64,000 nt of DNA from Actinoplanes derwentensis (GTDB lineage Bacteria; Actinomycetota; Actinomycetes; Mycobacteriales; Micromonosporaceae). Within the stretch, counting starts at the first letter, position 1. Each line of letters starts with the position of its first letter. The stretch lies in the NCBI RefSeq assembly GCF_900104725.1, contig NZ_LT629758.1, forward strand, positions 1,302,001-1,366,000, given 5' to 3'. Position numbers and translations under genes: made by a program. The notes under the pieces are model-generated. The model ran no database searches. It saw only the letters and a program-made list of their open reading frames with translations, and was not told where the DNA came from. Positions 1 to 64,000 of this stretch are shown one piece after another.

Positions 1-900
1 GAGGTCTACGGCTCGCCGTGGGGCCCGGCGGTCGGCGGCGGCATCTTCTACAACAAGCCGCTCTACACCAAGCTCGGCCTGCAGGTCCCCAAGACCTGGG
101 CCGACTTCATGGCCAACAACGCCAAGATCAAGGCGGCCGGTGTCGCCCCGGTCCAGCAGACCTACAGTGAGTCCTGGACCTCCCAGGTCCTGGTACTCGC
201 CGACTTCCACAACGTCGCCGCCGCCGTGCCGGCCTTCGCCGACGACTACACCGCCAACAAGGCGAAGTACGCCACCACACCCGCCGCCCAGGCCGGGTTC
301 CAGCACCTGGAGGAACTGGAGAAGGCCGGGTACTGGAACTCCGACTACGCGTCGGCCAAGTACAACGACGGGCTCGCCGCTGTCGCCACCGGCAAGGCCG
401 GCCACTACCCGATGATCACCTTCGGCGTCCCGGCGCTGGACACCGCCGCTCCGGACAACGTCGACGACGTCGGGTTCTTCGCCCTGCCCGGCACCGACGC
501 GAGCAAGAACGGCGTCACCCTGTGGGAGCCGTCCGGCATCTACATCCCCAAGAGCACCGAGGGTGACAAGCTGGCCGCCGCCAAGAAGTTCCAGGCGTTC
601 GTCGCCTCCGCCGACGGCTGCACCGCCTACGGCAGCGCCGCCCCGGTCGGCGGCCCGTTCGTGGTCAAGTCCTGCACGCTGCCGGCCGACGTGGCCCCGG
701 CGGTCAAGGACCTGAGCGCGTACGTCGACGCCGGTCAGGCCAGCCCCGCGCTGGAGTTCCTGTCCCCGATCAAGGGCCCGGCCCTGGAGCAGATCACCGT
801 CGAGGTCGGTTCCGGGATCCGGTCCGCTGCCGACGCCGCGAAACTCTACGACGAGGACGTCAAGAAGCAGGCCCAGCAGCTCGGCATCCAGGGCTGGTGA
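1..900 (+). CDS. Sugar ABC transporter substrate-binding protein (5' cut)
   Basis: The reading frame is open from base 1, so the signal peptide and N-terminal lobe lie outside the window; 299 codons remain. The visible start contains GIFYNKPLYTKLGL followed by PKTW, the usual hinge-proximal signature of family 1 (MalE-type) binding proteins, which capture sugars outside the membrane. The end abuts the first permease gene with a GTGA overlap, so it is the first gene of an importer operon. The ligand cannot be read from sequence; the linked alpha-L-rhamnosidase suggests rhamnose or rhamnosides. Confidence 0.9.
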   Translation, partial: EVYGSPWGPAVGGGIFYNKPLYTKLGLQVPKTWADFMANNAKIKAAGVAPVQQTYSESWTSQVLVLADFHNVAAAVPAFADDYTANKAKYATTPAAQAGFQHLEELEKAGYWNSDYASAKYNDGLAAVATGKAGHYPMITFGVPALDTAAPDNVDDVGFFALPGTDASKNGVTLWEPSGIYIPKSTEGDKLAAAKKFQAFVASADGCTAYGSAAPVGGPFVVKSCTLPADVAPAVKDLSAYVDAGQASPALEFLSPIKGPALEQITVEVGSGIRSAADAAKLYDEDVKKQAQQLGIQGW

Positions 901-1784
901 CCGTGACCATCACCGACGTGACGGGGCGCCAGAAGAGCCCCTACCCGTACTGGTTCCTGATCCCCGGGGGCCTGGTCTTCACCGTCTTCTTCCTCGTCCC
1001 GTCGGTGATGGCGTTCTGGTTCAGCCTCACCCGGTGGACCCTGTTCGACCAGGAGTTCATCGGGCTCGACAACTACGCGCAGTTCTTCCGGGAACCCGCG
1101 CTCGCCTCCGGACTGTGGCACACCCTCGTCTACGCGACCGTCACCTCGGGACTGAAAGTGATCCTCGGGATGGCCCTGGCGGTGCTGCTCACCGGGCCGA
1201 TCCTGGGCCGTGGCTTCATGCGCTCGGTGGCCTTCTTCCCCGTACTCGTCAGCACGATCGGTGTGGGGTTGACTTTTCAAGTGTTGATGCATCCCACCGA
1301 GGGCGTCATCAATCAACTGTTGAGCTGGATCGGCATCACCGGCCCGGCGTGGCTGGTCGACCCGGACTGGGCGCTGCTGTCGGTGGCGTTCGTCGACGTC
1401 TGGCAGGGGGTCGGCCTGGCCACCGTCATCTACATGGCCGGCATCCTGTCGATCCCGGGGGAGTACTTCGAAGCCGCCCGCGTCGACGGGGCCGGCGCCT
1501 GGCACCGGTTCCGCAACATCACCCTGCCGCTGGCGAAACCGGCGACCGTGTCGGTGATCCTGCTGTCGCTGATCGGCGGGCTGCGCAAGTTCGACCTGAT
1601 CTGGGCGATGACCAAAGGCGGACCCGGGTTCACCTCCGACGTGATGGCGTCGGTGATCTACAAGCAGTACCAGGCCGGCTTCTACGGGCTCTCCACCGCC
1701 GGAAACGTCGTCCTCTTCCTGCTGGTGATCCTGATCGCGCTCCCGTTGTTCTGGTTCTTCAACCGAAAGGACGAGACCGCGTGA
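897..1784 (+). CDS. Sugar ABC transporter permease, MalF type
   Basis: This 295-residue integral membrane protein has about six hydrophobic segments, starting near residues 20-45. The cytoplasmic EAA loop that docks the ATPase is clear near residues 190-210 (EAARVDGA followed by F..ITLP). The start is GTG overlapping the upstream stop (GTGA), indicating translational coupling. It pairs with the next gene as the transmembrane heterodimer of a CUT1-family importer. No ATPase gene is present in the window; in streptomycetes such systems share the ATPase MsiK, and the same is inferred here. Confidence 0.92.
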   Translation: MTVTITDVTGRQKSPYPYWFLIPGGLVFTVFFLVPSVMAFWFSLTRWTLFDQEFIGLDNYAQFFREPALASGLWHTLVYATVTSGLKVILGMALAVLLTGPILGRGFMRSVAFFPVLVSTIGVGLTFQVLMHPTEGVINQLLSWIGITGPAWLVDPDWALLSVAFVDVWQGVGLATVIYMAGILSIPGEYFEAARVDGAGAWHRFRNITLPLAKPATVSVILLSLIGGLRKFDLIWAMTKGGPGFTSDVMASVIYKQYQAGFYGLSTAGNVVLFLLVILIALPLFWFFNRKDETA

Positions 1785-2614
1785 GTACGCGTACCAAAGC
1801 CAGCTATCCGCTCAGCGGTCTCGCGATCGTCGTGTTCGGTGTGGTCTTCCTGCTGCCGTTCGCGTTCATCCTGCTCACCGCCGGCAAGACCCAGCAGGAG
1901 TCGGCGGCCCTGGACTTCTCCTGGCCCACGCGATGGGCGCTGGTGGAGAACTTCACCGCCGTCATCGAGGCCCGCGACTACCTGCTGATCATCGCGTTCA
2001 TCAACAGCACGATCCTCACCGTGGCCAGCGTGTCCGCGGTGGCGGTGCTCGCCGCGATGGCCGGCTTCGTGCTCCAGCGCCGTCAGAACCGCTGGACCAG
2101 AGCGGTCAACCTGATCATCCTCTCCGGGCTGGTGCTGCCGCCCGCGGTGGTCCCGACGATCTGGGTGCTGCAGAAGCTCGGACTGTTCAAGACGATGCCG
2201 GGCCTGATCCTGGTCGAGATCGCGTACGCGATGGCGTTCTGTGTCCTGCTCTTCCAAGCTTTCATCGCGGGAATCCCGAAGGAGATGGACGAGGCGGCGA
2301 CCATCGACGGCGCCGGCCCGCTCAGCCTCTTCTTCCGGGTGGTGCTGCCGCTGCTGCGGCCGATCATCGTGACCGTCGTGGTGGTGCAGACGGTGTTCAT
2401 CTGGAACGACTTCGCCAGCCCGCTCTACTTCCTGCCCGGCGACGAGAACGCCACCGTCCAGTTGACGCTCTTCAACTTCCAGGGCCAGTACACCAACTCC
2501 TACAACCTCCTGTTCATGGACATCCTGCTGATCACGGTGCCGCCGCTGGTCATGTTCATGATCTTCCAGCGCCAGATCGTGTCCGGCATGACCGCCGGCT
2601 CGGTGAAAGGTTGA
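1781..2614 (+). CDS. Sugar ABC transporter permease, MalG type
   Basis: This second permease subunit has 277 residues. I place the start at GTG 1781 because it overlaps the stop of the preceding permease (GTGA) and gives the short basic N-terminus typical of the family before the first membrane segment. The EAA loop (DEAATIDGAG, then F..VVLP) is present near residues 175-195. The reading frame is open further upstream, but that part is an out-of-frame shadow of the first permease. It forms the importer with the two preceding genes. Confidence 0.92.
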   Translation: MSTRTKASYPLSGLAIVVFGVVFLLPFAFILLTAGKTQQESAALDFSWPTRWALVENFTAVIEARDYLLIIAFINSTILTVASVSAVAVLAAMAGFVLQRRQNRWTRAVNLIILSGLVLPPAVVPTIWVLQKLGLFKTMPGLILVEIAYAMAFCVLLFQAFIAGIPKEMDEAATIDGAGPLSLFFRVVLPLLRPIIVTVVVVQTVFIWNDFASPLYFLPGDENATVQLTLFNFQGQYTNSYNLLFMDILLITVPPLVMFMIFQRQIVSGMTAGSVKG

Positions 2615-2619
2615 CCCCC

Positions 2620-4821
2620 ATGCACGGTCGTCTCATCACCCCCGTCACCGAGCTGGGCAGCGCCCCGGTCTTCCGCACCGAGTTCCCGGTGGACTCGCCG
2701 GTCTCCCGGGCCACCCTGCGGATCAGCAGCCTCGGCGTGCACGAGGCGCGGATCAACGGCACACCGGTCGGCGACGACGTCCTCAGCCCCGGGTGGACTT
2801 CTTACGAACACCGGCTGCGGTACGTCACTCATGACGTCACCGGTCTGTTGAGCTCGCAGAACGTGCTGACCGTGCTCGTCGGCAACGGCTGGTACCGCGG
2901 GCGGCTCGGATTCATGGGCGGGCGGGCCTTCTACGGCGACCGGCTCGGGGTCATCGCCGAACTGTCGATTCTCTACACCGACGGCACCCGTCAATTGATC
3001 GTCACCGACGAGACGTGGACCGCCGACAACTCCGACGTCATCGCCGACGACCTCTACCACGGGCAGACCATCGACGCCCGGCTGCGGACCGAACAGCGCA
3101 CGTGGCGCCTCGCGGTCCGCGAACTCGCCTTCGACAAGTCACTGCTCACCCCGTACATCGGGCCGGTGGTCACCCGGCAGGAGGTCGTCGCTCCGGTGCG
3201 GGTCTGGGAGTCGCCGACCGGGCGGACCCTGATCGATTTCGGGCAGAACCTGGTCGGCTGGCTCCGCTTCACCGTCACCGGCCCGGCCGGCTCGGAGATC
3301 CGCATCCGGCACGCCGAGGTCATCGAGAACGGCGAACTCGGCACCCGCCCCCTGCGCGACGCCCAGGCCACCGACCGGTTCATCCTCAGCGGCGGCTCCG
3401 ACTTCTTCGAGCCGACCCTGACATTCCACGGCTTCCGGTACGCGGAGGTCACCGGCTGGCCGTCAGGTGTTCCGCTGTCGCTGGAAGCCGTCGTCGTCCA
3501 TTCGGATCTGCGCCGCACCGGCACTTTCGAATGCTCCGACGAACTGCTCAACCAACTGCACCGCAACGTCGTGTGGAGCACGCGCGGGAACTTCCTGGAC
3601 CTGCCCACCGACTGCCCGCAACGCAACGAACGGCTCGGCTGGACCGGCGACCTCGCCGTCTTCGCGCCGACCGCCGCCTACCTGTTCGACACCTCGGGGT
3701 TCCTCGCCGACTGGCTCGCCGACCTGGCCGCCGAACAGCTGGCCGCCGACGGTCTCGTGCCGTTCGTCATTCCGGACGTCCTCAAGTACCAGGGCAGTCC
3801 GCCGGACTTCCCCGACCCGGACAGTACGGCCTTCTGGTCCGACGCGGCCGTCTGGGTTCCCTGGACCCTCTGGCAGGCCTACGGCGATCGTACGATCCTC
3901 GAAAGTCAGTATCCGTCGATGACCGCGCACGTCCGGCGGGTCCGGACACTGCTGTCACCGTCCGGCGTGTGGGACGCGTCGTTCCAGTTCGGGGACTGGC
4001 TCGACCCGGACGCCCCGGCGGACAACCCGGCCAAGGCCAAGGCCGACCCGGGCGTCGTCGCAACCGCCGCCTACCACCGGTCACTCACCCTGGTGGCCGA
4101 GACCGCCGCGCTGCTGGGCCACGATGACGACGAGGCCGAGTTCACCGCCCTGGCGGCCCGTACCCGCGAGGCGTTCAACACCCAGTACGTCACCGCTGAC
4201 GGCATGATCCACTCCGACTGCACCACCGCGTACACCCTTGCCATCGCCTTCGATCTTCTCGACCCCGCACTGCAGACGCTGGCCGGGCAGCGGCTGTCGG
4301 CACTCGTCGCGGACAGCGGCTACCGAGTCTCCACCGGATTCGCCGGAACGCCATACATCACCGACGCGCTGACCAGAACCGGGCACCTCGACGACGCCTA
4401 CCGCCTGCTGACGGAACAAGGGTGCCCGTCGTGGCTCTATCCGGTGACGATGGGGGCCACCACCGTCTGGGAGCGGTGGGACTCGATGCTGCCCGACGGG
4501 ACGATCAACCCGGGGGAGATGACCAGCTTCAACCACTACGCGCTCGGGGCGGTGGCGGACTGGATGCACCGCACCATCGGAGGGATCAGCGCGCTGGAGC
4601 CCGGCTACTCGCGGGTGCGGATCGCGCCCCGGCCCGGCGGCGGTCTGACCTGGGCCCGCGCCGGCCTGGACACCCGGCACGGCCGGATCGAGGTGTCCTG
4701 GCAGCTCACCGCCGACGGCGCGGTCACCGCCGACGTGACCCTGCCGGAGGGCGTGACCGGCGTGCTGTCCCTGCCCGGTCAGCCGGACGCGGAACTCAGC
4801 CCCGGCACCACCTTCCGCTAA
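2620..4821 (+). CDS. GH78 alpha-L-rhamnosidase
   Basis: This 733-residue protein is likely to hydrolyse terminal alpha-L-rhamnose from glycosides. The N-terminal 300 residues are the beta-sandwich part (WYRGRLG, DFGQNLVGW). The (alpha/alpha)6 catalytic barrel starts near residue 310 with the family hallmark DCPQRNERLGWTGD at 331-344, which carries conserved acidic residues of the active site. No signal peptide is visible, so it probably acts in the cytoplasm on imported rhamnosides. ATG 2620 lies five bases after the permease stop, making it the last gene of the transporter operon. The length is short for GH78, whose members often exceed 850 residues. Confidence 0.9.
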   Translation: MHGRLITPVTELGSAPVFRTEFPVDSPVSRATLRISSLGVHEARINGTPVGDDVLSPGWTSYEHRLRYVTHDVTGLLSSQNVLTVLVGNGWYRGRLGFMGGRAFYGDRLGVIAELSILYTDGTRQLIVTDETWTADNSDVIADDLYHGQTIDARLRTEQRTWRLAVRELAFDKSLLTPYIGPVVTRQEVVAPVRVWESPTGRTLIDFGQNLVGWLRFTVTGPAGSEIRIRHAEVIENGELGTRPLRDAQATDRFILSGGSDFFEPTLTFHGFRYAEVTGWPSGVPLSLEAVVVHSDLRRTGTFECSDELLNQLHRNVVWSTRGNFLDLPTDCPQRNERLGWTGDLAVFAPTAAYLFDTSGFLADWLADLAAEQLAADGLVPFVIPDVLKYQGSPPDFPDPDSTAFWSDAAVWVPWTLWQAYGDRTILESQYPSMTAHVRRVRTLLSPSGVWDASFQFGDWLDPDAPADNPAKAKADPGVVATAAYHRSLTLVAETAALLGHDDDEAEFTALAARTREAFNTQYVTADGMIHSDCTTAYTLAIAFDLLDPALQTLAGQRLSALVADSGYRVSTGFAGTPYITDALTRTGHLDDAYRLLTEQGCPSWLYPVTMGATTVWERWDSMLPDGTINPGEMTSFNHYALGAVADWMHRTIGGISALEPGYSRVRIAPRPGGGLTWARAGLDTRHGRIEVSWQLTADGAVTADVTLPEGVTGVLSLPGQPDAELSPGTTFR

Positions 4822-4823
4822 GA

Positions 4824-4884
4824 GCAACCTTTGGTTGCGCATGGCGCCTCGGCTGGAGTAACGTGATGCGCAACCAAAGGTTGC
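4824..4884 (+). promoter_or_regulatory. Twin palindromic operators flanking a promoter
   Basis: Two 18-base elements, 4824-4841 and 4867-4884, are exact reverse complements of each other, and each contains the palindrome GCAACC-3-GGTTGC. Between and overlapping them lies a plausible promoter, TTGCGC (4835-4840) and TAACGT (4859-4864) with 18-base spacing. The second element ends just before the ribosome-binding site of the SRPBCC gene. The obvious candidate to bind is the ArsR-type protein encoded second in this operon, giving autorepression; that is inference. Confidence 0.75.
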
Positions 4885-4895
4885 AGGAGGATCTC

Positions 4896-5375
4896 ATGGA
4901 GTACGGGACAATCGAGCGCTCGATCTACGTCGACGCGGCGCCGGAGATCGTGTTCGAGGTGGTCAGCAAGCCCGAGCACGTCAAGCGGTGGTGGCCGGAC
5001 GAGGCGGTCTATCCGGTGGAGCCGGGCGGGTCCGGGCACATCGCTTTCGGCTCGGACAGCGCTTCCTGCGCTTCCGGCCCCGGCGTCAAGGTCGAGCAGT
5101 TCACGGTGGTCGATGTGCGCCCGCCCCGGTCGTTCTCGTTCCGATGGAACCACGCCGAGGGGGAGCCCGCCGCGCCGGGCAACTCCTACCTGGTCGAGTT
5201 CGACCTGATGCCGCAGGGCGACGGGACGCTGCTGCGGATGACCGAGTCCGGCTTCCGGGATCGGGGCTGGGGCGAGGCACTTGCCGAGCAGAACTACCGG
5301 GACCACGAGAACGGCTGGGACCATTTCCTGCCACGCCTGTCCCCCTATGTCGCGTCCCTGCACGTCACACCGTGA
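4896..5375 (+). CDS. SRPBCC (AHSA1-type) domain protein
   Basis: This 159-residue cytoplasmic protein consists of one START-like helix-grip fold (IYVDAAPEIVFEVVSKPEHVKRWW at the N-terminus, then FRWNHA and a C-terminal helix with ENGWDHFL). Such proteins bind hydrophobic ligands; the substrate is unknown. ATG 4896 is chosen because AGGAGG sits five bases upstream. The gene overlaps the ArsR gene by GTGA. SRPBCC-ArsR pairs are common in actinobacteria, usually as regulator plus ligand-handling partner under the regulator's own control. Confidence 0.9.
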   Translation: MEYGTIERSIYVDAAPEIVFEVVSKPEHVKRWWPDEAVYPVEPGGSGHIAFGSDSASCASGPGVKVEQFTVVDVRPPRSFSFRWNHAEGEPAAPGNSYLVEFDLMPQGDGTLLRMTESGFRDRGWGEALAEQNYRDHENGWDHFLPRLSPYVASLHVTP

Positions 5376-5740
5376 TAGTCGACGACGACCTCTGGCAGGC
5401 GATCGGCGATCCGACCCGGCGCCGGATGCTCGATCTGCTGCTCGCCGACAACGGCAACGGCACCGCCACCTCGCTGGGTCACCGCCTTTCGGTGACCCGG
5501 CAGGGCGTCGCCAAACACCTGACCGTTCTGGAGCGCGCCGGCCTGGTCCACAGTCTCCCGTCCGGCCGGGAGCGCCGTTACCGGGTCGACGACGGTCGAC
5601 TGGCCCGAGCGGTGGCCCAGCTGTCCTCGGTCGGCGCTTCCTGGGACGCCCGCCTCCAGCGGATCAGATCCCTCGCCGAGCAGATCAATCGCCAGGTCCA
5701 GAAGGAGTCGCCGCTCCACAAGGAACCGCCGCCCCAATGA
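5372..5740 (+). CDS. ArsR-family winged-helix regulator
   Basis: This 122-residue DNA-binding repressor carries the ArsR helix-turn-helix (LWQAIGDPTRRRMLDLLL, then LSVTRQGVAKHLTVLERAGLV and the wing GRERRYRVD). No cysteine metal-sensing box is seen, so it belongs to the metal-independent group paired with SRPBCC proteins. GTG 5372 overlaps the upstream stop. The twin palindromes before the operon are its likely binding sites. The C-terminal tail after residue 105 is polar and probably disordered. Confidence 0.9.
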   Translation: MIVDDDLWQAIGDPTRRRMLDLLLADNGNGTATSLGHRLSVTRQGVAKHLTVLERAGLVHSLPSGRERRYRVDDGRLARAVAQLSSVGASWDARLQRIRSLAEQINRQVQKESPLHKEPPPQ

Positions 5741-6109
5741 GACGGTGCCGGTGCCGGTGCCAACGACCTGGTCACTGCGTCTCGCGCGCTGATCGGGGCC
5801 GGCGCCGGCTGTGTCTCGGTGACTCACGGCAGCAAGGGTGCCCTGGTGGTGACTGCCGAGGAGACGATCAGCGTCCCGGCCTTCCGGGTTGACGTCGTCG
5901 ACACCACCGGTTGCGGTGACGCGTTCTCGGCGGGTTTCATCCTCGGCCGGGCCCAGGGCCGAACCCTGCGCGACGCCGCCCTGCTCGGCTGCGCCACCGC
6001 GGCCCAGGTCGCGCAGGGCCTGGGCACCGACGCGGGCTCCTACGACCTCGCCATCGTCGACGACTTCGCATCCCGGACCCCGGCCCGCGAAACCGTCACC
6101 GCCGAGTAG
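5741..6109 (+). pseudogene. PfkB-family carbohydrate kinase remnant
   Basis: Only the C-terminal third of a ribokinase-type sugar kinase is present. The ATP-site signature DTTGCGDAFSAGF is intact, and the homology appears to begin in frame just after the ArsR stop (ANDLVTASRALIGAGAG), upstream of any possible start. About two thirds of the normal protein of some 300 residues, including the sugar-binding half, is missing. GTG 5819 could start a 96-residue product, but it could not fold as a kinase. I read it as a deletion remnant joined to the ArsR gene. Confidence 0.7.
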
Positions 6110-6113
6110 GCGG

Positions 6114-6139
6114 AGCTGACCGGGCCCGGTCGGTCAGCT
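6114..6139. terminator. Bidirectional hairpin terminator
   Basis: The inverted repeat AGCTGACC / GGTCAGCT (6114-6121 and 6132-6139) lies between the kinase remnant and the converging gene on the minus strand, whose stop codon overlaps the right arm. It has no T tract, as is usual in GC-rich actinomycetes. Confidence 0.6.
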
Positions 6140-7168
6140 GCGGTTGACCTCCAGGGAACCGATGCCGCCGGTGGCGTCGATGTCCAAGGCCGGGCCGGTG
6201 GTCAGGTTGGTGGTGCCCAGGACTGTTTCGGGGGCGGTGCCGCCGTTCGCCCGGCCGTACAGGGTCACGTTGCCGGCTCCGGCGCGGATGAACACGCGGG
6301 TGGGGACTCGGGTGGCGGTGCTGATGGTCCAGGTGCCGACGCCGCCGGTCATCCGGATCGGGACCACGCCGGCCAGGCGGCCGAGGACCAGGTTCATCGA
6401 CTCGGCGCCGCCGTCGAGGTCGATCCGGGACACCGTACCGGCGATGCTGTTGAAGTTGAGGGTTTTGACCCCGGCGCCGAGACGCAGGTGCCAGATGATG
6501 CTGCGGCTCAGGCGGATCTCGACCTCGCCCGCGTCGGCGCCGCCGGGTTTCACGTCGACTCTCAGCACGCCGCCGGAGAACGTGACGTCGGCGTCGACCG
6601 GGGCGCCCGACGCGGAGGTGACCTGGTAGTTCTCGCCGTCCAGGTCCATGATCCGCACCGACAGGACGGTGACGCCGGAGACGAACTCCAGGCGCGCCCT
6701 CTTGATCGTCGCGGGTGGGCTGGTCTGCGACGGTGACGCGGCGACGGCGGTGGTGGTCGGCGGCAGCGAGAAGGAGAACGACGGGGACGGCGACGCGACC
6801 GGCAGCGGTTCCAGCGGGATGACGTCCGTCGGTGCGGCCACCGGGCGGTCGGTGACCTCCGAGATCGCGAGCGGGCGGGCCAGCAGCACCGTCCCGAAGA
6901 CGACGAGCAGCGCCGTCATCCCGGTGAGGATGACCGGGCGCTGCGACCACGGGCGGCCCCGGAGTTCGGTGGGCTGATCGTCGTGAGCGACGCTGTACGC
7001 GTTCGGCGGCAGCAGGCCCTGCCAGTTGCTCTGCGGCGGGGCGTCCGGCCAGTAGTCGGAGATCTCCGGCCAGGCTATCCGTGGCTGCTCCGAGTGGTTC
7101 CGGTGCCTTCCGACCGGCTTGATGTAGCCGGCGATCCGCAGCTCGGTGGGCAGCTGGCCGTCGTCCAC
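6134..7168 (-). CDS. Membrane-anchored protein with beta-rich ectodomain
   Basis: The product has 344 residues from GTG 7168, chosen because GAGGAG lies six bases upstream; an in-frame ATG at 7213 would add 15 residues but runs through a palindrome and has no visible ribosome site. Residues 1-75 are cytoplasmic and proline-rich, 79-98 form one membrane segment, 110-150 are a Ser/Pro/Thr linker, and the rest is a repetitive beta-strand domain resembling DUF4097-type adhesin folds (GGVLRVDVKPGG, LDGGAESMNL). The function is unknown. Confidence 0.7.
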   Translation of the reverse strand: MDDGQLPTELRIAGYIKPVGRHRNHSEQPRIAWPEISDYWPDAPPQSNWQGLLPPNAYSVAHDDQPTELRGRPWSQRPVILTGMTALLVVFGTVLLARPLAISEVTDRPVAAPTDVIPLEPLPVASPSPSFSFSLPPTTTAVAASPSQTSPPATIKRARLEFVSGVTVLSVRIMDLDGENYQVTSASGAPVDADVTFSGGVLRVDVKPGGADAGEVEIRLSRSIIWHLRLGAGVKTLNFNSIAGTVSRIDLDGGAESMNLVLGRLAGVVPIRMTGGVGTWTISTATRVPTRVFIRAGAGNVTLYGRANGGTAPETVLGTTNLTTGPALDIDATGGIGSLEVNRS

Positions 7169-7192
7169 TCGCGTCTCCTCAGGGGCGCGGGG

Positions 7193-7210
7193 AACCGTTT
7201 CAAAACGGTT
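7193..7210. promoter_or_regulatory. Perfect palindrome AACCGTTT-CA-AAACGGTT
   Basis: An 18-base element with two perfect 8-base arms lies about 25 bases upstream of the preferred start of the minus-strand membrane protein. It also faces the dehydrogenase gene on the plus strand, across 239 bases (7214-7452) in which I see no gene. It could be an operator for either gene; the binding protein is unknown. Confidence 0.45.
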
Positions 7211-7452
7211 CATTGATGGCGATTCATGAGGAGAGTACGGGTGCGAAGGGTTTTGATCAATTGACCGGCGCCCACCGTTGTTCGCGGGCGACCGGCCTCA
7301 CCTGTTGGGAATCGGCGAGTGATCTCACAGCGCATCCGGCGGTGTGCGGGGTGTCAAGGTGGGCGGATTACGATGGCGTCGACGTCCGAAGCAGGTTCAC
7401 CGCTGCACGCTGCCCGAGGCGGACCAGCACGAAAACAGCCTTGGAGATCCGC

Positions 7453-10248
7453 GTGACCAGTGCCGATCTGACTGCCGCCCTGCGCCGGGCCGGGATCACC
7501 GACATCCTCACCGATGCCGCGCACCGGTCGGCGTACTCGAGTGACGCGTCCCTCTACCGGGTGGTTCCGCAGGCGATCGTGCGGCCGCGGCACGACGACG
7601 ACGTGCTGGCCGCGCTGGCGGTGTCCCGGGAGCTGGGGGTGCCGATCACGGCCCGTGGCGCGGGGACGTCGGTGGCCGGTAACGCGATCGGGTCGGGGCT
7701 GATCCTCGACTTCAGCAGGCACATGAACAAGGTTCTCGACGTCGACGGCGAAGCTCGCACCGCCCGGGTGCAGGCCGGGACCGTGCAGTCGGTGCTCCAG
7801 GCGGCGGCCAAACCGTACGGGCTGCGGTTCGGCCCCGACCCGTCGACGCACACCCGCTGCACCATCGGCGGCATGATCGGCAACAACTCGTGCGGGGCGC
7901 GGACCCTGGGTTACGGGCGGACCTCGGACAACACCGTCGGGCTGCGGGCCTACACCATCGAGGGTGAGGAGCTGCTCACCAATCCCCTCAAAGGGGCCGA
8001 AGCGGTCGTTTCGTCGTTGCGGAACGTGATCGGTGAGCATCTCGCCATCGGCCGCACCGAGTTCGCCACCTTCGGCCGCCAGGTCTCCGGATACGCCGTC
8101 GAGCACCTGCTGCCGGAGAACGGGTTCAACCTCACCGAGTTCCTGGTCGGCAGCGAGGGCACCCTCGCGGTGCTCACCGAGGCGACGGTCCGGCTGGTCG
8201 CCGACCCGGTGCACCGGACGATGATCGTGCTCGGTTACCCCGATTTCGGTACGGCCGGTGACATCATCCCGAAGATCCTGGAGTTCAAACCGACCGCCTG
8301 CGAAGGCCTCGACCACCGGATCTGTGACGTCGTGCGGTCCCGCCGCGGCCCGGACGCGGTGCCGCCGCTGCCCGCCGGAACCGCCTGGCTGATGATCGAG
8401 ATCGCCGGTGACGACCCGGACGAGGTCCGCTCACGCGTGGACGGCCTGGTCGCTGCGGCCGAGGCCGTCGACCACCGGATCGTCGAGGACGTCGCCGAGG
8501 CGGCCCCACTGTGGAAGATCCGGGAGGACGGCGCCGGTCTGGCCGGCCGGGCCCCGAGTGGCCGGCCCGCGCACGCCGGCTGGGAGGACGCCGCGGTGCC
8601 GCCCGCCCGGATCGGCGCCTACCTGCGGGACTTCGACGCGCTGGCCACCCGGCACGGGCTGTCGAACATGCCGTACGGCCACCTCGGCGACGGCTGTGTG
8701 CACGTCCGCCTGGACTTCCCGCTGGACAAACCGGACGGGCCGGCACTGTTCCGGGCGTTCCTCGAAGACGCCGCCGACCTGGTCGTCAGTTACGGCGGGT
8801 CACTGTCCGGCGAACACGGCGACGGCCGGGCCCGCTCCGAACTGCTGAGCCGCATGTACTCGCCCGACGCGATGAACCTGTTCCGGCAGATCAAAGGAGT
8901 CTTCGACCCGCGCAATCTGCTCAACCCGGGAAACATCGTCGATCCCGATCCGGTCGACGCCAACATCCGCGTCTCCCAGGCCCGCAAGGTCACCGTCCCG
9001 CTCGCACTGGCCTACCACTCCGACGGGGGGGACTTCAACCAGGCTGTCCACCGTTGTACGGGGGTCGGAAAGTGCCGCGTCGACACCTCGGTGCTCGGTG
9101 GGGTGATGTGCCCGTCGTTCCTGGCCACCAAGGACGAGAAGGATTCGACTCGGGGGCGGGCCCGGGTACTGCAGGAGATGCTGGACGGAGAATTGGCTCC
9201 GGATTGGCGCTCACCGGCCGTACACGATGCGCTTGATCTGTGTTTGTCGTGTAAGGGTTGTGCGTCGGACTGCCCGACCGGTATCGATATGGCGGCCTAC
9301 AAGTCCGAGGTGATTCACCAGAGTTATAAAGGGCGGGTGCGCCCTCGGTCGCATTATTCGCTCGGGTGGTTGCCACGGTGGTCACGATTGGCTTCGAAGA
9401 TGCCGGCGTTGGCGAACTTGGCTACTGGATTGCCCGGTATTCGTGGGCTGGCGTTGTGGGTGGCCGGTGTCGACAAGCGCCGAAACATCCCGACTTTTGC
9501 GCCTTCGACGTTCAGGTCTACATTCAAGCCGATCTCAGTGGGTAAACCGGTCGTCTTGTTCGTGGACAGCTTCACCGACCACTTCTCGCCGGAGATCGCC
9601 CGCGCTGCCGTGGACGTGCTGGTCGACGCCGGGTATGCGCCACAGATCGCCAGCCGGAAAGCCTGCTGCGGCCTCACCTGGATCTCCACCGGCCAGCTCG
9701 ACGCGGCCCGCCGCATCCTCGGCGCCACCGTCGCTGAGCTGCACGAATCGGTCAAGCAAGGCATTCCGATCGTCGGCTTGGAACCGTCCTGCACCGGGGT
9801 GCTCCGCCAGGACGCCGTCGAGCTGGTCGACAACGAGGCCGCCGCCGCCGTGGCAGCCGCGACCATGACGGTGGCTGAACTGCTCGCCGCCACTCCCGAT
9901 TACACCCCACCATCATTGGCGGGCGTACGGGTGATCGCGCAACCGCACTGCCACCACCATGCCGTGATGGGCTGGGACGCCGACGCCAAACTGTTGAAGA
10001 AAGCCGGAGCCACCGTCAAGCGCCTCGGCGGCTGCTGTGGTCTGGCCGGCAACTTCGGCGTCGAACGCGGCCATTACGAGGTTTCGGTGGCGGTGGCCGA
10101 ACAGCAGTTGCTGCCCGCGTTGGAGAAGGCGGAAGAGGGCGACATCTTCCTCGCCGACGGTTTCTCCTGCCGAACCCAGGCCGACGATCTGGCCGGCGTC
10201 TCCGGAGTCCACCTGGTCCAGCTACTCCAGGAACGCATCGGCCGCTGA
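7453..10248 (+). CDS. FAD-linked, Fe-S D-lactate dehydrogenase-type oxidoreductase
   Basis: The 931-residue protein fuses a PCMH-type FAD domain (residues about 30-250; ARGAGTSVAGNAIG, CTIGGMIGNNSCG), an FAD-oxidase C-terminal domain (250-520; GEHGDGRARSEL), a 4Fe-4S dicluster segment (CTGVGKC, then CLSCKGCASDCPTG) and a C-terminal pair of CCG domains (RKACCGLTWIS and GGCCGLAGNFG). This layout matches GlcD/GlcF or Dld-type D-2-hydroxyacid dehydrogenases feeding electrons to the respiratory chain. GTG 7453 is preferred over the longer open frame because GGAG lies six bases upstream and the extra N-terminus has no family counterpart. The exact hydroxy acid is not known. Confidence 0.88.
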   Translation: MTSADLTAALRRAGITDILTDAAHRSAYSSDASLYRVVPQAIVRPRHDDDVLAALAVSRELGVPITARGAGTSVAGNAIGSGLILDFSRHMNKVLDVDGEARTARVQAGTVQSVLQAAAKPYGLRFGPDPSTHTRCTIGGMIGNNSCGARTLGYGRTSDNTVGLRAYTIEGEELLTNPLKGAEAVVSSLRNVIGEHLAIGRTEFATFGRQVSGYAVEHLLPENGFNLTEFLVGSEGTLAVLTEATVRLVADPVHRTMIVLGYPDFGTAGDIIPKILEFKPTACEGLDHRICDVVRSRRGPDAVPPLPAGTAWLMIEIAGDDPDEVRSRVDGLVAAAEAVDHRIVEDVAEAAPLWKIREDGAGLAGRAPSGRPAHAGWEDAAVPPARIGAYLRDFDALATRHGLSNMPYGHLGDGCVHVRLDFPLDKPDGPALFRAFLEDAADLVVSYGGSLSGEHGDGRARSELLSRMYSPDAMNLFRQIKGVFDPRNLLNPGNIVDPDPVDANIRVSQARKVTVPLALAYHSDGGDFNQAVHRCTGVGKCRVDTSVLGGVMCPSFLATKDEKDSTRGRARVLQEMLDGELAPDWRSPAVHDALDLCLSCKGCASDCPTGIDMAAYKSEVIHQSYKGRVRPRSHYSLGWLPRWSRLASKMPALANLATGLPGIRGLALWVAGVDKRRNIPTFAPSTFRSTFKPISVGKPVVLFVDSFTDHFSPEIARAAVDVLVDAGYAPQIASRKACCGLTWISTGQLDAARRILGATVAELHESVKQGIPIVGLEPSCTGVLRQDAVELVDNEAAAAVAAATMTVAELLAATPDYTPPSLAGVRVIAQPHCHHHAVMGWDADAKLLKKAGATVKRLGGCCGLAGNFGVERGHYEVSVAVAEQQLLPALEKAEEGDIFLADGFSCRTQADDLAGVSGVHLVQLLQERIGR

Positions 10249-10251
10249 GCG

Positions 10252-10809
10252 ATGACGGCTCTGGTCATTCTTCGCGGAAACTCCGGAAGCGGAAAGACGA
10301 CGACGGCTCGGGAGGCGCGGCGGCGTTACGGGCGCGGTTGCGCCCTCATCGAGCAGGACCATCTGCGCCGCGTCGTACTCCGGGAACACGGCGGCAACGG
10401 TGCTGACGCGGTCGCGCCCGGATTCATCGTGGGAACGGCGCGTGCCGCCCTCGACGCCGGCTATCACGTGATCCTGGAAGGCATTCTGCACACCGGACAG
10501 TACGGCGACCCGCTGCGGCGTCTCGTCGAGGACGTGCCCGCGACCTGCTTCTATCTGGACGTGTCGTTCGAGGAGACGGTCCGGCGTCACGCACTGCGTG
10601 CCGAACCGATCCCGGTGACCGCGGAGACGATGCGCGGCTGGTACACGGAACGGGACCTGCTCGGCGTACCCCACGAGGTGGTGATCCCGGAATCCACCAC
10701 CTTCGAGGAAACCGTGACCACCGTGCTGAACTTGAGCGGCCTCACCAATACCGAGCCACAGACGCCGTGCCCCACTCGCTGCCGTCGCTGCCAGGAAAGG
10801 GCTCCGTGA
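10252..10809 (+). CDS. P-loop kinase of AAA/zeta-toxin-like fold
   Basis: This 185-residue protein begins directly with a Walker A loop (GNSGSGKTT, residues 9-17), followed by a helix with IEQDHLRR and a later strand HVILEGIL, the layout of small-molecule or nucleotide kinases related to zeta toxin. The start lies three bases after the dehydrogenase stop. No antitoxin-like neighbour is seen, so a toxin role is not supported; a housekeeping kinase of unknown substrate is as likely. The last 20 residues carry three cysteines (CPTRCRRCQ) and may be a metal-binding tail. Confidence 0.8.
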   Translation: MTALVILRGNSGSGKTTTAREARRRYGRGCALIEQDHLRRVVLREHGGNGADAVAPGFIVGTARAALDAGYHVILEGILHTGQYGDPLRRLVEDVPATCFYLDVSFEETVRRHALRAEPIPVTAETMRGWYTERDLLGVPHEVVIPESTTFEETVTTVLNLSGLTNTEPQTPCPTRCRRCQERAP

Positions 10810-10834
10810 GTTGCCGGTGCGGTTCTCGGCGACT

Positions 10835-10846
10835 GAAGTAAACTTC
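10835..10846. promoter_or_regulatory. Short palindrome before the ATPase-HNH pair
   Basis: GAAGT-AA-ACTTC lies in the 98-base gap before the ATPase gene and separates it from the upstream kinase gene. It may be part of the promoter of the ATPase-HNH operon. No binding protein is suggested by the neighbours. Confidence 0.3.
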
Positions 10847-10907
10847 GGGCGCGGCAAATGCGTCGGGCATGACGCGCGAAACGTGATCTCTGGCGGAGGG
10901 TCTGTCG

Positions 10908-12188
10908 GTGTACCTGCAACGCCTGCGCGTCCAAGGGGTGCGTGGTTTTCACGGCTCACGGACCATCGACCTCGAATTCGGGCGCGACCGCTTCCACGGT
11001 TTCACCGTCGTCGCCGGCCGTAACGGGTCAGGGAAGACGACTCTTCTTCGTGCTGCGGCAACGGCTCTGGCTGGGCCCGAGGTGGCGAACAGTCTCACCG
11101 AGGGCGACCGCGACTGGGTCAGTCACGGAGAAACACGCGCGACGGTGAAGGCTGACATCGTGAGCCCGGCAGACGTCTTCACGGCCGCGCTCAAATGGGA
11201 GCAGACCGAGGGTGCCCGAGCCCGGCCCCAAGCCGACACCGGTGACGGAGCCGACGGCAAGGTGGCAGAGCGATCGTTGTGGTCGCCGAGACCGACCGGT
11301 TGGTTCGCCGCGGGATACGGCCCGTTCCGGCGCCTGGCCGGCACGAGTGGCGAGGTCGCCCGGCTGATGGCCGGCGATTGGACCACGGCCCGATTCGCCA
11401 CCCTGTTCCGGGAAGAAGCGTCACTCGCCGAGACTGTGCAGTGGCTTCAGCAGGTCAATTATCGGGCTCGTTCCGGATTCTCCAGCTACGCCGAGCTTGA
11501 GGAGCGGGTCATCGCGCTCCTCAACGACGGGCTGTTCCCCGACGGATACATCGTCGACCGGGTCGATCCGGACGGTCTGTGGATCACGAGGTCTTCGGGT
11601 TCGCCCATCCGCATCGATGAGATGAGCGATGGCTACCGCACGGTGACCGCGCTGATCACCGACATCGTGCGCCAGATCAACGATTGTTTCGACACGAGGA
11701 TCGAGTGGACCGGCGACAGGCAGCCGGTCATCAGTACATCCGGCGTCGTCCTGATCGATGAGATCGACGTACACCTGCACGTTTCGTGGCAGAAGCGGAT
11801 AGCTCCCTGGCTCCTCAAGCACTTCCCGTACATACAGTTCATCGTCACGAGCCACAGCCCGTACATCTGCCAGAGCGCCTCGCCCGGCGGCTTGATCCAA
11901 CTGCCGGGGCCGGAGGACGACTTCCCGCCGCGTGTCGCCAGCGACGCCCTCTTCCGTCGCGTGGTGAACGGAAGCGGCGACGACGCTGTACTGACTGACC
12001 TGTTCGGACTGGATTCGCCCTACTCCGAACGTGTCGACGACCTGCGAGCCGTGCTCACCGAACTCGAACGGCTGGCGATCCGGGGCCAAGCGGGTACGGA
12101 AGATCTCGCCAGACTGGCGGCATTGTCCGAGGCTCTCTCGCCATCGCCCGGCAGCCGGGTACGCGACGTCCTGGGGGACGACGTTTGA
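10908..12188 (+). CDS. AAA/ABC-type ATPase, Septu PtuA-like
   Basis: The 426-residue ATPase belongs to the SMC/RecF-like AAA_15/AAA_21 group. Visible motifs are Walker A GRNGSGKTT (37-45), an ABC-signature-like DEMSDGYRT (237-245), Walker B VVLIDEIDVHLH (280-291) and the switch TSHSP (314-318). No TOPRIM domain follows, unlike OLD nucleases. GTG 10908 has GGAGGG seven bases upstream. The next gene overlaps by TTGA and encodes an HNH nuclease, the same order as PtuA-PtuB of the Septu anti-phage system, in which the ATPase assembles with and controls the nuclease. Septu membership is inferred from architecture and order, not from a search. Confidence 0.85.
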   Translation: MYLQRLRVQGVRGFHGSRTIDLEFGRDRFHGFTVVAGRNGSGKTTLLRAAATALAGPEVANSLTEGDRDWVSHGETRATVKADIVSPADVFTAALKWEQTEGARARPQADTGDGADGKVAERSLWSPRPTGWFAAGYGPFRRLAGTSGEVARLMAGDWTTARFATLFREEASLAETVQWLQQVNYRARSGFSSYAELEERVIALLNDGLFPDGYIVDRVDPDGLWITRSSGSPIRIDEMSDGYRTVTALITDIVRQINDCFDTRIEWTGDRQPVISTSGVVLIDEIDVHLHVSWQKRIAPWLLKHFPYIQFIVTSHSPYICQSASPGGLIQLPGPEDDFPPRVASDALFRRVVNGSGDDAVLTDLFGLDSPYSERVDDLRAVLTELERLAIRGQAGTEDLARLAALSEALSPSPGSRVRDVLGDDV

Positions 12189-12916
12189 TCCCCATTGCCC
12201 GCGGCTCACTTCCGGCCGGTCTCTCCACACGCATGGCCCAGGCGACCGCGAAAATCGCTGCCAGCGCTGTTCCGAAGAACACCGCTCGGGAGAAGTGGCA
12301 GAATGCGACCGTCACACGCCAGGATCTCAAGAAGCAGCTCCTGACCATGTGCGCCCGGCCCTCGTTCTGCATGTACTGCTACGAAAGCCGCGGCACCGAC
12401 GTCGACCACTTCACTCCCATCATTCACGATCCGTTGCAGACCTTCGACTGGGACAACCACATCCTCGCCTGTGGATTCTGCAATCAGCAGGCCAAGAAAG
12501 AGACGTTTCCGCTCGACGCGGCAGGACACCCGCTGCTGTTGGACCCCAGCGTCGCCGACTTCGCCGACCATATGACAATGGCCAGTACAGGGGAGTTCAT
12601 CGATCTCACGCCGCAGGGCCGGGAGACGATCGACGTGCTCGGACTCAACGCGCGTAGCGAACTTGTCGACGCGCGGCACCGCTCGTGGCGGGGAGTCCTC
12701 CGCGTGTTCAGGGAGGCGGCGACGGCTCAGCGCCCGCTCGACGCTGACGACGTCGAGGACCTGCGGTTCCTGCCTGTCGTCGACGCGTTCCACCACTTCG
12801 CGCACGACATCCGCACCGGCCGGCTCGCCGCCAAAGCGGTCGAACCGGCGCTGGCCAGATACGCACTGCAAAGTCTTCCCGCGATCCAGGCGATCTTTCC
12901 TCGCTGTAATCTGTGA
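12185..12916 (+). CDS. HNH endonuclease, Septu PtuB-like
   Basis: The 243-residue protein carries a zinc-stabilised HNH nuclease. It has CxxC at residues 62-65, the catalytic DVDHF around His75, WDN at 89-91 and a second CxxCN at 96-100 followed by KK, the pattern of TIGR02646/PtuB proteins. TTG 12185 is the start because it overlaps the ATPase stop (TTGA), implying coupled translation and stoichiometric production. The C-terminal 130 residues are helical with no recognised domain. Likely role: DNA or RNA cleavage unleashed or guided by the ATPase during phage infection. A restriction-type or repair role remains possible. Confidence 0.85.
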   Translation: MIPIARGSLPAGLSTRMAQATAKIAASAVPKNTAREKWQNATVTRQDLKKQLLTMCARPSFCMYCYESRGTDVDHFTPIIHDPLQTFDWDNHILACGFCNQQAKKETFPLDAAGHPLLLDPSVADFADHMTMASTGEFIDLTPQGRETIDVLGLNARSELVDARHRSWRGVLRVFREAATAQRPLDADDVEDLRFLPVVDAFHHFAHDIRTGRLAAKAVEPALARYALQSLPAIQAIFPRCNL

Positions 12917-12960
12917 CAGTTTCTTCTGCGTGGCGAACAGTGCCGCATAGGAGTCGCCCG

Positions 12961-13182
12961 ATGATCGAAAATTCACGATTTGACGACTTTATTGTTCTCA
13001 GTCCCGAGAAGTTCGTTCTCCTCGATGCGTCACGTCGTATCCGGGAAGAATATCCCGAACGACAGTTCCGGCTCCTGTTGAGTCTGATGATTTCGGTGGC
13101 CGAAAGACGGCACCCGCCGATATGTTCCAGCGATGGAGGAACGTCAGCGCTACCGCTACGTTGGCCCCGACGAGATCCGTGA
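12961..13182 (+). CDS. Small unrecognised ORF
   Basis: ATG 12961 opens 73 codons (MIENSRFDDFIVLSPEKF). Its codon third positions are less GC-biased than those of its neighbours, and its last 50 bases overlap the next gene in another frame. It could be a short hypothetical protein tied to the upstream ATPase-HNH pair, or a non-coding stretch. No ribosome-binding site is convincing and no family is recognised. Confidence 0.3.
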   Translation: MIENSRFDDFIVLSPEKFVLLDASRRIREEYPERQFRLLLSLMISVAERRHPPICSSDGGTSALPLRWPRRDP

Positions 13183-13642
13183 CTCGCCGGCCGGGACCGT
13201 GGCCATGGACATCATCACCACGGCGGACCTTCGGTCATGGATGAATGCGCAGCAGCACGACCCTGACGAAATGGTCACCTTCATCGTGACCGTCGCGGGA
13301 ACGCTGCGTGTGGCCCCTCGCCGAAGTGAGCACGTCGCCTGCGCTCGCGGAAACGACGTGCTGGCCGCCGGTGAGATGACTTTCGGCAGGTCCGAGTTCG
13401 GATGGTCGGTGACCGAGGTGACCAACCAATCCACCGGCTACTGCGCCGACCCGGATTGCTGGCCCGCGGTCGCCGCCGCCCTGAACCGTGCCGATATAGG
13501 CCATCCGGGCGCTTTCACGTACCAGGTGGTGTTCCGCCGCTGCCCATCCTGCAACGAACGCAACATCGTCCACGAGCACGACTTCACCTGCGCCCTCTGC
13601 GAGCAGCCTCTCCCACTCCACTGGAACTTTCCCGTCGTCTGA
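13133..13642 (+). CDS. Hypothetical protein with C-terminal zinc ribbon
   Basis: The 169-residue protein opens with RYRYVGPDEI, a start shared by a group of unnamed actinomycete proteins. Residues 20-110 are a mixed alpha/beta region with two cysteines (CADPDCW), and the end holds two CxxC pairs (CPSCNE near residue 145 and CALCEQ near 158), consistent with a zinc ribbon. The function is unknown. Bases 13643-13808 after it contain no gene. Confidence 0.7.
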   Translation: MEERQRYRYVGPDEIRDSPAGTVAMDIITTADLRSWMNAQQHDPDEMVTFIVTVAGTLRVAPRRSEHVACARGNDVLAAGEMTFGRSEFGWSVTEVTNQSTGYCADPDCWPAVAAALNRADIGHPGAFTYQVVFRRCPSCNERNIVHEHDFTCALCEQPLPLHWNFPVV

Positions 13643-13808
13643 AATCGCGACGCACCTCTCCCCATCCATTTCCGATCAGACATTCTCGCCAGGAAAGCCA
13701 TCGATTCCTGCTTCTGGGAAGGCTGATGGTGAACCTGGACCGAAGGTGGGGCCGGCGGGCGGTGGGCCCGGCGACAATGGCTGCATGAGTTCGGGTGAGG
13801 AACGCACG

Positions 13809-14291
13809 ATGACCGAGGACGGGCGGTACCTGATCGTTTCCGGGCGGCGGTGGCGGGCCACTGATCCGGGTATTCCCGCGGCGCTTCGGCAGGAACTCGT
13901 TGACGAGCTGATGGACGCCCGCCGGCTTGTTCGGCGGGATCCGGAGACGGCTCGGCCGCGGGTTCAGGACGCCAAAGTGGCGCTCGGGGAACGCGGTGAT
14001 CCCTGGTGGGAACCGACGACTGGCGGGCAGCGGGTACGGCTGGCCGCGGCGATCCGGGTGCTGCTGCGGCACCGCCGTCCCGATGCCACCATCTGCCCCA
14101 GCGACGCGGCCCGGGTCGTCGGCGGGGAGTCGTGGCGTGACCTGGTGGACGCGGCCCGAGAGGTGGCTGCCGAACTGGCGCAACAGGGAGACATCGTTGT
14201 CCGCCAGCACGGTGCCGACGTCGACGTGGCGACCGCGGCCGGGCCTGTTCGGTTGGCTCGCGGCCCGGGCTGGGGAGACGCCGCGCCCTGA
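13809..14291 (+). CDS. DUF3253-type protein
   Basis: This 160-residue cytoplasmic protein has two parts. Residues 1-60 are a short segment seen alone in other actinomycetes (DGRYLIVSGRRWRATDP). Residues 70-155 match DUF3253, a winged-helix-like domain (TICPSDAARVVGG, WRDLVDAAREVAAELA, then a GD.VV wing and GPVRLARG). ATG 13809 is preferred over ATG 13785 because TGAGG lies eight bases upstream, whereas the earlier ATG has no ribosome site. No function is established for the family. Confidence 0.75.
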   Translation: MTEDGRYLIVSGRRWRATDPGIPAALRQELVDELMDARRLVRRDPETARPRVQDAKVALGERGDPWWEPTTGGQRVRLAAAIRVLLRHRRPDATICPSDAARVVGGESWRDLVDAAREVAAELAQQGDIVVRQHGADVDVATAAGPVRLARGPGWGDAAP

Positions 14292-14337
14292 CCCGGCCGC
14301 AGGTGCGGCCGGCGGCCGCACAGGTTCGGTTGACCGG

Positions 14338-15759
14338 GTGCCTACGCTCGGTCGAGTGGAACGGGAACCTGTGCTGCGTGGACTGGCGGAGAACCCGGCG
14401 GTGCCGGTCGACGTACTGATGGAGCTGCTCCGGGAATGGCCGGAACCGGTCGCCGCAGGTCTGGTCGCGCGCGCCGACCTGCCCTCGGCGGTGCAGGAGC
14501 AGTTGGCGGGGCACGGTTCGTGGCGGGTGCGGGTGGCCGTCGCGCGGTACCCGCGGTTGGATCCGGTTCTGCGGGATCGGCTGCTCGGTGACCCGGACCG
14601 CCGGGTGCGGGCCGGTGTGTTCGGGACCCGTGATCAGCAGCCGCCACTGCCGGAGGAAACCCTGACGCGGGCCATGACGGGTGTGCTCGACCAGCCGGAC
14701 GATCCGCTGTTCACGCCGGAGGAGCTTTTCGGGGAACTGCTCTGGGCGGACTGGAATCGGGTCTTCCTTGCCGGGCGGCACCCGGACCCGCGGGTGCGCA
14801 AGTTCGCTGCGGTCCATGCCTGGCACGATGATCTGCGGCAGCTACTGACCGATCCGGATTATCGGGTGGCGGAGATTGCGGCCGCCTCCGTCGCGGAGCA
14901 CGAGCGGATCATGCAACCCGCCGACCTGCCCCGCCACCACTGCCACGCCACCTGGAACGTGCTGCAGCGGCCGCTGTCGCCAGCTCTCGCCCAGCAGATC
15001 GCGGCCTCCGGCGACCTGGTGGCCGTCCGGTACTTCACCAGGAACGCGACCATCCCGCCGCACCTGGTCGACGCCCTCTCGCGACATGCGGACGCCGAGG
15101 TCCGGGCCGGTGTCGCCGCCCGCACGGACCTGACCGCCGAGCAGGTCGCCGCCTTGGCCGCCGATCCTGACGACGACGTTCGCACCGTGATCTCTACTCA
15201 CGCGTACCTGACCGAAAATGAACAGGCAATCCTGGCCGGCCGCGCCGACCTCGACCCGTACCTGGTCCGGTCGTGGGCGCAGTCGGCGAACCCGCGACTG
15301 CGCCGCCGGGCGGCCGAACACCCGGCCCTGCCCACCGAGATGATCCCGATCCTCGCCGCGGACCCCGATGCGGCGGTACGCGCGAACCTGGCCCTGCACC
15401 AGCCCGCCGCTCCCGGCGAACTGCTGCTGAGCTGCTACCTCGACGGCCGGCACCGCTCCCGGCTGCTCGCGCTCCCGCAGTTCCCGCACACCGGCCTGGC
15501 CCACTTCGCCGACCATCCCGATCATCTGATGCGATGCCTGGTCGCCCGCGATCCCGGCACCGATCCGACGGTGATCGACAATCTGACCAGAGACCCCGAT
15601 TCTTCGGTACGCCGGACGATGGCCCGCTGTCCCCGTCTCCCCGCAGGCCGCGTCACCGCCTTGCTCGACGATCCGGAACTGGCCGAACACGCCGCCGCGA
15701 ACCCGGCCCTCGACTGGCGGTCAGTGCTGGCGGCGTACGGAGGGATCAGTCAGTGGTGA
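14338..15759 (+). CDS. LRV / HEAT-like repeat protein
   Basis: About 473 residues are built almost entirely of 20-30-residue helical repeats of leucine-rich-repeat-variant type, recognisable by recurring A.NP.LP, L..DPD..VR and VRAGVA segments. Such solenoids are protein-binding scaffolds, often of unknown partner and cytoplasmic. GTG 14338 is used; GTG 14356 is an alternative that starts nearer the first repeat, and neither has a strong ribosome site. The 3' end overlaps the converging minus-strand gene by 14 bases. Confidence 0.8.
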   Translation: MPTLGRVEREPVLRGLAENPAVPVDVLMELLREWPEPVAAGLVARADLPSAVQEQLAGHGSWRVRVAVARYPRLDPVLRDRLLGDPDRRVRAGVFGTRDQQPPLPEETLTRAMTGVLDQPDDPLFTPEELFGELLWADWNRVFLAGRHPDPRVRKFAAVHAWHDDLRQLLTDPDYRVAEIAAASVAEHERIMQPADLPRHHCHATWNVLQRPLSPALAQQIAASGDLVAVRYFTRNATIPPHLVDALSRHADAEVRAGVAARTDLTAEQVAALAADPDDDVRTVISTHAYLTENEQAILAGRADLDPYLVRSWAQSANPRLRRRAAEHPALPTEMIPILAADPDAAVRANLALHQPAAPGELLLSCYLDGRHRSRLLALPQFPHTGLAHFADHPDHLMRCLVARDPGTDPTVIDNLTRDPDSSVRRTMARCPRLPAGRVTALLDDPELAEHAAANPALDWRSVLAAYGGISQW

Positions 15760-16408
15760 AGCGGGCGTCGCCCCACACGGCTCGGCCGCTGCCGCCGACG
15801 CCGCCGGTTTTCTCGGCGGTGATGACGAGCTGGATCTGGCTCCGGCCGGTGACGGGGATGTCCAGTTCCTTGGTCTCCTGCATGGTCAAGAGGTTGCCCG
15901 AGCCGACCTGATCGCCGTCCAGATACACGCGGAAATTGACTTTCGCGCCGGGCTTCGACGACGTGTCGATGCCGATCGTGGCGCGGAAATGGTTCCAGCC
16001 GTCCTCGATGGTGTAGACGACCTTCTTCTCCGAGTCGAAACTGTTTATCGAGGACGTGATGCTGCTGGTGAAATCGCTGGTGGACTTGCCGTCGTAAAGC
16101 GTGGCGGACTGGGACCGCGGATCTCCGTCGACCGGTTCCAGGTTGGAGAGATAGACGGCTGGCTCAGCACTGGAAGGAGTACTGGACGCGGCGTCGGAAG
16201 GAGAAATAGCGGCGGTGGACGCTGAGGGCGAGGTGGTGGTGATCGCGGGGGCCGGTGCCGCGGCCGGTTCGTCGCGGAACGGGTTGATGTCGTTGGCCAG
16301 CGCCACTGCCGAGATGACGCCCGTGACGACGGCTATCGCGGTGCCGATCACCCACCGGCGTGTCTCGGGCGACTTCTGGTCGGGCGATTCGGGATTGGAC
16401 AACGGCAC
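15746..16408 (-). CDS. Membrane-anchored NPCBM-like domain protein
   Basis: In this 220-residue protein, residues 18-38 form a membrane segment, 45-80 a Ala/Ser/Thr-rich linker, and 84-220 a beta-sandwich resembling the NPCBM domain (VYLSNLEPV, a central FRATIGID strand, and a final QIQLVITAE / GDARF). NPCBM domains bind carbohydrates at the cell surface in many actinomycete glycosidases. Here the domain stands alone, so it may be a cell-surface lectin-like protein. Bases 16409-16510 upstream of it hold no gene. Confidence 0.75.
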   Translation of the reverse strand: MPLSNPESPDQKSPETRRWVIGTAIAVVTGVISAVALANDINPFRDEPAAAPAPAITTTSPSASTAAISPSDAASSTPSSAEPAVYLSNLEPVDGDPRSQSATLYDGKSTSDFTSSITSSINSFDSEKKVVYTIEDGWNHFRATIGIDTSSKPGAKVNFRVYLDGDQVGSGNLLTMQETKELDIPVTGRSQIQLVITAEKTGGVGGSGRAVWGDARFTTD

Positions 16409-16510
16409 GACTCCGATCGGGGCGAGCGATGGCCGGAACGCCGGTCGGCGTTCACCCTAGTGTCGTTGTCACCGCTCGGATACCGGCCGAACCTGCCGCG
16501 ACGGTCAGTG

Positions 16511-17545
16511 TCAGGAGCCCATGCGGGCGCTCGCGGCGACGGTTTCCTCGGTTTCCAGGCGACGGCGTTTCTCGTACGCGGTGAAAGCCGTTGTGGGGTC
16601 GTCGTGCTCGCTCAGGGCCGTGGCCAGGGCGACCGCGTCCTCGATGGCCATCGACGCGCCCTGGGCGGCGGCCGGGACCGCGGCGTGGGCGGCGTCGCCG
16701 GTCAGCACCATCCGGGCGCCGTGCCAGTGCGGGGTGGTCGGGATGTCGTAGGAGTCGCCGCCGACGACTGTCGTGCCGGCGGCCGCGATCAGGTCGTGCG
16801 CCGGGGTGCTGTCGTCGCGGCACGCCGACAGGGCCAGGTCACGCCACTGGCCGGGGCTCAGTCCGGCGGCCGGCTGCGGGCCGCGCAAGCGGGCGAACCA
16901 CCAGGTCCGGCCGTCGCCGCCGGGCACGGTCAAGCCGAAGAACGCCTGGCCGCCGCGGATCATGTAGTACTCGTCGAGGTCGAGACCGGCCGGATTGCCG
17001 GGCGTGTAGCCGTAGACGACGTGCTGCCCGGAGTAACGCGGTTCGGGCGCGGCGGGGTCGATGAGCCGGCGGGTCCGGGAGTGGATGCCGTCCGCGCCGA
17101 CCAGCACGTCCCCGGTGACCGTGCCGCCGTCGTCGAAGGTGACCTCGACGCCGTCAGCACCGGTGGTGGCCCCGGTCATCCGCCGGCCGTGGTGCACCGG
17201 GATGCCCCGGGCGACCGCGAGTTGCTGCAGCGCCCGGTACAGCGCGGCCCGCGTCAGTGACCGGGACGGGGCGTCGATCGGCCGGTGCCCGAGCCGCTGC
17301 CCTTCGGTGTCGAGCAGCGTCACGGTCCGGGCCGGGTACGACACCGCGTCCACCGCTTCGGCCGCACCGATCTCGGCGAGCCCGGCCATCCCGTTCGGCA
17401 TCACGGTCAGGAACGCGCCGGCATCCGCCCCACGGGACGGGTGCGCCTCGTACACCTCGGCCTCGATACCGGCTTTCGACAGTGCGAGCGCCGTCGCGGT
17501 CCCCGCGACACCACCCCCGGCGATGATCACTCTGCGGATGGCCAT
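16511..17545 (-). CDS. FAD-dependent monooxygenase, PHBH fold
   Basis: This 344-residue flavoprotein has the three class A monooxygenase fingerprints: GGGVAGTATALALSKAG at the N-terminus for FAD binding, GADGIHSRTR near residue 150, and GDAAHA near 290 for the ribityl chain. It would hydroxylate an aromatic or similar substrate with NAD(P)H and oxygen; the substrate is unknown. It is transcribed divergently from the Na+/H+ exchanger with 126 bases between. No regulator is adjacent. Confidence 0.88.
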   Translation of the reverse strand: MAIRRVIIAGGGVAGTATALALSKAGIEAEVYEAHPSRGADAGAFLTVMPNGMAGLAEIGAAEAVDAVSYPARTVTLLDTEGQRLGHRPIDAPSRSLTRAALYRALQQLAVARGIPVHHGRRMTGATTGADGVEVTFDDGGTVTGDVLVGADGIHSRTRRLIDPAAPEPRYSGQHVVYGYTPGNPAGLDLDEYYMIRGGQAFFGLTVPGGDGRTWWFARLRGPQPAAGLSPGQWRDLALSACRDDSTPAHDLIAAAGTTVVGGDSYDIPTTPHWHGARMVLTGDAAHAAVPAAAQGASMAIEDAVALATALSEHDDPTTAFTAYEKRRRLETEETVAASARMGS

Positions 17546-17671
17546 GCCCCCATCCTGCCCGACACTCCATTTCGTACGCGGCCCGCGCTCAGCGTCGTCG
17601 ATTCCGCGCGACGGGAGGGCGGACCTCCTCGTTCCCGCTCCGGAGGACTGGCCGGCGTCCTACCGTAGATC

Positions 17672-18925
17672 ATGATCCTCTGCCTGGTGGTGCTCGCCGC
17701 GGTCACGGGTCTGTGGTCGCTGTGCGCCCGGGGCCTGGAGCAGTGGAACGTACGCGCTCCTCTCGTCATGGTTCTCGCCGGTCTCGCCACCGGGCTGTCC
17801 ACCAGCGCGATCGCCGACACGCTCGACGCGGGTGTGGCCCAGCACGTCGCCGAGATCATCCTGGCCGTGCTGCTGTTCGTCGACGCCAACGAGGTCCACG
17901 GCGGGCGGCTGTTCGGTGCCGAACCGCGGATGGCCGTCCGTACGCTGCTGGTCGCCATGCCGTTGAGCCTGGTCGCCGCGGTGCTGCTCGGCTGGCTGTT
18001 GCTTCCGGACGGTCTGTCGTGGCCGGCGCTGCTGGTGATCGGGTGCGCGCTCGTGCCGATCGACCTGGCGCCCGCCGAATCCCTGGTCCGGGACCGCCTC
18101 GTACCCGCCCGGGTGCGGGACGTGCTGAACGTGGAGAGCGGCTACAACGACGGCATCGTGTCGCCGATCTTCGCGTTCGCGCTGATCCTGGCCGGTACGT
18201 CGTCACCGGCCGACACCCCGCTCGAAGCTCTCGCCACCGCCGTGCCGTCGGCGTTGAAGGCGGTCGCGTGCGGGCTCGCGTTCGGGCTGGCCGTCGCGTG
18301 GCTGATGAACCTGGCCGAACGCCGCGAGTGGGTGACCGGGCAGTCCCGGCGGGTCCTGGTGGTGGCGGTGCCGCTGTTCACCTACACGGCCACCGTCGAG
18401 TTGGGCGGCAACGGGTTCGTGGCGGCGTTCGTCTGCGGGATCGCGTTCCGTTTCCTGCGCAAGGTGGCACCCCGGCGCCGGGTGAAGAATCCCGCGCAGA
18501 CGCCCGAGTTGCAGCTGCTGGAGGACGTGGCGGCGCTGCTGACCGTCGGCATGTGGTTCTACCTGGGCAACGCGGCGGTGATGACGGTGCGTGACGGGGT
18601 CGGCTGGCGGATTCCGCTGTACTGCCTGGCCGTCCTCACCGTGGTGCGGATCGTACCGATGCTGTTGGCTCTGCTCGGATCCACCACCACGATGCGGGAC
18701 CGGTTCGCGATCGGGGCGATCGGGCCGCGCGGCACCACGTCGATCGTTTTCGGTCTGCTCGCCTTCAACGATCTGCCCGCGGGGGAGCTGGCGGACACGG
18801 CGCTGACGACGATGACGCTGACGGTGATCGCCAGTGTGCTGGTGCACGGTCCGGGCGCGGTGATCGTCGGTCGGGTGAGCCATCGCGAAGCATCCCGAAA
18901 TTTAACCATAAAACGGGCACGGTAA
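17672..18925 (+). CDS. CPA1-type Na+(K+)/H+ exchanger
   Basis: This 417-residue membrane protein has about twelve hydrophobic helices. The conserved CPA transport motifs are visible: VPIDLAPAESLV and VESGYNDGI, carrying the paired Asn-Asp of the ion site, and a late GPRGTTSIVFGLLA segment. It exchanges cations for protons and helps pH and salt homeostasis. The start ATG 17672 lacks a clear ribosome site and may be translated from a leaderless or short-leader transcript. No long C-terminal regulatory domain is present. Confidence 0.9.
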   Translation: MILCLVVLAAVTGLWSLCARGLEQWNVRAPLVMVLAGLATGLSTSAIADTLDAGVAQHVAEIILAVLLFVDANEVHGGRLFGAEPRMAVRTLLVAMPLSLVAAVLLGWLLLPDGLSWPALLVIGCALVPIDLAPAESLVRDRLVPARVRDVLNVESGYNDGIVSPIFAFALILAGTSSPADTPLEALATAVPSALKAVACGLAFGLAVAWLMNLAERREWVTGQSRRVLVVAVPLFTYTATVELGGNGFVAAFVCGIAFRFLRKVAPRRRVKNPAQTPELQLLEDVAALLTVGMWFYLGNAAVMTVRDGVGWRIPLYCLAVLTVVRIVPMLLALLGSTTTMRDRFAIGAIGPRGTTSIVFGLLAFNDLPAGELADTALTTMTLTVIASVLVHGPGAVIVGRVSHREASRNLTIKRAR

Positions 18926-18955
18926 CTTCTCAGCGGAAGGCTGGGAGGAGACACG

Positions 18956-20467
18956 ATGGTCACGCGCCGTGAGCTGTTCACCCTGGGTGGAGCGGCGCTG
19001 ATGCGGGTACCGGCGACCGCCTATCCCTTCACCCTCGGTGTCGCCTCCGGGGACCCGCTCCCGGAAGGCGTCGTCCTCTGGACCCGCCTGGCACCACGCC
19101 CGTTCGACCCGGCAGGCGGTCTGCCGGCCACCGACCATCCGGTGCAGTGGCAGGTCGCCGAGGACGAGCACTTCACCCGGCTGGTACGTCAGGGCACCGC
19201 CACCGCCGCGGCGGGTTACGGCCACTCGGTCCACGTCGACGTCCGTGGTCTCCAGCCGGGCCGCGACTACTTCTACCGGTTCCGTTCCGGCGGCCACCTC
19301 AGCCCGGCCGGCCGGACCCGCACCGCCCCCGCCCGGACCGCCAGCCCGGACCGGATGCGGTTCGCGGTCGCCTCCTGCCAGGACTACGGCACCGGCTGGT
19401 ACACCGCCCACCGGCACCTCGCGACCGAGGACCTGGACGTGCTGTTCTTTCTCGGCGACTACATCTACGAGGGCGCGGTCACCGAGTCCGGTGGCGCCCG
19501 CGCCGACCCCGCACTGCAACTGCCGGACACGTTCGAACTGGCCACCGACACCCTCGACCTCTACCGGATGCGCTACGCCCTCTACCGCACCGACCCGGAC
19601 CTGCAGGCCGCCCACGCCGCCTTCCCCTGGGCGCTCACCTGGGACGACCACGAGGTGCAGGACAACTACGCCGACACGGCGTCGCGTTTCGCCCTGCCGG
19701 CCGCCGACTTCGCCGTGCAGCGGGCCGACGCCTACCGCGCCTACTGGGAGAACCAGCCGCTGCGCAGCCCGCGCCAGCCGACCGGCCCGGACATGCCTCT
19801 CTACCGGCGGCTCCGGTTCGGCGACCTGGCCGACGCGTACATCCTGGACACCCGCCAGTACCGCGCCGACCAGGCATGCGGCGACGGTCTCCGGGCCGGC
19901 TGCCCGGAACGCGACGACCCGGCTCGTACGCTGCTCGGCGTGCAGCAGCGGCAATGGCTCCTCGACGGGATGACGTCGTCCGGTGCCCGATGGAACCTGC
20001 TGGCCCAACAGGTGATGCTCGCCGAATGCCGCTACGGCGCAGGCCGTCTCGACATGGACAAGTGGGACGGCTACGTACCGGATCGACGGGCCGTCCTGGA
20101 CACTGCCGCCCGCGTACCGGGAACCGTGGTCCTGACCGGTGACATCCACGTCAACTACGCCGCCGACCTGCGCACCGACTTCAGCCGCCCGGACACCCCC
20201 GCGGTGGCGGTCGAACTGGTCGGCACCTCGATCACCAGCGGCGGCGACGGCTCCGACACCCTGCCCCAGCTGGACGAACAGTTACGCGCCAACCCTCACC
20301 TGCGGTTCGCGAACGCCCAGCGCGGCTACGTCCGCTGCGAACTGACCCGCGACACCCTCCGCGCCGACTACCGGGTGCTGACCGGGGTGACGGCGCGCGA
20401 CTCCCCGATCAGCACCCGCGCGTCGTTCGTCTCCGAACGAGCCCGGCCGGCCCTGATGCCGGCATGA
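18956..20467 (+). CDS. phoD: PhoD-type alkaline phosphatase/phosphodiesterase
   Basis: This 503-residue enzyme of the PhoD family is exported by Tat: the N-terminus reads TRRELFTLGGAAL, with a twin arginine and a short hydrophobic core. The N-terminal beta domain is followed by a metallophosphatase core with ASCQDYG, FLGDYIYEG, WDDHEVQDNY and TGDIHVNYA supplying the Fe/Ca ligands. It releases phosphate from organic esters outside the cell. GGGAGGAGA lies just upstream of ATG 18956. No obvious PHO box was identified in the 30-base gap before it. Confidence 0.9.
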   Translation: MVTRRELFTLGGAALMRVPATAYPFTLGVASGDPLPEGVVLWTRLAPRPFDPAGGLPATDHPVQWQVAEDEHFTRLVRQGTATAAAGYGHSVHVDVRGLQPGRDYFYRFRSGGHLSPAGRTRTAPARTASPDRMRFAVASCQDYGTGWYTAHRHLATEDLDVLFFLGDYIYEGAVTESGGARADPALQLPDTFELATDTLDLYRMRYALYRTDPDLQAAHAAFPWALTWDDHEVQDNYADTASRFALPAADFAVQRADAYRAYWENQPLRSPRQPTGPDMPLYRRLRFGDLADAYILDTRQYRADQACGDGLRAGCPERDDPARTLLGVQQRQWLLDGMTSSGARWNLLAQQVMLAECRYGAGRLDMDKWDGYVPDRRAVLDTAARVPGTVVLTGDIHVNYAADLRTDFSRPDTPAVAVELVGTSITSGGDGSDTLPQLDEQLRANPHLRFANAQRGYVRCELTRDTLRADYRVLTGVTARDSPISTRASFVSERARPALMPA

Positions 20468-21264
20468 TCCGCCTGGCCCTGCTGTGCGCGCTGCTCTGCA
20501 CGCCGGTTCCGGCTGAGGCGGTACGTCTCACGGTCGATCCAAGCAGCCTCATGGTCATCACGGGTCGCTGCAATGCCCGAGACCTCGCGGTACGAATGAC
20601 GAACACCTCCGAGATCCCGGTGTACGCCGACGCGATCCTGTCCGCATCCCCGGCCCTGCACCTGCAGCGACAGCGGATCACCACGTGGCTTCCGCCCGGT
20701 CAGACTCGAACCGTGCCGGTCCGGGTGAGCGCCCCCAGCAGCAGTTCCGATATCGCCGGCGAGGTGATCGTCACGAGCGGAACCCAGCGGGTGACCGTCG
20801 CGGTGACCGTGACCGGCCCGTCATCGGGGGCCGACCTGACCAGCCGGGCCACCCGGGTCACCGCGTCCTCGTTCCGGGCGGCCGGCCCGGTGTGCGCCGG
20901 AGCCGACGGCGACCCGGCCACGTGGTGGATCGACGGCACCAACCGCGTGTGGCCGGACCACTACGAGGTCGCCTGGGCCACCCCGTTTCACCCGTGCCGG
21001 GTGGTGGTCGGCACGCTCCCCGCGACCCAGGGTGGTCTCCGGGACTGGGATGTCCAGATCTGGTCCGACGAGACCTGGCTGACCGTCGACACCGTCCGGG
21101 AAAACACCGCCACCACCCGGACCAGCACTCTCCCGCCGATCCCGACGACGGCTGTGCGCATCCGCACCCTCGCCGCCAACGGCGCCGACGACCAGTCCCG
21201 CATCACCGACCTGCTCGTCGTGGACCGACCTGCCCCATCGGTTGCGCCTCGCCTGGACGGCTGA
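20464..21264 (+). CDS. Secreted two-domain beta-sandwich protein
   Basis: The ATG overlaps the phoD stop (ATGA), so the two are probably coupled. The 266 residues begin with a Sec signal peptide ending near PAEA. Residues 25-120 form an Ig/NEW3-like fold (LAVRMTNTSEIPVYADA, VPVRVSAPSS) and 130-255 a discoidin (F5/8 type C)-like domain (GDPATWWIDG, WDVQIWSDETWLTVDTV, VRIRTLAANG). Such domains bind sugars or surfaces. It may hold the neighbouring phosphatase at the wall or on a substrate; that is inference. Confidence 0.75.
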   Translation: MIRLALLCALLCTPVPAEAVRLTVDPSSLMVITGRCNARDLAVRMTNTSEIPVYADAILSASPALHLQRQRITTWLPPGQTRTVPVRVSAPSSSSDIAGEVIVTSGTQRVTVAVTVTGPSSGADLTSRATRVTASSFRAAGPVCAGADGDPATWWIDGTNRVWPDHYEVAWATPFHPCRVVVGTLPATQGGLRDWDVQIWSDETWLTVDTVRENTATTRTSTLPPIPTTAVRIRTLAANGADDQSRITDLLVVDRPAPSVAPRLDG

Positions 21265-21276
21265 GCGGTTCGCGAG

Positions 21277-21783
21277 TCAGATCACCGTGAGGCTGCGCCG
21301 TTCCACCAGGACGACGTCGCGCCAGACGCCGTGGTGCCGGCCGACGCGCTCCCGGATGCCGACGGTGCGGAAACCACAGGCGGCGTGCAGGGCGAGGCTG
21401 GCCGTGTTCTCCGGGAAGATCCCTGACTGGACGGTCCAGATCCCGGCGGCCTCGGTCGACTCGATGAGCGCGCCGAGCAGGGCTTTGCCGATCCCGCGCC
21501 CGCGTGCGGCGGGATCCAGGTAGACGGAGTGCTCGACCACGCCCGCATAGACCTCGCGGTCCGAGACCCGGCCGCAGGCCACCCAGCCGAGCACCGTGCC
21601 GGCATTCTCGTCGCCGGGACTCTCGTCGACGGCCACGAACCGGTGTGCGGCCGGGCGCGACGCGACGAACCGCTCCCAGTCCGGCGTCGCCGTCTCGAAC
21701 GTGGCGTGCCCGCCCTCGATCCCGAGCCGGTAGATCTCGAGTACCCGTACCGCGTGCTCGTCGGTCATCGCCATGATGCGCAT
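21277..21783 (-). CDS. GNAT acetyltransferase, phosphinothricin acetyltransferase-like
   Basis: This 168-residue GNAT enzyme closely follows the PAT/MnaT group: RIYRLGIEGGHATFET-type N-terminal region, YLDPAARGRGIGKALL for acetyl-CoA binding, and the end FPENTASLALHAACGFR then GRHHGVWRDVVLVERRS. Family members acetylate phosphinothricin, methionine sulfone or related amino acids. Whether this one confers resistance cannot be told. The 244 bases upstream (21784-22027) contain no gene and should include its promoter and that of the L,D-transpeptidase. Confidence 0.88.
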   Translation of the reverse strand: MRIMAMTDEHAVRVLEIYRLGIEGGHATFETATPDWERFVASRPAAHRFVAVDESPGDENAGTVLGWVACGRVSDREVYAGVVEHSVYLDPAARGRGIGKALLGALIESTEAAGIWTVQSGIFPENTASLALHAACGFRTVGIRERVGRHHGVWRDVVLVERRSLTVI

Positions 21784-22036
21784 GTGCCACCAATCAGTCG
21801 TGGATGTGGTGAGGGCGGCTGAGGGTGACCTCAGCCACCTGGATGAAGAAAGCCGGACACAAGCCGCATCGGGGACGGCAAGCGGTCGATGCGGTGTATC
21901 GGATTGGATCCAGATCTGTCAGGATGACGCAACTCCATCCTTTGATCGACTCTGCAGGCAACGATTCGGGGCTCCCGCACGTCTTGTCTAGTACGGCCAT
22001 GGATGGCGCCAACGGGACCCCTCGATTGTGAGAGTC

Positions 22037-23281
22037 ATGATTCGACGACGTAAGGTGATCATCGGCGCCGCGGGTGTGGCTGCCGTTGCCGTCACCGCCA
22101 CCGCTGCCGGATGCAGCAGCAGCACGACGACCGGTGCAGCGGGCGCCACCGACACCACCGCGTGGGTCGACCCGGTGGCGAACATCGAGAAGGCCCTTCC
22201 GGTCCGGGTGACGGTCACCCCGGAGGCCGGGGCGGCCGACGTGTCCCCGGTGAAGCCGATCACCGTGAGTGTCGCCGACGGCACCCTGAAATCGGTCACC
22301 GTCACCGCCGGTAAGGCGAAGATCGACGGCAAGCTGCAGGACGACGGGACCTGGAAGTCCACCGAGGACCTGGCGTACGGCAAGAAGTACACCGTCACTG
22401 TCACCACCGCCGACAGCGTGGGCGGGGAGGCGTCCGAGGACGTCACCTTCACCACGCTGAAGCCGGAGAACACCGCGAAGGTCACCTTCCAGGCCAACGC
22501 GATGACCTCCCTCAAAGAGGGCAAGACGTATGGCGCCGGCCAGCCGGTGATCGTCGCGTTCAGCCGCGCGGTCAACAAGAAGGCGGCCGAGAAGGCCATC
22601 GAGATCACCACGTCGCCGCAGGTCGAGGGCAAGTTCTACTGGAAGAACGACAGTACCGTGCACTGGCGGCCGGCGAAGTACTGGGAAGCTGGCACCAAGA
22701 TCAAGGTGGCCGTCAACATGTTCGGCGTCAAGCTGGGCAAGACGACGTACGGCACGAAGAACGTCTCGACGAACTTCAAGATCGGGCGCCAGCTGATCGC
22801 GATCGCCGACAATCGCACGCACATGACCAAGGTCTACATCAACGGCAAACTGGTCCGGACGATGAAGAGCAGCCTCGGCAAGGGCGGCGGCACCACCGGC
22901 TCGAACGGTGAGAAGATCAGCTACTGGACGGCCGGTGGTCCGCATGTCGTCCTCGCGATCGAGCGGAAGCACTCGATGAGCTCGGGCAGTTACGGCGTCA
23001 GCGACCCGAACGACCCGAACTTCTACGCCCCGATGGTGGTCGACTACTGCACCCGGATCTCCTACTCGGGTGAGTTCCTGCACGCCGCGCCGTGGAACGG
23101 GGCGCTGGGCCGGGAGAACCGCTCGCACGGCTGCATCAACCTGAGCACCGCCGACGCCAAGTGGGTGTACGAGAACTTCATGCTCGGCGACATCCTCGAC
23201 GTCAAGAACAGCCCGCGCGAACTACCGATCTGGAACGGGCTCGGCGACTGGACGGTCTCGTTCGACCGTTACGGGAACTGA
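22037..23281 (+). CDS. L,D-transpeptidase lipoprotein (YkuD)
   Basis: This 414-residue cell-wall enzyme makes 3-3 crosslinks in peptidoglycan. The N-terminus has RRRK, a hydrophobic stretch and a lipobox-like TAAGC, then two Ig-like domains (residues about 45-160 and 165-260) as in mycobacterial LdtMt2. The YkuD catalytic domain follows, with the nucleophile in SHGCINL near residue 365. ATG 22037 is used; an in-frame GTG nine bases upstream is possible, and neither has an ideal ribosome site. Confidence 0.9.
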   Translation: MIRRRKVIIGAAGVAAVAVTATAAGCSSSTTTGAAGATDTTAWVDPVANIEKALPVRVTVTPEAGAADVSPVKPITVSVADGTLKSVTVTAGKAKIDGKLQDDGTWKSTEDLAYGKKYTVTVTTADSVGGEASEDVTFTTLKPENTAKVTFQANAMTSLKEGKTYGAGQPVIVAFSRAVNKKAAEKAIEITTSPQVEGKFYWKNDSTVHWRPAKYWEAGTKIKVAVNMFGVKLGKTTYGTKNVSTNFKIGRQLIAIADNRTHMTKVYINGKLVRTMKSSLGKGGGTTGSNGEKISYWTAGGPHVVLAIERKHSMSSGSYGVSDPNDPNFYAPMVVDYCTRISYSGEFLHAAPWNGALGRENRSHGCINLSTADAKWVYENFMLGDILDVKNSPRELPIWNGLGDWTVSFDRYGN

Positions 23282-23356
23282 TCGCGACCAGAGCCGAAAG
23301 TCTCTGTCGGCCGGAGCCGTTCTGGTCCAGAATGGCGATCAGCGGAGGTGGATGTG

Positions 23357-23620
23357 ATGGAGTTCCTGATCATCGTCACTATCGGTGTCGCCATCGTCGC
23401 CGTGGCGTTCCTGTTTCCGGACCGTGAGGTCACGGAGCGGGCCGCCCCGGCGAGACCGGCTGACGAGCCGGTGACGGAGCGTGCGGCGAGTCCGACGACC
23501 CTGGAGGGCGCGCTCGTCGCACAACTGTTGGCCAGCCAGATCACTTCCGGTCAGTACCGCACTGCCGTCGCCCGCCTCGCCGAGCGCGACGATGAACGCA
23601 ACCCGTTGAGTTTCGGATAA
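23357..23620 (+). CDS. Small single-pass membrane protein
   Basis: This 87-residue protein has one hydrophobic segment at residues 2-20, then a basic/acidic linker and a soluble helix (GALVAQLLASQITSGQYRTAVARLAERD) that looks like a SHOCT-type or dimerisation helix. GGAGGT lies upstream of ATG 23357. The function is unknown. Confidence 0.6.
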   Translation: MEFLIIVTIGVAIVAVAFLFPDREVTERAAPARPADEPVTERAASPTTLEGALVAQLLASQITSGQYRTAVARLAERDDERNPLSFG

Positions 23621-23693
23621 CTCCCGGGAACCACAGGGCGCCGGGAAACGACTCCTCACCGAGACGATGTGATCCGGATCGAGGAGTTCCCCC

Positions 23694-25091
23694 CTGTCTA
23701 CCTTCAGCCAGATCAGGCCCCTGCTACTACGGCTGCACTTCTACGCCGGCCTCCTGATCGGACCGTTCCTACTGGTCGCGGCGATCAGCGGCGGCCTGTA
23801 CGCGCTCAGCCCGCAACTGGAGAAGGTCGTCCACGCCGACCTGCTGCGACCACCGAACACCGGCACCGCCCCGATCCCGCTGGCCCGTCAGGTGGCCGCC
23901 GCCGAGCAGGTCACCACGGTTGCGAACCTGGTCGCGGTACGCCCGGCACCGGCCGGCGGTACCACGCGGGTGATCTTCGATGACGGGCGGTTCGCCGAGT
24001 CGTACCGGCACGCGGTCTTCGTCGACCCGGGCACCGGCGCGATCCTGGGACAGTCGAGCGTCTACGGCACCACCGGAGCACTGCCGGTCCGGTCGTGGAT
24101 CGACGAACTGCACCGGTCACTGCACCTGGGTGACGTCGGCCGCTACTACAGCGAACTCGCGGCGTCGTGGCTGTGGGTGGTCACCCTCGGGGGAGTGGCG
24201 ATGTGGCTGGGGCGGGTCCGGCGTACCGGCAAGAAGCCGTTGACCGGAAGAGCCCGCACCCGGACCTGGCACGGACTGCTCGGGCTGTGGATGGCCGCCG
24301 GTTTCCTGGCACTCTCCGCGACCGGCCTGACCTGGTCCACCTTCGCCGGGGAGAACGTCACCCAACTCCGCGAACAACTCGACTGGTCGACACCCTCGGT
24401 GAGCACCACCGTCGTCGCCGCGCCGGTCGTCACCGGCGGTGAGCACTCCTCGCACGGCGGCGGGACACCTGCCGACACCGGGACCGTCGACGTCACCACG
24501 ATCGACGCGGTGTGGGCCGCCGCCCATGCCGCCGAGGTGGACTCGGACCAGGTGGAGATCGGCCTGCCCAAGGGCGAGGGCCGCACCTGGACGGTGACCG
24601 AGGTGCACCGGGCCTACCCGACGTCGGTCGACGTGGCCGCCGTCGACCCGGTGACGTTGCAGGTCACCGACGTGGTGCGGTTCGCCGACTACCCGTTCAT
24701 GGCCAAGATGGCCCGCTGGGGCGTCGACCTGCACATGGGCACGATGTTCGGCCTGGTCAACCAGATCGCCCTCACGGTGCTGGCTCTCGGCCTGGCCGCG
24801 ATGATCGTTCTCGGTTACCGGATGTGGTGGCAGCGCCGTCCGGTGCGGGGCTCCCGGAGTCTGTTCGGCGGTCCGGCGCCCGCGCGCGGGGCCTGGCTGA
24901 AACTGCCCGCCTGGCTGATCGTCGTGGGCGTCCCGCTGGTTTTCGCGGTCTCCTGGTTCCTTCCGCTGTTCGGCATCCCGCTGCTGGTGTTCCTGCTGGT
25001 GGACATCGCGATCGGCGCTTTCACCCGACCCGTGCCACCGGTTCCGGTCTCCGCGGAGTCCGCCCGTTCAGAACCGGTCACTACGGCCTGA
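23694..25091 (+). CDS. PepSY-associated membrane protein (apparent CTG start)
   Basis: This is a 465-residue four-helix membrane protein of the PepSY_TM family, thought to act in metal or flavin reductase-type electron transfer at the membrane. The first helix (LRLHFYAGLLIGPFLLVAAI) is family-typical and lies upstream of any ATG, GTG or TTG. The in-frame stop TGA at 23670-23672 bounds the frame, and the only near-cognate start with a ribosome site is CTG 23694, with GAGGAG seven bases upstream. Later helices lie near residues 150-175, 195-220 and 360-440. A Gly/His/Ser-rich insert (GGEHSSHGGG) may bind metal. The 3' end overlaps the converging gene by 11 bases. Confidence 0.8.
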   Translation: MSTFSQIRPLLLRLHFYAGLLIGPFLLVAAISGGLYALSPQLEKVVHADLLRPPNTGTAPIPLARQVAAAEQVTTVANLVAVRPAPAGGTTRVIFDDGRFAESYRHAVFVDPGTGAILGQSSVYGTTGALPVRSWIDELHRSLHLGDVGRYYSELAASWLWVVTLGGVAMWLGRVRRTGKKPLTGRARTRTWHGLLGLWMAAGFLALSATGLTWSTFAGENVTQLREQLDWSTPSVSTTVVAAPVVTGGEHSSHGGGTPADTGTVDVTTIDAVWAAAHAAEVDSDQVEIGLPKGEGRTWTVTEVHRAYPTSVDVAAVDPVTLQVTDVVRFADYPFMAKMARWGVDLHMGTMFGLVNQIALTVLALGLAAMIVLGYRMWWQRRPVRGSRSLFGGPAPARGAWLKLPAWLIVVGVPLVFAVSWFLPLFGIPLLVFLLVDIAIGAFTRPVPPVPVSAESARSEPVTTA

Positions 25092-26079
25092 ACAGGCTCT
25101 CCATCAGCCCCGGTGGCACCTGCGACCATCGGGGCCGGCGGTCCTTGTCGATGATCTGCGCCCGGATTCCCTCGGCCAGATCCGGCAGCCGCAACAGCGC
25201 TGCCGACAGCCGGTACTCCTGATCGAGTGCCGCCCGCAGATCCGGCAACCCGGCCGCCGTTCGCAGTGAACGCAACGTGACGGCCAGGGATGTCGGTGAC
25301 TTGCCGTCGATCTGTTTCGCCGCAGCCCGGGCGGCCTCGACCGGATGCGCGGCGAGCCGTTCGCGGATCACCGCGAGATCGTCACCGGCATAACATTCGT
25401 CGATCCATTCCCGGGCCTCGCCGAGTTCCCCCACGGGCCGGTCACCGGGTGTCACCGCGACCCCTTCTTTCCAATCCGCGATCAGGTACGGGAGACGCTC
25501 GGAGCGGACGAGACAGTCGGCCAGCCCCACCGTGATCGCGTCGCCCGCCCCGATCGTCGTGCCGGTCAGCGCCAGATGGGTGCCCAGCTCACCCGGCGCC
25601 CGCGACAGCAGCCACGAGCCGCCCACGTCCGGGTGGAAACCGATACCCACCTCGGGCATGGCCAGCCGGGACCGTTCGGTGACGATCCGCAGTGACGCGT
25701 GGGCGGACACCCCGATCCCGCCGCCCATCACCAGCCCGTCCATCCAGGCGACGATCGGTTTCGGATATCCGGCGATGGCGGCGTTGAGGTCGTACTCCCG
25801 GGCCCAGAACTCCAGCGACCCGGTGCCCCCGGAAACCGCGTCCGCGTGCATGGCCCGCAGATCCCCACCGGCGCAGAGACCACGCTCCCCGGCCCCGGTG
25901 ATCAGCACCGTCCGCACCCGGTCGTCGGACTCCCATTCCCGCAGCACGTCAGCGACGAGTCCGACCATCTCGGCGGTCAGTGCGTTGATGGCTTCCGGCC
26001 GGTTCAGGATCACCTGGCCGAGCTGACCTTCCACGATCGTGAGCACGGGCGACGTACACAAATGATGTCCTTCGGTCAT
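25081..26079 (-). CDS. Enoyl-CoA hydratase / 3-hydroxyisobutyryl-CoA hydrolase
   Basis: This 332-residue crotonase-fold enzyme has an oxyanion-hole strand GLCAGGDLRAMH and a second one MGGGIGVSAHASLRIVTE, then PEVGIGFHPDVGGSW, which is typical of 3-hydroxyisobutyryl-CoA hydrolase rather than plain enoyl-CoA hydratase, as is the length. It would act in valine breakdown. ATG 26079 is chosen because it overlaps the stop of the upstream SUMF1-domain gene (ATGA), so the two are translationally coupled; the longer reading frame upstream is a shadow of that gene. Confidence 0.87.
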   Translation of the reverse strand: MTEGHHLCTSPVLTIVEGQLGQVILNRPEAINALTAEMVGLVADVLREWESDDRVRTVLITGAGERGLCAGGDLRAMHADAVSGGTGSLEFWAREYDLNAAIAGYPKPIVAWMDGLVMGGGIGVSAHASLRIVTERSRLAMPEVGIGFHPDVGGSWLLSRAPGELGTHLALTGTTIGAGDAITVGLADCLVRSERLPYLIADWKEGVAVTPGDRPVGELGEAREWIDECYAGDDLAVIRERLAAHPVEAARAAAKQIDGKSPTSLAVTLRSLRTAAGLPDLRAALDQEYRLSAALLRLPDLAEGIRAQIIDKDRRPRWSQVPPGLMESLFRP

Positions 26080-26834
26080 TTCTGGGGCGGGACCGGCGCG
26101 ACCGGGCGGATCGCGGTGAACTGGTGATGTTCGTAGCGGGTGGCGGCGAGCAGCAGCAACCATTCGTCGCAGCCCTGCCACGGGTGGATGTCGGCGGCAC
26201 CGCCGCGCACCACCCGGGGACCGTCACCGGTGCGGGGCCGGGCATCGTCCGGGGCGCCCGTGAAGCCAGGGATCCACACGTCGGCGCAGATCTCGTTCGC
26301 TGAGCCCATGGCGGCCAGTCCGAACGCGTTCTCGGCGTCGGCTGTCCGCAACTCATCCCTGAAATCGTGGAGCACTTGCTCCTCGCCGGGCTTGCCGTCG
26401 CCACGGAAGGTCAGAGTGGTGGTGCCGCCCCGGGCCGCGTACTCCCACTCGGCCTCGCTGGGCAGCCGGAACGGCAGTTCAGCAAGTAGGTCATCCAGGT
26501 CGTCCTCGAGCCGGGCCGTGCCGGATTCCGCGTCGGTGTAGTCGTCCTCATATTCGGGCAGCCAGTGCCGAACCTGAGCGACCGTCAACGGGTGCCGGGC
26601 GATCAGGAACGGCGCGACGTGCACGTCACGGACCGGCTGGGCCTCTGCGGCGCCGGCGAAGAACGACGTGAGGTCGTCCTCGGCGCCGCCACTGCGCTCG
26701 ATCGCGCGTACCGCCGCCAGTTCGTTCTCGGACAAGCCCATCCGGAACGTCCCGCCCGGCACCTCCCGGAAGACGACGCCGGAGGGGGTGTGCCGCCAGG
26801 CCGGCCGGTCGGCCACGATCTCCTCGGTCCACAT
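26076..26834 (-). CDS. SUMF1 / formylglycine-generating-enzyme-fold protein
   Basis: This 252-residue protein of the SUMF1 (FGE-sulfatase) fold shows GGTFRMGLSENE at the start, PFLIARHPLTVAQVRHWL, LPSEAEWEYAARGG and a terminal RVVRGGAADIHPWQGC. Most members are not sulfatase activators but bind or modify other proteins, and the pair of active-site cysteines of true FGE is not obvious here. It is coupled by ATGA to the CoA-hydrolase gene, an unexpected partner. Confidence 0.82.
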   Translation of the reverse strand: MWTEEIVADRPAWRHTPSGVVFREVPGGTFRMGLSENELAAVRAIERSGGAEDDLTSFFAGAAEAQPVRDVHVAPFLIARHPLTVAQVRHWLPEYEDDYTDAESGTARLEDDLDDLLAELPFRLPSEAEWEYAARGGTTTLTFRGDGKPGEEQVLHDFRDELRTADAENAFGLAAMGSANEICADVWIPGFTGAPDDARPRTGDGPRVVRGGAADIHPWQGCDEWLLLLAATRYEHHQFTAIRPVAPVPPQK

Positions 26835-26915
26835 GGCGCCGAACGTTAGCAGCGCTTGACCCGCGACCGGAGAATGGCTTGGTCAGCGAATCGCCGATGC
26901 CGGGGGAGGCGCGGG

Positions 26916-27077
26916 GTGGAACAGCGCGGCCGGGGCCGGTGTCCGGTCTGTGGACGGATCGCCGGAATCACCGCCGAGGGGCGGGTCGCGCGGCATGACG
27001 GCACGATCCGGGCCTATGCCCCGCCTCAGGAGTGTCCGGGTGGTGGACGGCTGCCGCAGGATGATCCACCCGACTAG
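26916..27077 (+). CDS. Short zinc-finger-like protein
   Basis: These 53 codons start at GTG 26916, with GGGGGAGG seven bases upstream. The product has CPVCGR, a central GRVARHDG and a late ECPGGG, giving three cysteines and one histidine in a spacing that could hold zinc. It is followed by the nrdA control region and may be an independent unit. The function is unknown. Confidence 0.5.
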   Translation: MEQRGRGRCPVCGRIAGITAEGRVARHDGTIRAYAPPQECPGGGRLPQDDPPD

Positions 27078-27103
27078 TTGATCTCTGTCGGGTGACGTGT
27101 TGA

Positions 27104-27152
27104 ACACACCATGTTGGGTTATGACTTTCTGGCCTGACCTAGATATGGTGTT
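27104..27152 (+). promoter_or_regulatory. Candidate NrdR boxes and promoter of nrdAB
   Basis: Two 16-base stretches, 27104-27119 (ACACACCATGTTGGGT) and 27137-27152 (ACCTAGATATGGTGTT), lie about three helical turns apart. They resemble the paired NrdR boxes that repress ribonucleotide reductase operons, the first being the better palindrome. The second covers a -10-like TAGATA. The match is imperfect, so this is tentative. Confidence 0.4.
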
Positions 27153-27153
27153 C

Positions 27154-27360
27154 CACGCAGCTGGTTCGGCCGGGCCCTCACGGGTCCGTCCGAGGCAACA
27201 GGGAACCCGGTGCAAGGCCGGGACTGCCCCGCAGCGGTGAGTGGGAACGACAACCGTCAGGTAAGCACTGGGCCCGTCCCGGGCCTGGGAAGCGACGGTC
27301 GGTAGGTGGCTCTGGCGACAAGCCGGAGCCGTGCCCACGAGTCCGAAGACCTGCCAGCGT
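27154..27360 (+). ncRNA. Cobalamin (B12) riboswitch
   Basis: The conserved blocks occur in order: CAGGGAACCCGGTG, ACTGCCCCGCAGCGGTGA, GGGAACGA, CACTGGGCC, GGGAAG-C-GACGG, TAGGT and the closing B12 box GCCCACGAGTCCGAAGACC-TGCC. It lies in the leader of nrdA, about 134 bases before the start codon. In Streptomyces coelicolor a B12 riboswitch before nrdABS turns the class I enzyme off when cobalamin allows the class II enzyme to work; the same logic is expected here. Confidence 0.95.
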
Positions 27361-27458
27361 GCCGTGCATCGCGGTGATGTGCGGCGGTTGAAGGCCGCGT
27401 GGGACGGCTGACGCCGAGCGTCCGCGTGGCCGTGTGCCCGTGGACGGCTGGTGTCTGT

Positions 27459-27486
27459 CCTCCACGCGTCGGGCTCGCGAGGGAGG
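27459..27486 (+). promoter_or_regulatory. Hairpin masking the nrdA ribosome-binding site
   Basis: CCTCC-A-CGCG (27459-27468) can pair with CGCG-A-GGGAGG (27476-27486) around a seven-base loop. The right arm includes the Shine-Dalgarno GGAGG of nrdA, so the fold would block initiation. It is a natural expression platform for the upstream riboswitch, indicating control at translation rather than by early termination. Confidence 0.65.
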
Positions 27487-27493
27487 AGTGGGC

Positions 27494-29950
27494 ATGACGC
27501 TCACCACCAAGGTCACCAGTGTGCCGGAGCAGCGGCGGCATGTGATGCAGGTGCGTAAGAGAAACGGCGATCTGGAGCCGGTCGACGTCAACAAGATCGT
27601 CAAAGCGGTCGAGTTGTGGGTCGCCGATCTGGACGAGGTCGACCCGCTGCGGGTGGCGACCAAGACGATCAGTGGCCTGTACGACGGCGCGACCACCGCT
27701 GAGCTGGACAAGCTGTCGATCCAGACGGCTGCCGAGCTGATCGGTGAGGAGCCGCAGTACTCGAAGCTGGCGGCCCGGCTGCTGGCGGCGTACGTCGACA
27801 AGGAGGTCCGCCTCCAGGGCGTCGCGAGCTTCAGCCAGTCGATCCGGTACGCCCACTCCGAAGGCCTGATCGGCGACGAGACCGCCGCGTTCGTGGCCGC
27901 GAACGCCCGCAAGCTCGACGACGCCATCGACCCGGCCGGTGACCTGCGCTTCGAATATTTCGGGCTGCGCACCGTCGCGGACCGTTACCTGCTGCGCCAC
28001 CCGACCGAGCGTCTGGTCGTGGAGACCCCGCAGTACTGGCTGCTGCGGGTCGCCTGTGGCCTGTCCAAGGACGCCCGTGAGGCGATCGGCTTCTACCGGC
28101 TGATGTCGTCGCTGGCGTACCTGCCCAGCTCACCGACCCTGTTCAACTCGGGCACCCGGCACACCCAGATGTCGTCGTGTTTCCTGGTCGACTCGCCGAA
28201 GGACGAGCTGGACTCGATCTACGAGCGGTACCACCAGGTCGCGAAGCTGTCGAAGTTCTCCGGCGGCATCGGTATCGCCTGGTCGCGGGTCCGCGGCCGG
28301 GGCGCGCTGATCCGGGGCACCAACGGCAAGTCCAACGGCATCGTCCCGTTCCTGAAGACCCTCGACGCCGGGGTGGCGGCGGTCAACCAGGGCGGCCGGC
28401 GCAAGGGCGCGGCCTGCGTGTACCTGGAGCCGTGGCACCCGGACATCGAGGAGTTCCTGGAACTGCGCGACAACACCGGTGAGGAGTCGCGCCGCACCCA
28501 CAACCTGAACCTGGCGAACTGGATCCCGGACGAGTTCATGCGCCGCGTCGAGGCCGACGGCGACTGGTCGCTGATCGACCCGTCCGAGGCCCCGGAGTTG
28601 CCCGACCTGTTCGGGGAGGCGTTCGACGACGCTTACCGGGCCGCGGAGAAGAAAGCGGTCAAGACCGTCAAGGCCCGCGACTTGTACGGCCGGATGATGC
28701 GCACGCTGGCACAGACCGGCAACGGCTGGATGACGTTCAAGGACCGCTCGAACGCGCTGTCGAACCAGACCGGCGAGCCCGGCAACACCATCCACCTGTC
28801 GAACCTTTGCACCGAGATCCTCGAGGTCAACAACGACGACGAGACCGCCGTCTGCAACCTCGGCTCGGTCAACCTGGGCGCACACGTCACCGCTGACGGT
28901 GTCGACTGGGAGAAGCTGCGCGAGACGGTGCGCACGGCCGTGGTCTACCTGGACCGGGTCATCGACATCAACTACTACCCGTCCGACCAGGCCGCCGCGT
29001 CGAACCCGCGCTGGCGTCCGGTCGGCCTCGGGCTGATGGGTCTGCAGGACGCGTTCTTCACGCTGCGGCTCCCGTTCGATTCGGCCGAGGCCCGCGAGCT
29101 CTCCACCCGCGTACAGGAAGAGATCTTCCTTACCGCTCTTGAGGTCTCGGTCGATCTGGCGACGAAGTTCGGCCCGCACCCGGCCTACTCCGAGACGCGT
29201 GCCGCCAAGGGTGACCTGCACCACGAGCTGTGGGGTGCCGACCCGGCGCAGGCTTCGCGCTGGGCCGAGGTGAAGGAGCGGATCGCCGAGCACGGGCTGC
29301 GTAACTCGCTGCTGATCGCGATCGCGCCGACCGCCACCATCGCGTCGATCGCCGGTGCCTACGAGTGCATCGAGCCGCAGGTGTCCAACCTGTTCAAGCG
29401 CGAGACGATGTCCGGTGAGTTCCTGCAGATCAACACCTATCTGGTACGCGAACTCAAGTCCCGCGGCCTGTGGACCGCGCCGATCCGTGAGGCGATCAAA
29501 CGGGCCGAGGGTTCCGTGCAGGGCATCAACGAGCTGCCCGCCGAGGTGCGCGAACTGTTCCGGACCGCGTGGGAACTGCCGCAGAAGGCGCTGATCGAGC
29601 TGGCGGCGGCACGTGCCCCGTACATCGACCAGTCGCAGTCGCTGAACCTGTTCATGGCCGCGCCGACCATCAACAAGGTCTCGTCGATGTACCTGTACGC
29701 GTGGAAGGCCGGCCTGAAGACGTCGTACTACCTGCGCTCCCGCCCGGCCACCCGGATCCAGCAGGCCACCGTCACGGTCGCGCCCGTCACGGTCGCGCCC
29801 GTCACGGTCGCGCCCGCCGCGGTCGCACCGGTCGCGGCCGTGGTCCCCGCGCAGACCACCACCACACCGAGCGTGAACCTGCTCGGCAACCTCGGCGGCG
29901 AGCTCGCCGCTTCCCTTGAGAACCCCGACATCTGTGAGGCATGCCAGTAA
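27494..29950 (+). CDS. nrdA: Class I ribonucleotide reductase, large subunit
   Basis: The 818-residue catalytic subunit reduces ribonucleotides to deoxyribonucleotides. An ATP-cone lies near residues 15-105 (VRKRNGDLEPVDVNKIVKAVELW). The barrel shows SSCFLVDS, NLCTEILE and PTATIASIAGAYECIEP, and a C-terminal ICEACQ carries the cysteine pair that is re-reduced by thioredoxin-type proteins. ATG 27494 has GGAGGAG five bases upstream; an open extension to 27434 has no ribosome site. Just before the tail is a VTVAP repeat linker. It is controlled by the B12 riboswitch and masking hairpin and is followed by nrdB with a TAATG overlap. Confidence 0.96.
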   Translation: MTLTTKVTSVPEQRRHVMQVRKRNGDLEPVDVNKIVKAVELWVADLDEVDPLRVATKTISGLYDGATTAELDKLSIQTAAELIGEEPQYSKLAARLLAAYVDKEVRLQGVASFSQSIRYAHSEGLIGDETAAFVAANARKLDDAIDPAGDLRFEYFGLRTVADRYLLRHPTERLVVETPQYWLLRVACGLSKDAREAIGFYRLMSSLAYLPSSPTLFNSGTRHTQMSSCFLVDSPKDELDSIYERYHQVAKLSKFSGGIGIAWSRVRGRGALIRGTNGKSNGIVPFLKTLDAGVAAVNQGGRRKGAACVYLEPWHPDIEEFLELRDNTGEESRRTHNLNLANWIPDEFMRRVEADGDWSLIDPSEAPELPDLFGEAFDDAYRAAEKKAVKTVKARDLYGRMMRTLAQTGNGWMTFKDRSNALSNQTGEPGNTIHLSNLCTEILEVNNDDETAVCNLGSVNLGAHVTADGVDWEKLRETVRTAVVYLDRVIDINYYPSDQAAASNPRWRPVGLGLMGLQDAFFTLRLPFDSAEARELSTRVQEEIFLTALEVSVDLATKFGPHPAYSETRAAKGDLHHELWGADPAQASRWAEVKERIAEHGLRNSLLIAIAPTATIASIAGAYECIEPQVSNLFKRETMSGEFLQINTYLVRELKSRGLWTAPIREAIKRAEGSVQGINELPAEVRELFRTAWELPQKALIELAAARAPYIDQSQSLNLFMAAPTINKVSSMYLYAWKAGLKTSYYLRSRPATRIQQATVTVAPVTVAPVTVAPAAVAPVAAVVPAQTTTTPSVNLLGNLGGELAASLENPDICEACQ
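29771..29830 (+). repeat. 15-base tandem repeat inside nrdA
   Basis: GTCACGGTCGCGCCC occurs three times exactly (29771-29785, 29786-29800, 29801-29815), followed by a diverged fourth copy. It encodes VTVAP repeats in the flexible linker between the barrel and the C-terminal redox tail, and may vary in copy number between strains. Confidence 0.9.
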
Positions 29951-30945
29951 TGCTGCTCGACCCCGGTATGGACCTGACCCTGCGGCCGATGAAGTACCCG
30001 CACTTCTTCGACCGTTTCAAGGACGCCATCAAGAACACCTGGACGGTCGAGGAGGTCGACCTGCACTCCGACCTCGCCGACCTCGCCAAGCTGTCGCCCG
30101 CCGAACAGCACCTGGTGTCCCGGCTGGTCGCGTTCTTCGCCACCGGTGACACCATCGTGGCGAACAACCTGGTGCTCAACCTGTACCAGCACGTCAACTC
30201 GCCGGAAGGCCGGCTCTACCTGTCGCGGCAGCTGTTCGAGGAGGCCGTGCACGTTCAGTTCTATCTGAATCTGCTCGACACCTACGTGCCCGACGAGCAG
30301 GAGCGCAACGAGGCGTTCGCCGCGGTCGAGAACATCCCCTCGATCGCTCGTAAGGCCGAGTTCTGCTTCAAGTGGATCGACTCGGTCTTCGACCTGCGGG
30401 CGCTGGAGACCAAGGAGCACCGCCGGGCGTTCCTGCTCAACGTGATCTGTTTCGCGGCGTGCATCGAGGGACTGTTCTTCTACGGCGCTTTCGCGTACGT
30501 CTACTTCCTCCGTTCCCGGGGCGTGCTCCAGGGCCTGGCGTCCGGCACGAACTGGGTGTTCCGCGACGAGAGCATGCACATGGCGTTCGCTTTCGACGTG
30601 GTCGACCAGGTCCGCGCCGAGGAGCCGGACCTGTTCGACGACAAGATGCGCCAGCAGGTCCGCGACATGATGGACGAGGCTGTCGAGTGTGAGGTCCAGT
30701 TCGCCGGTGACCTGCTCGAACAGGGCGTCTCCGGGATGTCGCTCGGTGACATGCGCGAGTACCTGCAGCATGTGGCCGACCGTCGCCTGCAGGCCCTCGG
30801 TATCGACCCGGTGTACGGCAGCAAGAACCCGTTCGCCTTCATGGAATTGCAGGACGTCCAGGAGCTGTCGAACTTCTTCGAACGGCGCGTCTCCGCCTAC
30901 CAGGTGGGCGTGACCGGCTCGGTCAGTTTCGACGACGACTTCTGA
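29950..30945 (+). CDS. nrdB: Class I ribonucleotide reductase, small subunit
   Basis: This 331-residue ferritin-like radical-generating subunit has metal-ligand helices visible as RQLFEEAVHVQFY and later CIEGLFFYGAF and FRDESMHMAF. It ends in acidic FDDDF-type residues that dock to the large subunit. ATG 29950 overlaps the nrdA stop (TAATG) with GAGG ten bases upstream; ATG 29941 is also in frame but has the ribosome site only one base away. The pair forms a class I enzyme under B12 riboswitch control. Confidence 0.95.
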   Translation: MLLDPGMDLTLRPMKYPHFFDRFKDAIKNTWTVEEVDLHSDLADLAKLSPAEQHLVSRLVAFFATGDTIVANNLVLNLYQHVNSPEGRLYLSRQLFEEAVHVQFYLNLLDTYVPDEQERNEAFAAVENIPSIARKAEFCFKWIDSVFDLRALETKEHRRAFLLNVICFAACIEGLFFYGAFAYVYFLRSRGVLQGLASGTNWVFRDESMHMAFAFDVVDQVRAEEPDLFDDKMRQQVRDMMDEAVECEVQFAGDLLEQGVSGMSLGDMREYLQHVADRRLQALGIDPVYGSKNPFAFMELQDVQELSNFFERRVSAYQVGVTGSVSFDDDF

Positions 30946-30954
30946 TCCCAGGAC

Positions 30955-30988
30955 GCCCGGTCACGCCTTTGCCGGGGCGTGACCGGGC
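30955..30988 (+). terminator. Terminator of the nrdAB operon
   Basis: A perfect 13-base stem, GCCCGGTCACGCC / GGCGTGACCGGGC (30955-30967 and 30976-30988), with an eight-base loop lies ten bases after the nrdB stop. There is no T tract, as is common in actinomycetes. Confidence 0.8.
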
Positions 30989-31053
30989 CCTGGCGTGCAC
31001 AGCGCTGCTACGGTGCCCAGGGTCGTACCAGAAAGATCTTGGGGTGGTGCTTT

Positions 31054-31332
31054 ATGGAGCTCGGATTCGGACCGATCGCGGTAGCGCTCGTTGTCGTGCT
31101 GCTGGTCGTGCTGGCTTTCCGGAAGTCGTCGTGGTCCGCCGCGATCGGCTTGGGAATCGCCCTGGTGCTGCTCAGCGGTTTCCTGCTCAACACGCTGATT
31201 CTCGACGAGCCCTACATCGAGAAGGACCTGAACAGCAACCTGGACTCGGCGGCCCTGATCGGCGGCTCGGCTGTCATCGGCATCGCGCTGGGTGTCTTCG
31301 GTTTCCTGAAGCGCCCCAAGACCCGGGCCTGA
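31054..31332 (+). CDS. Small two- to three-helix membrane protein
   Basis: The 92 residues contain hydrophobic segments at about 6-22, 30-47 and 66-84, with short polar loops and a basic tail (KRPKTRA). It matches no family I recognise. It stands alone between the nrdAB terminator and the WXG-type gene cluster. Confidence 0.65.
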   Translation: MELGFGPIAVALVVVLLVVLAFRKSSWSAAIGLGIALVLLSGFLLNTLILDEPYIEKDLNSNLDSAALIGGSAVIGIALGVFGFLKRPKTRA

Positions 31333-31411
31333 CCCGGTCACCGGTAGCCCTGGCAGATCCCTAGTACCGTGCCGCATGGGTGATCTGTTCGAACGGTGAG
31401 GGGCGCGGGCT

Positions 31412-31699
31412 GTGAGCGGGTTCGAGGTTCAGATCGGTCAGTTGCGCAGTGCGGCCGAGGCTGCCGGATCCGCTGCGGACCAGGCTCGGGTGGTGAAACC
31501 GGGCACCGGCCTGGAAGAGATCCCGGCAGCCCTGCCCGGCGGGACCGCGGCCGGCAGCGCGCCCGCTCTGGCGACGGCGTTCAACGAGCGGGCGCGGAGC
31601 TGGGCGGACGAGATCGACCGCTGGAGCGCCTCGGTCACGGCGGCCGCGAAACAGTATTCCGCCAGTGATGACGCCGCGCGACAAGCTTTCGGGCGATGA
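31412..31699 (+). CDS. ESAT-6/WXG100-like small protein
   Basis: The 95-residue helical protein (FEVQIGQLRSAAEAAGSAAD, then ALATAFNERARSWADEIDRW) has the size and helix-turn-helix outline of type VII secretion substrates or chaperones, although a strict WXG turn is not visible. GTG 31412 is preceded by a GAGGGG site. The next gene overlaps by ATGA, so this is probably its secretion partner. Confidence 0.75.
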   Translation: MSGFEVQIGQLRSAAEAAGSAADQARVVKPGTGLEEIPAALPGGTAAGSAPALATAFNERARSWADEIDRWSASVTAAAKQYSASDDAARQAFGR

Positions 31700-33081
31700 C
31701 CGTGCGGTACGACGACGTCCGCAGATGGGACGCTGACGCCCTCGACACGGCTGCCGCCAGCCTGCGGGGCCGCCAGGACGAACTCGTCGACCTGCAGGAC
31801 GAACTCGACGACGCCAAGAGGCTGCCCGACTGGCACGGCATCGCGGGCGAGCGGGCCGGCAGCTCCCTGGGTGTCACCCGGAACAAGGCCGAGATCCTGG
31901 TCGCGGAGTTGTCGGCCGTCGAACGGGCGCTGCGGAACGCGTCGGACGACGTGCGCGCCCTGAAGAACCGGATCGCCGACAACGACTCCCTCGCCGGCAC
32001 CTACCAGTTCCACATCGCCGCCGACGGCACGATCGTGGACGACAAGCCCGCCGACCCGGTGCCGAGGTCACGGTTCGAGGCCGAGGAGTTCGCCGAGGCC
32101 GGGCGGTACCGCGAGAGCATCAGGCAGCAGCTGGTGCAGGAGACCACGGCGATCCTGACCACGGCGACCAGCATCGACGCCACGCTCGCCCGGGTCTTCC
32201 AGCTCGCGCGGGACCGCCAGATCAGCGACCACGAGGCGACCACCCTGGCCGGCGCCCGCCCGGGCGGGGACCTCGACGCTCGAGTGGCCGATATGGAACA
32301 GTCGCTGCGCGACGCCGGGCTGCTGAGCGGGCCGCCCAGCTCCGGTCCTTACCGGCAGTGGCTGGAGAACGCCGTGCGCCGTGGCGTGCCGATCGACACG
32401 ATCAAGCAGATCGCCGCCGACCACCACATCACGCCGGAGGACTTCGCGATCCTCGACGGCATGGAGGAGATCCGTGAGGACGATGACCGGGACGGGATCT
32501 CCAAGTCGTACTTCCTGATGCCGGTCGGGACCAGCGGGGACGACGCCGCCAAGGCGGTGCGGATGACCTACCTGCTGAACGCGGGCACCGACTACAGCGG
32601 CGGCGACTTCACTCCGGCCCCGTACGGATCCGGGGAACTGCGGCGCATCACCGACCGGCAACGGGACAACTCCTGGAGCTACGACGACGATGTGGACTTC
32701 GTGCACGGCAACGGCGGGCGGCTGGTGACCACCCCGAACGGCATGATGATGGGCCTGGGCGGAAACCTCGTCCAGGACCAGTTCAGCCAGAAGGGCGGAA
32801 CGACATGGGGCGACACGTTCATGCTGAACATCGACGACCCGAAGGATCCGGCCGACCAACTCCGAGCGGTGGCGTCGTCGGGCCGCACGTGGTTCGAGGA
32901 CGACAGCGGCCCGTACCAGGATGACCTCGACATCGACCGTCTGCTGCACCACGAGGAACGCCACTCCCAACAGTGGGCGAGCGAGGGCTACACCAAATTC
33001 CTGGCCTCGTACGGGTGGGAACAGGTCACCGGCGGCAACGACACCGAGGAAGGCGCGGGTCTGTCCGATGGCGGATATTAG
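31696..33081 (+). CDS. WXG-type large protein with zincin motif, putative type VII effector
   Basis: The 461-residue protein has an N-terminal 100-residue coiled WXG-like domain (LPDWHGIAGE holds Trp46 and Gly48), a middle helical segment to about 260, and a C-terminal domain of unknown family ending with LLHHEERHSQQW. That region contains HEERH (419-423), a match to the HExxH zinc-protease motif, with acidic residues following. The architecture is that of polymorphic toxins exported by type VII secretion, but no toxin family is recognised and a cell-wall or housekeeping protease is possible. It overlaps the small ESAT-6-like gene before it and the lipoprotein gene after it. Confidence 0.78.
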   Translation: MTVRYDDVRRWDADALDTAAASLRGRQDELVDLQDELDDAKRLPDWHGIAGERAGSSLGVTRNKAEILVAELSAVERALRNASDDVRALKNRIADNDSLAGTYQFHIAADGTIVDDKPADPVPRSRFEAEEFAEAGRYRESIRQQLVQETTAILTTATSIDATLARVFQLARDRQISDHEATTLAGARPGGDLDARVADMEQSLRDAGLLSGPPSSGPYRQWLENAVRRGVPIDTIKQIAADHHITPEDFAILDGMEEIREDDDRDGISKSYFLMPVGTSGDDAAKAVRMTYLLNAGTDYSGGDFTPAPYGSGELRRITDRQRDNSWSYDDDVDFVHGNGGRLVTTPNGMMMGLGGNLVQDQFSQKGGTTWGDTFMLNIDDPKDPADQLRAVASSGRTWFEDDSGPYQDDLDIDRLLHHEERHSQQWASEGYTKFLASYGWEQVTGGNDTEEGAGLSDGGY

Positions 33082-33637
33082 GAGGCGGCTGCGTGCCGCC
33101 TGCGCTGCTGTTCTCGTGGCGGCGCTGACCGCGGCGTGTGACACCACGGCACAGTTCGCGCCGTCACTGCCGGTGGAGGCCGGGTTCCGCGTCGACGCCG
33201 GCGTCCTGAAAGTGTGGACCGGCACCCCGTGTCCCGGCGTCCTGGCCGTGACGCTGATCTTCGACGTCGGCACGTCGGGCAGCGCGAAGCAGGTGTGGAC
33301 CGTGCCGAAACCGGGCGTGCTGCTGGAACGCATGGACCTGCTGACCACCGCCGGCGAATCGTTCCCCGACCCCTACTCCTACCCCGAGGGCGTCCTCCAG
33401 GTCGAGGAGCCGATGCCCACGGACTACGACTGGACCAAGGCCGAGTCCCTCAACTTCGCCGTTGACGGCCCGCCGTCGTTCGGCGCCCGCATCGACGTCC
33501 CCCGGATGTTGCGCGAGTCCCCCGAACACCCACCCGAAAGCTACTTCTTCGGCCGCAGCGGCTGGCTGACCGCAGCAGACGTCCAACGCGAGAACCTGAA
33601 GTCGTTCCTGACCATCTGTACCCCCGACCCCAAGTAG
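33068..33637 (+). CDS. Lipoprotein, possible immunity partner
   Basis: The 189-residue protein has a lipoprotein signal peptide (RRRLRAACAAVLVAALTAAC) that would anchor it outside the membrane. The rest is a beta-rich domain without recognised family. It starts inside the end of the effector gene (14-base overlap, another frame), the usual coupling of toxin and immunity genes. An exported, membrane-held inhibitor of the HEERH protein is a reasonable guess only. Confidence 0.75.
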   Translation: MADIRRRLRAACAAVLVAALTAACDTTAQFAPSLPVEAGFRVDAGVLKVWTGTPCPGVLAVTLIFDVGTSGSAKQVWTVPKPGVLLERMDLLTTAGESFPDPYSYPEGVLQVEEPMPTDYDWTKAESLNFAVDGPPSFGARIDVPRMLRESPEHPPESYFFGRSGWLTAADVQRENLKSFLTICTPDPK

Positions 33638-33679
33638 CAGCACCCCCGACGTTGCTTTTCGATCGGGCACAATCCGACG

Positions 33680-34197
33680 GTGGAGACGCAGGCCCTGCTG
33701 ACAGCAGCCCTGAACGTCCCCTTCTCCACCGATCATGAGGGTCACATTTCGAGCCGTTCGATGAGTTCGATTCGGCGGAGGAGACCACCAACTGGTGGCG
33801 AGCCTGGACCGGCAATGAGGAGGCCGGCGAGCCACCACTGCGGTTCTTCGGCAAGGACGGATCGGGAGGTCAAGCCACCATCTGGCTATCTGACCCGAAC
33901 GCGCCGTTTGAGGCTCAACCGGTGGTATTTCTTGGCTCTGAGGGTGCACTGGCCGTACTCGCCCAGAATCTCGGCGACTATCTGTGGCTGTTGGCCAACG
34001 GGGTTGGACCGCTCGAGCCGGTCGGTGGGCTGAATCGCCAGCCACAGCCGATCCCAGAGCTCGTCGCTCTTGCGCCCGGCGAGCCGCGTTCCAGCGCGGC
34101 CGTTTTGGCCGCTGCCGAGACCCTCCTGGAGCGCCTGAAGGAATTCGTCGAAGAGGCCTGCAACGGTCCCTTCGACGACGAGGGCGAGCCGATCTGA
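33680..34197 (+). pseudogene. Frameshifted SMI1/KNR4-like (SUKH) gene
   Basis: From about 33757 the frame ending at 34197 encodes EPFDEFDSAEETTNWWRAWTG, then QPVVFLGSEGALAVLAQNLG and YLWLLANG, like SMI1/KNR4-type proteins, many of which are immunity proteins. This frame has a stop at 33736 and no ATG, GTG or TTG before the conserved region. The matching N-terminus (METQALLTAALNVPFSTDHEG) is in the neighbouring frame from GTG 33680. One small indel between about 33738 and 33756 would join them. It may be a decayed immunity gene or a sequencing error; family assignment is moderate. Confidence 0.6.
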
Positions 34198-34805
34198 GTC
34201 AATTGCTGAGTTCGGCGTTTGGCTTCCTCGCACGGCACGAAGGTCACCATCGACGTTCTCCGGCTACGTCAGCCGACATCCGCTCCTCGGCAGGCACCCG
34301 GCAGGTTTACGACTATCACGCTCTCGGCGGCAGTCCAGCGCGGCTCAAGGCGCGCAGCCCGAGTCCGACAGCGGATGGAGGGGACAGGTCCGGCTCGGCG
34401 GCGGGTCTTCACTGCGCGATTTGCGGGTTGCCCCCCCCGCTGCGTGTTCGGATGATGAGCGATGGTGGAAAGTTTGGCGGGCAAATTCGGGAGCCGGGAT
34501 GCTTCGGCCTCCTCCGTTTCTTGTCGGGCTAGAATTTCCAATGCCGCCGCTGGGGTTCGGGGGTGGTGCAAAGCGTTACTTTGTACGCGTGATGCGCGCT
34601 TTGTCGTAGTCGCTCACAGGCCGCAATCCATCGGCCTCGTCGCCACAATAGTGGGGTACTCGCCAGCCGTTTCCCAGCAACAAACCACCCTAATTTGATC
34701 AATCGCCCACTGCGTGTGGAGATCGTGTGAGAGGCGAGAGGAGGTTCCGCGGACAGTCTCCTGCTCCGCTCGACCATCGGTTCGGGCAAAGTCATTCTTG
34801 CAGGT
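34198..34805. other. Gene-poor stretch
   Basis: I see no supported gene in these 608 bases. Open frames on both strands lack ribosome sites and family features, and base composition is less GC-rich than the neighbouring genes. A run of nine or more C residues lies near 34432. It fits the tail of an accessory insertion. Confidence 0.5.
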
Positions 34806-35126
34806 GTGACCGTTGATCGAGTCCTCAGCAGCACCGCCATCGGAATAGCTGTCGCCATGGCTGGCCATGTCGCCGCCGCCACCCCCTGGTTGTGTACCGC
34901 TTATACCTTCTCTCGTTACGCCGCACCCGACTCGGTATTCATGGTGACCCTCCTGACGGGCGCACTTGAGCTACTTCTATTCGGCGTCTGCATGGCGCTC
35001 GGATACGGCCTTCGCCGGAACTCCCCGAACCTCGCGAGGGGTGTTATCGCTGGATGGCTAGGTGGGCTGCTTGCGATTCCCTGTGGGGGCACCGTGGTAG
35101 TCGGGTTTCTCGCTACTTTGATCTAG
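34806..35126 (+). CDS. Small membrane protein
   Basis: The 106 residues from GTG 34806 carry three hydrophobic segments (about 8-28, 43-66 and 80-104). The sequence uses more A/T-ending codons than the core genes around it, matching the gene-poor region upstream. No family is recognised. Confidence 0.5.
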   Translation: MTVDRVLSSTAIGIAVAMAGHVAAATPWLCTAYTFSRYAAPDSVFMVTLLTGALELLLFGVCMALGYGLRRNSPNLARGVIAGWLGGLLAIPCGGTVVVGFLATLI

Positions 35127-35211
35127 CCGGCTCAGAGCGCATCTGGTCGTCGGTATGCCGAACGCACTCGTTTCGGTAGATGTGCGCGGTGGTCTCACGA
35201 GCCGAGGGCCG

Positions 35212-35700
35212 CTATTCCTTCTCGACTTGCATTCCGCGGACGATCAGAACCGACCACTTCTGGGTTCCATCGGGGATGATCGCGATGTCTACCGGGCCCG
35301 GAGGTAGGGCTTCGTCGCGGTTGTGCGTGACCGAACCTTGGCATGGGACTGACGCCGTGGCCGCTTTCGGTGATTTGCCGGTGTAGGTGAGAGTCAGATG
35401 CCCGCCGTCGATGCAGGAGATGCTGACGTCCAGCGCCCCGCTGTCATCGGACTTGCCTGCTGTCGTCTCCCATGCCCCCGTGCGGCGTTGTAGATGCTCG
35501 ATCACCCGGCCGGTGTCCGGCATGTCCAAGACGCTCAGGGAAGCGGCTACCTGAGGAACGGCACTTGCCGGAGCTGATGCCGTGCTCACTGCTGGACCCG
35601 GGGTAGTTGATAGCGGCTGGTTGTTGCTGATGCAAGCGCAGACGGACGCCGTGGACACGACTGCCGCCAGGCTCGGGCCCACACGGGTCAGAATGGTCAT
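35212..35700 (-). CDS. Hypothetical lipoprotein
   Basis: This 162-residue lipoprotein has signal sequence MTILTRVGPSLAAVVSTASVCAC with a lipobox ending VCAC, then a Ser/Thr/Pro linker and a beta-rich domain with two cysteines. ATG 35700 is preferred over the longer start at 35733 because GGAG lies seven bases upstream. The function is unknown. Bases 35701-35836 hold no gene. Confidence 0.7.
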   Translation of the reverse strand: MTILTRVGPSLAAVVSTASVCACISNNQPLSTTPGPAVSTASAPASAVPQVAASLSVLDMPDTGRVIEHLQRRTGAWETTAGKSDDSGALDVSISCIDGGHLTLTYTGKSPKAATASVPCQGSVTHNRDEALPPGPVDIAIIPDGTQKWSVLIVRGMQVEKE

Positions 35701-35836
35701 CCGTCGTCTCCATGGCCGTGGCTTGATCTCCACCGATCATCGCTTGCGGGGCGGCACCGCCAATGCTCTTCGGGCGGACCCACACAGACGTCCGATCATC
35801 GGTACATCCGGAAAAAAGATGGTGATACTGGATATT

Positions 35837-36664
35837 TCATTTGTCGTCGGTCATGTGCTCGGCTATGAAGGTTCGCCATCCGGTGATTGCTGTGGGCGGC
35901 GTGGAGGCGTGTGGGCCGGGCTCGGTGACCAGGCGCTTGCGCGGGGATCCGATCAGGTCGAACAGCTTTCGTCGGCCTGCTTGAGGAAAGAGTTCGTCGT
36001 CGTGCTGGATGTGGAACAGCAACGGAGCGGTGATGCGTGTCGCGTCTGCGGCGATCCGGTTCGGGGCGACCAGGCCGGGCTGCATGGTTTCGCACTGCTG
36101 CAGGCCGAACTTCCCGAGCACCACGGCGCGGAATCGCTCGTTGAGGTCGGCCGTCAGTGGGAGGCCGAACCGTGCACCCATGGACATGCCGAGGTAGGCC
36201 AAGCGGCCCGGGTCGACATGGATGCAGGTCGTGACCGCGTCGAGGGTGGCCTTCCAGTCGTCGGCCATCCGGTTGAGGACCACGTCGATTCCGGCCTCGG
36301 CCATCCGAGCCTGATACTGCTCGGCCGGCATGGGGGTCGGCACCCGTTCGCCGTGATAGGGGCCGTCTATCGTGACCACGGCGCATCCTGCCTGAACGGC
36401 GAACCAGCGTGCATGGTCGATCACCCGAGCGCTGCGCTTGTGTCCGCTGCCGCCGTGACCTACCGGCACAAGCGGTGCGGGAACGGCAGCCGGTGGCGGC
36501 AGCCACAACACGCCTGGGACGCGGCGGCCCGAACGGGTGGTGCGAAACGATCGTTCGACCACACCATCGACTACCTGAGGCTCAAGCCATTCGAGGGTCG
36601 GCTGCACAAGCAGCATCCAACCAGCGATCGTCGGTGTGACCGAATCGATCGGCCATCCCGTCAT
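35837..36664 (-). CDS. Alpha/beta hydrolase
   Basis: The 275-residue hydrolase has an oxyanion region PVGHGGSGHK, nucleophile elbow GMSMG near residue 155, an acid in HIQHDDELFP, and a late GPHAS histidine. It resembles the dienelactone-hydrolase/acetyl-xylan-esterase-like group; the substrate is unknown. ATG 36664 is chosen as the last upstream Met before the conserved part; the open frame further upstream is a shadow of the divergent gene. Confidence 0.82.
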   Translation of the reverse strand: MTGWPIDSVTPTIAGWMLLVQPTLEWLEPQVVDGVVERSFRTTRSGRRVPGVLWLPPPAAVPAPLVPVGHGGSGHKRSARVIDHARWFAVQAGCAVVTIDGPYHGERVPTPMPAEQYQARMAEAGIDVVLNRMADDWKATLDAVTTCIHVDPGRLAYLGMSMGARFGLPLTADLNERFRAVVLGKFGLQQCETMQPGLVAPNRIAADATRITAPLLFHIQHDDELFPQAGRRKLFDLIGSPRKRLVTEPGPHASTPPTAITGWRTFIAEHMTDDK

Positions 36665-36703
36665 ACCCGCAGAGGAACGACGGTGCATTGAGGAGAGCCG
36701 AAC

Positions 36704-37318
36704 GTGGAACGGCAGCTGCGGGAGCATTTCCAAGGGGCTATCGGTGACGATCCCGGTGTCGGGTCCGGCGACATGGTGCGGGCTGCCATCGTTGAGGGGG
36801 CGGGGCTGCGGCGGCGCCGGAATCGGCTCACTGGGGCGGCGGTGGCGGCCGGCATGGTCGTGGTGGTCGGTGTGACGGCCGGTCTGAACCTTTTCGCCGG
36901 GCCGGCGGTGGATCAGCCGGTGACGCTTGCCGCGGCGATGATGCCGGTGGTGGCGGCCTCGTGCACGCTGCAACCGGTGGAACGTGATGCCACCGACGCG
37001 GTCATCTTTCTCGACCAGGAGATTGCGGACCAGCAGAGGGCGGCGCTCGAGGCTCTGCTGCTCGCCGATCCCCGGGTGAAGGATATGGCCTTCGAGAGTC
37101 GTCGGCAGGCGTATGAACGGTTCCGGATCCGCTGGGCTCACGAGCCCGATTTCGTCGCGGCGGTCTCCGTCGGCCAGCTCCCCGAGTCGTTTCGGTTCCG
37201 GCTGGTGCAGGTCTCGGAGTACACGGCTGTGCGCTTGCGGTACGCAGCGGTGGACGGCGTCGCCGAGGTCATCGGCCGTAGGTGCCCGGCGGACGCCCCG
37301 GTCGGAGGGATCCAGTGA
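36704..37318 (+). CDS. Single-pass protein with FtsX-like extracellular domain
   Basis: In this 204-residue protein, residues 1-40 are cytoplasmic and basic, 42-64 are a membrane helix, and 90-185 match the extracellular loop of FtsX (VIFLDQEI, DPRVKDMAFESRRQAYERFR, LPESFRFRL). It lacks the permease helices of FtsX. The following sigma-factor gene overlaps by GTGA, so this looks like a membrane sensor or anti-sigma-type partner of that sigma factor; that role is inference. It is divergent from the alpha/beta hydrolase. Confidence 0.75.
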   Translation: MERQLREHFQGAIGDDPGVGSGDMVRAAIVEGAGLRRRRNRLTGAAVAAGMVVVVGVTAGLNLFAGPAVDQPVTLAAAMMPVVAASCTLQPVERDATDAVIFLDQEIADQQRAALEALLLADPRVKDMAFESRRQAYERFRIRWAHEPDFVAAVSVGQLPESFRFRLVQVSEYTAVRLRYAAVDGVAEVIGRRCPADAPVGGIQ

Positions 37319-37893
37319 CCGGTGGTGATGACGTGGCACCCGGGGGCGCCGGGATTCGGGCTCTGGGCGGCTGGGGCAGGGCCCGCCGTCGTGCGCGGAC
37401 CGTCCGGGACGAGGAGTTCACCGCGTTCGTCGAGTCCGCCGGCACCCGGCTGCGGCACAACGCCTATCTGATGTGCCGGGACTGGCATCTCGCGCAGGAT
37501 CTGACACAGCACACGCTGGCCAAGATGTACTCGGTCTGGGAGCGGATCCGCAGCGGTACGAATCTCGACGCGTACAGCCGCCGGGTGTTGATGAACTTGG
37601 TCTTCGATCAGTATCGGCGGCGTAGCGGATCCGAGATCGTGGTGGCTGAACTGCCGGATCAGCCGGACGGGGCGGCGGGCGGAACGCCGGAGTTGCGGAT
37701 GGACCTGGCGGACGCGCTGGCGAGCCTGGCGGTCGAGGACCGGGCGATCCTGGTGCTGCGGCACGCCGAGGACCACAGTGTCGAGACCGTGGCCGCGATC
37801 GTCGGCGTTTCCGTGTCGGCGGTCAAGATGCGTAACGCCCGGGCTCTGGGCCGGATCCGGGCGCTGCTCGGGGAGGACTTCCTGGCTCGTTGA
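37315..37893 (+). CDS. SigE-family RNA polymerase sigma factor
   Basis: This 192-residue ECF-type sigma factor of the actinobacterial SigE group has region 2 (LRHNAYLMCRDWHLAQDLTQHTLAKMY) and region 4 (LRHAEDHSVETVAAIVGVSVSAVKMRNARAL). It starts at GTG 37315 inside the stop of the FtsX-domain gene. No anti-sigma gene of the usual zinc type is adjacent. It likely recruits polymerase to its own small regulon. Confidence 0.9.
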   Translation: MTGGDDVAPGGAGIRALGGWGRARRRARTVRDEEFTAFVESAGTRLRHNAYLMCRDWHLAQDLTQHTLAKMYSVWERIRSGTNLDAYSRRVLMNLVFDQYRRRSGSEIVVAELPDQPDGAAGGTPELRMDLADALASLAVEDRAILVLRHAEDHSVETVAAIVGVSVSAVKMRNARALGRIRALLGEDFLAR

Positions 37894-37913
37894 GCCGGGA
37901 GACGTACCCGGAG

Positions 37914-37938
37914 GTGGGCCGCTCGGGGCGCGGCCCAC
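37914..37938. terminator. Bidirectional terminator
   Basis: A perfect nine-base stem GTGGGCCGC / GCGGCCCAC (37914-37922 and 37930-37938) lies between the converging sigma-factor and epimerase genes. Confidence 0.75.
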
Positions 37939-37945
37939 CGGGGTG

Positions 37946-39022
37946 TCAGTCGGACAGGGTGAACGTGTGGGTCGTGGTCGAGCGGTAGGTCTCGCCGGGG
38001 AGCAGCGTGGTGGACGGGAAGTCGGGCTGGTTGGGGCTGTCCGGGAAGTGCTGGGTCTCCAGGGCGAACGCGTCGCCCTGGCGGTACTGGCGGCCGCTCG
38101 TGCCGCGGATCTTGCCGTCGAGGAAGTTGCCGGCGTAGAACTGCAGACCCGGTTCGGTGGTTTCGATCGTCAGGCGGCGGCCGCTGGCCGGGTCGTCCAC
38201 CACCGCGGCGACCGACAGCTTGGTGGAACCGTCGGTGAGCACGTAGTTGTGGTCGTAACCGCGGCCCGTCGTCAGCTGCGGGTGCTCGTCGCGGATGCGG
38301 GCGCCGATCGGGTGCGGGGTGCGGAAATCGAACGGGGTGCCGTCGAGCGATTCCAGAACGCCGGTAGGAATCAGGGTGGCGTCGACCGGAGTGTAATGAC
38401 TAGCGTCGATGTAAAGCAGGTGGTTCTCGATGGTGCCGCTGCCTTCGCCGGACAGGTTCCAGTAGGCGTGGTTGGTCAGCGCGACCACCGTGGCCCGGTC
38501 GGTGGTGGCCTGGTAGTCCAGGCGCAGAGCGTTCTGTTCGGTCAGGGTGAACGTGACGCTCACCGCCAGGGTGCCGGGGAAACCCTGCTCGCCGTCGGCC
38601 GCGGTGTAGCTCATCCGGACGCCGTCTTCGACCTCGGTCGCCGACCAGACTCGCTGGTCGAAGCCGTGGGAGCCGCCGTGCAGGGTGGTCTGGCCCTCGT
38701 TCTGCGACAGCTTGTAGGTCTCGCCGTCCAGGGTGAAACTGCCGCCGCCGATCCGGTTGGCGTAACGGCCGACCGTCGAACCCAGGAACGGGTTGCCGGC
38801 CAGATAGGCGGGATCGGTGTAACCGCCCAGGTCGGCGAACCCGAGAGTCACGTTCGCCACGTTGCCGTCCCGGTCCGGCACCAGCACGGACTGAATGGTC
38901 GCACCCCAGGTGAGGATCGACGCGGCCACGCCGTTCGCATTGGTGAGCGTCCATTTCTCGATCCCGGTGCCGTCGGTCAGTGTCCCGAACGGCGTGCTGT
39001 CGATTCTCGTCATGTCCGGCAT
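37946..39022 (-). CDS. galM: Aldose 1-epimerase
   Basis: This 358-residue mutarotase interconverts alpha and beta anomers of aldoses. Visible are NRIGGGSF, LHGGSHGFD, the catalytic His in VVALTNHAYWNLSG and a late TTEPGLQFYAGNF with the catalytic Glu region. Several starts are close together: GTG 39037, ATG 39022 and ATG 39013; none has a strong ribosome site, and ATG 39022 is used. No signal peptide is present, so it is cytoplasmic. No galactose-pathway gene is adjacent. Confidence 0.9.
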   Translation of the reverse strand: MPDMTRIDSTPFGTLTDGTGIEKWTLTNANGVAASILTWGATIQSVLVPDRDGNVANVTLGFADLGGYTDPAYLAGNPFLGSTVGRYANRIGGGSFTLDGETYKLSQNEGQTTLHGGSHGFDQRVWSATEVEDGVRMSYTAADGEQGFPGTLAVSVTFTLTEQNALRLDYQATTDRATVVALTNHAYWNLSGEGSGTIENHLLYIDASHYTPVDATLIPTGVLESLDGTPFDFRTPHPIGARIRDEHPQLTTGRGYDHNYVLTDGSTKLSVAAVVDDPASGRRLTIETTEPGLQFYAGNFLDGKIRGTSGRQYRQGDAFALETQHFPDSPNQPDFPSTTLLPGETYRSTTTHTFTLSD

Positions 39023-39099
39023 CGTCGCAGACGTCACTCAACCGGTTCACCTCCGGCTCGGAACGACGTCGGCAGAGACGGTTCGGGAATCATGGGGGG

Positions 39100-39993
39100 A
39101 TGACGCGGTTCGACTGCCATCAGCATCTGTGGCCCCCGGCTCTCGTGGAGGCGCTCAGGGAACGGGACGCCTTTCCCTACCTGCGGGAATGGACGCTGTA
39201 TCTGCCGGGGGAGAACCCCTACCGGGTGGATCCGGCGGCCCATGACGCCTTACGGCGCCGGGACCGGGAGACCGGGCGGGTGCTTCTCTCACTGTCCAGC
39301 CCGCTCGGGATCGAGCACTTGCCCGGTACGGACGGAGCCGCCCTGATCGACGTGTGGCACGCCAGCGCGCTGGAGCTTCCGGAACCGTTCGAGGTGTGGG
39401 CGGCGGCATCGGTGACCGAACCTGATCCGGCCGTTCTCGCGCGGGTGCTGCGGGAGCCGCGTGTGGTGGGGCTGCAACTGCCGGCCACGGCGCTCGGTGA
39501 CCCGGCGTCGATCGAGCGGATGTCGCCGCTGCTCAGTGAACTCGAACGGGCCGGTAAGCCGCTGCTGGTGCACCCCGGCCCGGCACGCGTCGAAGAGGGG
39601 GAACTGCCCGACTGGTGGGCCGCTGTCGTACCGTACGTCGCTCAGATGCACCGGTCCTGGGCTGCCTGGCATGTCGCCGGCCGCAAGCGGCACGCGGACC
39701 TCCGGATCGCCTTCGTCGCCCTGGCAGGGCTGGCCCCGCTGCATCACGAACGGCTCGTCGCCCGTGGTGGCGAGTTCGGCAGTCCCGACCCGAACGTCTT
39801 CTACGAGACGTCGTCCTACGGTCCGGACGCGATCAACGCCCTGATCGAGGTGGTGGGAGCGGGAGCGATCGTGCACGGTTCCGACCGGCCCTACGCGGAG
39901 CCGCTGGACCCGGAACGCTTCCCCGCGGAGATCTTCACCGTCAATCCGGGCCGGCTGCTCGGCATCTCCGGACTTCACTCTCGTGGCAGATAG
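39100..39993 (+). CDS. Amidohydrolase-superfamily protein
   Basis: The 297-residue TIM-barrel hydrolase opens with FDCHQHLWPP (metal-binding HxH), and has LLVHPGP in the middle and GSDRPYAEP near the end with the catalytic Asp. This fits the amidohydrolase_2 (ACMSD/lactonase-like) family; the substrate is unknown. ATG 39100 follows a GGGGGG stretch. Confidence 0.85.
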   Translation: MTRFDCHQHLWPPALVEALRERDAFPYLREWTLYLPGENPYRVDPAAHDALRRRDRETGRVLLSLSSPLGIEHLPGTDGAALIDVWHASALELPEPFEVWAAASVTEPDPAVLARVLREPRVVGLQLPATALGDPASIERMSPLLSELERAGKPLLVHPGPARVEEGELPDWWAAVVPYVAQMHRSWAAWHVAGRKRHADLRIAFVALAGLAPLHHERLVARGGEFGSPDPNVFYETSSYGPDAINALIEVVGAGAIVHGSDRPYAEPLDPERFPAEIFTVNPGRLLGISGLHSRGR

Positions 39994-40120
39994 CTGTCTA
40001 TCTGTCTGTGGGGACACATAGGCCCAGGTCACCGACAGATGCGCATTGCCCGGCCGGGCGGCCGGAATCCATCGTGGAGTCCGCCGGTCGCCGAGGGTGC
40101 GGCCGGGAAGGAGGATTCGG

Positions 40121-40510
40121 ATGCGCATCGCCAGCTTGTCGAAACGTGTCGTGGCGGTGATCCTGGCGGGGCTGTTCGGCGCCACGGCGCTGGCCTCGCC
40201 GGCGCTCGCCGTCGCCCCGACGTACAGCGACTACGGAGCGGGCAGCATTCTCTCGCTCTACAACGACGCCGGGCTCATCCTGGTCGGCCGGATCACGGTG
40301 ACCGCGCATCCCAGCGCCGGATGGAACATCGAGGTCTGTGACACGCTCTCGGACGGCTACGTGGTGACCGGCCGGTTCGACGCGGGCGCCAGCGGTGTGG
40401 TCGCCGTGTCGACCACCACGTACGGCCAGTGCCTCACCCGGCACTTCTCGACGATCAACAAGTACCGGCTGGCCTGGAAGGACTACGCCACCGGCTGGTA
40501 CCTGCCCTGA
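40121..40510 (+). CDS. Small secreted protein
   Basis: This 129-residue protein has a Sec signal peptide (RIASLSKRVVAVILAGLFGATALASPALA), with the cut after Ala30. The mature 99-residue domain is beta-rich and has two cysteines. AAGGAGG lies seven bases before ATG 40121. No family is recognised. Confidence 0.7.
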   Translation: MRIASLSKRVVAVILAGLFGATALASPALAVAPTYSDYGAGSILSLYNDAGLILVGRITVTAHPSAGWNIEVCDTLSDGYVVTGRFDAGASGVVAVSTTTYGQCLTRHFSTINKYRLAWKDYATGWYLP

Positions 40511-40520
40511 CATCCGCGCT

Positions 40521-40545
40521 GGCCCGGGACGCTCGGTCCCGGGCC
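40521..40545. terminator. Bidirectional terminator
   Basis: A perfect ten-base stem GGCCCGGGAC / GTCCCGGGCC with loop GCTCG lies between the secreted-protein gene and the converging DUF4238 gene. Confidence 0.8.
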
Positions 40546-40570
40546 GGCCGGATCCCGAAGTCCGTGACGG

Positions 40571-41287
40571 TCAGCTTCGCGGAGTCCAGGTTCTCGCCTT
40601 CTCCTCGACGAGACGGCGGGTCCGGGGGTCGGGGCGGAAGTGGACCTCGTGGTCGGCGTGGGTGATCTGCATCAGGTTGATCCGGTCTACCTCACGGGCG
40701 CGGATGTCGGTGTAGCCCGGCTCACGAGCCGGGAACTGCACGCAGAACCGGGGATGCACCGGGAAGTAGACGGCCTCCGCCTGCGGCAGCGGGGGTGCGT
40801 AGTGCCGGTCCCGGACTCCGGCGGGCGGATGGCCGACCGCGGCGACGGGAGTGTCGCCGATGATGAAATCACGGTCGGCCGGGGCGACCAGGATCCGGGC
40901 GTCGCAGCGGCTCAGGTACTGGATCAGCTCGGCGTACGACTCAGCGGCCCGGCGACGGAACGCTTTCGCCGGGTCTTCGGTCGGGGAGGCGCTCTCGGCT
41001 GCGGCGCGGCGGGTGTGGTGGCCGTGGGCGTGATGGACGGCGGTGATCGCGGTCAGGTTGATCAGCAGGGAGGCGTCCTCGAAGACGGACTCGCCGGCGA
41101 CCGCGTCCATCGTCGCGGCGACGACCTCCTCGGTGCGCTGCCACAGACCTCCGGCGGTCGTCTCCGACGGGCCGGGCGGGTCCTCGCGGTAGTCGCCGGA
41201 TGGCAGGTCGACCGTCGCGATCACGCCGTCCGGGGCGAAGAATCGCAGCAGCGCCGGTGAAATAGCCGGTCTGAGAAGAGTAGCCAC
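40571..41287 (-). CDS. DUF4238-like protein
   Basis: The 238-residue protein resembles DUF4238 (ISPALLRFFAPDGVIATVDLP near the N-terminus, RCDARILVAPADRDFIIGDTPV in the centre, YFPVHPRFCVQF near the end). Members are often found in accessory DNA and have no known activity. It is divergent from the response regulator gene, and its upstream region includes the TTCAG repeats. Confidence 0.7.
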   Translation of the reverse strand: MATLLRPAISPALLRFFAPDGVIATVDLPSGDYREDPPGPSETTAGGLWQRTEEVVAATMDAVAGESVFEDASLLINLTAITAVHHAHGHHTRRAAAESASPTEDPAKAFRRRAAESYAELIQYLSRCDARILVAPADRDFIIGDTPVAAVGHPPAGVRDRHYAPPLPQAEAVYFPVHPRFCVQFPAREPGYTDIRAREVDRINLMQITHADHEVHFRPDPRTRRLVEEKARTWTPRS

Positions 41288-41322
41288 AAATGTCCCTCCG
41301 TCCAGGCTGATCGTAACCGGCG

Positions 41323-41338
41323 TTCAGCGGGCCTTCAG
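41323..41338 (+). promoter_or_regulatory. TTCAG direct repeats before the response regulator gene
   Basis: TTCAG occurs at 41323-41327 and 41334-41338, eleven bases apart, i.e. one helical turn. The second copy extends to TTCAGGTGGGAT, the same 12-mer found before the PepSY-protein gene at 43340-43351. This is the pattern expected for an OmpR/PhoB-type regulator binding its own and its target promoter. Confidence 0.65.
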
Positions 41339-41362
41339 GTGGGATGCGCGAAGATGTGTGGC

Positions 41363-42040
41363 ATGCGTGTGCTCGTCGTTGAGGACGAGAAGCGGCTCGC
41401 CTGGTCTCTGCGGGTCGGTCTCGAAGCGGAAGGGTTCGCCGTCGACCTGGCCGGCGACGGGACGGATGGGCTGTGGAAAGCCCGGGAGAACGATTACGAC
41501 GTGATCGTTCTCGACCTGATGCTGCCAGGGATCAACGGCTACAAGGTGTGCTCGACGCTGCGCGAGGACGGTGACTGGACCCCGATCCTGATGCTCACCG
41601 CCAAGGACGGCGAGTGGGACCAGGTCGAGGGCCTGGACACCGGCGCCGACGACTACATGACCAAACCGTTCTCGTTCCCGATCCTGGTGGCCCGGCTGCG
41701 GGCGGTGGCCCGGCGTGGTGCCCGTGAGCGGCCGGTCCAGCTCGTCGCCGGTGACCTGCGCCTGGACCCGGCGGCCCGGCGGGTGTGGCGCGGTGACACC
41801 GAGATCGAGTTGACCGCCCGGGAGTTCTCACTGCTCGCCTTCCTGGCCCGCAACGCCGGTGACGTGGTGTCTAAACGGCAGATCCTGGAAGCCGTGTGGG
41901 ACGTCGACTTCGACGGTGATCCGAACATCGTGGAGGTCTACGTGCGGCACCTGCGTAACAAGATCGACCGCCCGTTCGGCCGGGAGGCCATCCAGACGAT
42001 CCGCGGGGCGGGCTATCGGCTGGGCAGCGACGGTGGTTGA
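41363..42040 (+). CDS. OmpR-family response regulator
   Basis: The 225-residue regulator has a receiver domain (MRVLVVEDE, phospho-acceptor Asp in VIVLDLMLPG, LTAKD, MTKPF) and a winged-helix output domain (LTAREFSLLAFLA, then VYVRHLRNKID and the RGAGYRL end). ATG 41363 begins directly with the receiver strand. It overlaps the kinase gene by eight bases, so the two form a two-component system. Confidence 0.92.
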   Translation: MRVLVVEDEKRLAWSLRVGLEAEGFAVDLAGDGTDGLWKARENDYDVIVLDLMLPGINGYKVCSTLREDGDWTPILMLTAKDGEWDQVEGLDTGADDYMTKPFSFPILVARLRAVARRGARERPVQLVAGDLRLDPAARRVWRGDTEIELTAREFSLLAFLARNAGDVVSKRQILEAVWDVDFDGDPNIVEVYVRHLRNKIDRPFGREAIQTIRGAGYRLGSDGG

Positions 42041-43322
42041 CCGCGCCTCGGTCCGGGTGCGCACCACCGCACTCTCAGTGTTGGTGATGGCGGTCGCGCT
42101 GCTGGTCGGGTCGGTGGCGCTGCTGTTGATGTCGCGGGCGTCACTGCGCAACGGCATCGAGACGGCCGCCGAGGAGCGCGCCTCGACGCTGGCGGCACAG
42201 GTCGAGTCACCCGGGCCGGCGGGCGAGCCGGACGACGACTTCCTCTGGCAGATCCGGGACGCCGCCGGGGTGGTCGTCAGGTCCTCGCCGGAGCTGGACG
42301 TCACGCTGCCGGCCGAGGAGACGGACCAGATCGACATTCCCGGTACGGATCACCCGTACCTGATCGTCACCGAGGACGCCGACTCGTACACCGTGGTGGT
42401 CGCCGCGTCTTTGGAAGAGGTCGACGAGTCGACCGATGCCGTGGTCACGCCACTGCTGATCGGCCTGCCCCTGGTGCTGCTCGTGGTCGGCGGGGTGACC
42501 TGGCTGGTGGTGACGCGGGCCCTCGCCCCGGTCGAGCGGATCCGCCGGGAGGTCGAGGAGATCACCGGTGAGCGCCTGGACCGGCGGGTGCCCGAGCCCG
42601 CCGGACGCGACGAGATCCAGCGCCTCGCCGTGACGATGAACCGGATGCTGACCCGGCTGGAGGAGTCCCGGCAGCGGCAGCAGCGGTTCGTCGCCGACGC
42701 CTCGCACGAGCTGCGGTCACCGCTGTCCAGCATCCGGCAGGCGGCCGAGGTGGCCCGCACCCATCCGGGCGCGCTGCCCGAGGGTGAGCTGGCCGAGGCC
42801 GTGCTGGAGGAGTCGGGGCGGATGCAGCGACTGGTCGAGCAGTTGCTGTTGCTCACCCGTACCGGCGAAGGGGTGTCCCGGTCCGTCCAGGACGTCGACA
42901 TCGATGATCTCGCGCTGGCCGAGGCCCGCCGGGTGCGCCGGTCCGGGCTGACCGTGGACGCGTCGGGGGTGGGTGCCGGCCGGGTGCGCGGCGAGCTGAC
43001 CGCGCTGGCCCAGGTGGTGCGGAACCTGACCGACAACGCGGCCCGCCACGCCCGGAGCACGGTGGGGGTGCGGGTGGTGACCCGGGCCGACGGGGTGGAG
43101 CTGATCGTGGAGGACGACGGCGGCGGCATCCCGGTGGGCGAGCGGGAGCGGGTGTTCGAGCGGTTCGTGCGCCTGGACGAGGCCCGCACCCGCGACGAGG
43201 GTGGCAGCGGGCTCGGTCTGGCGATCGTGTGGGAGACCGTCCACGCGCACGGCGGGACCGTCACGGTCACCGAGTCTCCGCTGGGTGGGGCCCGTTTCGG
43301 GGTGCGGCTCCCGGCTTCCTGA
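42033..43322 (+). CDS. Sensor histidine kinase
   Basis: This 429-residue membrane kinase has helices near residues 12-32 and 145-170 flanking a roughly 110-residue extracellular sensor, then HAMP, the H-box ASHELRSPLSS, DNAARHA (N-box) and GGSGLGLAI (G-box). GTG 42033 lies in the end of the regulator gene. The signal is unknown. Confidence 0.92.
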   Translation: MVDRASVRVRTTALSVLVMAVALLVGSVALLLMSRASLRNGIETAAEERASTLAAQVESPGPAGEPDDDFLWQIRDAAGVVVRSSPELDVTLPAEETDQIDIPGTDHPYLIVTEDADSYTVVVAASLEEVDESTDAVVTPLLIGLPLVLLVVGGVTWLVVTRALAPVERIRREVEEITGERLDRRVPEPAGRDEIQRLAVTMNRMLTRLEESRQRQQRFVADASHELRSPLSSIRQAAEVARTHPGALPEGELAEAVLEESGRMQRLVEQLLLLTRTGEGVSRSVQDVDIDDLALAEARRVRRSGLTVDASGVGAGRVRGELTALAQVVRNLTDNAARHARSTVGVRVVTRADGVELIVEDDGGGIPVGERERVFERFVRLDEARTRDEGGSGLGLAIVWETVHAHGGTVTVTESPLGGARFGVRLPAS

Positions 43323-43329
43323 AACGCCT

Positions 43330-43355
43330 TTCAGCCGCGTTCAGGTGGGATTCAG
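43330..43355 (+). promoter_or_regulatory. Triple TTCAG repeat before the PepSY-protein gene
   Basis: TTCAG copies at 43330-43334, 43340-43344 and 43351-43355 are spaced ten and eleven bases. The middle one lies in TTCAGGTGGGAT, identical to the site before the response regulator gene. A target promoter of that two-component system is likely. Confidence 0.7.
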
Positions 43356-43418
43356 GGATGCGGGCGCAAGCTATCGCCGTACCTGAAGTTCCCAACGCGA
43401 CGAAAGAGGCGCCATCTC

Positions 43419-43964
43419 ATGAACACCGCCAAGCTCCGCAGCAAGCGCGTCATCGCCGGTGTGGCCGTCGCCGCCGCCCTCGGCGTCGGAGGCGCCGTGT
43501 GGGGGACCGCGGCCTACGCCGACGACGTGACCGGAAACGACCGGGACCGGGTCGCCAACGCCGCCACCGCGACCGTGCCCGGCACGGTTCTCGACGTGGA
43601 GACGAGCGACGACAAGGGTGAGGCGTTCGAGGTCGACGTCCGCAAGGCCGACGGCAGCGAGGTGTCGGTGCACCTGGACAAGGACCTGAAGGTCCTCTCT
43701 CAGGAGCAGGACGACAACGACGCCGACGACAACGACAACGACGGTCCGGACGCTGACGACCGGGTTCTGACCGACGCCGAGCGCACCTCCGGTGAGAAGG
43801 CCGCGCTGACCGCGGTCGGTGCCGGCAGCACGCTGCTGGACCTGGAGGCCTCCGACGACAAGGGCGTGGCCTTCGAGGCCGAGGTCCGTGACTCGGCCGG
43901 TCAGGAGTGGGATGTCGACCTGGACTCCGCTTTCCAGGTGGTCACCAAGACCGCTGATAACTGA
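43419..43964 (+). CDS. Secreted PepSY-domain protein
   Basis: The 181-residue exported protein has a signal peptide (RVIAGVAVAAALGVGGAVWG, cut near AYA-DD) and two copies of a PepSY-like unit (GTVLDVETSDDKGEAFEVDVRKADG and GSTLLDLEASDDKGVAFEAEVRDS) joined by an Asp/Asn-rich acidic linker. It follows the two-component genes and carries their shared TTCAG repeats, so it is probably their main target. Confidence 0.85.
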   Translation: MNTAKLRSKRVIAGVAVAAALGVGGAVWGTAAYADDVTGNDRDRVANAATATVPGTVLDVETSDDKGEAFEVDVRKADGSEVSVHLDKDLKVLSQEQDDNDADDNDNDGPDADDRVLTDAERTSGEKAALTAVGAGSTLLDLEASDDKGVAFEAEVRDSAGQEWDVDLDSAFQVVTKTADN

Positions 43965-44118
43965 TCTGTGACGATCCCTACGGTTTCCGGGGACTGTGCC
44001 CCTTTCGTGGGTTGCCGAGGTCCGCAGTCCGAGATCTGATTGCCGATTCTTTTCCCGGCGAGTCACGATGAAGTCAACGGACTTCGATGTACGGTCACCG
44101 GAAACCGGGGGAGCGAAC

Positions 44119-44280
44119 ATGGACCGAGCGAATTTCTACCGTGGCAGAGTCGGCGGTTGGCTTGTCAACGACAGGTACCTGAGCCGTTTCGGTGAGGTGC
44201 CGGTGGAGCAGCCGCGCAGTGGCTCCTGGCCGTTCGATCTGACCCCGGAACGGGGCTGGCCGGGCCGCCCGCACAATTAG
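44119..44280 (+). CDS. Small conserved-looking protein
   Basis: These 53 codons start at ATG 44119, with GGGGGAG five bases upstream. The sequence (MDRANFYRGRVGGWLVNDRY) has no membrane segment or cysteine. The function is unknown. The following 190 bases (44281-44469) contain no gene. Confidence 0.5.
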   Translation: MDRANFYRGRVGGWLVNDRYLSRFGEVPVEQPRSGSWPFDLTPERGWPGRPHN

Positions 44281-44469
44281 GACCTACCGCAGGAAATGCG
44301 ATTCCGCAAAACCGTCACCGGGGCCGGAATGCCGATTGAGGCGCATATTCCGGCGGTAATGGGTCCTGTCGGCGGGGCCACTCGCGCTGGTAGGGGGAGT
44401 GGCCGCACGGGCTGAGCGCTTTAGGGTCGACCTGAACAGGGGCGATCTTCAGGCGACAGGTGGTAGTGC

Positions 44470-45126
44470 GTGATCCGGGTGGTTGTCGTCGACGACGAGG
44501 CGCTGGTGCGGTCGGCGTTCACGCTGATCCTGAACACGGCACCGGACATCGAGGTCGTCGCCGCCACGACCGGGACACAGGCGGTCGCCACCATCCGGGC
44601 GTTACGGCCGCACGTCGTGCTGCTCGACATCCGCATGCCCGGCGTCGACGGGTTAACCGTGCTCCGGCAGATCCAGGCCCGCGATGAGACCGAAACCGCG
44701 AGCGAGTCCGTGACCGAACCTGATCGGCCGGTCGTGGCGATGCTGACCACCTTCGACGCCGACGAGTATGTGCTGACCGCCCTGCACTCCGGCGCGGCCG
44801 GGTTCCTGCTCAAGGACACCGACCCGGAGAGCCTGGCCCAGCTCGTGCGCACCCTGAACGCAGGTGGCGTGGTGATGTCCCCGTCAGTGGCCCGCCGCAT
44901 CGAGGGCAGCCTGCCCCGGACCGACCCCGGCCGCCTCGGCGACCTCCCCGACTCCGACCGGCGGCTCCTCGACCTGATCGCCGGCGGCCTCACCAACGGC
45001 GAGATCGCCGACCGGCTCGGCGACACCCCGGCCGGGATCCGGGAACAGGTCAGCGTTCTGCTGGCCACGCTGCGTGTCTCGACTCGGGTGCAGGCCGCGC
45101 TGCTCGTGCAGGGGACCCGCCGTTGA
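44470..45126 (+). CDS. NarL-family response regulator
   Basis: This 218-residue regulator has a receiver domain with the phospho-acceptor in VVLLDIRMPG and a switch region AMLTTFD, plus a C-terminal LuxR-type helix-turn-helix (LIAGGLTNGEIADRLG...) that is shorter and more divergent than usual. An insertion of polar residues (ARDETETASESVTEPDRP) sits before the fourth strand. GTG 44470 is the start, and the gene is coupled to the kinase by a TTGA overlap. Confidence 0.88.
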   Translation: MIRVVVVDDEALVRSAFTLILNTAPDIEVVAATTGTQAVATIRALRPHVVLLDIRMPGVDGLTVLRQIQARDETETASESVTEPDRPVVAMLTTFDADEYVLTALHSGAAGFLLKDTDPESLAQLVRTLNAGGVVMSPSVARRIEGSLPRTDPGRLGDLPDSDRRLLDLIAGGLTNGEIADRLGDTPAGIREQVSVLLATLRVSTRVQAALLVQGTRR

Positions 45127-46202
45127 GATACCGCACGGTCCTGATCGAGGCCGCCCTGATCACCGCGGCAGCCCTCGACACCTTCATCGACATGTGGAGC
45201 AGCGCCCCGGTCAGCGTCGTCTTCGGTGTCATCGGGTGCGTGATCCTGCCGTTGCGGCACCTGTTCCCGCGCACCGTCTTCGCGCTCACCCTCCCGGCCG
45301 CGCTGCTCGAAGCCGCACTTGTCGGCCCGTTCGTCGCCCTCTACGTGCTGGCCACCCGGTCCCGGGACCGCCGGGTGCTCGCCGCGTGTGCGGTGCTGTT
45401 CGCGATCGCGTCGGCGGCACCGTCCCCGTTCGGTGACGAGCCGGTGGACGCCGCCGACACTCTGGTCTATCTGGCGTACGGGCTGGGCACCGCCGCCGTC
45501 CCGGTGCTGCTCGGCCAGCTGGTCCTGACCCGCCGTGAGTTGTCCCGGCGGATCGAGGAGATCGAGGAGGCCAAGGAGCACGAACGGGTCCTGCACGCCC
45601 AGGCCATCCTCGCTCAGGAACGCGCCCAGCTCGCCCGCGAGATGCACGACGTGGTGTCGCACCAGGTCAGCCTGATCGCCGTGCAGGCCGGTGCCTTGCA
45701 GATGGCGTCCGCCGAACCGGCCACCCGGGAGGCGGCCCGCACCATCCGGGCCCTGAGCGTCGGCACCCTGGACGAACTGCGCATCATGGTCACCCTGCTG
45801 CGGGCCTCCGGCACCACCGAACTCTCCCCGCAGCCGACCCTCGCCGACCTGCAGACGCTCGTCGCGAACAGCGGGATCGCCGCGGAACTCACCGGCGAGC
45901 CGGCGCCGACGGTCGGCACACCCGGGCAGCGCGCCATCTACCGGACGGTTCAGGAGGCGCTCACCAACGTGCGCAAACACGCTCCCGGCGCCTCGGCGAC
46001 GGTCGAGCTGTGGCAGTCCGGCCCGCACACCGGCGTGACGATCACCAACTCCCGGCCATCCCGCCCGGCGCTGCCCCTGCCCGGCGCCGGTCAGGGTCTG
46101 GTCGGCCTGCACGAACGCGCCTGCCTGCTGAACGGCGTCCTGGAATCCGGCCCGACTCCGGACGGCGGCTACCGGGTGCACATGATGGTGCCGTTGAACT
46201 GA
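45123..46202 (+). CDS. DesK-type sensor histidine kinase
   Basis: The 359-residue kinase has four to five membrane helices in the first 130 residues, a coiled coil near 140-165, a HisKA_3 domain with EMHDVVSHQVSLI and an HATPase domain with EALTNVRKHAP and GLVGLHERACLLNG. The start is TTG 45123 overlapping the regulator stop. It pairs with the NarL-type regulator. Confidence 0.9.
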   Translation: MRYRTVLIEAALITAAALDTFIDMWSSAPVSVVFGVIGCVILPLRHLFPRTVFALTLPAALLEAALVGPFVALYVLATRSRDRRVLAACAVLFAIASAAPSPFGDEPVDAADTLVYLAYGLGTAAVPVLLGQLVLTRRELSRRIEEIEEAKEHERVLHAQAILAQERAQLAREMHDVVSHQVSLIAVQAGALQMASAEPATREAARTIRALSVGTLDELRIMVTLLRASGTTELSPQPTLADLQTLVANSGIAAELTGEPAPTVGTPGQRAIYRTVQEALTNVRKHAPGASATVELWQSGPHTGVTITNSRPSRPALPLPGAGQGLVGLHERACLLNGVLESGPTPDGGYRVHMMVPLN

Positions 46203-46250
46203 CGCGGTCCTTTTGAACTGTCGGACCTCGGCGGGACGTATGCCCCGGCG

Positions 46251-47087
46251 ATGGACACGATCACCTTCGCACTGGCGGCGGGCCTGCTGGCCGCGTTCAA
46301 CCCGTGCGGCTTCGCGCTGTTGCCCTCGTTCCTGGCGATCCTCGTCTCCGGCCCCGGAGGGGTGCTGCGGGCGTTGCGCCTGTCGGCGGCGATGACCGCC
46401 GGATTCGTCACCGTGTTCGGGACGATCGGGTTCGTGCTCAGCGTGACGACCGCACCGATCCAGCAGCATCTGCCGTGGGCCGCGGTCGCCATCGGAGTGG
46501 TGCTGGTCGTGCTCGGTGGCTGGCTGTTGACCGGCCGGGAGCTGCAGGTCCGGCTTCCGCGTCTGGCCGCCGGGTCGCCGTCACATTCGATCTTCGCCCT
46601 GTACGGCTACGGAGCGTCCTACGCGGTGGCCTCACTGTCCTGCACGATCGCGCCGTTCCTGGCGGTGACCGGCCTCGTCTCGGGCGAGGGCGACGTCCTG
46701 GCCGGGGTGGGCGCTTTCCTGGCGTACGCCATCGGCATGGGTCTGGTCGTGGGTCTTCTCGCGATGATGGTCGCGCTGGCCCGGGAGGCGACGGTCCGGC
46801 GCACCCGTGCCGTGCTGCCCTGGATCTCCCGGCTGAGTGGCGCGTTCCTGCTGGTCGCGGGCGGGTATGTGACCTATTACGGCTGGTACGAGTTGCGCCT
46901 GATGTCCGGTTCCGGCAGCGCCCGGGACCCGATCGTCAGCGCGGTCACCGAAGTGCAGGGAACGGTCACCACCTGGCTCGACGCAACCGGCGTGGGCTGG
47001 ATCACAGCAGCCTTTTTCGTGGTCGTCGCCACCGGTGTAGCGATCCGGAGAAAACGGCGGATATCGGCACCTGCCAGTTCCCTGTGA
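46251..47087 (+). CDS. CcdA/DsbD-family thiol-electron transporter
   Basis: This 278-residue membrane protein has six or seven helices and the two conserved cysteine sites NPCGF (helix 1) and SLSCTIAPF (helix 4) that pass electrons from cytoplasmic thioredoxin to the outside, for cytochrome c maturation or disulfide repair. No cytochrome or thioredoxin gene is next to it, so the client is unknown. The last helix is followed by a basic tail. Confidence 0.88.
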   Translation: MDTITFALAAGLLAAFNPCGFALLPSFLAILVSGPGGVLRALRLSAAMTAGFVTVFGTIGFVLSVTTAPIQQHLPWAAVAIGVVLVVLGGWLLTGRELQVRLPRLAAGSPSHSIFALYGYGASYAVASLSCTIAPFLAVTGLVSGEGDVLAGVGAFLAYAIGMGLVVGLLAMMVALAREATVRRTRAVLPWISRLSGAFLLVAGGYVTYYGWYELRLMSGSGSARDPIVSAVTEVQGTVTTWLDATGVGWITAAFFVVVATGVAIRRKRRISAPASSL

Positions 47088-47238
47088 AACAGTTTCGCGA
47101 TCTTGACACCGGCGCCGACCTTCGTGCCGCGATGCCCGTTTACTGCCTGCAACGGAAAGTTATCGCTGGTCAGGGCCTTGTAGCGTGCTGCTTCACCAGG
47201 GAGCCACGGGGGTTTCCTGTGAAGTGAAGGATCACGAC

Positions 47239-47799
47239 ATGCGTCGCACCCTCGCCACCGCCGTGGCCTCCGTCGTCGCCTCCGGCGCCCTGCTCGGCAT
47301 GCTGCCGTCCGCCGCCCAGGCCGCGCCGACGATCTGCGACCCGAGCAGCACCTGGGTCACCGTCAACAGCACCAAACAGAACCTCAAGATCATCGAATCC
47401 AAGCTCTACAGCGCGCCCTCCACGGCGGCACTGAAGATCACCTCGAACTGGAGCCGGGAGATCGAGTTCGGGGCCTCCTACACCGCCAGTGTCGGCGGCA
47501 ACCTGAGCATCGAGGTCCCGGTCAAGGCGTTCAACGTCGGTGCCGGCATCGACACCACGGCCGAGGCCGCGATGGACGTGCGGATCAAGCGGACCGTGTC
47601 GGTCACCCAGGACATCACGATCCCCAAGGGCCACAAGATGATCCAGTACGGCGGTGTCTACGTCACGGCCACCAGCCTCACCAAGAAGCAGTGCAGCAGC
47701 AACGGCGCGACGGTCAAGACGGTGTTCTCGGGCTACCTCACCGGCCCGCGCCTGCTCGCCTCCGGCTGGATCGACTGCAAGGACACCGCGGTCTGCTGA
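47239..47799 (+). CDS. Secreted beta-rich protein, aerolysin-like outline
   Basis: The 186-residue protein has a clear signal peptide cut near AQA-AP and four cysteines. The middle part alternates polar and small residues over about 70 positions (YTASVGGNLSIEVPVKAFNV, then AMDVRIKRTVSVTQDITIPKG), which resembles the strand-forming region of aerolysin/ETX-MTX2 pore-forming proteins. That likeness is by eye and weak; it could be another beta-sandwich. The 151 bases before it hold no gene. Confidence 0.7.
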   Translation: MRRTLATAVASVVASGALLGMLPSAAQAAPTICDPSSTWVTVNSTKQNLKIIESKLYSAPSTAALKITSNWSREIEFGASYTASVGGNLSIEVPVKAFNVGAGIDTTAEAAMDVRIKRTVSVTQDITIPKGHKMIQYGGVYVTATSLTKKQCSSNGATVKTVFSGYLTGPRLLASGWIDCKDTAVC

Positions 47800-47811
47800 C
47801 CCGGTGCCGGC

Positions 47812-47842
47812 CCGGCCCGCCGCCCTACCCTCGGCGGGCCGG
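47812..47842. terminator. Bidirectional terminator
   Basis: A perfect 11-base stem CCGGCCCGCCG / CGGCGGGCCGG with a nine-base loop lies between the secreted-protein gene and the converging monooxygenase gene. Confidence 0.8.
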
Positions 47843-47853
47843 TCCACCACACG

Positions 47854-49644
47854 TCAGGACAGGATCTCGTCGATGTTGTCGGCGCGCCAGTTGCGCAGCA
47901 GCTCGTGGAAGACCACCGGGCCCGGCCCGAACGAGAAACTCACCTGGCGCGGGTTGCCCTCACCGTTGTAGTAACCGGGCGTGCACTGGGACTGGAAGCC
48001 GAACTGCTTCGGAGCGGTCTGGGAGATCGTGTCGCACCACGCCTGCTCCGCCTCGGCCGACGGCTCGATCCGCTTCGCGCCCCGGCTGTTCGCCTCGGCC
48101 ACCACCGCGCCGATGTGAGTCGCCTGCTCCTGCAGCACGTGCACGAAGTTGACCGAGGCCGCGTTCTGCATCGAACCCAGGTGGAACAGGTTCGGGAAGC
48201 CGTGACTGTAGAAGCCGTGCAGCGTCCGCGGCCCGCGCGCCCAGTGGCCCAGCAGCGGCATGCCGTCCCGGCCGGTCACCGGCAGCGTCCCGGACAGCAC
48301 ACCGGAGATGCCGACCTCGAAACCGGTGGCGAAGATGATGCAGTCGACCTCGTACTCGGTGTCGCCGACCACGATCCCGGTCTCGGTCATCCGGGTGATG
48401 CCACCGGTGTCCGCGGTGTCCACCAGCGTGACGTTCGGCCGGTTGAAGGTCGGCAGGTAGAAGTCGCTGAACGTGGGCCGCTTGCACATGTACCGGTACC
48501 ACGGTTTGAGCTTCTCGGCCGTCTCCGGATCGGTCACGATCGAGTCCACCCGGTCGCGGATCTCGGCCATCTTGCGGAAGTCGGCGATCTCGTCGAGGTA
48601 CTCGCGCTCCTCCTCGGAGATCGTCGGGTCGATCGTACCGGTCAGCAGTTGCCGTTGCAGTTTCGCCGTCGCCGTCCAGCCGTCGCCGATCATGTCGGTC
48701 TCGACGTGCGCGCCGGTGACCAGGTTGAGGAAGTTCTCCATCCGCTCGCGTTGCCAGCCCGGGCCGACCGAGTCGAGCACCGACTGGTCGGTGGGGCGGT
48801 TGCCGCGGAAGTCCACCGACGACGGGGTGCGCTGGAAGACGAACAGCTGCTCGGCGGACTCGGCGACGTGCGGGATCACCTGGATGCCGGTCGCGCCGGT
48901 GCCGATCACGGCGACCTTCTTGTCGGCGAGCCCGGTCAGGCCCCCGGTCTGGTCACCGCCGGTGTAGCCGTAGTCCCAGCGGCTGGTGTGGAACGTGTGG
49001 CCCCGGTAACCCTCGATACCCGGGATGCCCGGCAGTTTCGGCTGGGTCAGGGTGCCGGACGAGATCACCACGTAGCGGGAGGTGAACTCGTCGCCGCGGT
49101 CCGTCTTCACGTGCCATTCGGCGGCGTCGTCGTCCCAGGTCAGCTCGGTGACCTTGGTGTGGAACATGGTGTCGTCGTACAGTTCGAAACGCTTCGCGAT
49201 CCCGATGCAGTGCTGGCGGATCTCCTCGCCCGGCGCGTATCGCCACTTCGGGACGTAACCGGCCTCCTCCAGCAGCGGCATGTAGACGGTCGCCTCGATG
49301 TCACAGTGGATGCCGGGGTAACGGTTCCAGTACCACGTACCACCGAAGTCGCCGGCCTCGTCGATCATCCGCAGACTCTTGACGCCGGCGTCACGCAGTT
49401 TCGCCCCGCTCAGCAGGCCGCCGAACCCGCCGCCGATGACGGTCGCCTCGACCCGGTCGCGGACCGGCTCCCGTTCGACGCGTTCGGTGTACGGATCCTT
49501 CGCGTAGTAGCCGAACTCACCGGCCGCCCGCCGGTACTGGGTGGCGCCGTCCGGGCGGATCCGGCGATCGCGTTCCGTCCGGTACCGGGTGCGTAGGCCT
49601 TCGAGTTCCTCGGCGTTGAAACGATGGGGGATGGAGGGGGACAT
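47854..49644 (-). CDS. Baeyer-Villiger-type flavin monooxygenase
   Basis: The 596-residue enzyme has two Rossmann sites (GGGFGGLLSG for FAD, GTGATGIQV for NADPH) and between them the Baeyer-Villiger fingerprint YRGHTFHTSRWD, matching (F/Y)xGxxxHxxxW(P/D). It would insert oxygen next to a ketone to give an ester or lactone; the length fits the cyclohexanone/steroid-type group. ATG 49644 is chosen because AAAGGG lies six bases upstream. A palindrome and a TetR gene lie directly upstream, suggesting substrate induction. Confidence 0.92.
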   Translation of the reverse strand: MSPSIPHRFNAEELEGLRTRYRTERDRRIRPDGATQYRRAAGEFGYYAKDPYTERVEREPVRDRVEATVIGGGFGGLLSGAKLRDAGVKSLRMIDEAGDFGGTWYWNRYPGIHCDIEATVYMPLLEEAGYVPKWRYAPGEEIRQHCIGIAKRFELYDDTMFHTKVTELTWDDDAAEWHVKTDRGDEFTSRYVVISSGTLTQPKLPGIPGIEGYRGHTFHTSRWDYGYTGGDQTGGLTGLADKKVAVIGTGATGIQVIPHVAESAEQLFVFQRTPSSVDFRGNRPTDQSVLDSVGPGWQRERMENFLNLVTGAHVETDMIGDGWTATAKLQRQLLTGTIDPTISEEEREYLDEIADFRKMAEIRDRVDSIVTDPETAEKLKPWYRYMCKRPTFSDFYLPTFNRPNVTLVDTADTGGITRMTETGIVVGDTEYEVDCIIFATGFEVGISGVLSGTLPVTGRDGMPLLGHWARGPRTLHGFYSHGFPNLFHLGSMQNAASVNFVHVLQEQATHIGAVVAEANSRGAKRIEPSAEAEQAWCDTISQTAPKQFGFQSQCTPGYYNGEGNPRQVSFSFGPGPVVFHELLRNWRADNIDEILS

Positions 49645-49687
49645 GAGGAGCCCTTTCGCGGGGTACGTCCGGAGTGGACAGCCCAAT

Positions 49688-49705
49688 TTAAAGCAACTGC
49701 TTGAA
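49688..49705. promoter_or_regulatory. Near-palindrome, likely TetR operator
   Basis: The element (TT-A-AAGCA / AC / TGCTT-G-AA, 49688-49705) has one mismatch in nine-residue arms. It sits in the 87-base gap between the TetR gene and the monooxygenase start, where the monooxygenase promoter must lie. Binding by the adjacent TetR protein is inferred. Confidence 0.55.
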
Positions 49706-49731
49706 CGATGGGTGATCCCGGGTCCCGGATA

Positions 49732-50382
49732 TCAGGCGATTCGGCTCACCGGCGCCCGATACAGCCCCTCCAATGCGTCGATCAGGCTCGACTCGGTTGT
49801 TTTCCACACCGGACGGACATCGCCACCCTGTGGAAGCGTCCGCTCACGGCGAGCACAGAAATGCAGAATCAGCGTGTACGCCATGTCGTCACGTTCCCTC
49901 CGCACCTCCGGCGACAATTCCGGCAGAACCCGGTCCAATCCCCGGAACACCTCCTGCAACGTCGGAAGATCACCCACTTCCGTCGCCGTCAGCTCCCGCA
50001 GATTCGGTTCCGTCACCAACTGGGCCGCGAACCGGGCGTACCAGCTGGGATTACCCAGACCGGCGAGATGCTCGGTGATCGGCCGCACCACACATACCAT
50101 CCAGTCCCGCACCTCGGCACTCGCGCCGACCTCGGCCAGCACCCGCCGCCGGATCACCGTCATCGGCTCGGCATGCCGCCGCACGATCGCCCGCACCAGA
50201 TCGTTCTTGGACCCGAAGTGATAACCGACCGCCGCGTTGTTGCCCTGCCCCGCGGCCTCACTGACCTGCCGATTCGACACCGCGAACACCCCGTGCTCAC
50301 CGAAGAGCCGCTCGGCGGTGTCCAGAATCCGCTCGCGAGTGCTCTCCGTCTGCTCGGCGCGGGCTTTCCTCGCGTACTTCAT
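49732..50382 (-). CDS. TetR-family regulator
   Basis: The 216-residue repressor has helix-turn-helix residues 15-60 (ESTRERILDTAERLFGEHG, then VSNRQVSEAAGQGNNAAVGYHFGSK). The C-terminal domain is ligand-binding, of unknown specificity. ATG 50382 is preferred over the longer open frame, which has no ribosome site and overlaps the BenE promoter. It probably represses the monooxygenase gene downstream on the same strand. Confidence 0.9.
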   Translation of the reverse strand: MKYARKARAEQTESTRERILDTAERLFGEHGVFAVSNRQVSEAAGQGNNAAVGYHFGSKNDLVRAIVRRHAEPMTVIRRRVLAEVGASAEVRDWMVCVVRPITEHLAGLGNPSWYARFAAQLVTEPNLRELTATEVGDLPTLQEVFRGLDRVLPELSPEVRRERDDMAYTLILHFCARRERTLPQGGDVRPVWKTTESSLIDALEGLYRAPVSRIA

Positions 50383-50453
50383 AGCCGCCCAGGATAGGGG
50401 TGACGCCCGGAAAATCAGGCGACCCGTCCGGAACGCGACCGATAGCCTGCAGC

Positions 50454-51638
50454 GTGACCGTTCGTGATCTCGCGCCACCGTCCGCCGTCAACGCCGGTCT
50501 GCTCGCGGTGCTGATCGGGTTCACCAGTTCGGCGGCGATCGTCTTCAGCGCCGGCCGGGCCGCCGGAGCCGACGAGGCCGAGGTCGCCTCCTGGATCCTC
50601 GCGCTCTGCCTGGGGATGGGCGTCACCAGCATCGGGCTGTCCCTGCGGTACCGGGCACCGATCGTCACCGCCTGGTCCACCCCCGGCGCCGCGCTGCTGG
50701 TCACCGGCCTGCCCGGGTTCACCCTGCGCGAGGCGATCGGGGCGTTCCTGGTCTCCGCCGCGCTGATCACGCTGACCGGGATCACCGGTTGGTTCGGCCG
50801 GATCATGGACCGGGTCCCGGTCGAACTCGCGTCCGCACTATTGGCCGGAGTGCTGATCCAATTCGGCATCGGCCTGTTCGCCGCCGTCAACGAGGACCCA
50901 CTACTGGTCCTGACGATGTTCGCCACCTACCTCCTCTTTCGCAAGATCCTTTCCCGGTACGCGGTACTGACGGCCTTGCTGGCCGGTGTCACCGTGGCAG
51001 CTCTGTCCGGCACGTTCCGCCCCGGCCTGGTCCAGTGGTCGTGGGCGGCACCGGTCTTCACGGTGCCGTCGTTCTCGTGGCAGGCGATCATCAGCGTGGC
51101 GCTGCCACTGTTCGTGGTCACGATGGCGTCCCAGAACCTGCCCGGTGTCGCGGTGCTGCGCAACGACGGCTACCAGGTGCCGGTGTCCCCACTGATCACC
51201 TGGACCGGCGCGGCAAACCTGCTGCTGGCCCCGTTCGGAGCATTCGGCCTCAACCTGGCCGCCATCACCGCCGCGATCTGCACCGGCCCGCAAGCTCATC
51301 CCGACACCAAGCGGCGTTACCTGGCCGCCGTGTGGGCAGGCGTCTTCTACCTGGTGGTAGCGGTGCTGGGCGCCACGATCACCTCGTTGCTGTCGGCCCT
51401 GCCGGTGGTGCTGGTCCTGGGCATAGCCGGCATAGGTCTGCTCGGCACGATCGGCAGCTCCCTGACCGCGGGCCTGCGCAGCGACCGCTGGCGCGAAGCC
51501 GCAGTGGTGACCCTGCTGGCCACCGCCTCAGGCGTGCAGCTACTCGGCGTCGGCTCCGCGTTCTGGGGCTTGATCGCCGGCCTACTGACCGCAGCGGTGA
51601 CGGGAGCGTTCAGACCACCCGCTACCGCCCGGCCCTGA
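50454..51638 (+). CDS. benE: BenE-family benzoate/aromatic acid transporter
   Basis: The 394-residue secondary transporter has about twelve helices and the BenE features GFTSSAAIVFSAG and ASQNLPGVAVLRNDGY, followed by FGAFGLNLAAITAAICTG. It imports benzoate-like acids with protons. It is divergent from the TetR gene (72 bases between), so it may share its control. No benzoate-degradation genes are seen in the window. Confidence 0.9.
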   Translation: MTVRDLAPPSAVNAGLLAVLIGFTSSAAIVFSAGRAAGADEAEVASWILALCLGMGVTSIGLSLRYRAPIVTAWSTPGAALLVTGLPGFTLREAIGAFLVSAALITLTGITGWFGRIMDRVPVELASALLAGVLIQFGIGLFAAVNEDPLLVLTMFATYLLFRKILSRYAVLTALLAGVTVAALSGTFRPGLVQWSWAAPVFTVPSFSWQAIISVALPLFVVTMASQNLPGVAVLRNDGYQVPVSPLITWTGAANLLLAPFGAFGLNLAAITAAICTGPQAHPDTKRRYLAAVWAGVFYLVVAVLGATITSLLSALPVVLVLGIAGIGLLGTIGSSLTAGLRSDRWREAAVVTLLATASGVQLLGVGSAFWGLIAGLLTAAVTGAFRPPATARP

Positions 51639-52626
51639 CCGGAAAGTCGCGGAGCCGGGTGGTCGTGGAGCCGGGTAGTTGCACTGCCCCGTAGCCAAGG
51701 GCCTTCGCCCGACGGCGACACCGGCCCGGCCGATCGACTTCCTTGAAGCCCCGCTTCGGGCTGGCGGGCGGCTGGCGGCGTGCCGAAGGTTTTCCCGGGG
51801 TCGGCTGATAAGGCGATGATTGGTTCTTGACCGATACCGGGGAGACGAATTCCAGAAGCCCGGTCCGAACCTGGGATTCCGCTGCTTCCGGGAGAAGGAA
51901 GTCCGCATTTCGGCTGCCGTGGTGTCCACTTGTCTTCGGCCATGCCATCCTGCTAAAAGTCCGCACAATGCACAAATGATCCGACAAAGGTCTGCGGTAT
52001 TGTTCCTCGGCCATCCCGCGGTGGGATTTTTCCTGGCCATCCCCACGGTAGGATTGTTCCTCGGCCATCGCGCGGTGACCATCACGGGCACGGTCGTTCA
52101 GAGTTACGTCGAGTGACACCGTCACCGGCGCCGGACCGTCACCACACTCATTCAATAGACGCACACCTCGGCCCGATCGAGGCAGCGGCGTTCCCGGCTT
52201 GGGGCAGATCGGCGGGAGAGCGACCGGTACCGTCCGATCCGTGCTGACTGATCGCCGAGCGGAAACCTCAGACCGCACCACAGAGGCTGATGACGCAGTC
52301 GCCGAGGTCGGCTGAGTAGCTTCCTCATCGCAGGCCAGAGGATCCACCTTGGTCCCGAGTTCGAGTTTGGTCCCGAGCCCGAGCCTCGGCTTCGATGCCG
52401 ACTTTCGTTCTGTGGTTGGGTCCGCTTCCGGCCCCAGCTTCGGGACTGACGTCAGCTTCGGGACTGGCGCTTGCTCCGGGTCCGGCGCCGGCTTCGGGGC
52501 TGCCTTCGGGACCGGCTTCGGCTTCGGTGGCATGGATGCGGGTGGAGTCTGCGGTGGCGCAGGGGTGGCTGGAGTCTGTGGCGTGAGGGAAGCCAACCAT
52601 TCCTGGTCCTCGGGGGAGAGGGCCAT
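51622..52626 (-). CDS. Possible proline-rich hypothetical protein
   Basis: A 334-codon open frame opens with MALSPEDQEWLASLTPQ, a plausible protein start, followed by a Pro/Lys-rich low-complexity tract and repeated MAEEQ units encoded by a 27-base tandem repeat. Codon use is reasonable in the first 150 codons and less so afterwards, and its end overlaps benE by 17 bases. It has no recognised domain and a weak ribosome site. It may be real in the N-terminal part only. Confidence 0.4.
   Translation of the reverse strand: MALSPEDQEWLASLTPQTPATPAPPQTPPASMPPKPKPVPKAAPKPAPDPEQAPVPKLTSVPKLGPEADPTTERKSASKPRLGLGTKLELGTKVDPLACDEEATQPTSATASSASVVRSEVSARRSVSTDRTVPVALPPICPKPGTPLPRSGRGVRLLNECGDGPAPVTVSLDVTLNDRARDGHRAMAEEQSYRGDGQEKSHRGMAEEQYRRPLSDHLCIVRTFSRMAWPKTSGHHGSRNADFLLPEAAESQVRTGLLEFVSPVSVKNQSSPYQPTPGKPSARRQPPASPKRGFKEVDRPGRCRRRAKALGYGAVQLPGSTTTRLRDFPVRAGR
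52001..52080. repeat. 27-base imperfect tandem repeat
   Basis: Three diverged copies (52001-52027, 52028-52054, 52055-52080) share TTCCT-GGCCATC and a CGGT-GGAT end. On the minus strand, inside the open frame above, they encode MAEEQ-type repeats. Confidence 0.8.
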
Positions 52627-53233
52627 GGAATCGCGTGCTCGGATACGGCGAAGTTTCTAGGCGTGGCGTCGTTGAAGTCCCCAAGCGCGACGCTTTTCAT
52701 GCTCACGACGAAATTCGTCTCCGCTGGGAGAGTAATTCCTAGCCTTGGTCCGGTCACGCATTCCGGCAACGCTGAACAATGCTGGCTGACCCATACAATA
52801 ATTCTCCCGCACCCCCACAAAAAACTGTAAGAAGTCGATCATGCCAACTTGTCTGACACGCCAGACAGAAAGGCGGCGGCCGCCTGCCGTGAGAGCTCAG
52901 CGGGAAGAGTGCGCGGCATTGGGGGAGGGTGCGGCGTGGGAGGAAGCATGCGGCGCGGGACGACGCCGCGGTTTCGGCCAGCCTGGCCGGACGCCGGACG
53001 CCGGACGCCTTGCGCCGCTGCAGCAGCTGATCATGCAGAGCTGGTCAGCCAGGTGTCCCGCTGTGCTGGTCGGTCCAGGTGTCCCGCTGTGCTGGTCGGC
53101 TTTGCAGTACCAGGTGACCCCGCGGGCTGGCTGGCCTTGCGGCGTCGGCTGACCCCCATGGGGCTGGGTGACCCTGCAGGCTGGCCGGCGCCGCGGCACC
53201 AACTGCTGTGCGGGAGGAATCTGGTGTTGAGGG
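52627..53233. repeat. Gene-poor stretch with short tandem repeats
   Basis: No supported gene is seen in these 607 bases. They contain two adjacent copies of a 26-base unit beginning AGGTGTCCCGCTGTGCTGG at 53051 and 53077, further diverged TGACCC-GC-GGCTGGC units to about 53190, and an inverted repeat TGTCTG...CAGACA near 52853-52870. Base composition is uneven, with an AT-richer part at 52660-52850. Confidence 0.55.
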
Positions 53234-53983
53234 CTAAGCGATGCCCTGTTCGTGAGCCCAGGTGTGGAGTTCGGCTTCGGCCACTTCGTGGGGGAGGGGG
53301 CCGCGTTCGAGGTGTAGTTCCTTCAAGCGCCGTGTTGCCGCGCCTACCAGTGGGCCTGACGGGATGTTCAGCAGGGTCATGATCTCGCGGCCGTTCAAGG
53401 CTGGGCGGATTCCCGCCAGCGCCTCCTCGGTTTCGCGGCGCTTCAGCTCACGCACCAGGTCTTCGTAGGGGGCCGGGGTCGCGCCGGAACGAGCGTGGTC
53501 CAGCCAATCTGTCATGTCGCGTTCCATGCCGAGGCCGATCTGGTCGAACAGGTCTACGGCCAGGGTCGGGTTCGACGAATACGTCCAGCCGGCCGACCGT
53601 AGTCCGAGTTGTGCCAGTGCGGCGTTGATCGGCCACTGCTCCCGCGGTCCGTCGAAGCGGCGATCGTGAACCGGGCCCCAAGCCGGTGCCCCGTCGCGCC
53701 ACACCGTGGCGGTCTGGTCTCCGTCGCCGCCGAAGAAGTCGGCCTGGACGAAAGCGAGTGGGCCGTGTGTGGACCACTCGGCGAGTACCCGGTCGAACGC
53801 TGGGGGCATCCGCTCGCTGAAGAGCCCGTGGTGTTCGGAGCCGGTCAACTCCTCGAACAGTGCTTGACTGACCGGTACCAACGCCATGCCGTCGCGAAGC
53901 ATCGCGACGGCTCCGTGTTCCATGCGGTCCACCCGGTCTCGGAGCATCCCGGCTTCGGCGATGACAGCGACCAGGTAGTACAT
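53234..53983 (-). CDS. Hypothetical protein, tRNA-nucleotidyltransferase-like C-terminus
   Basis: This protein has 249 residues. The N-terminal 150 residues (YYLVAVIAEAGML, VPVSQALFEELTG, FVQADFFGGDG) have no named family. The last 55 (ALNGREIMTLLNIPSGPLVG, then HEVAEAELHTWAHEQ) resemble the helical tail of CCA-adding/poly(A) polymerases. No nucleotidyltransferase motif is present. ATG 53983 is chosen for GGAGG four bases upstream. Confidence 0.72.
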   Translation of the reverse strand: MYYLVAVIAEAGMLRDRVDRMEHGAVAMLRDGMALVPVSQALFEELTGSEHHGLFSERMPPAFDRVLAEWSTHGPLAFVQADFFGGDGDQTATVWRDGAPAWGPVHDRRFDGPREQWPINAALAQLGLRSAGWTYSSNPTLAVDLFDQIGLGMERDMTDWLDHARSGATPAPYEDLVRELKRRETEEALAGIRPALNGREIMTLLNIPSGPLVGAATRRLKELHLERGPLPHEVAEAELHTWAHEQGIA

Positions 53984-54036
53984 CCGTCCTCCAGCACCGT
54001 TGACGCCCTCGGGAGCCCACAATGATGGCAGACGCT

Positions 54037-54097
54037 TGACGGCCCGGGACTCGGCAGGCGGGTGACGGCCCGGACTGGCAGACAGGTGACGGCCCGG
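54037..54097. repeat. Three copies of TGACGGCCCGG
   Basis: Copies start at 54037, 54063 and 54087 within longer units (GGCAG-C---TGACGGCCCGG) of 24-26 bases, in the gap between the hypothetical protein and the MarR gene. They belong to the same repeat-rich region as those at 52-53 kb. Confidence 0.7.
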
Positions 54098-54112
54098 GAT
54101 TAAAGGTGCCGG

Positions 54113-54523
54113 TCAGCGTTGGGACAGGGCCATCAGTGCGCGCACGAAAGCTTCCCGGTCGTCCGGCGGGAGAGCGCTGAGCAGTTCCTCCTCGCCGGCG
54201 TGGATCTCGGATTGGATGGCCTGCTGGGTCTGGCGGCCGGCCGGGGTCAAGGCCAGGAGGCGGACTCGGCGATCGGCGGGGTCCGGTTCTCGGTCGATCA
54301 GGCCGCGTTTCTGCAGGTCGTCCAAGTTCGGGATCAGGCGGGTCTTGTCGGCGCCGATCGCCGCCGCCAAGGCCGCCTGGGTGCGAGTGGGGCCTTCTCG
54401 TAGGGCTGTCAGGACCGCGTAGGACCACATCGGCATGTCGTGGCGGGTCAGGATCGGCTCTTCGATGGCCAGCAGGCGCCGGCTCAGGCGGAGGGCCAGC
54501 ACGGCGAGGTCGGCGCGGTTCAC
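54113..54523 (-). CDS. MarR-family regulator
   Basis: The 136-residue winged-helix regulator has ARTQAALAAAIGADKTRLIP-type recognition region and the wing DPADRRVRLLALTPAG. It is divergent from the DinB-like gene with 63 bases between. The intergenic palindrome and the strong minus-strand -10 (TATAAT) suggest it represses itself and its neighbour. Confidence 0.9.
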   Translation of the reverse strand: MNRADLAVLALRLSRRLLAIEEPILTRHDMPMWSYAVLTALREGPTRTQAALAAAIGADKTRLIPNLDDLQKRGLIDREPDPADRRVRLLALTPAGRQTQQAIQSEIHAGEEELLSALPPDDREAFVRALMALSQR

Positions 54524-54551
54524 CCGGTAACTCCTACCACCCGGTTCCCGC

Positions 54552-54603
54552 TTGACTAATTATAAGCGAACGCACATCGTATGTAGATGCTTACGATAAT
54601 TGA
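54552..54603. promoter_or_regulatory. Divergent promoter and MarR operator candidate
   Basis: AATTATAAGC (54558-54567) and GCTTACGATAATT (54589-54601) are inverted relative to each other. On the minus strand a TATAAT with TCTACA 17 bases upstream would drive the MarR gene. On the plus strand TTGACT (54552-54557) is a likely -35 for the DinB-like gene, whose ATG 54587 lies within the region, so that mRNA may be leaderless. Confidence 0.55.
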
Positions 54604-55291
54604 GGATCTGCGCGCGGCCGACGCGGTCGCGGTCCGGGCCAGTGTCGCCGTCGTGGAGAAGATCGCTGCCGGTGATCTGGTTCGGGTGACCCCGTGCGCC
54701 GGGTGGGATCTGGGGGATCTGCTCGCGCACATGACCGCTCAGCACCGGGGATTCGCTGCGGCCGCGCGCGGACAGGGGGCTGATCCGGCGTTCTGGGCGG
54801 AGGAGCATGCAGGGGAGCGGCACGTGGAACAGCATGCGGGGGAACAGCGTGCGAAGGAGCGGCGCGTGGAACAGCATGCGGGGGAACAGGGCGTGGAACA
54901 ACGTGCGGAGGTGCGCGCGAGTGAGGATGCCGTGCGGAGGTATGTGAAAGCGGCCGAGGATGTGATTGCGGCGTTCGCCGAGGTGGGCGTGCTGGAACGA
55001 ACGTTCTGTCTGCCGGATGCAGGTGGGGACCATCCGGGGCGGCTGGCGATCGGGATGCACCTGGTGGATTACACGGTTCACGGGTGGGACGTGGCGCGGG
55101 CGATCGGCGTCGACTTCCAGCCGGGCGCTGACGTTCTGGCGCGCACCCTGCCGATCGTGCGGGCCTTGCCCGGCGGGAAGGCCCGTCTCGCGCCGGGGGC
55201 GGCCTTCGGCCCGGCGCGTGAGGTCCCGGTGGGTGCGGACGCGCTCACCGAGATCCTGCTGCTACTCGGCCGAATCCCGTCGGCCGAGTAG
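54587..55291 (+). CDS. DinB/TIGR03086-type mycothiol-related protein
   Basis: The 234-residue protein of the maleylpyruvate isomerase/DinB helical-bundle family (CAGWDLGDLLAHMTAQHRGF at the N-terminus with a metal-ligand His, and GMHLVDYTVHGWDVARAIG near residue 155) probably acts with mycothiol on small molecules. Residues about 73-110 are a charged insert made of 14-residue repeats not seen in the family. It is controlled from the region shared with MarR. Confidence 0.83.
   Translation: MLTIIEDLRAADAVAVRASVAVVEKIAAGDLVRVTPCAGWDLGDLLAHMTAQHRGFAAAARGQGADPAFWAEEHAGERHVEQHAGEQRAKERRVEQHAGEQGVEQRAEVRASEDAVRRYVKAAEDVIAAFAEVGVLERTFCLPDAGGDHPGRLAIGMHLVDYTVHGWDVARAIGVDFQPGADVLARTLPIVRALPGGKARLAPGAAFGPAREVPVGADALTEILLLLGRIPSAE
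54824..54907 (+). repeat. 42-base tandem repeat in the DinB-like gene
   Basis: GTGGAACAGCATGCGGGGGA recurs at 54824 and 54866, period 42 bases, encoding VEQHAGEQ-containing 14-residue units, with a partial further unit on either side. The frame is preserved. Confidence 0.8.
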
Positions 55292-55370
55292 TTCGAACCC
55301 GGCGCGCGGGTAGGCGGAACCTGGGGGGTGGTTAGGCGGCTTTCGCGGTCAAGGTGAGCGTGCCTTTTAG

Positions 55371-55413
55371 GCGTGGTGAGTTCGGGTTCGATTCGCACCC
55401 CGAGTCACCACGC
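55371..55413. terminator. Long hairpin, terminator-like
   Basis: GCGTGGTGA (55371-55379) pairs with TCACCACGC (55405-55413), and an inner TCGGG / CCCGA extends the stem. It follows the DinB-like gene by 80 bases and precedes the GNAT gene. There is no T tract. An internal GGTTCGATTC recalls a tRNA T loop, but no tRNA can be built around it. Confidence 0.5.
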
Positions 55414-55563
55414 GGATCTTGGCCTCGGGTGCCCGGCGCGCCGAGTGGATGGCACCGCGTGACTGCGTGAGCGGCGGCGGGAGCGCGATCATCGTCACAT
55501 GTCACTGCGGTGGGAGGGGTATTCGCGTTGCGAGGGTTGCGGGGCTGTTGAAAGATCAGCCGG

Positions 55564-56112
55564 GTGAAGGTCGAGTTCGCCCGGAAGCCGGTGTTGCGTG
55601 GGGAGCGGGTTGTTCTGCGGCCCTTCGCTCCGGGGGACGCCGCGGTGATCGCGAGGATCGTCGAGGATCCGGAGGTCCGGCGGTTCACCGGTGGTGGGGA
55701 TGTCCGGTTCGACGCCGATGAGCTGGAGCGGATCTACGCCGACCGGATCACCGCTGACGACCGGCTGGATCTCGCGGTGCTGGACCGGGTGACCGGCGAA
55801 CTGGTCGGTGAGGTGGTGCTCAACGAGTGGGACGAGCGCAACCGCAGCTGCAACTTCCGCACCCTGATCGGTCCCGGTGGGCGCGATCGTGGACTCGGCA
55901 CCGAGGCGACCCGGCTGCTCGTCGAGCACGGCTTCAAGACCTTGAACCTTCACCGCATTCATCTGTACGTCTATGCCTTCAACCCCCGGGCCCGGCGGGT
56001 GTACGAGAAAGCCGGATTCACCGCCGAAGGTGTCGACCGGGACGCTCTGTGGCATGACGGGGTGTGGGTGGACGCGGTGCGGATGTCGATCCTGGAGCAC
56101 GAATGCCGGTGA
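55564..56112 (+). CDS. RimJ/RimL-type GNAT acetyltransferase
   Basis: This 182-residue enzyme opens with LRGERVVLRPFAPGD, has the acetyl-CoA loop in GPGGRDRGLGTEATRLLVEHGF, and ends NLHRIHLYVYAFNPRARRVYEKAGF. Family members acetylate protein N-termini, amino acids or antibiotics; the substrate is unknown. GTG 55564 is the start. Confidence 0.87.
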   Translation: MKVEFARKPVLRGERVVLRPFAPGDAAVIARIVEDPEVRRFTGGGDVRFDADELERIYADRITADDRLDLAVLDRVTGELVGEVVLNEWDERNRSCNFRTLIGPGGRDRGLGTEATRLLVEHGFKTLNLHRIHLYVYAFNPRARRVYEKAGFTAEGVDRDALWHDGVWVDAVRMSILEHECR

Positions 56113-56207
56113 CCACCGCATCCGCCCGGCGGTCGCGAGGTGGCCCGGACCGGGCAGCGTCTCGCGTGGTGGGCGACGGTGCCGTGATCAGGCGTACCGG
56201 AAATGTC

Positions 56208-57659
56208 TTAGAGAAGCCCGGCCAGGGACGGCAGCAAGTCGACAGCCGATTTGAGGTCTTCGTCGAGTGGGCGGTCGGTGAGGTCTCCGTCGAGGGCTTC
56301 GGTGGCCAGGTGGAACGCTTCGCGGGCGAGGCCGCCGGTGAGGCGGTCGGGGGCCAGGCGCAGGGCGCGGACCGCGGTGAGCAGTTCGGCGGCGATCATG
56401 GTGGGGGCGAGCCTGGTCATCACGCGCAGCGAGCGGGCGCCCTGGGTGGCGAAGCTGGCGTGTTCCTCCATGCCGAGCGAGATCGACAGGGTGCCGGAGG
56501 CGGTCGGATGGACCGCGGTGCGCATCTCGGCGAGCAGGTCCTGGACCACGTATTCGGTGATCATCAGTCCGGAGCTGCCGGGCGGTCCGGCGGCCAGGAA
56601 AGCACGCAGACCGGTCATGTCGGGGCGCATCAGCAGGCCGAGGCGGGCCGCGGACAGCGACAGTACGGGCAGGAAGGCGCCGCGGACCGCGTCCAGGCCG
56701 GCGGCCAGGGTGGCCGTGTGGAACTGGCCGTGGTGACGCACGCCGTCCGCGGTGACCAGCGGGTTCTCGGCGGCGGCGTTGATCTCGGCGGTGACGATCG
56801 CGGTGAGGGTCTCGGCGGCCTGCAGCGCGGGCGCGGTGACCTGGGGTACGACCCGGAGGCCGAACGGGTCCTGGATGCGCAGCGACGGACCGGAATCGGA
56901 CACCATCGTGTGCAGGGTGGCGGCGACGGCGACCTGGTGCGGGTGGGCGCGGCCGGCGTGGCTGGCCGGATCGTAGGCTTCGGGATTGCCGCGCAGGGCC
57001 AGGAACGACAGCGCGGCGACCACGGTCGATGCCCGCAGCTGGCTGTGCACCTGGGCGAGGGCGAGCGCGGACGTGGCGACGGTGAGCGCGCTGGAGCTGA
57101 TCATCGGCAGTGCGTCGGTGGGGCCGATGACGACGTCCCGGCCGGTGCCGTGCCGCCAGGGGCGGGCTCCGGCGAGGGTGAGCGCGAGTTCGGCCAGCGG
57201 CGACAGGTCGGCGGTGCCGATGCCGCCCCACCGGTGCAGGGTCGGGACAGCGCCGTCGGCGAGCGCGGTGGCCAGGGCTTCGGCGACCTGGCGCGAGATG
57301 CCGGACCCGCCAGCCAGAATCTGATTGAGCCGGACGGCCATGGTGGCTCGCGCCGTGACGTCGTCCTCCTCGGGCCCTACTCCGGCGCAATGACTGCGCA
57401 ACAGTCGCAGGGCATGCTCCTCGGGGTCGGCCTGTTCGTGCCGGTTGGCACCGACGCCGGTGTTGGCGCCGTAGACGGCCCCGCGGGCGCGGGCTTCGAC
57501 GAGGATGGCGTGCCGTTCCTCGACCAGGACGAGTGCCATCGGATCGAGGGTGATGTCGGCCGCTCCGGATGCGATCGCGCTCAGGTCTGGGATCGTCAGG
57601 GAGGCGCCATCGAGCCGGACCTGCACGTGAGTCTCCAACTCGTATCGGGCTGTTGACAT
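56208..57659 (-). CDS. HAL-fold lyase lacking the MIO triad, ergothionase candidate
   Basis: The 483-residue protein has the fold of histidine/phenylalanine ammonia-lyases: VYGANTGVG (62-70) keeps the catalytic Tyr, and ENPLVTADG and GMEEHASFAT are recognisable. The MIO-forming GSVGASGDLAPL of true ammonia-lyases is replaced by GGIGTADLSPL (145-155), with no Ser and one residue fewer, so the electrophilic cofactor cannot form. QDxYSLR is changed to QDPFGLR (263-269) and GGNFH to HGQFH (310-314). Family members without MIO include ergothionase, which eliminates trimethylamine. The divergent betaine-type importer supports a trimethylated substrate. ATG 57659 is used; there is no good ribosome site. 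Confidence 0.82.
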   Translation of the reverse strand: MSTARYELETHVQVRLDGASLTIPDLSAIASGAADITLDPMALVLVEERHAILVEARARGAVYGANTGVGANRHEQADPEEHALRLLRSHCAGVGPEEDDVTARATMAVRLNQILAGGSGISRQVAEALATALADGAVPTLHRWGGIGTADLSPLAELALTLAGARPWRHGTGRDVVIGPTDALPMISSSALTVATSALALAQVHSQLRASTVVAALSFLALRGNPEAYDPASHAGRAHPHQVAVAATLHTMVSDSGPSLRIQDPFGLRVVPQVTAPALQAAETLTAIVTAEINAAAENPLVTADGVRHHGQFHTATLAAGLDAVRGAFLPVLSLSAARLGLLMRPDMTGLRAFLAAGPPGSSGLMITEYVVQDLLAEMRTAVHPTASGTLSISLGMEEHASFATQGARSLRVMTRLAPTMIAAELLTAVRALRLAPDRLTGGLAREAFHLATEALDGDLTDRPLDEDLKSAVDLLPSLAGLL

Positions 57660-57660
57660 G

Positions 57661-57698
57661 CTATTCACTACTTCGCGAGTATGAATAGTAGTATTCAG
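57661..57698. promoter_or_regulatory. Palindromic operator between lyase and importer
   Basis: CTATTCACTACT (57661-57672) faces AGTATGAATAG (57678-57688), an inverted repeat with one missing base, and a further TATTCAG follows at 57692-57698. It fills nearly the whole 58-base gap between the two divergent units, so one factor could control both. No regulator gene is next to it. Confidence 0.65.
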
Positions 57699-57717
57699 AA
57701 GATCAACCAGGAGTACC

Positions 57718-58722
57718 ATGATCACATTCGAGGACGTCGTCAAGGTCTATCCCGGCGGCGGTACGGCGGTGGACCACCTGAGCATGGAGCTGCCCACCGG
57801 CAAGATGACGGTCCTGGTCGGGCCCTCCGGCTGCGGGAAGACCACGTCCCTGCGGATGATCAACCGAATGATCGAACCGACCGCGGGGCGCATCCTGATC
57901 GACGGTGAGGACGTCACCGCGAAGAACGAGGCGCTGCTGCGGCGGGGGATCGGGTACGTGATCCAGCACGCGGGGCTCTTCCCGCACCGGACCGTGCTGG
58001 ACAACGTCGCCACCGTGCCGGTGCTGACCGGTTCGACCCGCCGGGCCGCCCGGGCCAAGGCTCTGGAACTGCTCGAGCGAGTCGGATTGCCCGAGCAGTT
58101 CGCCAAGAGGTACCCGGCGCAGCTGTCCGGCGGTCAGCAGCAGCGGGTGGGGGTGGCCCGGGCGCTGGCCGCGGACCCGCCGATCATGCTGATGGACGAG
58201 CCGTTCAGCGCGGTCGACCCGGTGGTGCGGTTGCAGCTGCACGACGAGTTCCTGCGGTTGCAGCAGGACCTGGGCAAGACCATCGTGATGGTCACGCACG
58301 ACATCGACGAGGCGCTGAAGCTGGGCGACCGGGTGGCGGTGCTGCGTGAGGGTGGTCATCTGGCGCAGTTCGGCACGCCCCGGGATCTAGTGACAAATCC
58401 GGCAGACGACTTTGTCTCCGGATTTGTCGGTCGAGATCGGGGTTTGCGGGGTTTGTCATTCGACAGCGCCGCAGACCTGCCGGTCCAGGCGGTCGACGGT
58501 CTTTCCCTCGACGACGCCGGCCGCCCGCTCGGCTGGCCGTCGGATTCCGGCCTGCGGCCCACCAACGGCACCTTCACCAAGGAAGACTCGCTGCGCACCG
58601 TCACCGACCTGGTGATCAGCTCGCCGGTCGGGATCGCGGTGCGAGTCGGGCCGGACGGGGCCGCCGACGGCCTGGTCAGTCACCATGACCTGGCGGACCA
58701 TCTGGCAAGCCGCCGCTCATGA
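57718..58722 (+). CDS. OpuC-type ABC transporter ATPase
   Basis: This 334-residue ATPase of quaternary-amine importers has Walker A GPSGCGKTT, the family segment IQHAGLFPHRTVLDNV, signature LSGGQQQR and Walker B MLMDEPFSAVDP. A C-terminal region after residue 240 replaces paired CBS domains and retains only weak likeness to them. The first gene of a four-gene operon, it overlaps the permease by ATGA. Confidence 0.92.
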   Translation: MITFEDVVKVYPGGGTAVDHLSMELPTGKMTVLVGPSGCGKTTSLRMINRMIEPTAGRILIDGEDVTAKNEALLRRGIGYVIQHAGLFPHRTVLDNVATVPVLTGSTRRAARAKALELLERVGLPEQFAKRYPAQLSGGQQQRVGVARALAADPPIMLMDEPFSAVDPVVRLQLHDEFLRLQQDLGKTIVMVTHDIDEALKLGDRVAVLREGGHLAQFGTPRDLVTNPADDFVSGFVGRDRGLRGLSFDSAADLPVQAVDGLSLDDAGRPLGWPSDSGLRPTNGTFTKEDSLRTVTDLVISSPVGIAVRVGPDGAADGLVSHHDLADHLASRRS

Positions 58723-59357
58723 TCCAGTATTTGCAGAACAATCACGTGATCGTCTGGCAGGCGTTACAGGAACATCTCTACCTCGCCCTGCTGCCGATCC
58801 TGTTCGGGTTGGTGATCGCCCTGCCGCTCGGTTACCTGCCGGTCCGGTTCCCGAAGCTCTACCACCCGCTGGTCAACACGTTCGGCGTCCTCTACTCGAT
58901 CCCGTCGCTGGCGCTCTTCGTCTTCCTGCCGGTCATCCTCGGCACCAAGGTGCTGTCGCCGATCAACGTCATCGTCGCGCTGACCATTTACACGGTCGCG
59001 CTGCTGGCCCGCACCGTCGCCGACGGTCTGCGCGCGGTCGACGCGGTGGTGGTGCAGGCCGCGACCGCGATGGGTTACCGCCGGCTGCGGCGCCTGATCG
59101 AGGTCGAACTGCCGATCGCGCTGCCGGTGATCCTGGCCGGCCTGCGGGTCGCCACGGTCTCCAACATCAGCCTCGTCAGCGTCGGCTCGCTGATCGGCAT
59201 CGGCGGGCTCGGCCAGCTGTTCACCCGCGGATTCCAGCTCTTCTACATGGAGCCGATCCTGATCGGCATCATCCTGTCGGTGGTGCTCGCCGGGATCGCC
59301 GACCTGATCATCGTGCTCGTGCAGCGGGCGATCACCCCGTGGACGCGTGCCGCATGA
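58719..59357 (+). CDS. OpuC-type permease 1
   Basis: The 212-residue inner-membrane subunit has five helices, with the loop RTVADGLRAVDAVVVQAATAMG and ELPIALPVILAGLR forming the ATPase contact. It starts at ATG 58719 inside the ATPase stop and ends inside the start of the second permease. It forms the channel with that protein. Confidence 0.92.
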   Translation: MIQYLQNNHVIVWQALQEHLYLALLPILFGLVIALPLGYLPVRFPKLYHPLVNTFGVLYSIPSLALFVFLPVILGTKVLSPINVIVALTIYTVALLARTVADGLRAVDAVVVQAATAMGYRRLRRLIEVELPIALPVILAGLRVATVSNISLVSVGSLIGIGGLGQLFTRGFQLFYMEPILIGIILSVVLAGIADLIIVLVQRAITPWTRAA

Positions 59358-60013
59358 ACCTCTCGTACCTGCTCGACCCGGCCCACTGGGACCTCGGCGC
59401 GTCCGGCGGCATCCCGATGCTGATCCTGGACCACCTCGGCTACGTCGCCCTCGCCCTGCTCGCCGGCACGATCATCGCCCTGCCCGTCGGCCTGTACATC
59501 GGTCACACCGGCAAGGGCTCGTTCATCGCCATCAACGCCGGGAACGCCGGCCGGTCCCTGCCCACCCTGGGCCTGCTGATGCTGATGGTCACCCTGCTCG
59601 GCCTGGGGCTGCTGCCGGTGCTGATCGCGCTGACCGTGCTGGTCATCCCACCGATCCTGACCTCGTCGTACGCCGGGATGCGCAACGTGGATCAGCGCGT
59701 CGTCGACGCTGCCCGGGGCATGGGGATGCACCCGTGGCAGGTGCTCACCCGGGTCGAGCTGCCGATGGCGCTGCCGGTGATGATGGGCGGTTTCCGCAAC
59801 GCCGCCATCCAGGTGGTCGCGACCGCCACGGTGGCCGCCGCGGTCGGCCGCAGCGGGCTGGGCCGGCTGCTCATCGACGGCCTGGCCGTCAACGACTACT
59901 CCCGGGTACTGGCCGGCGCCATCGTCGTCGCCGCACTGGCCGTACTCGTCGATCTGTTTCTAGCACTGATCCAGCGCTGGATCGTCTCACCCGGACTGAA
60001 AGGTCTGTCATGA
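59354..60013 (+). CDS. OpuC-type permease 2
   Basis: This 219-residue homologue of the preceding permease has about five helices and a contact loop (RVVDAARGMGMHPWQVLTRV, ELPMALPVMMGGFRN). ATG 59354 overlaps the upstream stop (ATGA). The open frame further upstream is a shadow. Confidence 0.92.
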   Translation: MNLSYLLDPAHWDLGASGGIPMLILDHLGYVALALLAGTIIALPVGLYIGHTGKGSFIAINAGNAGRSLPTLGLLMLMVTLLGLGLLPVLIALTVLVIPPILTSSYAGMRNVDQRVVDAARGMGMHPWQVLTRVELPMALPVMMGGFRNAAIQVVATATVAAAVGRSGLGRLLIDGLAVNDYSRVLAGAIVVAALAVLVDLFLALIQRWIVSPGLKGLS

Positions 60014-60933
60014 AACGCATAACCGCCGCTCTCGCCGGCATCGCCCTGTCGCTGTCGCTCACCGCCTGTGGTGCCGACAGCGATCCGCTCGCCGACGAGC
60101 CCGCCGCCTCCGGTGCCGCCGGCGGCGCGGTCACCGTCGGCTCCGCGAACTTCCCGGAGAGCCAGCTGCTCGCCGAGATCTACTCCCAGGCCCTCGAGGG
60201 CAAGGGCGTCACGGTCACCCGGAAGTTCAACATCGGCGCCCGCGAGGTCTACCTCAAGGCGCTGCAGGACGGCTCGATCTCGCTGCTGCCCGAGTACAAC
60301 GGCGCGCTGCTGGCCGCCCTCTCGCCGAACGGCGTTCCGGAGTCGGCGACCAGCCCGGACGCCGTGCTCGCCGAGCTGAAGAAGGTGTTGCCGACCGGAA
60401 CCGAGGTGCTGACCCAGTCGGCCGCCGAGGACAAGGACACCCTGACGGTCACCGCGGAGACCGCCACCAAGAACAACCTGAAGACCATCGAGGACCTGAA
60501 GACGATCGCGCCCACCCTGGTCGTCGGTGCCGGTCCCGAGTTCGCCGAGCGTCACCAGGGCATCAAGGGCCTGGAAGAGGTGTACGGCCTGAAGTTCAAG
60601 GAGTTCAAGGCCCTGGACGCCGGTGGCCCGCTGACCATCAACGCCCTCAAGGACGGTGACATCCAGGTGGCGAACATCTACTCCACCGACTCGTCGATCG
60701 TCACCAACAAGTTCGTCGTCCTCGAGGACCCGAAGAACCTGTACTCGTCGCAGAACGTGATCCCGCTGATCCGCACCGAGGCCAACAACGCCACGGTGAC
60801 CGGCGCTCTCGACGCCGTCTCGGCCAAGCTCACCACCGAGAACCTCACCGCTTACCTGGCTCAGGTGCAGGTCGACAAGAAGGACATCGCCGTGGTGGCG
60901 ACGGCCTTCCTGTCGGAGAACGGCCTCAAGTAA
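60010..60933 (+). CDS. OpuC-type substrate-binding lipoprotein
   Basis: The 307-residue lipoprotein has signal MKRITAALAGIALSLSLTAC and lipobox LTAC. The OpuAC fold follows: VGSANFPESQLLAEIYSQAL, then LPEYNGALLAAL and a late NVIPLIR. Relatives bind glycine betaine, choline, carnitine or, in the EgtU type, ergothioneine. ATGA overlaps the permease, and a terminator follows. Linkage to the MIO-less lyase suggests a trimethylammonium compound as ligand. Confidence 0.9.
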   Translation: MKRITAALAGIALSLSLTACGADSDPLADEPAASGAAGGAVTVGSANFPESQLLAEIYSQALEGKGVTVTRKFNIGAREVYLKALQDGSISLLPEYNGALLAALSPNGVPESATSPDAVLAELKKVLPTGTEVLTQSAAEDKDTLTVTAETATKNNLKTIEDLKTIAPTLVVGAGPEFAERHQGIKGLEEVYGLKFKEFKALDAGGPLTINALKDGDIQVANIYSTDSSIVTNKFVVLEDPKNLYSSQNVIPLIRTEANNATVTGALDAVSAKLTTENLTAYLAQVQVDKKDIAVVATAFLSENGLK

Positions 60934-60948
60934 GCCGCTCCTCTTTCG

Positions 60949-60987
60949 AACGCCGCCCCGCTTCCCCGCGGGGCGGCGTTCTTTTGT
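60949..60987 (+). terminator. Rho-independent terminator of the importer operon
   Basis: A perfect 13-base stem AACGCCGCCCCGC / GCGGGGCGGCGTT (60949-60961 and 60968-60980) is followed by CTTTTGTTT. It is the best classical terminator in the window. Confidence 0.9.
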
Positions 60988-61001
60988 TTCCGGCTGATGT
61001 C

Positions 61002-61059
61002 TTGACGATGTACTCGCGGGTATCTATCTTCTGATGCAAGGATTTGCAAAATCTGCAAA
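61002..61059 (+). promoter_or_regulatory. Alpha-amylase promoter and operator
   Basis: TTGACG (61002-61007) and TATCTT (61025-61030) are separated by 17 bases. Just downstream, TTTGCA-5-TGCAAA (61043-61059) is a perfect inverted repeat, with an additional TGCAAG at 61035. Similar TTGCA/TGCAA repeats are known as maltose-regulator sites before streptomycete amylase genes. Confidence 0.7.
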
Positions 61060-61087
61060 CTCTTTCCCCTTCCCCCAGGAGATCGAT

Positions 61088-62815
61088 GTGGACAGACGCC
61101 TGACCCGCATCCTGGCCGCCACCACCCTTGCCCTCGGCATCGGCGGCTTCGGCATCGCTCAGATCGCCACCGGCCCCTCCGCCTACGCCGCTCCGCCCGG
61201 CGCCAAGGACGTCACGGCCGTCATGTTCGAGTGGTCGTTCGCCTCGGTCGCCCGCGAGTGCACCAGCACGCTGGGCCCGCTCGGCTACGGATATGTGCAG
61301 GTCTCCCCGCCGCAGGAGCACATCCAAGGGTCGCAGTGGTGGACGTCGTACCAGCCGGTGTCGTACCGGATCGCCGGTCGTCTGGGTGACCGCACCGCCT
61401 TCGCGAACATGGTGACCACATGTCACGCGGCCGGTGTCAAGGTCATCGCCGACACGGTCATCAACCACATGAGCGCCGGTTCCGGTACGGGTACCGGCGG
61501 CAGCTCGTACAGCAAGTACAACTATCCGGGCGTCTACTCCGACGCCGACTTCCACACCTGCCGCACCGCGATCAGCGACTACACCAACCGCGGGAACGTA
61601 CAGGATTGTGAACTGGTCAACCTCTCGGACCTCAACACCGGAAGCGATTACGTACGCGGAAAGATCGCCGGCTACCTCAACGACCTCGCCTCCCTGGGAG
61701 TCGACGGGTTCCGCATCGACGCCGCCAAACACATCTCCGCCGCCGACCTGGCCGGGATCAAGTCGAAACTGTCGAACACCGGCGCCTACTGGAAACAGGA
61801 GGTGATCTTCGGTTCCGGCGAAGCAGTCCAGCCGACCGAATACACCGGCACCGGTGACGTGCAGGAGTTCCGGTTCGCCCGCGACCTCAAGCGGGTGTTC
61901 CTCAACGAGAACCTCGCCTACCTGTCCAACTTCGGCACCGCCTGGGGTTACCTGCCCAGCAGTCAGGCCGCGGTCTTCGTCGACAACCACGACACCGAAC
62001 GTGGCGGGGACACACTCAACTACAAGAACGGGTCGGCATACACGCTCGCGCAGGTGTTCACCCTGGCCTGGCCGTACGGCGCACCGGACGTCAACTCCGG
62101 CTACGAGTTCACCGACCACGACGCCGGGCCGCCCGGCAACGGCACGGTCAGCGCCTGCTACGCCGACGGCTGGAAATGCCAGCACGCGTGGCGGCAGATC
62201 GGCAACATGGTCGGATTCCGCAACACCGTCGCCGGTACGGCCGTCACGAACTGGTGGAGCAACGGAGCCGACCAGATCGCCTTCGGGCGCGGCAGCAAGG
62301 GCTACGTCGCGATCAACCACGAGGGCAGTTCGCTGACTCGGACCTTCCAGACGTCACTGCCCGCCGGAACCTACTGCGACGTGCAGCACGGCGACCCGAC
62401 CGCGTCCGGCGGCTGCACCGGCACCAGCTACACGGTCAACGCCTCCGGTCAGTTCACCGCCACCATCGGAGCGGGCGACGCGGTCGCGATCTACGTCGGC
62501 GCCAGCGGAGGGACCACCACACCGGTGACCGGCACCGGCTTCAACGTGACCGCCACGACGACACTCGGGCAGAACATCTTCGTCACCGGCAACCAGGCAG
62601 CGCTCGGCAACTGGGCACCGGCCAGTGCTGTCGCGCTGTCATCGGCCACCTATCCGGTGTGGAAGGGGACCGTCTCACTGCCCGCCGGAACCGTGTTCGA
62701 GTACAAGTACCTCCGCAAGAACAGCGACGGCACCGTGACCTGGGAATCCGGCGCCAACCGGACCGCCACCGTCCCGGCCGGCGGCCAGCTCACCCTCACC
62801 GACACCTGGCGCTAG
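61088..62815 (+). CDS. Secreted GH13 alpha-amylase with CBM20
   Basis: The 575-residue secreted enzyme starts at GTG 61088, with AGGAG six bases upstream. The signal peptide ends near AYA-APPG. The GH13 conserved regions appear in order: [17 protein letters not shown] with the nucleophile Asp, EVIFG with the acid Glu and [11 protein letters not shown] linker near residue 475 leads to a C-terminal starch-binding CBM20 ([33 protein letters not shown]). It hydrolyses starch outside the cell under the promoter described above. Confidence 0.95.
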
Positions 62816-62847
62816 GCGGCTAGGGCTGGCGCTGCGCGGCTGGGCGG

Positions 62848-63696
62848 CTAGGCGGCAGCCAGAAACCGGCGGCGGGCCCGCGAATACGCCACCCGCAGCA
62901 GATAGGCAGTCACCTCGTCCGGCGTGGGCCGGCGGTCCGGGTCCTTGTGCAGCAGCGCCAGCAGCAGCGCAGTCAGCGGCCCGGACCGCCGCGTCCGGTC
63001 GGGCGGGTCGGCGAGCAGCGCCCGCAACACCGCCCCGCCGTCGCCCCGGGTGAACGGTGGCCGGCCCTCAGCCGTGAAATACAGCGTCGCCCCGAACGAC
63101 CACAGGTCGCCGGCAACCCCCGACTCCTGTGCCAGCAGGCGTTCCGGGGCGATGTAATCGGGCGACCCGAACCGCGGATCCGGGGCGTCGGCACCGATCG
63201 CGGCCAGCCCGAAATCACCGAGCACCACCCGGCCGTCCGCGGCGATCAGCACGTTGTCCGGCTTCACATCCCGGTGCACCACCCCGGCGGCGTGGGCGGC
63301 CCGCAGCGCGGCCAGCACCTCCAGCCCGAGCCGGGCGGTTTCCGCCGGTGACGACGGCCCGTCCGCCCGAACCACCTGATGCAGCGACCGAGACGGCACG
63401 TACTCCATCACGATCCACGAACGCCCACCGGCGACGAGCACGTCATACACCTTGATCAGCCCCGGATGGTTGAGCCGAGCGCCGGCCCGAGCCTCCCGCG
63501 CCGCACGGGTCTCCCGATCCGCACAGGTCTCCTGATCCGTCACCGGCAGTTCCTTGACCGCGACCGTACGCCCGAGCAGCATGTCCTCGGCCCGCCAGAC
63601 CCGGCCCATGCCACCCGCGCCTATCAGCTCGGCCAGCCGGTACCGCCCAGTCAGATACTCGGCCATCTCCGCACCCCGATCCTCCGTGGTCGTCAC
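62848..63696 (-). CDS. Soluble Ser/Thr protein kinase
   Basis: The 282-residue Hanks-type kinase has GAGGMGRVW, invariant Lys in AVKELP, HRDVKPDNV and DFGLA, but no membrane helix or PASTA domains, so it is cytoplasmic. GTG 63696 gives the longest form; ATG 63666 (MAEYLTGRY) is closer to the conserved start and may be right. The 174 bases upstream (63697-63870) contain no gene. Confidence 0.88.
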   Translation of the reverse strand: MTTTEDRGAEMAEYLTGRYRLAELIGAGGMGRVWRAEDMLLGRTVAVKELPVTDQETCADRETRAAREARAGARLNHPGLIKVYDVLVAGGRSWIVMEYVPSRSLHQVVRADGPSSPAETARLGLEVLAALRAAHAAGVVHRDVKPDNVLIAADGRVVLGDFGLAAIGADAPDPRFGSPDYIAPERLLAQESGVAGDLWSFGATLYFTAEGRPPFTRGDGGAVLRALLADPPDRTRRSGPLTALLLALLHKDPDRRPTPDEVTAYLLRVAYSRARRRFLAAA

Positions 63697-63870
63697 CGGA
63701 GATTCGGAGCCAAGGCGCGGTCGGATGGCCGCGAATCAAATCATTTTCACTTCCGCACCGAGAGAGTTCACCGAGGCGACCGCGCCCGCCGCCCGTTCCA
63801 ACTCGCGAACTGGTTTCCGCTCCGCTGGCCCGCTGGCCCGCTGGCCCGGCGGCACGATCCGGGTCGTTGC

Positions 63871-64000
63871 TCACCCGGCCAGGAGGCGGATCGGCTGCGG
63901 GCGTAGGCGGTCGAGTGCCCTCTCCGTTGCGGTGTCCGCGGCCAAGTGGACGACCAGCCGCTGGTCGTCACCGGCAGGTAGGTCCAGCACCTCGTAGAGC
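63871..64000 (-). CDS. 3' end of a gene, MmyB-like C-terminus
   Basis: The minus-strand frame ending at TGA (63871-63873) is open to the window edge, giving 42 residues: LYEVLDLPAGDDQRLVVHLA at the start and RPQPIRLLAG at the end. This resembles the tail of XRE regulators with an MmyB ligand domain. The rest lies beyond the window, so the call is tentative. Confidence 0.5.
   Translation of the reverse strand, partial: LYEVLDLPAGDDQRLVVHLAADTATERALDRLRPQPIRLLAG

Follow-up and report, generated by a model that had tools for sequence, protein, structure and literature searches.

Actinomycetes and fungi produce ergothioneine, which animals take up. A 2024 study reportedly described two actinobacterial enzymes, an ergothioneine dioxygenase and a sulfinate desulfinase. 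According to PMC13405746, bacterial ergothioneine breakdown has been assigned to a gene in few organisms. The other described systems that come closest to the locus considered here are the ergothionase of Treponema denticola (PDB 6s7j, 6s7q), histidine ammonia-lyase (HAL, HutH), and the EgtU importer, for which PMC9732360 discusses Phe293, Gly244 and Lys242.

The window, i.e., the whole stretch of 64,000 nucleotides that was analysed, comes from the soil actinomycete Actinoplanes derwentensis and contains a PF00221 lyase without MIO, back to back with a four-gene OpuC-type importer and with a palindrome in between. We favor, at a probability of about 0.57, the reading that this gene encodes an MIO-independent hercynine trimethylamine-lyase forming urocanate, and that the importer takes up ergothioneine or hercynine under an operator shared with the lyase, where we infer substrate, products, ligand and regulation.

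The lyase compared with HAL and ergothionase

Counted from the ATG at 57659, the lyase ORF (56208-57659, minus strand) has 483 aa, the length given in the first-pass annotation; the start is probably GTG 57626 instead (56208..57626, minus strand; 472 aa), given that the ATG lies only three bases from the palindrome and that its counterpart in the nearest relative (L010, 93%) is out of the lyase frame. The description of this protein as a HAL homologue lacking MIO was borne out, as GGIGTADLSPL, QDPFGLR and HGQFH (within HHGQFH) are all present and PF00221 was matched at 320.5 bits. The NCBIfam HutH model scored 240.8 bits, short of its cut-off of 539.15 for a histidine ammonia-lyase equivalog, and the one further PF00221 gene in the host genome is a HAL (619.9 bits), such that a true HutH is encoded elsewhere. 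Comparison with A. couchii indicated that the lyase is under purifying selection (dN 0.048, dS 0.32).

Lyase and HAL share their family and most active-site residues, and the phmmer score of the lyase against HAL-type chains (157 bits) was above that against ergothionase (100 bits). In HAL, active-site roles are assigned to the equivalents of Tyr63, His90, Gln263, Arg269 and Glu398; the last three are kept in 43/43 importer-linked lyases and the first two in 42/43, the exception being the disrupted gene of L040. The differences from HAL lie in the MIO loop, which is one residue shorter (GGIG-TA-D versus GSVG-ASG-D) and lacks the ASG tripeptide, and in the loss of the HAL Asn on the MIO side and of a Tyr, positions that we take to be N195 and Y280, the latter being Phe in the lyase. 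While the loop was ASG or SSG in 11/11 HALs compared, the two loop residues were TG, TA, TS or MG in all importer-linked lyases but L040 (42/43). The short loop is a family trait, present in 120/120 homologues among the matches listed, a few of which had T-S or I-S at these two residues, so that Ser is possible there, and the A-S-G tripeptide never occurred.

With the T. denticola ergothionase, the lyase shares PF00221, the MIO loop one residue short, GVGxN, the SSxA motif, a Ser replacing the HAL Asn, and the Tyr/His/Gln/Arg/Glu set. V69 and N72 of the lyase were present in 120/120 ergothionase-type proteins, and S188, S189 and A191 in 112, 105 and 115 of the 120, with none of the five found in the 11 HALs. 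However, three residues conserved in ergothionase-type proteins, the loop Glu (118/120), the Lys of QK (115/120) and the Glu of NFE, are Thr, Tyr and His in the lyase, with QK read as EY and NFE as QFH, and the lyase is linked to an importer, a dioxygenase and HutU-type neighbors. In a quick tree, 18 ergothionase-type rows fell on one side of a branch with SH-aLRT 100 and the query outside it, and the split uniting the lyase family with the ergothionases had SH-aLRT 93, below the tool's 95 mark. The ergothionase-like character suggested by the first-pass annotation was thus retained for the derived active-site features and abandoned for the clade and for the loop Glu and the Lys. The same annotation had named clustering with MIO-containing ammonia-lyases as evidence against itself; judged by its sequence, the lyase instead groups with MIO-less relatives near ergothionase, yet it is not an ergothionase. 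NCBIfam models were also tried for recognizing ergothionases, and the T. denticola enzyme itself (P0121) matched only HutH-type/aminomutase models below their cut-offs, so that no model was decisive.

The importer and its binding protein

A complete four-gene importer divergent from the lyase, as first annotated, was found at 57718-60933 on the plus strand, with overlapping junctions across all four genes. It consists of a ProV/OpuCA-like ATPase (57718..58722; 334 aa; PF00005, 131.1 bits), permease 1 (58719..59357; 212 aa; PF00528, 56.7 bits), permease 2 (59354..60013; 219 aa), which has a homologue in 41/42 importer loci, and a substrate-binding lipoprotein of the OpuAC/ProX class with a distinct pocket signature (60010..60933; 307 aa; PF04069, 176.7 bits). 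This combination of a PF04069 binding protein, two permeases and a ProV-like ATPase places the importer in the OpuC/ProX class; the ATPase scored 309.4 bits against TIGR01186 (NCBIfam), slightly below the cut-off of 326.6, and the sole NCBIfam match of the binding protein was OsmF, at 92.2 bits versus a cut-off of 400.

The binding protein resembles EgtU in the PF04069 domain and in a carboxylate-binding Arg with a Glu partner (R181 and E177, in 42/42 binding proteins); AfProX has this pair likewise, so it is not specific to EgtU. The binding lipoprotein is separate here, whereas EgtU is a permease fusion. The positions of Phe293, Gly244 and Lys242, mapped through AfProX and not by direct alignment, are occupied by Tyr96, Phe48 and Ala46 in 42/42 binding proteins. 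We therefore rejected an EgtU-type importer, the identity originally proposed, given that the Phe293 and Gly244 determinants are absent throughout. In addition, Asp and Glu/Gln stand where ProX has two of its four cage tyrosines, making a trimethylammonium ligand less likely. The binding-protein signature was found again beside egtABCD in related clusters.

Conservation and gene neighborhoods

Lyase and importer occurred together in 42 of the 80 related loci that the scan retained, one of the 42 lying at a contig end and showing only the ATPase, while the other 38 had the lyase with neither importer nor dioxygenase. The divergent arrangement is kept in Actinoplanes, Arthrobacter, Kineococcus, Frigoribacterium, Labedella and Nocardioides, down to a lyase identity of ~49%. 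The palindrome ATTCA-N14-TGAAT (57663..57686), a candidate shared operator, lies in the gap between the divergent units; exactly one copy was present in this gap in 37/41 divergent loci (the misses being L012, L039, L068 and L079) and none elsewhere in the 80 loci, with 0 occurrences of a reversed-pattern control. It was found in Actinoplanes, Arthrobacter, Frigoribacterium and Labedella relatives and not in those from Kineococcus and Nocardioides. The host genome has the palindrome at two places, the divergent gap and 798552, and the control pattern at one. Among the importer loci found via the dioxygenase, 1/5 (L189) had the palindrome and 4/5 did not. Lyase and importer form a conserved and probably co-regulated unit. 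RpiR was considered as the palindrome-binding regulator and discarded, as an RpiR of at least 50% identity was present in only 21/42 importer loci.

A homologue of the thiol dioxygenase of L014, which is 62% identical to PDB 8qfr, occurred in 30/42 importer loci and 0/38 loci without importer, adjoining an amidohydrolase in 30/30 cases. The 8qfr chain is named "Cysteine dioxygenase"; we take 8qfr (8qfl-8qfr) to be ergothioneine dioxygenase and the neighboring amidohydrolase to be the published ergothioneine sulfinate desulfinase, making the equivalence to that actinobacterial system putative. Among the matches listed, the nearest named homologues were mostly from genera of the Streptosporangiaceae, presumably also the family of T. 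tengchongensis. A single-sequence structure model of the L014 dioxygenase had a mean pLDDT of 40.5 and was set aside.

Of 25 loci gathered from the dioxygenase, 24 had the amidohydrolase, 9 a lyase of the same kind (with the short GTGD loop in 9/9) and 5 the importer, and 16/25 were without such a lyase in the stretch fetched. NCBIfam matches above cut-off in these loci were EgtA, EgtB, EgtD and HutU, with L182 and L183 adjoining egtABCD and L189 containing HutU. Across 200 genomes of the host's family, a dioxygenase of at least 280 bits was found in 13, all among the 16 with a lyase of at least 600 bits, and in 0 of the other 184, both thresholds having been chosen after the gap in scores was visible; four genomes had intermediate lyase scores (294-346 bits), one of them (G179) with an intermediate dioxygenase. 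Given that related clusters adjoin egtABCD, the thiol dioxygenase with its amidohydrolase, and HutU, the enzyme probably acts on a trimethylated histidine. Together with the conservation of the unit, these neighbors suggest that the first-pass annotation pointed in the right direction when it proposed import and degradation of a trimethylated amino acid.

The host genome itself carries egtABCD and RpiR-HutU-HutI-HutH, and the RpiR beside HutU is the closest host homologue (43%) of the RpiR of related clusters. The single urocanase encoded there scores as HutU (882.6 bits, versus 646 with the thiourocanate hydratase model, cut-off 930), which favors urocanate over thiourocanate. In contrast to the described dioxygenase and desulfinase system, a close thiol dioxygenase was not found in the host genome (best match 37%, 59.9 bits). 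An Amidohydro_2 protein of 297 aa (39100..39993, plus strand), whose gene adjoins an aldose-epimerase-like ORF at a distance of ~16 kb from the lyase, is a 74% homologue of the dioxygenase-adjacent amidohydrolase. The route from ergothioneine to hercynine is thus unaccounted for in this host, though the amidohydrolase is kept.

Proposed pathway and alternative readings

In the pathway we propose, the lyase would act on hercynine (N-alpha-trimethylhistidine) to give trimethylamine and urocanate, with the HAL-type residues Tyr63, His90, Gln263, Arg269 and Glu398 retained and the electrophilic MIO cofactor unneeded because a quaternary ammonium group leaves readily by itself. Urocanate would enter the Hut pathway, for which the host genome has HutU, HutI and HutH genes. 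The facing importer would take up ergothioneine or hercynine under an operator common to both units. In most importer-bearing relatives, the dioxygenase would oxidize ergothioneine to the sulfinate, from which the amidohydrolase would release SO2 to leave hercynine. Judging from the genes for ergothioneine synthesis or oxidation and for urocanate use beside related clusters, lyase and importer probably contribute to the recycling of ergothioneine or of hercynine, its parent compound.

Were the lyase an actinobacterial ergothionase, it would release trimethylamine from ergothioneine itself and form thiourocanate. Such an enzyme would account for a genome without dioxygenase, and the lack of MIO, the common SSxA and GVGxN features and the related clusters beside egtABCD agree with it. 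We nevertheless consider this unlikely given the separate clade, the Thr and Tyr in place of the ergothionase-type Glu and Lys, a single host urocanase that is HutU and not thiourocanate hydratase, and a thione-consuming dioxygenase that would compete in the same cluster. It also seems improbable that the lyase acts on a different compound of this family, oxidized or methylated, such as the sulfinate or sulfonate of ergothioneine or N-alpha-dimethylhistidine, and that the amidohydrolase does something else. While the dioxygenase of the same cluster would yield the sulfinate, the amidohydrolase function is putative, and the binding pocket is acidic where that of ProX is aromatic, amidohydrolase and dioxygenase genes occur side by side in 30/30 and 24/25 loci, as expected of consecutive steps, and HutU in L189 points to urocanate.

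The arrangement across six genera to ~49% lyase identity, the palindrome in all but Kineococcus and Nocardioides, and the recurrence of the binding-protein signature beside egtABCD make it very unlikely that an ordinary osmolyte importer accompanies a lyase for an unrelated aromatic betaine or amino acid in a neighborhood reflecting only shared ancestry, even though the binding protein is of the OpuAC class, its only NCBIfam match is the far sub-cut-off OsmF, and the importer is missing from 38/80 lyase loci. A degenerate or regulatory protein without catalytic role could also explain why MIO and the HAL Asn and Tyr have been lost, but purifying selection and the near-invariant set of active-site residues in the importer-linked lyases argue that this is extremely unlikely.

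Implications

No description of an actinobacterial hercynine lyase was found among the literature matches listed, where subscription papers were mostly outside coverage, so that this does not prove absence. The first-pass annotation knew of no described actinomycete locus of this arrangement, a claim that needs narrowing given the reported actinobacterial dioxygenase and desulfinase; the new part would be the lyase and importer beside dioxygenase/desulfinase-like genes, which, with the operator, would supply uptake and the step after hercynine. Whether this amounts to a complete oxygen-dependent ergothioneine-to-urocanate pathway in actinobacteria is, in our estimate, an even bet. Such a pathway would comprise a new hercynine-specific class of MIO-independent lyases and, supplying it, a new importer class unlike EgtU, with lyase and importer under one operator in most lineages and sometimes joined to egtABCD, with the same cell making, importing and dismantling ergothioneine.

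If real, a hercynine lyase would connect oxidative degradation of ergothioneine with the Hut pathway by supplying the missing step, and MIO-less HAL-fold enzymes would have a second class of substrate. The locus would also provide sequence markers for another kind of ergothioneine/hercynine importer, and would allow correction of database entries now named "histidine ammonia-lyase" or "aromatic amino acid lyase".

Results

The window belongs to a 10.65-Mb genome on one contig, and its closest named relatives in sequence collections are Actinoplanes species. The lyase gene (56208-57659, minus strand) and the four genes of the facing OpuC-type importer (57718-60933, plus strand) were present as the first-pass annotation had stated. 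GTG 57626 is probably the start codon of the lyase, because the upstream ATG lies only three bases from a palindrome in the lyase/importer gap, and because the counterpart of that ATG in the nearest relative is not in the lyase reading frame. On the 3' side of the importer, 61034-62815 (plus strand) encodes a putative secreted alpha-amylase with a starch-binding domain, and a similar gene occupies the same position in four loci of relatives (L010-L013).

In a single scan across genome contigs, 332 relatives were confirmed and the best 80 retained as loci; the importer lies beside the lyase in 42 of these 80. It is complete, with four genes, in 41 loci, while L068 has the ATPase alone at a contig end; the two units are divergent in 41 loci and co-directional in L056. 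We conclude that lyase and importer belong together. The palindrome, ATTCACTACTTCGCGAGTATGAAT (57663-57686), occurs in strict form exactly once, in the gap, in 37 of the 41 divergent loci, and in the 80 loci we found neither a strict copy outside the gap nor a match to a reversed-pattern control. The strict form is missing from L012, L039, L068, and L079, with degenerate forms in L012 and L079. The window genome as a whole contains the pattern twice, in this gap and at 798552; given that the control pattern also matches once, the copy at 798552 is probably a chance match. Since L189 alone has the strict pattern among five importer loci reached via a thiol dioxygenase, this putative operator is not universal.

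Another 38 loci among L049-L089 (e.g., L050, L062, and L073), from Streptomyces, Amycolatopsis, Pseudonocardia, and others, carry the lyase family without an ABC importer. An MFS transporter is nearby in 17 of them, and nine encode an RpiR regulator that shares 39-42% identity with its counterpart in the importer clusters.

The predicted loss of MIO is a trait of the whole lyase family, and the short loop was found in 120/120 homologues among the matches listed. In a larger alignment, the positions that separate the loop Gly from Asp hold TG, TA, TS, or MG in 42 of the 43 importer-linked lyases, the sole odd loop being that of a disrupted gene (L040), and TG or TS in 38/38 family lyases without importer. 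They hold EG, EA, QG, or AG in 120/120 ergothionase-type proteins (the best 120 matches to the Treponema denticola ergothionase chain) and ASG or SSG in 11/11 HALs (the window genome's own and ten from a phylum search). To our knowledge, the T. denticola enzyme is the only one characterised among the 120, and we know of no characterised enzyme among the 11 HALs. The disrupted gene, in Actinoplanes sp. M2I2 (about 8001-9412), appears broken directly past the MIO loop in this assembly.

Seven residues, Val69, Asn72, Leu111, Asn112, Ser188, Ser189, and Ala191, are the most frequent in both the lyase family and the ergothionase-type proteins (120, 120, 118, 110, 112, 105, and 115 of 120, respectively) and occur in 0/11 HALs. 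Tyr63, His90, Gln263, Arg269, Phe313, Glu398, and His400 are retained by all three groups, except in L040 at Tyr63 and His90 and in 2/120 ergothionase-type proteins at His400. However, Thr149 in the loop and His314 of the lyase are each Glu in 118/120 ergothionase-type proteins, and Tyr370, which HALs also have, is Lys in 115/120, whereas His309, Glu369, and Tyr370 are invariant in the lyase family (43/43 importer-linked, 38/38 others).

In an 87-row tree (quick search, midpoint root), ergothionase-type rows form one clade and HALs another, and the lyase family, together with further MIO-less lyases, branches on the ergothionase side (SH-aLRT 93). By phmmer, the lyase is closer to a HAL-type chain (157 bits) than to ergothionase (100 bits). 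Residue differences, tree placement, and phmmer scores place the lyase, as judged from sequence, in a distinct MIO-less class rather than among the ergothionases. A literature search covering few subscription papers found no description of it among the papers listed. Genomes of the phylum hold more MIO-less HAL homologues (L123-L131, L137), whose loops include GTGD, GAGD, and GSGD. A second PF00221 lyase, in which AAG replaces ASG and the MIO Ser is thus also absent (L014:11905-13668 and L189:10776-12242, both minus strand), accompanies an ornithine-cyclodeaminase-like gene in 28/42 importer loci. Since the tree puts this lyase on the HAL side, there may have been more than one loss of MIO.

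A homologue of the L014 thiol dioxygenase lies 3' of the lyase in 30/42 importer loci versus 0/38 importer-less loci, and an amidohydrolase match begins at most 1.2 kb from it in 30/30; the 12 importer loci without dioxygenase include four short contigs. The L014 protein shares 62% identity with the chain of PDB 8qfr and is only weakly similar to other PDB cysteine dioxygenases (33 bits versus 215 for 8qfr). We take the 8qfr entries to be the ergothioneine dioxygenase of Thermocatellispora tengchongensis, a member of the Streptosporangiaceae, which agrees with the closest named homologues of the chain among the matches listed, mostly Streptosporangium, Nonomuraea, and Planomonospora.

Among 200 genomes of the window's family, with thresholds chosen post hoc where a score gap was seen (lyase at least 600 bits, dioxygenase at least 280 bits), the dioxygenase occurs in 13, all within the 16 having the lyase, and is absent at this threshold from the remaining 184. 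Four have intermediate lyase scores (294-346 bits), and one of these, G179, also encodes, about 1 kb from the lyase, a dioxygenase of intermediate score (193 bits).

Searching 394 genomes of the class with the dioxygenase gave 24 at E ≤1e-30, which with G179 made 25 loci, fetched with about 8 kb a side and less near contig ends. The amidohydrolase adjoins the dioxygenase in 24/25, the exception being L194, where the dioxygenase is at a contig end. Within these spans, the lyase is present in nine loci, with the short GTGD loop in 9/9, and a lyase of this class is absent from 16; the importer occurs in five, each time together with the lyase. In L182 and L183, the cluster adjoins egtA, B, C, and D; EgtA, EgtB, and EgtD of L183 and EgtD of L182 exceed NCBIfam cut-offs, and the remaining assignments are based on tblastn. 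L189 combines lyase, importer, dioxygenase, amidohydrolase, second lyase, cyclodeaminase-like gene, RpiR, and HutU (879 bits, passing its cut-off, with thiourocanate hydratase models under theirs); in L190, HutU accompanies dioxygenase and amidohydrolase. In L171, L172, L174, L176, L177, L180, L187, and L195, the LacI-type regulator and amidohydrolase genes have TTCAGTGAA/TTCACTGAA-type repeats, situated between their starts or very close to them, as a possible operator of the dioxygenase unit.

Pocket positions of 42 binding proteins were mapped via AfProX. Cage Tyr63 corresponds to Tyr96 (42/42), Tyr190 to Phe in 41 and Tyr in the window's own, Tyr111 to Asp143 (42/42), and Tyr214 to Glu in 33 and Gln in nine. 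Lys13 is replaced by Ala46, Phe48 takes the position of EgtU Gly244, and both members of the carboxylate pair, Glu177 and Arg181, are retained. L182 and L183, beside egtABCD, share this signature, as do L187, L189, and L195, and the binding proteins form a coherent subfamily linked with ergothioneine genes. The first-pass annotation had invoked EgtU-type binding, and the signature speaks against that mode as described in PMC9732360.

Discussion

The neighbour genes appear to name the pathway of the lyase-importer loci. The partner of the T. tengchongensis dioxygenase is reportedly a sulfinate desulfinase, metal-dependent and yielding hercynine, which may be of the same family as the neighbouring amidohydrolase. 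The role of MIO in HAL is to activate the alpha-amine for departure, which a trimethylammonium group would not require, and the retained HAL-type His and Glu would fit an imidazole ring. HutU-type urocanase, the single urocanase of the window genome and also found beside the L189 cluster, fits a urocanate product and hence a hercynine substrate. We therefore favor, with a probability of about 0.57 on this genomic evidence, that the lyase would convert hercynine to urocanate.

The window genome encodes RpiR-HutU-HutI-HutH and egtABCD, with EgtB, EgtC, and EgtD above cut-off and EgtA at 365.3 bits versus a cut-off of 370.8. It has an amidohydrolase homologue (74%; 39100-39993), and a close thiol dioxygenase was not found in it. 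Given that the dioxygenase is also absent from G177 and G309, the family genomes nearest in lyase score, the lyase substrate in this subgroup may be hercynine that is external or comes from the cell's own biosynthesis. MIO-less HAL-fold lyases are a known kind, represented by ergothionase, and the lyase would add a further class beside it. Its setting would join an importer, oxidative ergothioneine breakdown, and the Hut pathway.
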